This document shows, one piece after another, positions 1 to 21,627 of a stretch of 21,627 nucleotides of DNA. The position numbers and the translations under genes were made by a program. Position 1 is the first letter of the stretch. Every line of letters begins with the position of its first letter. The notes under the pieces were generated by a model. The model made no database searches and was not told the DNA's origin. It was given only the letters and a program-made list of their open reading frames with translations. Source of the stretch: a virus; the IMG/VR virus record IMGVR_UViG_3300044912_000450, positions 1-21,627 of that record; one strand, given 5' to 3'.

Positions 1-127
1 GCAGCAGCAGCAGACGCTACTACAAAGGCAGCAACCGCTAAGTCAGAAGCTATCTCAGCAGCAGCAACAGATGCAACAGGTAAGGCTAACGCAGCTCAAG
101 CAGCAGCAGAAGCAACTGCAGCAGCAG
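1..127 (+). repeat. Left copy of a 127-bp perfect direct repeat in the fibre stalk
   Basis: Bases 1-127 are identical to 643-769 (offset 642 bp, in frame). The copy may extend left of the window. It encodes two and a bit 19-residue stalk units. Confidence 0.95.
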
Positions 128-1146
128 ACGCAACATCTAAGGCCAACGCAGCTCAAGCAGCAGCTATTGCAGCGGCAGCAACAGCAGCAGGATCAGCAAT
201 TTCAGCAGCAATATCAACAGAGGTTTCAGACCGTAATGCAGCAATTACTTCTGCAGTAAATGGAGTTATAGACGGCGCACCAGGAATCCTTGATACATTA
301 AATGAAATTGCAAATGCAATTGCAGATGATGCAAATTATGCAACAACAATGACAACAGCTTTGGCAACAAAGGCTCCACTGGCTTCACCAGCACTTACTG
401 GTACACCTACAGCACCTACTGCAGCAGCAGATACAAACACAACCCAGATTGCAACCACAGCGTTTGCTAAGGGTGAAGCAGATGCAGCTCAAGCAGCAGC
501 AGAAGCAACTGCAGCAGCAGATGCAACATCTAAGGTAGCAGCAGAAGCAGCACTTAGAGTATCAGGCGACGCAGCTTCAGTAGCAACAGCAGCATCAGAC
601 GCAACATCTAAGGCTAACGCAGCTCAAGCAGCAGCTATCTCAGCAGCAGCAGCAGACGCTACTACAAAGGCAGCAACCGCTAAGTCAGAAGCTATCTCAG
701 CAGCAGCAACAGATGCAACAGGTAAGGCTAACGCAGCTCAAGCAGCAGCAGAAGCAACTGCAGCAGCAGCTAACACAGCACAGCAAAATGGAACTACAGC
801 ATTCACAGCAATTAATTACAATGATGTTGCTAAGCAAGTTGCAGCAACAACTGGAAATATTGCAGTGGCAGCAGAAACAACAGCTATCGCATGGACAGCA
901 GTAGACTACAGAAGCGCTAAGCTTGTAGTCAAGGTAAAGAACGGTGTACATACACAGGTTTCAGACCTAGTAATAACACTTGATACTGCAAACAACGTAG
1001 CAGTTTCTGAATATGGAATTACATATTCAAACGGAACAGAATTGGCTGCAGTAACAGCAGATTATTCTGGAACAGATGTAAGAGTTAGAGTAACACCAGC
1101 AAATGCCAACACAGAAGTTGTCGTTGTTGGAACACTAATTAAATAA
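1..1146 (+). CDS. Alanine-rich phage tail fibre protein, 5'-truncated by the window
   Basis: The frame is open from the first base to the TAA at 1144-1146 (381 codons visible), so the true start lies upstream of the window. The visible part has an alanine-rich stalk (residues 1-85 and about 155-260) built on a 19-residue period marked by DAT(T/G/S)K, likely helical or coiled-coil. Between the stalks, about residues 120-155, sits a block typical of phage fibres: KAPLASPALTGTPTAPT followed by NTTQIATTAFAK. The last 120 residues lose the repeat and look like a beta-rich tip (ending VVVVGTLIK). These motifs are common in tail-fibre shaft proteins, so a role in host recognition on the virion is likely. 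The exact fibre type cannot be told without the N-terminus. An internal ATG at 349 is not the start, because coding continues upstream. Confidence 0.8.
   Translation, partial: AAAADATTKAATAKSEAISAAATDATGKANAAQAAAEATAAADATSKANAAQAAAIAAAATAAGSAISAAISTEVSDRNAAITSAVNGVIDGAPGILDTLNEIANAIADDANYATTMTTALATKAPLASPALTGTPTAPTAAADTNTTQIATTAFAKGEADAAQAAAEATAAADATSKVAAEAALRVSGDAASVATAASDATSKANAAQAAAISAAAADATTKAATAKSEAISAAATDATGKANAAQAAAEATAAAANTAQQNGTTAFTAINYNDVAKQVAATTGNIAVAAETTAIAWTAVDYRSAKLVVKVKNGVHTQVSDLVITLDTANNVAVSEYGITYSNGTELAAVTADYSGTDVRVRVTPANANTEVVVVGTLIK
643..769 (+). repeat. Right copy of the 127-bp perfect direct repeat
   Basis: It is identical to bases 1-127 and diverges at 770 (C here, A at 128). 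It lies in the same gene and frame, so recombination between the copies would delete or duplicate 214 codons without a frameshift. GAC/GAT codons of the repeat recur every 57 bp (598, 655, 712). Confidence 0.95.
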
Positions 1147-1161
1147 TTTAATAAAGGTTTT

Positions 1162-1184
1162 GGGGGATTCCTTAAAAATCCCCC
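1162..1184 (+). terminator. Hairpin after the truncated fibre gene; possible terminator or mRNA stabiliser
   Basis: GGGGGATT (1162-1169) pairs with AATCCCCC (1177-1184) around a 7-nt loop. It sits in the 69-bp gap between the fibre gene and the next ATG. No T-run follows (ACCAAAAC), so it is not a textbook intrinsic terminator on this strand. Confidence 0.4.
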
Positions 1185-1215
1185 ACCAAAACACTTAGGG
1201 GATATGTGAACTTAA

Positions 1216-1581
1216 ATGGCAACAGATAATAAGAATTTTAAAGTAAAGAATGGACTCAATGTAGCAGGTACTGCCACATTTGGGTCTAACGTCGTTTTAG
1301 GAACAACACCCCTTCGATTTGATACAGCAACAAATAAGCTACAAATTCAGCTAAATGGAGCATGGGTTCCAATAGCTTTTAATTCAGAAATTCCAGATCC
1401 AGCAGCTCAGGTTGGATTTATGGATATTGGATTAGCAATAGATTATAATGGCCAGCCAATATATACACTTCAAGCAAATGGAGTAAATCCTGGCACAACT
1501 AGTAAGTTTGTAGATGGTGGATCTCCATATTCTACAGATTCAGATGTTTCAATGGTTTTTGACTCAGGCGTCATATCTTAA
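1216..1581 (+). CDS. Small fibre-like virion protein, 121 aa
   Basis: The protein starts MATDNKNFKVKNGLNVAGTATFG, then has a beta-strand block with a DTATNKLQIQLNGAWVPIAF motif (about residues 33-53). This kind of block is often seen in fibre and neck-appendage proteins of marine and freshwater phages. The C-terminal half (residues 60-121) has no motif I recognise. There is no signal peptide or membrane segment. The ATG has a weak AGGGGAT ribosome-binding site 12 nt upstream. Its N-terminal NGLNVAGT motif resembles the NGNLTVNGT and GGNLTVSGT modules inside the large fibre gene downstream, so it is probably an accessory fibre or attachment component. The function is inferred from this resemblance and from position. 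Confidence 0.6.
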   Translation: MATDNKNFKVKNGLNVAGTATFGSNVVLGTTPLRFDTATNKLQIQLNGAWVPIAFNSEIPDPAAQVGFMDIGLAIDYNGQPIYTLQANGVNPGTTSKFVDGGSPYSTDSDVSMVFDSGVIS

Positions 1582-1590
1582 ATCATTAAG

Positions 1591-1599
1591 TGATACAAT
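1591..1599 (+). promoter_or_regulatory. Possible extended -10 promoter element before the large fibre gene
   Basis: TGATACAAT has the TGn-TANNNT form. No convincing -35 is visible. The gap between the genes is only 53 bp. The 1635 gene has its own AAGGGG ribosome-binding site at 1622-1627. Confidence 0.3.
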
Positions 1600-1634
1600 A
1601 AGCAGTATAAATAAAATATATAAGGGGTACTAAA

Positions 1635-4600
1635 ATGGCAACAGTAAGATTACAACTAAGAAGAGGCTTAGCAGACGATTGGAATGATGCAAATCCAACA
1701 TTAGCAGCTGGAGAAATTGGTATTGAAACAGATACTAACACTTTTAAATTTGGTGATGGAAACACTCCATGGAACAGCCTTGAATACGCCCTTTCAGGAA
1801 CTGTAGACGACTATATTCTACTAACTACAAAAGGAGCTGCAAACGGAGTCGCATCTCTTGACTCTTCTGGATTTATTCCAGCATCTCAGCTACCCCCACT
1901 TGCAAAGGTAACCGTTAGTGCAGTTGCTAATCAAGCAGCAAGACTTGCCCTTACAGCAGAAGCTGGAGATATTGCCATTCAGGCAGACAACGGAACAACA
2001 TATGTACTATCTTCTTCACCAGCAAGCACTAGTGGAAACTGGAGAGAAATTTCTGCAACAGCCGCAATTTCAGCTGCAGTAGCAGCTCACGAAGCAGATA
2101 CAACATCTGTTCACGGTATCGCAGACACAAGCCTTCTTGTAACAACCAATGGAACTCAAACACTTACAAATAAAACAATTACATCTCCTTCTGGTCTAGT
2201 TAAGTCAGACGTAGGTCTTGCAAATGTTGATAATACTTCAGATGAAAACAAGCCAGTCTCTATTGCAGCACTTGCAGCACTTGGCTTGAAAGCACCACTA
2301 GAGTCACCAGCTCTTACTGGAACTGCAACAGCAAACAACCTTACAATTTCTGGAAACTTGACCGTAAATGGAACAACATCTACAATTAACTCAACAACAC
2401 TCACAGTTCAAGATAAAGACATAGTTCTTGGACAAACATCATCTCCAACAGATGCTGGAGCTAACGGCGGCGGTATAGTTCTAAAAGGAACAACAGATAA
2501 ATCAATTACATACAGCGTTGCTAAAAATGCTTGGGAGTCATCAGAAAATATTAATATTCCTGGAGACAAATCAATTAAGATAAACAACATTGATGTACTA
2601 ACAATAAGCACAGTTTTAGGAAAGGCTCTTCCAGGAGTAGTTGTTGGAACAACTGAAACACAAACTCTTTCTGGAAAAACACTAAGCTCACCAGTTATTG
2701 ATTCACCATCATTTACTGGAAACATAAATCTTCCTTTGGGAACCACAATTGGAAATCTATCGTCTGAGGAGCTAGAACTTCTAAACGGAGTTACAGGAAA
2801 CGTACAGACTCAGATCAATGCTAAGGCACCATCTGAATCTCCTACATTCACAGGAACAGTAGTTTTACCTTCAACTACAAGCATTGGAAACCTTTCTTCT
2901 GCAGAGCTAGAACTTCTAAACGGAGTTACAGGAAACGTACAGACTCAGATCGATGCTAAGGCACCATCTGCTTCTCCTACATTCACAGGAACAGTAGTTC
3001 TTCCTTCAACTACAACTATCGGAAATCTATCGTCTGAAGAGCTAGAACTTCTAAACGGAGTTACAGGAAACGTACAGACTCAGATCGATGCTAAGGCACC
3101 ATCTGCTTCTCCTACATTCACAGGAACAGTAGTTTTACCTTCAACTACAACTATCGGAAATATTTCTTCCCAGGAGCTAGATCTTCTAAACGGAGTTACA
3201 GCAAATGTACAGACTCAGATCGATGCTAAGGCACCATCTGAATCTCCTACATTCACAGGAACAGTAACATTGCCAAGCACAACATCAATAGGAAACCTTA
3301 CTTCAACAGAGTTGGGGTACCTTGATGGAATTACATCTTCTGTGCAAACACAGATTGGCGCAGCAGCGACAGCACTTTCAAATCACGAAGCAGATACAAC
3401 AAATATTCACGGTATTGCAGACACTTCACTGCTAGCAACTACAACAAATGTTGCAACAGCTAAATCAGAAGCAATTTCCGCAGCTGGAACAGCAGCAGAC
3501 ACAAAGGTGTCAACTGCAGTAGCAGCACTTACAAAGTCTTCAGTGGGGCTTGCAAATGTTGACAACACATCAGATGCAAATAAGCCAGTTTCAACCGCTA
3601 CTCAAACAGAGCTTGATTTAAAGGCTCCAAAAGCTTCACCAACATTTACTGGCACAGTAGTTCTTCCAGCAGTAACAGCAGGTGGAAGTATAGTTCCTAC
3701 AACAGATAATACATTTGACTTAGGTTCTCCTACAAAAATGTGGAAAGATATCTATGTAGGTCCAGGATCTCTATATGTTAACGGACAAAAGGTTCTTCAG
3801 GATGAATCAGGAGCAATCGTTGTTTCTGCTGACATTAACGAAAATCTAGGATTAAGAACAAGCGGAAGCGGTAATATTGAGTTTGATCCAACAGGAACTG
3901 GCGTTGTTAACATCAAGGGACCTCTTGTTATGGAAGCAGGCGCAAATATTTCAAGTGCTGACGGAAATGGAATCAACTTCTCTAATACAGTACAGGTTGA
4001 CTCTATTGCTAGCAAGAGCGCAAACACAGACTTGTCATTATCTGGAAATGGAACAGGAAAAGTTTACCTTAATGATAATGCAGAAGTAAATGGAAACCTT
4101 GTTGTAGGCGGAAACTTGACAGTAAGCGGAACAACAACAACTGTTAACAGCGAAACAATTAGTTTAGCTGATAACATTATTGATTTAAATAGCAATTTTA
4201 CTACTGGAACTCCTACAGAAAATGCAGGAATAAGAGTAGTTCGTGGAGACTCTAATGCAGTTCAGGTACGTTGGAACGAAGCCACTGATAAGTGGGAATT
4301 TACAACTAACGGATCAGATTATTTTGTAATAGCTCCAACTGACTCACCAACATTTACTGGTACAGTAAACGGAATTACAAAGTCTATGGTAGGCCTTGCA
4401 AATGTTGATAATACATCAGATGCAAGCAAGCCAGTCTCAACAGCACAGCAAACAGCACTTGATTTGAAGCTAGCTTCTGCTACAGCTGCATCAACTTATG
4501 CTCCAATAGCTAGCCCAACATTTACTGGTACAGTAACAGTTGCAGCAGCAGGAGTAGCATTTACAGATGGAACACAGACAAAACAAGGAGTTCCTTCTCT

Positions 4601-4913
4601 AACAGTAATTGGAACTGAAATTTCAGCAGATTATAACCTTTCAACAGGTGGACTTGCTTTAAGAGATCAGTTGATTCCAGTAGCAGGAACACGAGCAATT
4701 ACAGTGCCAACAAATGCAACAACAGCATTCCCAGTTGGAACTTCAATAAGCTTCTACCAAGCATCTGGAACTGGAGCTAACTTTGTAGCAGCAGATATCA
4801 CAGTTACAATTTTACGCACACCAGGATTAAAGCTAAGAACAACACACTCATCAGCAACACTTACCAAGGTAGCAACAAATACTTGGTTGCTAGCTGGAGA
4901 CTTGACTGCATAA
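1635..4913 (+). CDS. Large repeat-containing tail fibre protein with Mtd-like N-terminus, 1092 aa
   Basis: Residues 1-55 (RLQLRRG..., LAAGEIGIETDT, FKFGDGNTPWNSL) match the N-terminal pattern of major-tropism-determinant / phage fibre head-binding domains. The shaft is made of recurring modules: GLANVDNTSD(E/A)(N/S)KPVS three to four times, NG(N)LTVNGTT...DKDIVLG-type beta modules at about 235-260 and 820-850, and five tandem 45-residue repeats at residues 357-581. EADTT(S/N)-HGIADTSLL occurs twice. The last 80 residues (PVAGTRAITVPTNATTAFPVGTSISFY onward) form a beta-rich tip similar to many phage fibre ends. The start is supported by AAGGGG 7 nt upstream. It probably trimerises and carries host-binding function. 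The gene is intact. Confidence 0.85.
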   Translation: MATVRLQLRRGLADDWNDANPTLAAGEIGIETDTNTFKFGDGNTPWNSLEYALSGTVDDYILLTTKGAANGVASLDSSGFIPASQLPPLAKVTVSAVANQAARLALTAEAGDIAIQADNGTTYVLSSSPASTSGNWREISATAAISAAVAAHEADTTSVHGIADTSLLVTTNGTQTLTNKTITSPSGLVKSDVGLANVDNTSDENKPVSIAALAALGLKAPLESPALTGTATANNLTISGNLTVNGTTSTINSTTLTVQDKDIVLGQTSSPTDAGANGGGIVLKGTTDKSITYSVAKNAWESSENINIPGDKSIKINNIDVLTISTVLGKALPGVVVGTTETQTLSGKTLSSPVIDSPSFTGNINLPLGTTIGNLSSEELELLNGVTGNVQTQINAKAPSESPTFTGTVVLPSTTSIGNLSSAELELLNGVTGNVQTQIDAKAPSASPTFTGTVVLPSTTTIGNLSSEELELLNGVTGNVQTQIDAKAPSASPTFTGTVVLPSTTTIGNISSQELDLLNGVTANVQTQIDAKAPSESPTFTGTVTLPSTTSIGNLTSTELGYLDGITSSVQTQIGAAATALSNHEADTTNIHGIADTSLLATTTNVATAKSEAISAAGTAADTKVSTAVAALTKSSVGLANVDNTSDANKPVSTATQTELDLKAPKASPTFTGTVVLPAVTAGGSIVPTTDNTFDLGSPTKMWKDIYVGPGSLYVNGQKVLQDESGAIVVSADINENLGLRTSGSGNIEFDPTGTGVVNIKGPLVMEAGANISSADGNGINFSNTVQVDSIASKSANTDLSLSGNGTGKVYLNDNAEVNGNLVVGGNLTVSGTTTTVNSETISLADNIIDLNSNFTTGTPTENAGIRVVRGDSNAVQVRWNEATDKWEFTTNGSDYFVIAPTDSPTFTGTVNGITKSMVGLANVDNTSDASKPVSTAQQTALDLKLASATAASTYAPIASPTFTGTVTVAAAGVAFTDGTQTKQGVPSLTVIGTEISADYNLSTGGLALRDQLIPVAGTRAITVPTNATTAFPVGTSISFYQASGTGANFVAADITVTILRTPGLKLRTTHSSATLTKVATNTWLLAGDLTA
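2703..3377 (+). repeat. Five tandem 135-bp (45-aa) repeats in the fibre shaft
   Basis: The motif GAGCTAG of (S)EELELLNGVT recurs with its GCTAG at 2771, 2906, 3041 and 3176 and in diverged form at 3311, an exact 135-bp period. Each unit has SPTFTGT, LPSTT-IGNLSS, ELELLNGVTGNVQTQIDAKAP. Units 2 and 3 are almost identical in DNA. Unit 5 is diverged (ELGYLDGITSSVQTQI), as expected of an older edge copy. Confidence 0.95.
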
Positions 4914-4939
4914 TAAACATAATGGATAGGGGTTAAAAA

Positions 4940-5968
4940 ATGGCAAATAAAAGAATTGGTACGAGGTCATCAGCACAGGATAATTTCCTGGAGCCAAACA
5001 AGCCAATAATTGACAGCGTAACAGACGTTGGAACAGATAGGCCGTATGATAATGGTGCCGTAACAGTAGTATTTTCTTTGCCAGCAGGTTCCCCTCCAGC
5101 AACATCTTATAATATAACAGCAAGTACTGGACAAACAGGAACAGGATCTTCCTCTCCAATTGTTATAACAGGATTTGCATCTGGTGCAACTCCAACATTT
5201 ACAATGACAGCCTCAAACGCTGCAGGAACTTCCCTTGTTTCAGATGCTAAAGGCCCAGTTCCAGTCACAACAGTTCCACAAGCACCTCAATCTGCTTCAG
5301 CAACAGCTGGTGTAAATCAAAATACAATTAACTGGCAACTAGGAGCAAACGGAGGCAAGCCGTTAACACGGCACAATGTTACTGGATCCGATGGATCAGC
5401 TTCTGGAAACCTAGCTGGAAGTGCAACATCAACAGTAATAGCTGATACAGCAAATACTTCACAGACATACTCTGTTATAGCAAGAAATGACAACGGTCCT
5501 TCTTTGCCTTCAAATAGCACTGCAAGCGTTATGACTCTACCACCGTTCTTCCCATTCTTCCCACCGTTCTTCCCACCGTTCTTCCCGTTCTTCCCACCGT
5601 TCTTCCCGTTCTTCCCACCATTCTTCCCACCATTCTTCCCACCATTCTTCCCACCGTTCTTCCCATTCTTCCCACCGTTCTTCCCACCGTTCTTCCCACC
5701 GTTCTTCCCACCGTTCTTCCCATTCTTCCCACCGTTCTTCCCGCCGTTCTTCCCACCGTTCTTCCCACCGTTCTTCCCATTCTTCCCACCGTTCTTCCCA
5801 TTCTTCCCACCGTTCTTCCCTCCAAGCTTTGGACCTTATTTCCCAGGATTTAAGGCACCATTCTTCCCAGGATTCGGACCTTCGTTCCCATTCTTCCCAG
5901 GATTTGGACCGTTCTTCCCAGGATTTGGACCTTCATTCCCATCATTCGGTGGATGGGGAGCTTACTAA
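4940..5968 (+). CDS. Fibronectin-III-like protein with a C-terminal Pro/Phe (PPFF) repeat tail, 342 aa
   Basis: Residues 1-20 are a short polar leader. Residues about 22-112 and 113-199 look like two fibronectin type III / Ig-like beta domains (TSYNITASTG, FTMTASNAAG, then INWQLGANGG and YSVIARNDNGPS). Residues 201-293 consist only of Pro and Phe (18 PPFF and 7 PFF units). Residues 294-342 continue as a Gly/Pro/Phe-rich end with FPGFGP repeats and the terminus GGWGAY. The ATG has AGGGG about 9 nt upstream. There is no signal peptide. FnIII/Ig domains are common surface decorations of phage tails, so a virion-surface or adhesin role is inferred. The gene is the last before the hydroxylase cassette. 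I do not know a named family for the PPFF tail. Confidence 0.75.
   Translation: MANKRIGTRSSAQDNFLEPNKPIIDSVTDVGTDRPYDNGAVTVVFSLPAGSPPATSYNITASTGQTGTGSSSPIVITGFASGATPTFTMTASNAAGTSLVSDAKGPVPVTTVPQAPQSASATAGVNQNTINWQLGANGGKPLTRHNVTGSDGSASGNLAGSATSTVIADTANTSQTYSVIARNDNGPSLPSNSTASVMTLPPFFPFFPPFFPPFFPFFPPFFPFFPPFFPPFFPPFFPPFFPFFPPFFPPFFPPFFPPFFPFFPPFFPPFFPPFFPPFFPFFPPFFPFFPPFFPPSFGPYFPGFKAPFFPGFGPSFPFFPGFGPFFPGFGPSFPSFGGWGAY
5540..5818 (+). repeat. Pro/Phe-only coding repeat (PPFF/PFF units)
   Basis: Ninety-three codons are all Pro or Phe. The basic DNA unit is CCACCGTTCTTC (12 bp), with a 9-bp variant CCATTCTTC. Three consecutive 57-bp super-units (4+4+4+4+3 residues) occupy 5615-5785. Phe is always TTC. 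The coding strand is nearly all pyrimidine, with only two purines per 12 bp, so the tract should be prone to slippage. Confidence 0.97.
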
Positions 5969-6014
5969 TCAATTATAAATTGATGATTATAAATACTTTT
6001 CTTTTCTAGAAAAG
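5968..6014. other. Two palindromes in the 79-bp gap between the fibre and oxygenase cassettes
   Basis: ATCAATT-ATA-AATTGAT (5968-5984) starts at the stop codon of the fibre gene. CTTTTCTAGAAAAG (6001-6014) is a perfect 14-bp palindrome. Either could be a weak transcription-end hairpin or a binding site. Neither has a proper T-run after it. Confidence 0.5.
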
Positions 6015-6016
6015 TG

Positions 6017-6025
6017 TGATAAGAT
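6017..6025 (+). promoter_or_regulatory. Possible extended -10 promoter before the oxygenase cassette
   Basis: TGATAAGAT fits TGn-TANNNT and lies directly after the 6001-6014 palindrome. The predicted start is near 6032, leaving a leader of about 16 nt with a weak AAGAG ribosome-binding site. No clear -35 is visible. Confidence 0.35.
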
Positions 6026-6047
6026 TGCATAGTCGAAAAGAGAAAAA

Positions 6048-6752
6048 ATGGAATGGTACGACCTGCCAAGAATTGAAAAAACAAATTCAAGACTTGATTC
6101 AATAGTAATTAATGAAAATATTGAAGTCCAGAATATTGATTATGGAATCAACCTATATAGAAACGCTATAAGCGAAGAAGACTGCAAAAAAATAATTGAC
6201 CTTTTAGAAGAAGAGATATCTTTGGGCAAAAGAGGTATTGCCTGGCATGGTGCAACAGTCAACGGAGAAAAAAGAACTTCTCATGCTAGAAATTGCTATG
6301 ATCTAAAATTTAAGAGAGATCATGTTGGCAAATATATAGGAGACAGCGAAGCTTTAAAGGAATGTTATGATTTAGTTGATGTTGGACTAAACAAGTCATT
6401 AAGGCATTACGAGTCTATTTGGAATTTTAATATTAACTATAAAGAAGCATTTAACTTTGTTAAGTATTTGCCAGGAGAGTTTTTTAAGATCCACGCAGAC
6501 CATGGTCCATATTATACATGCACTGTATCTGCAGTTGTTTATCTTAACGACGATTACGAAGGCGGAGAAATTGAATTCCCAAGGCATAACTTTAAGCTAA
6601 AGCCAAAAGCTGGGGACATAATCCTATTCCCATCAAACTTTGTTTATGAGCATGCATCTTTAAATATAACATCTGGACAAAAATATTCTGTTGTTGTTAT
6701 GATGGATTATAATGATCTTTATCACAAAGATGAGGAAGGCCAAAAGTATTAA
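6048..6752 (+). CDS. 2-oxoglutarate/Fe(II) oxygenase 1 (prolyl-4-hydroxylase-like), 234 aa
   Basis: It belongs to the double-stranded beta-helix dioxygenases that hydroxylate a substrate while converting 2-oxoglutarate and O2 to succinate and CO2. Visible iron ligands are H149-A-D151 (FKIHADHG) and the distal H202 (FVYEHAS). The 2-oxoglutarate-binding basic residue is K212, ten residues after the distal His, as in collagen prolyl 4-hydroxylase. The family box VVYLNDDYEGGEIEF is at 163-177 and KPKAGDIILFPS at 185-196. The N-terminal 35 residues are family-unspecific. No signal peptide is present, so it acts in the host cytoplasm. It is the first gene of the cassette and is most similar to oxygenase 2. 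The substrate is unknown; Pro in a virion protein is one candidate. Confidence 0.88.
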   Translation: MEWYDLPRIEKTNSRLDSIVINENIEVQNIDYGINLYRNAISEEDCKKIIDLLEEEISLGKRGIAWHGATVNGEKRTSHARNCYDLKFKRDHVGKYIGDSEALKECYDLVDVGLNKSLRHYESIWNFNINYKEAFNFVKYLPGEFFKIHADHGPYYTCTVSAVVYLNDDYEGGEIEFPRHNFKLKPKAGDIILFPSNFVYEHASLNITSGQKYSVVVMMDYNDLYHKDEEGQKY

Positions 6753-7509
6753 AATACTATTTCAATCTTTTAGGCCATGGCTAAATAAGTTCAGCCCATC
6801 TTTACCAAAACCAACACAAAATTCAATTCCAGACTGGTACAAAGAGGCAGACAGGTTTGCAAAAATGCCAAATGGAGAATACTATAAGGCAACAAAAGAA
6901 ATTTGTCCAGTTCCAAGAGAAGGAACAACAAATGATTATGGTAAAATTCCAACATGGAAAGCTTGTCCAGCTATACTCGATGCTTTTATGACAGGATATG
7001 TATTAAGCACACCATGTGATTTAGAATTTAAAAAAGATAAAAATGGAAAGATTACAGTTGATATAAAAGACAAAAAGCATACTGGATTTGTTACAGCAAG
7101 AACTCCAATGGATCAGTTTCCATCTCCAATTGGATATTATGATGAGCACTTTGCTTGGTATCCAGAATGGGGAATCCAGGTTCCAGAAGGCTACAGCGCA
7201 TTGTTTATGACACCGATGAACAGATTTGATCTTCCATTTTTAAACACTAGTGGTGTTGTTGATAATGACAAGGTTCACCTTTTGGGAACATTCCCATTTT
7301 TTATTGCAAAAGATTGGGAGGGGACAGTTCCAAAGGGAACCCCTTTTCTTCAAGTTCTTCCATTTAAAAGAGAAGACTGGGAGCATAATGTTGAATATTT
7401 AAGTATAAAAGAAATGCAAGAAAGATTAATTGAGAATGCAAAATTTTACCGTCAGCCTGATGGTGGAGTTTATAAATCAAAAGTTTGGATAAAGAGGGAT
7501 TACAAATGA
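6730..7509 (+). CDS. DUF6065-like protein 1, about 259 aa, function unknown
   Basis: I chose the ATG at 6730 (MRKAKSIKILFQ). An in-frame ATG at 6712 would add six residues and deepen the overlap with oxygenase 1. No strong ribosome-binding site decides it. Motifs: PTQNSIPDWYKE near the N-terminus, a Cys-containing CPAILDAFMTGYVLSTP segment, then SALFMTPMNRFDLPF and VPKGTPFLQVLPFKREDW. The same order of segments occurs in the second such gene at 8215-8928, so the two are homologous. I associate this pattern with phage proteins called DUF6065, but only from memory of the pattern. It is sandwiched between oxygenases with translational overlaps, so a linked role (partner or substrate binding) is inferred. 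No catalytic motif is recognisable. Confidence 0.6.
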   Translation: MRKAKSIKILFQSFRPWLNKFSPSLPKPTQNSIPDWYKEADRFAKMPNGEYYKATKEICPVPREGTTNDYGKIPTWKACPAILDAFMTGYVLSTPCDLEFKKDKNGKITVDIKDKKHTGFVTARTPMDQFPSPIGYYDEHFAWYPEWGIQVPEGYSALFMTPMNRFDLPFLNTSGVVDNDKVHLLGTFPFFIAKDWEGTVPKGTPFLQVLPFKREDWEHNVEYLSIKEMQERLIENAKFYRQPDGGVYKSKVWIKRDYK

Positions 7510-8234
7510 CAACAGAATCTAAAAGCACAGCTCCAACATGGAGTAGCAAAGAGGTCTTAGCGCCAGGTATTATCGTTTACAGAGATGTGATTAAAAAAGA
7601 ACTCGATGTAATCAATAGACTTGAAAGCAATCTAGGATCAGTAGCTGAATATGGATCATTGTCACCTGAAGGCAAAAGATATCACTGGATGCCAGCATAT
7701 GTTGGATACCAGCAGTTAATACCAGACTACAGAGATTGTGTAGATTTTAAATTCAAAAAAACAGATATTAATAAAGATACAAGCGAAGAGTCTTTAAAGC
7801 TACAAGCACTATGGCAAGATGTTTATGATGCACAGTATCCAGCAGTTGTTGATTACTGTAAAGCACATAATTTGATGGAGCTGAAGTATTGGGAAGCATT
7901 TAATTTTATCAAGTATGGAGAAAACCAGCATTTTATGGAGCACCAAGATCACGGATACTCATACAATTGCGTAGTGTCTCTTGTAGCATATATTAACGAT
8001 GACTATGATAACGGAGAGCTTTATTTTAGACTTCAGGATTTAAACATTAAGCCAAAAGCTGGAGACCTATATGTTTTCCCATCTAACTTTATGTATGCTC
8101 ATCAAGCTAAGCCAGTTACAAATGGAATAAAGTATTCTATTGTTACAATGCTTGACTATAGCAAAAAGTTTCATACTCCAGACATGTACGATCCAAAGTG
8201 GGATAACGAAGTAAATGAAAATAACAGTCTATAA
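7506..8234 (+). CDS. 2-oxoglutarate/Fe(II) oxygenase 2 (prolyl-4-hydroxylase-like), 242 aa
   Basis: The start is the ATG at 7506, which overlaps the TGA of the previous gene (ATGA) and has AGAGGG about 8 nt upstream. A TTG at 7485 is possible but less likely. Iron ligands are H146-Q-D148 (FMEHQDHG) and H199 (FMYAHQ). The 2-oxoglutarate residue is K209, again Lys at +10. It shares with oxygenase 1 the segments YxEAFNF(V/I)KY, Y(L/I)NDDY, IKPKAGD and FPSNF(V/M)Y, so the two are tandem paralogues. Between HxD and the distal His the spacing is like oxygenase 1. The C-terminal 20 residues are charged and variable. The substrate is unknown. Confidence 0.88.
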   Translation: MTTESKSTAPTWSSKEVLAPGIIVYRDVIKKELDVINRLESNLGSVAEYGSLSPEGKRYHWMPAYVGYQQLIPDYRDCVDFKFKKTDINKDTSEESLKLQALWQDVYDAQYPAVVDYCKAHNLMELKYWEAFNFIKYGENQHFMEHQDHGYSYNCVVSLVAYINDDYDNGELYFRLQDLNIKPKAGDLYVFPSNFMYAHQAKPVTNGIKYSIVTMLDYSKKFHTPDMYDPKWDNEVNENNSL

Positions 8235-8928
8235 AAATAGCGCAACTCCTTCAAAAATTGAACAAACTAAAGTTAAAAGAGAATGGATGGATGAAACAGT
8301 AAATGCTCATGCATATAAATGTTTCCCAGTATCTTTAGCAAATACAATTGGCTGGTCTATTTCCTTTGATCACGATATAGAGTTTATTTGGGACGGTATA
8401 TCTGATACCACTCCAGATCATGTAACTATATTAAAAGATGCAGGAAAAGTATGCACAACTCAAAGAGCAAATGCTACTGTTAGCTTTTACTCTGGATTTT
8501 TCTTTGAGTCAGATGAAAACATGTCTATGCTTCAAATAGTTCCACCAAATTTCTTTGTAGATGGAGCGACACCATTTACAACAATAATATCAACTTCTGT
8601 TTTAAAGGAAGCCATTCCAATTGCATGGAAAATAACAAGACCAAATGCAGTAATAAAGATACCAGCAGGAATGCCAGTAGCAACATTTATTCCAATATCT
8701 TTAAAGCAGTACCAGGATATAGACCTAGAAATTAAAGACAAGGTCTTCGTGGATGATCAAAAAATGAAGGCGGAAAGATTAAAGGTTTGGGAAGAGATTT
8801 CTAAAAGAGGCGAGTTTACTAATTTCTATAGAGATGCTGTAGAATATGATGGTACAAGCCTAGGAAAGCATGAGTTGAAGTCTTTAAAATTAAAGATTAC
8901 AGATCTTACTTCCAAAAACAAGAAATGA
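8215..8928 (+). CDS. DUF6065-like protein 2, 237 aa, function unknown
   Basis: The ATG at 8215 overlaps the end of oxygenase 2 by 20 bp. The central segment HAYKCFPVSLANTIGWSISF and the following EFIWDGISD fit the DUF6065 pattern I know from phage genomes. Later come MLQIVPPNFFVDG and KIPAGMPVATFIPIS, equivalent to the matching parts of the 6730-7509 protein. The C-terminus has a lysine-rich helix with FTNFYRDAVEYDG. There is no signal peptide, transmembrane segment or catalytic motif. With oxygenase 2 it forms the second copy of an oxygenase/DUF6065-like pair. Its TGA (8926-8928) forms part of the promoter for the next gene. Confidence 0.65.
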   Translation: MKITVYKNSATPSKIEQTKVKREWMDETVNAHAYKCFPVSLANTIGWSISFDHDIEFIWDGISDTTPDHVTILKDAGKVCTTQRANATVSFYSGFFFESDENMSMLQIVPPNFFVDGATPFTTIISTSVLKEAIPIAWKITRPNAVIKIPAGMPVATFIPISLKQYQDIDLEIKDKVFVDDQKMKAERLKVWEEISKRGEFTNFYRDAVEYDGTSLGKHELKSLKLKITDLTSKNKK

Positions 8929-8934
8929 TATAAT
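8926..8934 (+). promoter_or_regulatory. Extended -10 promoter, predicted leaderless start at 8941
   Basis: TGATATAAT (TGn plus a perfect TATAAT at 8929-8934) lies 6 nt before the ATG at 8941. Transcription normally starts about 7 nt after the hexamer, which is the ATG itself. No Shine-Dalgarno sequence is present and no good -35 is visible, as is usual with an extended -10. Confidence 0.55.
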
Positions 8935-8940
8935 GAAGAT

Positions 8941-9672
8941 ATGAATCAAACAAATCAGGACGCTACAGTAGTCTATAAAACTCCATCCCTTACGCCTTCA
9001 GGCTTCTTTGGGACAAGCAAAGACATGATTGTTGAGCTTGAAAACTTCATGACTCAAGATGAGATGGATTTTCTTGAGGCAGCTGCTAGAAAAATTACTA
9101 TATGGGATGTAACGGAAAGCCATGTTAATGAAAACGGTACAACCGTATACGATGCTAACTACTGGAAAGACAGAGTTTGCACTAGCCCATCTTTAGATAA
9201 AAATGACCCAGAAATTAGACCAGTGCTCCAAGGTTTATTTGAAAGACTAAAGCCAATTGTTGAAGATTTTTATAAGGTTAAAGTAACGCCCACTGGAACA
9301 ACGATTGTAAGATGGCTTCCTGGGCAATTTCAAAAACCTCATGCAGACAAAGAGCTTCATGAGCTTCCAGACATTGGAATGCCAAATGATTTTCCTTATT
9401 ATGATTTATCAAGCTTATTTTATTTAAACGATGACTACGAAGGCGGAGAGCTTTACTTCCCGCTACAAGATGTTCAGTTTAAACCAAAGAAAGGCGCAGC
9501 TTACTTTTTCCCAGGCGACATGAACTACATTCATGGAGTAACAGAAATCAAGGGTGCTATTAGATATACGTGTCCTTTCTTTTGGGAAATTCTAGAGCAT
9601 ACTGGAGAAAATCAACCAGATCCAAATAAAAAATATTATAGAACACTTATAGATGGGGAAGTAAATAAATGA
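8941..9672 (+). CDS. 2-oxoglutarate/Fe(II) oxygenase 3 (prolyl-4-hydroxylase-like), 243 aa
   Basis: Iron ligands are H134-A-D136 (QKPHADKE) and H198 (NYIHGV). The 2-oxoglutarate residue is R208 (AIRYT), ten residues on, the more usual Arg form. The family box LFYLNDDYEGGELYFP is at 159-174, followed by FKPKKGAAYFFPGD. An N-terminal helix DEMDFLEAAARKI follows an ELENFMTQ entry motif typical of the fold. The insert between HxD and the box (HELPDIGMPNDFPYYDL) probably shapes the substrate pocket. It starts directly at a predicted leaderless promoter and its stop overlaps the next start (ATGA), so it heads a sub-operon of oxygenases 3-6. The substrate is unknown. Confidence 0.88.
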   Translation: MNQTNQDATVVYKTPSLTPSGFFGTSKDMIVELENFMTQDEMDFLEAAARKITIWDVTESHVNENGTTVYDANYWKDRVCTSPSLDKNDPEIRPVLQGLFERLKPIVEDFYKVKVTPTGTTIVRWLPGQFQKPHADKELHELPDIGMPNDFPYYDLSSLFYLNDDYEGGELYFPLQDVQFKPKKGAAYFFPGDMNYIHGVTEIKGAIRYTCPFFWEILEHTGENQPDPNKKYYRTLIDGEVNK

Positions 9673-10412
9673 GCACTTCAAATCGATTGACTTCAGACAT
9701 TCTAGTTTTTAAAGATTTTTTGACAAAAGAAGAATCAAAAAAGATTATAGATGTTTTAGAAGCACAGGTGGCAAATGAAAAACTATCTTGGACACCTATC
9801 ACATTTTACGAATCATACTCTTCAGTGCTTCCGCAAGACGGAGACGAAGAGCTAGAAGAGTTTGGATTGCCATCAGATTTTTTTTCAACACTTCAAAATA
9901 AAATTATTGATGCAGTGGCAGAAGTGCATGGAAACTCTTCTTCCGATATACACAAGATTGGGTTTCACGCTCAAAAGTGGGAGCCAGGAGCATTTGCAAA
10001 AGAGCACTCAGACAACACAGATTTGCAGGGAAACTCTGGTCCATTTGAAAGAAGTAGATACGCAGCCTTCTTATATTTGAATGATGAGTTTGAGGGCGGT
10101 CAGTTAATATTTAACAAGCAAAACCATACACTTGTCCCAGAGACTGGAACGCTAGCAGCTTTTGCAGGAGGCTTTGATAATACTCATGAGGTTACAATGA
10201 TAACTTCTGGAGTAAGATACACCCTAGGATCATTTTGGGATAATAGGCCCCCAGAGTCGTATTCTCAAGAAACGATAGATGCTTGGGATGCAGAAATGAA
10301 AAAGATTAGAGAAGAGCAAGAGGTAATAAAATCAGAATGGCAAAATCACTTAAAAGATGGATATAAAATAGATCTAGATGGAAACTTATACGCAATAGAG
10401 GAGAAAAAATAA
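9669..10412 (+). CDS. 2-oxoglutarate/Fe(II) oxygenase 4 (prolyl-4-hydroxylase-like), 247 aa
   Basis: The ATG overlaps the stop of oxygenase 3 (ATGA) and is preceded by GATGGGGAAG. Iron ligands are H113-S-D115 (AKEHSDNTD) and H173 (DNTHEV), with R183 (SGVRYTLGSFW) for 2-oxoglutarate. The entry motif DILVFKDFLTKEE is at residues 10-22. The box AFLYLNDEFEGGQLIF is the most diverged of the six. After the fold comes a charged C-terminal helix (residues about 200-247) not present in the others, possibly a dimer or partner contact. The final TAATG junction joins the next gene. The substrate is unknown. Confidence 0.87.
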   Translation: MSTSNRLTSDILVFKDFLTKEESKKIIDVLEAQVANEKLSWTPITFYESYSSVLPQDGDEELEEFGLPSDFFSTLQNKIIDAVAEVHGNSSSDIHKIGFHAQKWEPGAFAKEHSDNTDLQGNSGPFERSRYAAFLYLNDEFEGGQLIFNKQNHTLVPETGTLAAFAGGFDNTHEVTMITSGVRYTLGSFWDNRPPESYSQETIDAWDAEMKKIREEQEVIKSEWQNHLKDGYKIDLDGNLYAIEEKK

Positions 10413-11170
10413 TGAAACTAGAACAAAAACTACATGAAAATGTTTACATGTACTCAGATGTAATTGAGAATCCACAAGCAATTATTGATTTAATTAATAA
10501 GCTAGATTCTGATGAAAGAGTTCACAAGGTTATTCCAAGCTGGAAAAACTGGAATTCAAGCAGTAGAGATGGTAACATCTTCGGAAAGAAAAAAGACTTT
10601 AATCTTTCTGAGGTAGAAAATTTAGATGAAGACATAAGAAAAGATGTAGACTTTATTATATCAACAATTAGAAATGCTATTAAAAATATATCAGAATCTT
10701 TTATTGTTGATAGAGGTCTTAAGGGAGTACCAAACGTATCACCGTTTGTCGGTATCCAAAAATATATTGAAGGTTGTGCAATGGGCGCACACTTTGATAG
10801 ACAGGCTGGAGACAACAGCTTGGAATGGTCAATTATTATTTATTGGAATGATAACTACGAAGGCGGAGAGATATCATTTGTTATCAGACCAGAAGATCTG
10901 AGATTAGAAATGAATGGTCATCTTAGACCACCAGATGATGCGCTAGATCCAAGAACAAAAGACATGGTTACATTTACTGCAAAGCCAAAGGCTGGAAGCG
11001 CATTGATATTCCCGTCTACAGATCCATACAAGCACCAAGTTCATATAATGAAATCAGGAGAGAAGTTTATTACTCCTGGATTTATATTTGTTGACGGTTA
11101 TGTTGTTGGAGGTCCAGGCGGACCATCAGAAGAATACATCAAGGCCTATCACGAACAAAACCAGGAATGA
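10412..11170 (+). CDS. 2-oxoglutarate/Fe(II) oxygenase 5 (prolyl-4-hydroxylase-like), 252 aa
   Basis: The start overlaps the previous stop by one base and has a good AGAGGAG about 8 nt upstream. Iron ligands are H127-F-D129 (MGAHFDRQ) and H208 (PYKHQV). The 2-oxoglutarate residue is K218, Lys at +10 as in oxygenases 1 and 2. The box IIYWNDNYEGGEISF is at 142-156. A 30-residue insert (about 158-189, including HLRPPDDALDPRTKD) lies between the box and KPKAGSALIFPS, longer than in the other five. A Gly-rich end (VVGGPGGPSEEY) follows. The substrate is unknown. Confidence 0.86.
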   Translation: MKLEQKLHENVYMYSDVIENPQAIIDLINKLDSDERVHKVIPSWKNWNSSSRDGNIFGKKKDFNLSEVENLDEDIRKDVDFIISTIRNAIKNISESFIVDRGLKGVPNVSPFVGIQKYIEGCAMGAHFDRQAGDNSLEWSIIIYWNDNYEGGEISFVIRPEDLRLEMNGHLRPPDDALDPRTKDMVTFTAKPKAGSALIFPSTDPYKHQVHIMKSGEKFITPGFIFVDGYVVGGPGGPSEEYIKAYHEQNQE

Positions 11171-11178
11171 TTTAATCC

Positions 11179-11766
11179 TTGTCAGACTATAAAATTGTAA
11201 GGTTATCTGATCAAGTTTATGAAATACAAAATTTTATAACACAAGATGAGCTTGATCAGGTAATGCAGTTTATAGAATTAAGAAACGAATCTGACTGGTA
11301 CGGAGAAGATGTACAGTATGAATTTTGGGACACCAAGGTTTTAAATAGAAAATTTATTTATCCAGATAGCAAGATTTTAGACTTTCATTCTAGAATCTCT
11401 AATTTGTTTTCTGGAAATCATGATGTTACTGGAATAAACTTACAAAGATACAAGATAAATGAATTCCTTGGTCTTCACACTGATGATCATGAGGGTCACA
11501 GGCTGTCTAATCAAAAGGTGTTTTATGGTGCTGTTCTTTATTATAATGATAATTATGATGGAGGAGAAGTGGAGTATCCTGAGTTAGGAATAGTACATAA
11601 GCCAAAAAGTAGATCATTGCTTATACATGGCGGTAAAGTCTTACACGGAACAAAGCCAGTTAAAAATGATGTAACTAGATACATATCATCAGTATTTATT
11701 AAACATCATATTGATGATAGCATATCATTGAATAAAGAAATTTTTGGAGAATATCATGGAGTATAA
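11179..11766 (+). CDS. 2-oxoglutarate/Fe(II) oxygenase 6, 195 aa
   Basis: This is the shortest of the six. The frame has no ATG near its 5' end. TTG at 11179 gives MSDYKIVRLSDQVYEIQNF, which aligns with the N-termini of the others, so TTG is taken as the start (ribosome-binding site weak). Iron ligands are H100-T-D102 (LGLHTDDHEG) and H156 (VLHGTKP), with R167 at +11. The box VLYYNDNYDGGEVEYP is at 119-134, then HKPKSRSLLIHGG. The spacing +11 and the missing upstream helix make it the most divergent copy. It overlaps the methyltransferase gene by 11 bp. Confidence 0.83.
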   Translation: MSDYKIVRLSDQVYEIQNFITQDELDQVMQFIELRNESDWYGEDVQYEFWDTKVLNRKFIYPDSKILDFHSRISNLFSGNHDVTGINLQRYKINEFLGLHTDDHEGHRLSNQKVFYGAVLYYNDNYDGGEVEYPELGIVHKPKSRSLLIHGGKVLHGTKPVKNDVTRYISSVFIKHHIDDSISLNKEIFGEYHGV

Positions 11767-12343
11767 GGGAAATAGTGGACAAGAAAGATTTGTTACTGAG
11801 CTTCTTAAAAATAAAGAAAATGGTTTTTATGTTGAGCTTGGAGCGTTTGACTCTAAAAAAGGAAGCAACACGTATCATCTAGAAACAGATTACAATTGGA
11901 ATGGGGTATCTTTTGAGATAGATCCAGAAAGACATGCAGAGTTTGTATCAAACAGAAAGAACCCTTGTATATTAGGAGACGCTACACACTTTAACTATAT
12001 ATCTTACTTTGAAGAAAACAACTTTCCAAAACAAATAGATTATCTTCAAGTTGATATAGATGCTGGCTACACCCCAGAAGGAAATTCTGTTGGAAATCCA
12101 TATTTAACACTACATGGATTAATAGCAGTGCCTCTTAGCAAATATAGATTTTCAATAATTACCTTTGAGCATGACTCGCAAATTGAGTACAATAATAAGG
12201 GAATGAGGGAAGCCCAAAGAGAAATTTTATCATCTCTTGGATACAAGCTTGTAGTTAGAGATTGGCATGAAGATTGGTGGGTAGATCCATATGCTATACC
12301 GTATTTGGATTTTAGAGAAAAATTTAAGATGGCGTGGACATAA
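11756..12343 (+). CDS. FkbM-type SAM-dependent methyltransferase, 195 aa
   Basis: It is a class I methyltransferase. Motif I is FYVELGAFD (residues 24-32), followed by SNTYHLE and an acidic SFEIDP after strand 2. GDAT (74-77) and YLQVDIDAG (96-104) fit the FkbM family layout, and IITFEHD closes the core. FkbM enzymes O-methylate hydroxyls, mostly of sugars or polyketides. I chose the ATG at 11756 with GGAGA 5-6 nt upstream. A TTG at 11744 would add four residues. It sits at the end of the oxygenase run, so it could methylate a hydroxyl made by a hydroxylase or a host glycan. That link is inference. Confidence 0.75.
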   Translation: MEYKGNSGQERFVTELLKNKENGFYVELGAFDSKKGSNTYHLETDYNWNGVSFEIDPERHAEFVSNRKNPCILGDATHFNYISYFEENNFPKQIDYLQVDIDAGYTPEGNSVGNPYLTLHGLIAVPLSKYRFSIITFEHDSQIEYNNKGMREAQREILSSLGYKLVVRDWHEDWWVDPYAIPYLDFREKFKMAWT

Positions 12344-12807
12344 TGAGTGGACAACTAAAGCAAGAGCATCATGATGTAGTTAAAGAGTATGTTGATTCAG
12401 TTAATGAAAAAAGAAGCGACGCTTACATGCTTACAATTGCAAGGGATGGGGAAGAGCCAGCAAGATCAATTATATTTTTCCCAAATGCGATTGAGGCAGC
12501 AGAAGCATATAACATGTACAATGACTGGGGTTTTGCAAAGCAATACCTTACAGTAAGATTATATGAGCCTACAGGAAAAGTAAATGAAAAGGTGTTTAAG
12601 AGAAATCAGGCGGGGGACCCAACATTTCTTAGAACAAACTATATAGATGTTACAGAAACCTTATTGGGTCTAAAGCCTTTAATTTCAGATCAGGCATACG
12701 AAAATACCTGCATGGAAATAATGACCTCATTTGCCAAAGATAACTGGAGATTTGACCCAGAAAGATTCCTCTTAAATTTGGGTATTAAAAAAAAGCTAGA
12801 CTGCTAA
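12343..12807 (+). CDS. Conserved-looking protein of unknown function, 154 aa
   Basis: The start is the ATG of a TAATG junction with the methyltransferase. GTG at 12334 is an alternative. The N-terminus is charged, then come a beta/alpha stretch (AYMLTIARDG, SIIFFPNAIEAAEAYNMYNDWGFAKQ), TVRLYEPTGKVNEKVFKR and an end with NWRFDPERFLLNLG. It contains no membrane segment and no motif of a family I can name. It is the last gene before a predicted leaderless promoter, so it closes the cassette. A role in the modification pathway or a separate phage function are both open. Confidence 0.75.
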   Translation: MSGQLKQEHHDVVKEYVDSVNEKRSDAYMLTIARDGEEPARSIIFFPNAIEAAEAYNMYNDWGFAKQYLTVRLYEPTGKVNEKVFKRNQAGDPTFLRTNYIDVTETLLGLKPLISDQAYENTCMEIMTSFAKDNWRFDPERFLLNLGIKKKLDC

Positions 12808-12823
12808 TTTTATGATTATGTAG

Positions 12824-12829
12824 TATAAT
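12824..12829 (+). promoter_or_regulatory. TATAAT -10 box, predicted leaderless start at 12837
   Basis: A perfect TATAAT lies 7 nt before the ATG at 12837, in a 29-bp gap. No -35 and no Shine-Dalgarno sequence are visible. Confidence 0.5.
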
Positions 12830-12836
12830 ATTAAAT

Positions 12837-13004
12837 ATGACTCCTTATAAAAGAATCCCCAGAAGACATTTTACAGATCTTCAATTTAACCCATACTTTC
12901 AAAGTCATGGGTTTTTGGAAAAGCAGGAGAAAATAGATAAAAAAAATAAAGAAGACTTGAGATCTGTAATTAAGTTTTTTCAAAGAATCTGGTTTAAAAA
13001 ATAA
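12837..13004 (+). CDS. Small basic ORF, 55 aa, unknown
   Basis: MTPYKRIPRRHF begins at an ATG that sits at the predicted transcription start. The ORF ends at a TAA (13002-13004) that shares its last base with the ATG of the LamG gene. The protein is Lys/Arg-rich with an aromatic middle (FNPYFQSHGFL) and ends FFQRIWFKK. The fit between promoter, start and stop/start overlap is the evidence that it is real. It may also act to couple translation of the next gene, which has no good ribosome-binding site. Confidence 0.6.
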   Translation: MTPYKRIPRRHFTDLQFNPYFQSHGFLEKQEKIDKKNKEDLRSVIKFFQRIWFKK

Positions 13005-14767
13005 TGTCGTACTATTTATCAGCTATAAAAGATTTTCCAATTGGAATGTGGAAACTAGATGAGCTATCTGGCTCAGTAGCTTATGATATATCTGGCTGTG
13101 GTAATAATGGGTCTTATGTTGGACAAATTGTTAAATCTGGAATGCCAATTGTTTCTGGTGGCTCACACTCAAACAAAGTAGATAGCAACAACTATTTACA
13201 ATTTACTTTATCAAAAGATTTTTCTGGCACAACTGGTACTGGTGGTTTTGCAACCATCGATACATATGATAATGATTTTTCTTTAGAGGTATGGTTTCAC
13301 CCAAAAACTTTAACATCCCTAACCCCGATACTTGCAGACTCAAGCGGTATAGGCTTGTATTGGGACAAAGGCAATGTGGTATTTAAGTTAGAAAATGAAA
13401 GAGTTGATTATTCAGTTCCAAACTCAGATAGAGTGATACATGCCGTTGGAGTTTACTCAGTTAATTCAATGTTGCTGTATGTAGATGGGGCTCTAGTTGC
13501 TTCTAAAGCAATAAACTTTAAGTTTACAAACAGTAGTGTGACTCTTTATTCTGGACCAGCATCTGATACAGAGCACTTCTTGATAGATTGTCCAGCCGTG
13601 TACAGATACTCGTTGTCACAAAGAGCAATATCCTCACATTACAGCAATTTGTTTTTAAACAATGACGAGCAGGTATCTGTTCCAGATTTGGGAGAGCTTT
13701 TTAGAGCTGCAGAAAAATATCAAGATATAGAAACAAAATATGTTTACCCAGTTCAGGAATCCTGGGAGACTTTGATTTATGATAATGAAGCTTTGTCATA
13801 TAACCCAAGCAATAATAGCATACGTTTAAATTCAGGATTCTCCAATGGAGAGTTTGTAGAAGATCTGGTTTTAAATATTACAAAGCAATACGTATCTTCA
13901 AAAATAGAATGGGTGTCATCTAAAGGGGTTTCAGTATATGTCTCAGAAACATCATCACTTGGCCCGTGGAGAATATGTTTAAACGGATCTTCTATTCCAG
14001 AATTTACACAAGGTTCTAGTTTTTCTTCACAAAAGATACTTTACTTTAGAGTAGTCTTTGATTCATCAAATCCAGATCTTTACATTCCAGAACTCTACTC
14101 CTTAAAGATTTATTTTCATTCTGAAAAGAAAATGTTTGCACATAATGGAGGAAGTACGCTTTCAGTATCTCAACCAACCTCTGGATCAACTTGGGATTTT
14201 GATGTTTCTAACAACAGCTACCCAGTTAGAAGTAGAAACTACCATAACGGAATAAGACCAAAATCTTCAGCATTCTTTATAGACTCAGTAAATGATGTTC
14301 GGAATATTGAGATGATATTTACTCCAAAAACGCTTTCTAGCGGAAACCTAATATTTAATAAGACTGGCGCAGTAGAGACATCTCTTTCCTGGGCGGTAGG
14401 CGGAGGGATATCAAAATCTAACATTAGCAACATATATATAAATGGTCAGGATATATCCTCAGCAACTAACATATCATCCTACTTATATATAGATGAGCCA
14501 AATTATATATTGATAAAAACATCTAGCATAATATCTGGCCCTATTTGGTTTAATGGAAAGCAGATTTTAGGAGTAAGATCTAATGTCCTTGATGACAATA
14601 TGTATCAGAATATTGCCCTATACTCAAATCCAGACATTAGCCATCAAGATCATTATGACCTGTATACAGGCAAATCTGCATCTATTGGGCAAGGTTCGTC
14701 AATGGAAGTGACAGAAGAGTCGGTATCTACCTACTCTAGAGACAGAGTTGTGTTGCAGATTATATAA
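13004..14767 (+). CDS. LamG/concanavalin-like virion protein, 587 aa
   Basis: Residues about 11-220 read as a LamG-type jelly roll: PIGMWKLDELSGSVAYDISG at the start, FSLEVWFHP (about 97-105), HAVGVYS, LLYVDGALVAS, and a YRYSLSQRAISSHYSN end. This order is typical of laminin-G_3/concanavalin domains that bind glycans. Residues about 370-580 repeat the style (DFDVSNNSYPVR, NIEMIFTPK, YINGQDISS, IWFNGKQILG, NIALYSNP), suggesting a second diverged jelly roll. No enzymatic residues are recognised. It starts at a TAATG overlap with the 55-aa ORF. It is most likely a tail or baseplate adhesin, but could instead be a tail-tip structural protein. Confidence 0.7.
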   Translation: MSYYLSAIKDFPIGMWKLDELSGSVAYDISGCGNNGSYVGQIVKSGMPIVSGGSHSNKVDSNNYLQFTLSKDFSGTTGTGGFATIDTYDNDFSLEVWFHPKTLTSLTPILADSSGIGLYWDKGNVVFKLENERVDYSVPNSDRVIHAVGVYSVNSMLLYVDGALVASKAINFKFTNSSVTLYSGPASDTEHFLIDCPAVYRYSLSQRAISSHYSNLFLNNDEQVSVPDLGELFRAAEKYQDIETKYVYPVQESWETLIYDNEALSYNPSNNSIRLNSGFSNGEFVEDLVLNITKQYVSSKIEWVSSKGVSVYVSETSSLGPWRICLNGSSIPEFTQGSSFSSQKILYFRVVFDSSNPDLYIPELYSLKIYFHSEKKMFAHNGGSTLSVSQPTSGSTWDFDVSNNSYPVRSRNYHNGIRPKSSAFFIDSVNDVRNIEMIFTPKTLSSGNLIFNKTGAVETSLSWAVGGGISKSNISNIYINGQDISSATNISSYLYIDEPNYILIKTSSIISGPIWFNGKQILGVRSNVLDDNMYQNIALYSNPDISHQDHYDLYTGKSASIGQGSSMEVTEESVSTYSRDRVVLQII

Positions 14768-14790
14768 TTTTGTCATACTGAGTGACAAAA
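14768..14790 (+). terminator. Hairpin just after the LamG gene
   Basis: TTTTGTCA (14768-14775) pairs with TGACAAAA (14783-14790) across a 7-nt loop, directly after the TAA. No T-run follows it, so termination would be weak. A regulatory site upstream of the 14794-14822 promoter is also possible. Confidence 0.4.
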
Positions 14791-14793
14791 AGC

Positions 14794-14822
14794 TGGACTT
14801 AAGCACACAAAGATGGTAAAAT
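14794..14822 (+). promoter_or_regulatory. Promoter for the portal operon, near-leaderless
   Basis: TGGACT (14794-14799, 4 of 6 matches to TTGACA), 17-bp spacer, TAAAAT (14817-14822), preceded by TGG (extended -10). The -10 ends 8 nt before the ATG at 14831. No Shine-Dalgarno sequence is present. Confidence 0.5.
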
Positions 14823-14830
14823 AATTAACT

Positions 14831-15175
14831 ATGGATATAAAAAGAATTAATGCCCAAATGAAGTCTGGTGAAACCAGGCTTGGAGTCTATGTCTGGGAGA
14901 TGCCTGACGGAAGATGGGTCGGCGACGAAGACAATAACTTTTTATCTATAGCATCAATGATTGGAAATAAAGAAAGAATTGCCTTGCTTGCATCAGCCGT
15001 AGCACACTATGGAATTGATGTTGGTCAGCCTAAGTTTATTGAGGGAAGCCGACAAATTGATGATGAAGAGTTTGAGTATCAAAAGCAAAGATTAAGATGG
15101 GGTCTAACTCCAGATCCACTAGACATCGGTGTTCACAAAGAAGAAATGGCTAAACTTAATGGTGGTAAAAAATGA
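14831..15175 (+). CDS. Conserved-looking protein before the portal gene, 114 aa, unknown
   Basis: The protein has GVYVWEMPDGRWVGDEDNNF (residues about 18-37), a helix KERIALLASAVAHYGIDVG, and a C-terminal FEYQKQRLRWGLTPDPLDIG. I do not recognise a named family. It lies immediately upstream of the portal gene with an ATGA overlap, so it is probably a head or packaging accessory protein. There is no signal peptide and no membrane segment. Confidence 0.7.
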   Translation: MDIKRINAQMKSGETRLGVYVWEMPDGRWVGDEDNNFLSIASMIGNKERIALLASAVAHYGIDVGQPKFIEGSRQIDDEEFEYQKQRLRWGLTPDPLDIGVHKEEMAKLNGGKK

Positions 15176-16752
15176 TTGAATACGACGAAGACACAGTTCA
15201 GGATAATGTGGAGATATCCAATGTTGCAGATTGGATGAGATTTAATAATCCTACAACACAAAAATCTGACGATCTATTTGATATAGATGCAGAAGAGATA
15301 TTAAAGCTTTCAGGACTTGGTGCTTCATTTAGAAGAAAAGTATCTAGAGATCTACAAAAAGCCTTTACTGGTAAAGATGGTTCTGTAAGCCAGCAGCTTC
15401 AATACCAACAGGCAGTGAGCGGTTACGCTACATTTGATCTAATTCAACCAGAATACAATTTAGATTATCTTTCAACAATTTATGAAATTTCGCCTTACAA
15501 TTACGCAGCAATAAATGCAAAGGTTGCTAACATAGTAGGTCTGGGATTTGATTTTATTGAATCTAAAAAAACTACAGACACACTTGAAGATATAGAAGAT
15601 GAGAAGCAGCTAGAAAGAGCACGTAAGAAGCTGAATAGAATTAAGCAAGACCTTCACCGTTGGCTAGAAGATTGCAACGAAGATGAAACATTTAAAGAAA
15701 CGCTTATAAAGTTCTACACCGACATAGAGGCTACTGGTAATGGCTATCTGGAGGTCGGTAGAACAACGACTGGCAAGATAGGGTACATCGGGCACATACC
15801 TTCAAAGACAATGCGTGTAAGACGCCTTAGAGACGGTTTTATACAACTTCTTTATGGTAAGGCTGTTTTCTTTAGAAATTTTGGAGACACAGAAACAGTA
15901 AATCCAATCGCTGGTCAAGAAGACAGACCGAACGAAATCATTCATTTAAAGAAGTATACCCCAAAGAATAATTATTACGGAATCCCAGACATTATTGCTG
16001 CACAAAATGCCATGGCTGGAAATGAATTTGCTGGTAAGTATAACCTTGACTACTTTGAAAATAAGGCGGTTCCAAGATACATTATTACGGTAAAGGGAGC
16101 AAAGCTTTCTACAGAATCAGAAAGAAAGTTGCTTGAGTTTTTCCAGGTAGGATTAAGAGGAAAGAACCACAGATCACTATATATTCCACTTCCTCCAGAT
16201 TCTCCAGACTCAAAGACTGAATTTAAGATGGAGCCAATTGAGGCGGGATCTCAAGAGTCTTCATTTAATATATATCGCCAATCCAATAGAGATGAAATAT
16301 TAATGGCTCACAGAGTCCCAATTAATAAAATTGGCACACCAGCAGGAATCAACCTTGCCGCAGCCAGAGATGCAGATAAAACATTTAAAGAGCAGGTTTG
16401 CAGACCAGCCCAAGAAAATCTAGAAAAGAAATTAAATAAAATTATTCAAGAAATGACCGATGCTCTAGAACTTAAATTTAATGAATTGAGTCTTACAGAT
16501 GCAGATACCCAGTCAAAGATTGATGAAAGATATCTTAGATTCCAGGTAATAACTCCAAATGAAATTAGAGTTAGAATGGGAATGGTTCCAAGAGATGGTG
16601 GGGATGTCCCAGTAGATCTTGCAGCTCAAGCCGCCGAAATTAAGGCTCAGGCCAACCAAAGCAGAGCACGTGACCAAGAAAGATCTTCAAATTCTCCAGA
16701 TAAATCTGGGGAGGGTAGAAATGCAAAGGGAGATGGAAGACAAGTCAACTAG
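15172..16752 (+). CDS. Phage portal protein (PBSX-like), 526 aa
   Basis: The portal is the dodecameric ring at one capsid vertex through which DNA is packaged and ejected. Residues about 85-460 hold the portal core: LDYLSTIYEISPYNYAAINAK, a helical insert (about 135-165), FYTDIEATGNGYLEVGR, PNEIIHLKKYTPKNNYYGIPD, then AGKYNLDYFENKAVPRYII, and QSNRDEILMAHRVPINKIG. The last segments match the PBSX-family portal pattern. The C-terminus (about 490-526) is a charged, disordered tail. Length is normal for the family. The start overlaps the previous stop (ATGA). The terminase that normally precedes a portal gene is not in the window. Confidence 0.92.
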   Translation: MIEYDEDTVQDNVEISNVADWMRFNNPTTQKSDDLFDIDAEEILKLSGLGASFRRKVSRDLQKAFTGKDGSVSQQLQYQQAVSGYATFDLIQPEYNLDYLSTIYEISPYNYAAINAKVANIVGLGFDFIESKKTTDTLEDIEDEKQLERARKKLNRIKQDLHRWLEDCNEDETFKETLIKFYTDIEATGNGYLEVGRTTTGKIGYIGHIPSKTMRVRRLRDGFIQLLYGKAVFFRNFGDTETVNPIAGQEDRPNEIIHLKKYTPKNNYYGIPDIIAAQNAMAGNEFAGKYNLDYFENKAVPRYIITVKGAKLSTESERKLLEFFQVGLRGKNHRSLYIPLPPDSPDSKTEFKMEPIEAGSQESSFNIYRQSNRDEILMAHRVPINKIGTPAGINLAAARDADKTFKEQVCRPAQENLEKKLNKIIQEMTDALELKFNELSLTDADTQSKIDERYLRFQVITPNEIRVRMGMVPRDGGDVPVDLAAQAAEIKAQANQSRARDQERSSNSPDKSGEGRNAKGDGRQVN

Positions 16753-16768
16753 TCCTACTCAACTAGTT
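16747..16768 (+). terminator. Hairpin at the end of the portal gene, weak terminator candidate
   Basis: AACTAGT (16747-16753) pairs with ACTAGTT (16762-16768), overlapping the portal stop codon, and is followed by a T-rich stretch. The stem is only 7 bp and AT-rich, so this is a weak call. Confidence 0.3.
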
Positions 16769-16770
16769 AT

Positions 16771-16799
16771 TTGCCTTTTGATACAACAATCTCTATAAT
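16771..16799 (+). promoter_or_regulatory. Promoter for the protease-capsid unit, near-leaderless
   Basis: TTGCCT (16771-16776), 17-bp spacer, perfect TATAAT (16794-16799). The -10 ends 9 nt before the ATG at 16809, so a start near 16806 leaves a leader of about 1-3 nt. No Shine-Dalgarno sequence is present. Confidence 0.6.
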
Positions 16800-16808
16800 A
16801 TATAACAT

Positions 16809-18125
16809 ATGATCATAGAAAAGTCACATTGGTCTTCTAATGGAAATGCTATTAATTTATCAGTTCCATTTACGAAGGTCAATAGAGAAAAAAGAACAGT
16901 CTCAGGATTCGCAACATTAGATAACCTGGATCAGACTGGTGATGTCGTTACTCAAGAAGCTAGCATGAAAGCGTTCGAAAGCTTTAGAGGTAACCTAAGA
17001 GAAATGCATCAGCCACTTGCAGTTGGCAAGGTAGCATCATTTAGACCAGAAACTTTTTATGACCCTGCAACAAAAGAATTTTACAACGGTGTTTATGTTG
17101 ATGCATACATTTCTAAGGGCGCTCAAGATACTTGGGAAAAGGTTTTAGACGGAACACTAACAGGATTTTCTATAGGCGGAAAGATTATTGAATCAGATAA
17201 CGAAGTAAACAAATCAACAGGAGCATCAGTAAGATTTATCAAAGACTATGCACTAGTTGAACTATCAATCGTTGATTCACCAGCAAATGAACTATGTAAC
17301 ATTTTATCTATCGAAAAGGTAAATGGACAAATGATTTTTAAAGGCATCGCAGCAGATGTTAAAATGGAAAATATTTTTTATTGTGCAGAAAGCGATTCTG
17401 TATTTATGTCAACAGAATCAGAATACATATCTCCAGTTACTGGTAAAAAAACAGAACTCATTGGATGGGTAGAATCAAACGACGTAAACAAAGGAAAAGA
17501 AATAGAGAAGATTCTTGATTCACGTAGATCAAGATTGCAAACATTGCCTGACAACACAAATATAAATATGGCAATTGCAGAAGGAGGAAATGAAGTGGAA
17601 AAGCTTAATGTAACAGAAGCAACTCCAGTAGTAGAAGAAGCAGTAGCTCCAGAAGCACCTGTAGAAATTATTGAAGAAGTTGCCCCAGTAGAACAAGAGT
17701 CTGCTGAAGTTGTAGCTGAAGAAACTTCTGCCGAAGTTCTGGAAAAATCAGCAGAACTAACAGTTCAGGAATCACCTGACTTTGTTAAAATGCTAGGCGA
17801 CCTTAAGGGTTTCTTCTCAGAGACTTTGGAAAAGGCCTCTGAGGCAAACGCTGCTCAGGTTTCAACAATCAAGGAGACAGTCGAAGCTTTTAGCAAGAAT
17901 GTCGATTTGAGAATTTCAGAATTAGCAGAAAAGCACACAGAACTCTCAACAGCAGTTGATTCAATCAAGTCTATTATGGACACAGTTGAAAAAAGAGTAG
18001 ACGCAGTAGAATCAGACACTGCAATCAAGAAGTCCTCTGACCTTGGCGGGTCAGCTGGAGTAACAATCAAAAAATCAAAATGGAACGGCACTTTCCTCGG
18101 TTCCGTTAGCGAATTAACAAAATAA
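16809..18125 (+). CDS. Prohead maturation protease fused to a scaffold-like domain, 438 aa
   Basis: Residues 1-180 form an HK97-type prohead serine protease: VSGFATLDNLDQTGDVV, H67 (REMHQP) and S121 (LTGFSIGGK) are the likely catalytic pair, and VELSIVDSPAN closes the fold. Residues about 190-230 hold a small insert with YCAESDSVFMS and KTELIGW. Residues about 265-320 are an Ala/Glu/Pro/Val-rich linker, and about 325-410 a coiled-coil-rich region (VKMLGDLKGFFSETLEKA, VDSIKSIMDTVEKRVDAV) of the scaffold or delta-domain type. It processes and guides assembly of the capsid. Fusion of protease and scaffold is known in HK97-like phages. It is transcribed from its own promoter together with the capsid gene. 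Confidence 0.87.
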   Translation: MIIEKSHWSSNGNAINLSVPFTKVNREKRTVSGFATLDNLDQTGDVVTQEASMKAFESFRGNLREMHQPLAVGKVASFRPETFYDPATKEFYNGVYVDAYISKGAQDTWEKVLDGTLTGFSIGGKIIESDNEVNKSTGASVRFIKDYALVELSIVDSPANELCNILSIEKVNGQMIFKGIAADVKMENIFYCAESDSVFMSTESEYISPVTGKKTELIGWVESNDVNKGKEIEKILDSRRSRLQTLPDNTNINMAIAEGGNEVEKLNVTEATPVVEEAVAPEAPVEIIEEVAPVEQESAEVVAEETSAEVLEKSAELTVQESPDFVKMLGDLKGFFSETLEKASEANAAQVSTIKETVEAFSKNVDLRISELAEKHTELSTAVDSIKSIMDTVEKRVDAVESDTAIKKSSDLGGSAGVTIKKSKWNGTFLGSVSELTK

Positions 18126-18144
18126 AGGGTAAGGTGAAAAACTA

Positions 18145-19203
18145 ATGAGTAATGAACTATTAGCAAAAGCAGCTGAAGCAGGCACAACACTAACAGGTGG
18201 AATGACTGGCGCAGCAAACCCTACCGACGGAATTCACGTAGGTTCCGAGGGTAAGGGAGGCTTGCTCAATCCTGAGCAATCCGCAAGATTCCTCGATTAC
18301 ATGTTCGATGCAACAGTAATCGGTAAAGTAGCACGTACAGTTCGAATGAGAGCTGACACTACAGAGATTGATCGTATCGGCGTCGGCACTAAGCTTATGA
18401 AGCTTGCATCTGAAGCAGATAACACAAACAGCGGCAATGCAGCTGTACAGTTCTCAAAGATCTCTCTCACAACAAAGAAGCTTCGCCTAGATTGGGAACT
18501 TTCAACTGAGTCTCTAGAAGACAATATTGAAGGTGCTGACCTAGAAGATCACATTGCAAGACTTATGGCAACACAGGCTGGTAACGACCTTGAGGACGTA
18601 GTTCTTAACGGTAACACAGCTGACACAACAGACTTGCTATACAAGTCATTTGATGGTGTTGTTAAGATTGCAAAGGCAAACGGCCATGTAGTAGCTGGAG
18701 CAGGCGCAAACGTGTCTCGTGAAATCTTCAACAAGGCTCTTAAGGCTATGCCACGTAAGTACAAGCAACGTCGTCCAGACCTACGCTTCCTTGCAGGCTC
18801 AAACCTAATTCAAGACTACTTGTACTCAACTTCACAGTTGGGTCAATACGGTTCTGCTAACCCACAAGATATTGCTTCAAGCATTATCCGTGGAAATGAC
18901 CCAGTACTTGGTGGTCCAGCAGGGTTCGTAGCACCATTCGCATTTGGTATTCCAATTGTTGAGGTTCCACTACTTAAGGAAACACAGACTGGCTCATATG
19001 CAACACCAACAGGATTGCACGGAGACGTTCACTTGACATTCCCTAATAACGTAGTTATTGGTATCAAGCGCGACGTAACTGTTTACCGATTCTTCTGGCC
19101 AAAGAAGGACTCAATCGAATATACAATGTATACTCGTGTTGGAACCCAAATTGAGCAGGCAGATGCATGGGTAGTCGTTAAAGACGTTAAGGTTGCTTCT
19201 TAA
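18145..19203 (+). CDS. Major capsid protein (HK97 fold), 352 aa
   Basis: This is the shell protein. Its N-terminal 45 residues are Gly/Ala-rich (possible N-arm), then FLDYMFDATVIGKVARTVRM and a beta-rich P-domain-like stretch (KLASEADNT, ISLTTKKLRLDWELSTESLED). DLRFLAGSNLIQDYLY, FGIPIVEVPLL, NVVIGIKRDVTVYRFFWPKKDSIEYTMYTRVG and the final ADAWVVVKDV are typical of phage capsids of this fold. A TAAGGTG ribosome-binding site lies 8 nt before the ATG. Codon use differs from its neighbours (13 of 16 Arg are CGN), as in very highly expressed genes. A strong terminator follows 20 bp downstream. Confidence 0.93.
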   Translation: MSNELLAKAAEAGTTLTGGMTGAANPTDGIHVGSEGKGGLLNPEQSARFLDYMFDATVIGKVARTVRMRADTTEIDRIGVGTKLMKLASEADNTNSGNAAVQFSKISLTTKKLRLDWELSTESLEDNIEGADLEDHIARLMATQAGNDLEDVVLNGNTADTTDLLYKSFDGVVKIAKANGHVVAGAGANVSREIFNKALKAMPRKYKQRRPDLRFLAGSNLIQDYLYSTSQLGQYGSANPQDIASSIIRGNDPVLGGPAGFVAPFAFGIPIVEVPLLKETQTGSYATPTGLHGDVHLTFPNNVVIGIKRDVTVYRFFWPKKDSIEYTMYTRVGTQIEQADAWVVVKDVKVAS

Positions 19204-19223
19204 TTTAAGAAATAACTTGCTGG

Positions 19224-19253
19224 AAAGGCCCCTAATTAATTTTAGGGGCTTTT
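19224..19253 (+). terminator. Rho-independent terminator after the capsid gene
   Basis: GCCCCTAA (19228-19235) pairs with TTAGGGGC (19242-19249) across a 6-nt loop. The flanking AAAG/TTTT extends it to about 12 bp, and TTTT follows directly. This is the classic form and ends the capsid transcript. Confidence 0.92.
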
Positions 19254-19278
19254 CATTTTAATTTTATAGTGCTATAAT
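19250..19278 (+). promoter_or_regulatory. Promoter for the connector genes
   Basis: TTTTCA (19250-19255, 4 of 6 to TTGACA), 17-bp spacer, TATAAT (19273-19278). The -35 overlaps the T-run of the preceding terminator. The predicted start near 19285 gives a leader of about 21 nt with a canonical AAAGGAG (19292-19298) before the ATG at 19306, unlike the leaderless genes. Confidence 0.6.
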
Positions 19279-19305
19279 TTATATACATACCAAAGGAGTA
19301 TATAT

Positions 19306-19704
19306 ATGTCATTTGACACACTTAAGGTCAAAGAACTAAAGACATTAGCAGCGGACTTCGCAGTTGATGTTGATGGCCTAAAAAATAAAGCAGATGTTAT
19401 TGCAGCCCTAGCAGAAGAAGGAGTAACTTGGTCAGTGTACCAAGGTACACTTAAAAACATAGAGAACGCAAAAGAAGACGCAGATGAAATTCTTCCTAGA
19501 CTAGATCCAAATCAAAAACTTGATGAAGATATGGTTCTTGTAAAGATGGATCGACCAAACTACAGATATGATGCACTTGGTTTTACATTTACCTTAGAGC
19601 ACCCATTCGTAGCAATGAAGCCAGATGTGGCTCAAGAAATTTTTGATAAGGAGGAAGGGTTTAGATTGGCTACACCTAGAGAAGTACAGGAGTACTACAA
19701 CTAA
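19306..19704 (+). CDS. Capsid-proximal protein with SAP/HeH-like N-terminus, 132 aa
   Basis: Residues 1-40 (TLKVKELKTLAADFAVDVDGLKNK then ADVIAALAEEGV) read as the short helix-extension-helix (SAP/HeH/Rho-N) fold, often DNA- or RNA-binding and common in small phage head proteins. The rest (DPNQKLDEDMVLVKMDRPNYRY, FTFTLEHPFVAM, FRLATPREVQEYY) is beta-rich and resembles head-tail or capsid accessory proteins. A strong ribosome-binding site fixes the start. It is the first gene after the capsid terminator, so a decoration or head-completion role is inferred. Confidence 0.68.
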   Translation: MSFDTLKVKELKTLAADFAVDVDGLKNKADVIAALAEEGVTWSVYQGTLKNIENAKEDADEILPRLDPNQKLDEDMVLVKMDRPNYRYDALGFTFTLEHPFVAMKPDVAQEIFDKEEGFRLATPREVQEYYN

Positions 19705-19713
19705 GCCTAACAC

Positions 19714-20697
19714 ATGGCAGAGATATACCAGAACACAAGCACGGCGGCAACAACAAAGCTTTACGTAAAAGGTGAAGCAATTACGCCTAGCTCTACAGTT
19801 ACTGTAAAAGTTTACGACATAACTGGAGATCCCGTTATCTCTCCACTAATTAGCCCATCAACAATTCTTGCAACCCTTACAGCGGAAGCAAGCGAAGTTG
19901 ATCAGGGCTCTTTTAGTGTTTACCTTCCAACTCAGTATACAACAAGAAATAGAAAGTTTAAATTAGTTTGGGACTGGCAATATAACTCAGCTTCGTACTC
20001 AAATACCACGTACCTTGATGTTGTAACACCGTATGTAGACATACAGGAAGCTGCACAGGAGCTAGGTTTTGGGTCGGATGCAAATGATCCTAATCACAAA
20101 ACTTATCAAGAACTAAAGCTGGCAGAAAGATATGCTAGAAATATAATTGAAGGACATACTGGTCAAAAGTTTTACTTATACGATTCAAACTTTTACACAA
20201 TAGGAAACGATTCAGACACTCTTTCTTTTCCAATTAAGATAAACCAGTTACACACGTTGCATGCAAATGATCAGCTATTAATAGATAGAATCAATAATTT
20301 AAATGCATTAGGCATGGTAATAGAAAACACTCTAAGCGGGTTTGGAATAAGAGTAAACCAATCAGCGATACTTGATAACGATGTGTACATTGCAAACGGT
20401 ATGGTACCTCCATCAATAAATGACTCTTCTCCAAACATATTTAGAAGAACTCAGTCGTATAAGGTTTATGCTAGATTTGGTTGGGACTATGTTCCAAATG
20501 AAGTCCGAGATGCAACGGTAGAGCTAATGAAGATGTACTTTGCCAAAGATAGAATCTGGAGAGAAAGATATATTAAAAAGATATCTACTACAGACTGGGA
20601 TTTTGAATATTCATCTGAAGCATTTAGCGGAACAGGATCATCTTACGCAGACAAGCTACTTTCAGACTACGTCATAACTCAAATGGTCTTATTGTAA
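19714..20697 (+). CDS. Head-tail connector (adaptor) protein with N-terminal beta domain, 327 aa
   Basis: Residues 1-105 look like an Ig-like beta domain (TTKLYVKGEAITPSSTVTVKVYD, SFSVYLPTQY, KFKLVWDWQY). Residues about 108-327 resemble the phage adaptor (gp6-like) family: helices YQELKLAERYARNIIEGHTGQ, then YKVYARFGWDYVPNEVRDATVELMK, and YADKLLSDYV near the end. Adaptors join portal to tail. The N-terminal extra domain is unusual for the family. The gene has no good ribosome-binding site and probably relies on coupling with the upstream gene 9 bp before. Confidence 0.65.
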   Translation: MAEIYQNTSTAATTKLYVKGEAITPSSTVTVKVYDITGDPVISPLISPSTILATLTAEASEVDQGSFSVYLPTQYTTRNRKFKLVWDWQYNSASYSNTTYLDVVTPYVDIQEAAQELGFGSDANDPNHKTYQELKLAERYARNIIEGHTGQKFYLYDSNFYTIGNDSDTLSFPIKINQLHTLHANDQLLIDRINNLNALGMVIENTLSGFGIRVNQSAILDNDVYIANGMVPPSINDSSPNIFRRTQSYKVYARFGWDYVPNEVRDATVELMKMYFAKDRIWRERYIKKISTTDWDFEYSSEAFSGTGSSYADKLLSDYVITQMVLL

Positions 20698-21122
20698 TGT
20701 TCGAAGCAGTAGATGGTCTAATGACCATGAAAATGGATGTATACAGACAACAAGAGCAGCAGGATAAAGATACTGGTGCAATTATTAGAGAGTTCTCATA
20801 CATAAAAACATTAGACTGCTACGCTAGAGGAATTATTACAGAAAGCCGAAATAGAACAAACGACAATCAAAATTTTTCAAATAGGTACTCAAACAATCAA
20901 TATGTAGAAACTAGAACTGCAGAGCGGCTAACCCCTAGAGACAAGATAAAAAATATTAGAGATGCTAGCGGTAAGCCTATATGGTACGAGCTAAATTATC
21001 CAAGTGATACACCAACAGTGTTTGATGTAATAGGAACAACCCCTATATCAGATCCTTTTGGAAATGTTGTCGGATATAACGCATCATTGCAGAGAGCGGA
21101 GAACCAGCAAATTGGCATCTGA
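20697..21122 (+). CDS. Probable head-closure/neck protein, 141 aa
   Basis: The start shares one base with the preceding stop (TAATG). A small beta-rich protein with MKMDVYRQQEQQDKDTGAII, LDCYARGIITESR and a PTVFDVIGTTPIS end, similar in size and place to phage head-closure (stopper) proteins. I cannot name a family from the sequence alone; the function rests on position between adaptor and the next neck gene. Confidence 0.5.
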   Translation: MFEAVDGLMTMKMDVYRQQEQQDKDTGAIIREFSYIKTLDCYARGIITESRNRTNDNQNFSNRYSNNQYVETRTAERLTPRDKIKNIRDASGKPIWYELNYPSDTPTVFDVIGTTPISDPFGNVVGYNASLQRAENQQIGI

Positions 21123-21627
21123 AATTTTAGCTATTAAAGCAGCAAGCGGATTAGTAAATCTTATGGCCAATAAGCCAGTGAGCGGTGCTCTAAGAGACAG
21201 CACAGTAGCACAGATATCTGCAGCACTATTCTATAAAACAAATGTAATGGCAAAGCTAGCATCAAATGCTCAATTCCAATCAGCATTTAGAAATGTAATA
21301 TTTGATCAATTGCAAGTTGACTTTGGCGATTATATTGATGCAAAATCAAGAACTTCTCCAAAATCTTTTCACCACGTTTATGAGTGGGATAGGGTAGGCC
21401 AAGACGAGGCAAGATTGTTTAAATTAAAACAACTTCCAGCAGATGGATTATCATTAAAACTCAATTATGAATTGACCGATTCCAAATCTTTCGTACCTTC
21501 TGAGAATTCTAAGAATAAACATGTCTTTGTAAAAAAGGCTGAAATCATGGAGCAGGGGAAGACTGTAGTTATTGCTCCAAGATTTTCAGAAAGACTTGTG
21601 TTTGATATAGATGGATATACTATATTC
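21112..21627 (+). CDS. Neck or tail-completion protein, 3'-truncated by the window
   Basis: The frame is open from a TTG at 21112 to the last base (172 codons) and overlaps the preceding gene by 11 bp. No ATG lies before residue 18 (MANKPVS). GGAG at 21098-21101 is a weak site for the TTG. The visible part has helices IKAASGLVNLMAN and QISAALFYKTNVMAKLAS, then SFHHVYEWDRVGQDEARLFKL. This order (helical then beta) fits minor tail or neck proteins of the same module, but the family is not certain. Confidence 0.6.
   Translation, partial: MASEILAIKAASGLVNLMANKPVSGALRDSTVAQISAALFYKTNVMAKLASNAQFQSAFRNVIFDQLQVDFGDYIDAKSRTSPKSFHHVYEWDRVGQDEARLFKLKQLPADGLSLKLNYELTDSKSFVPSENSKNKHVFVKKAEIMEQGKTVVIAPRFSERLVFDIDGYTIF

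Follow-up and report, generated by a model that had tools for sequence, protein, structure and literature searches.

The tandem arrangement of two oxygenase genes and two DUF6065-like genes, Oxy1-DufA-Oxy2-DufB, very probably arose by piecewise assembly and shuffling and not by the copying of a two-gene unit, as judged from gene order and phylogeny. The four genes are located at positions 6048 to 8928 of the analysed window, which spans the entire 21,627-base record of an uncultured phage. For the locus as a whole, we lean towards a piecewise-assembled operon which would serve to hydroxylate a virion protein, with accessory proteins of dUTPase-like fold. The established part of this reading consists of the gene order, the phylogeny, the fold predictions, the conserved residues and the linkage to a repeat protein. 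The locus also illustrates that an A-B-A-B gene order can form without duplication of an A-B unit, and a tempting inference is thereby corrected.

The window contains, in order, tail genes, a repeat protein, six 2OG-Fe(II) oxygenases together with two DUF6065-like genes, a lectin-like protein, the portal, a protease and head genes. Oxy1 (6048-6752), DufA (6712-7509), Oxy2 (7506-8234, with an alternative ORF start TTG at 7485) and DufB (8215-8928) lie in tandem on the plus strand, each overlapping or abutting the next, which confirmed the twofold occurrence of an oxygenase/DUF6065-like pair described in a sequence-only reading of this DNA. Directly 3' of DufB, Oxy3 (8941-9672), Oxy4 (9669-10412), Oxy5 (10412-11170) and Oxy6 (11179-11766) were identified, also on the plus strand, so that the tandem pairs belong to a run of six oxygenases. 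A gene on the same strand at 11744-12343 weakly resembles FkbM methyltransferases, at a sub-threshold level (PF05050, E=0.094). Since no gap in the series from DufB through Oxy3 to Oxy6 and this FkbM-like gene exceeds 12 bases, the cassette was read as one operon. The four-gene set was found again in many divergent phage contigs, and its occurrence is therefore not due to chance. At 12334-12807 the window codes for a 157-residue protein without a Pfam or PHROG match; in other phages, its relatives occupy the place between DufB and Oxy3 or follow DufA.

For Oxy1 and Oxy2, the earlier reading had proposed a paralogous relationship, and this was borne out. The two proteins share 37% identity over 205 residues (E=8e-39), and both match the Pfam family 2OG-FeII_Oxy_3 (6.6e-12 and 3.1e-12, respectively). 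In the oxygenase tree, a clade with a support of 96/95 unites Oxy1 and Oxy2 with the oxygenases which D-type phages carry as a single copy, separate from Oxy3 to Oxy6 and from the cyanophage and pelagiphage enzymes. Within this clade, Oxy1 alone forms a clade (98/96), while the D-type oxygenases are joined weakly to Oxy2 (80/49); a clade of Oxy1 and Oxy2 without the D-type enzymes was not rejected (p-AU 0.39). By these sequence comparisons, Oxy1 and Oxy2 are true paralogues.

A different relationship was identified for the two DUF proteins. DufB is a member of the Pfam family DUF6065 (PF19541; 1.5e-32, 113.4 bits compared to a gathering cut-off of 26.6) and shares the invariant positions of the family (W, C-x-P, G-W, N and G-x-P), whereas DufA, for which Pfam gave no hit, lies below the detection of this model, with no match at E-values up to 1. 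A BLASTP comparison of DufA with DufB gave zero signal. Both proteins match phrog_7084 (1.3e-35 for DufA and 2.4e-5 for DufB), and the profile-profile comparison aligned them with 97.3% probability (E=2e-11, 15% identity), which confirms the segment order said to be common to both. On the sequence level, DufA and DufB thus belong to one superfamily which is detectable by profiles only. In the DUF tree, DufA groups with proteins of the haloarchaeal viruses HF2 and HSTV-2, and DufB with proteins of D-type phages and bacterial DUF6065 members, a split with a support of 100/100. An exclusive clade of cassette DufA and DufB was rejected, at a cost of 110 log-likelihood units and with a p-AU of 7e-7. 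Among isolate phages no match to DufB was identified, with bacterial or D-type DUF6065 queries giving none either, and in the isolate collection DufA matches were obtained in haloviruses only. The DufA relatives are hypothetical proteins of the Hafunaviridae HF2 and HSTV-2, for which this is a new, remote annotation (loci L186, 13857-14741, and L187, 11848-12717).

Taken together, the oxygenase tree and the DUF tree indicate that the oxygenase was duplicated and that the two DUF genes are not products of that event. The claim that a two-gene unit had been duplicated is thus contradicted by DufA and DufB lying in different deep branches; the separation into distinct clades with different neighbours, which would speak against the duplication, was obtained for the DUF proteins, but not for the oxygenases. 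The DUF pair is, as had been noted, more diverged than the oxygenase pair, with mean identities within the same phage of 17.6% for DufA-DufB compared to 38.8% for Oxy1-Oxy2 across 23 phages. Between orthologues in the same 23 phages, the identities are similar, with 56% for Oxy1, 61% for Oxy2, 58% for DufA and 46% for DufB; combined with the unequal paralogue identities, this suggests that the split of the DUF proteins most likely predates that of the oxygenases. In the proposed course of events, an oxygenase located beside a DufB-type gene would have been duplicated to yield Oxy1 and Oxy2, and DufA, an anciently separate member of the superfamily, would have joined independently, at a position which differs among phages.

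The gene orders identified in IMG/VR relatives include oxy1-dufA-oxy2-dufB, oxy1-oxy2-dufB-dufA and oxy2-dufA-oxy1-dufB, in addition to a single oxygenase with one dufB. The gene located 5' of DufA was Oxy1 in 46 of 87 non-redundant cases, DufB in 25 and Oxy2 in four, with other genes making up the rest, while DufB was preceded by Oxy2 (99) or a D-type relative (10) in 109 of 124 non-redundant cases; these counts include loci retrieved by Oxy1 or DUF queries, and the shares are descriptive. A functional partnership between each oxygenase and its DUF had been suggested. A functional set of oxygenases and DUF proteins is supported, and in these phages the DUF genes are linked to oxygenase genes; fixed one-to-one partners are not supported for DufA, with its varying neighbours, and a lasting pairing is supported for Oxy2-DufB only. 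In one single contig, an in-frame fusion of DufB with Oxy3, and not with Oxy2, was identified (L110, 4769-6016).

The opposing explanation, in which an oxygenase-DUF unit was duplicated, the DUFs diverged faster and rearrangement came later, would account for the oxy-duf-oxy-duf order in the window and for the sister relationship of Oxy1 and Oxy2, and the single oxy-dufB pairs of D-type phages could then represent the state before duplication. However, it is quite improbable given the rejection of a DufA-DufB clade (p=7e-7) and the existence of other gene orders, and DufA orthologues have diverged no faster than those of Oxy1 (57.8 vs 56.3% identity), yet the DUF paralogues are far more distant. 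A variant with a very old unit duplication, from the halves of which the bacterial and haloviral genes would descend, is formally possible.

For the DUF proteins, AlphaFold models were obtained with a pLDDT of 89 for DufA and 86 for DufB. In Foldseek searches of the PDB with the DufB model, the best 50 matches were all dUTPases, with E-values from 2e-4 and a probability of 1.00 for nearly all of them; for the DufA model, dUTPases and dCTP deaminases were retrieved with E-values from 2.6e-3 and low TM-scores. Comparison of the DUF profiles with dUTPases by hhalign gave a probability below 2%, and the Pfam search of DufA and DufB gave no match to the dUTPase family PF00692. Because both the profile support and the PF00692 match are absent, the fold is called dUTPase-like and not dUTPase. 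DufA and DufB are thus predicted to adopt a dUTPase-like (beta-clip) fold, which offers a structural lead for the uncharacterised DUF6065 family; no mention of DUF6065 was found in the literature search.

In a single alignment, nearly all DUF groups share positions with W, C, G and N. An acidic pair differs among them: it is D/D in DufA (D184 and D186 in the window) and the haloviral proteins, E/D in bacterial DUF6065 members, and S/S in 94-97% of cassette DufB proteins, including that of the window. On account of this difference, DufA and DufB are probably not interchangeable. Of the five dUTPase motifs, a motif III-like stretch in DufA was the only one recognised: where motif III of dUTPases reads G-x-I-D-x-D-Y, DufA has G-[VI]-[VI]-D-x-D. 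The tyrosine of motif III and motif V were not found. DufA may have retained a putative ligand site, whereas DufB, with this site lost, would serve as an adaptor whose most stable partner is Oxy2. Both would be accessory proteins and are probably oligomeric, but an accessory or adaptor role as such is a doubtful proposal.

The six oxygenases are similar to peptidyl prolyl hydroxylases. Oxy1 to Oxy5 score above the cut-off for PF13640 and Oxy6 slightly below it (26.3 compared to 27). All six enzymes possess the HxD motif and the distal H without exception, their 2-oxoglutarate position is occupied by K or R, and HxD...H...K is intact in Oxy1 and Oxy2 of the window and kept in 23 of 23 Oxy1 and 23 of 23 Oxy2 proteins from 23 phages, with K in 46 of 46. 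In profile comparisons, the best relatives of known structure were Bacillus prolyl 4-hydroxylases (5hv0/5iax), prolyl 3-hydroxylase 1 and the prolyl 4-hydroxylase 5c5t, followed by PKHD hydroxylases and lysyl hydroxylases, with Tet enzymes near the bottom of the list. The similarity to the prolyl 4-hydroxylases ranges from 4e-12, reached with the Bacillus enzymes, to 6e-8, and the ligands for Fe and 2-oxoglutarate are intact in the cassette enzymes. The entry 5c5t is the enzyme which we take to be the prolyl 4-hydroxylase of chlorella virus PBCV-1. The cassette differs from these prolyl 4-hydroxylases in that a single operon carries six divergent enzymes together with DUF partners. For chlorella virus, 4-hydroxyproline in viral proteins and a viral prolyl 4-hydroxylase have been described (Eriksson 1999, in the words quoted by PMC9301287).

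Immediately 5' of the cassette, at 4940-5968 on the plus strand, a protein is encoded in which Ig/FN3-like repeats were recognised by eye, followed by a C-terminal tract of 142 residues from residue 201 with 65 Phe and 56 Pro, mostly in PPFF/PFF units. FN3 was called by Pfam in orthologues of this repeat protein, but not in the copy of the window. Some relatives end in a Hint/intein-like domain (sub-threshold in Pfam; C-terminal parts of L148 and L153, and L060), which suggests self-processing. A BLAST search for the repeat protein in isolate phages gave no match, with low complexity masked, which makes this a weak negative.

To this repeat protein the oxygenases are closely linked. Loci retrieved by the repeat DNA pattern alone numbered at least 80. 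Among the matches listed, 32 of 40 non-redundant loci carried an oxygenase in the 4 kb downstream of the repeat tract, compared to none of 23 for the 4 kb upstream of it (Fisher p=8e-11), and 130 of 135 downstream oxygenases lie on the same strand as the repeat protein. In the reverse check, a repeat protein was identified upstream in 24 of 24 non-redundant loci fetched with DufA, in 6 of 6 fetched with DufB and in 34 of 43 fetched with Oxy1. This linkage supports the repeat protein as a substrate. We infer hydroxylation, its substrate and any physical contact between the proteins: the oxygenases would modify a virion protein, for which the Pro/Phe-repeat protein is the most likely candidate, and its hydroxylation is a possibility that we hold slightly short of probable. 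As a broader and more tentative proposal, a widespread group of uncultured phages may carry a hydroxylation line of its own, consisting of up to six prolyl-hydroxylase-like enzymes and dUTPase-fold adaptors which would act on Pro, and perhaps Phe, of a (PPFF)n tail-region fibre. If true, phages would possess a counterpart to structural proteins rich in hydroxyproline. Among the genes of aquatic phages to which no use has been assigned, those for 2OG-Fe(II) oxygenases rank with the most common, and the conserved cassette, with its oxygenases just downstream of a Pro/Phe-repeat protein, offers a concrete candidate substrate that can be tested.

The cassette sits at the end of the tail region, where accessory genes gather, and proximity need not imply a substrate. 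The genes might instead be cargo of an accessory island at the end of the tail module, active in surface or small-molecule chemistry and unrelated to the repeat protein. In one locus (L200), other modifying enzymes are found at comparable positions, namely a sulfotransferase, an APS-kinase-like gene and an Asp/Asn beta-hydroxylase, and in a related contig (L217, 3-2654) the repeat protein is followed directly by lectin-like and structural genes, with no cassette adjoining it there. In another phage lineage (L195 and L197), repeats were also present with no cassette alongside. The linkage is, however, very tight in both directions and is kept across divergent phages and several gene orders, which renders a cargo island unlikely. 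Still less likely is a reading in which nucleotides or DNA bases are the targets of the oxygenases and of the dUTPase-fold proteins, for example, in pyrimidine hydroxylation, where the DUFs would bind the nucleotide or trim it. Peptidyl prolyl and lysyl hydroxylases are the best solved relatives with Tet far down, and the linkage of the cassette is to a repeat protein of the tail region and not to replication genes, even though the predicted DUF fold resembles dUTPases and dCTP deaminases, weak Tet_JBP matches were obtained in Pfam for Oxy6 (7.8e-4) and Oxy3, and haloviral DufA relatives are located near thymidylate synthase (HSTV-2) or beside ribonucleotide reductase (HF2).

The oxygenases and the DUF6065 member belong to known families; literature searches on phage tail hydroxylation gave nothing on this cassette. 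2OG-Fe(II) oxygenases are common in T4-like cyanophages, where their role was left open and DNA repair was mentioned as possible (PMC3037559). The cyanophage and pelagiphage enzymes (phrog_61) belong to the same superfamily as the cassette enzymes, with 25-31% identity, and of five that were fetched, three have replication genes or unannotated genes as neighbours and the other two lie close to tail genes. In the stretches fetched for the haloviral DufA relatives no oxygenase was identified nearby, and none was detected near bacterial DUF6065 genes in the loci examined. In Sinorhizobium, an autotransporter gene ends 10 bp before the DUF6065 gene, and in Niveispirillum the DUF6065 gene is followed after about 350 bp by the gene for a giant repeat protein (L331, 6412-9693; L333, 8989-18706). 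A scan of genome contigs led to two planctomycetes; their neighbouring genes are without any pattern, and a common neighbour pattern for bacterial DUF6065 was therefore dropped. In L200 and L211, a repeat protein is followed downstream by two DufA-like genes, and an oxygenase is present in the region. The L200 locus (3902-8698), which has the sulfotransferase, the Asp/Asn beta-hydroxylase and the APS-kinase-like gene among the neighbours, would fit a protein-modification island, in which hydroxylation followed by sulfation is possible.
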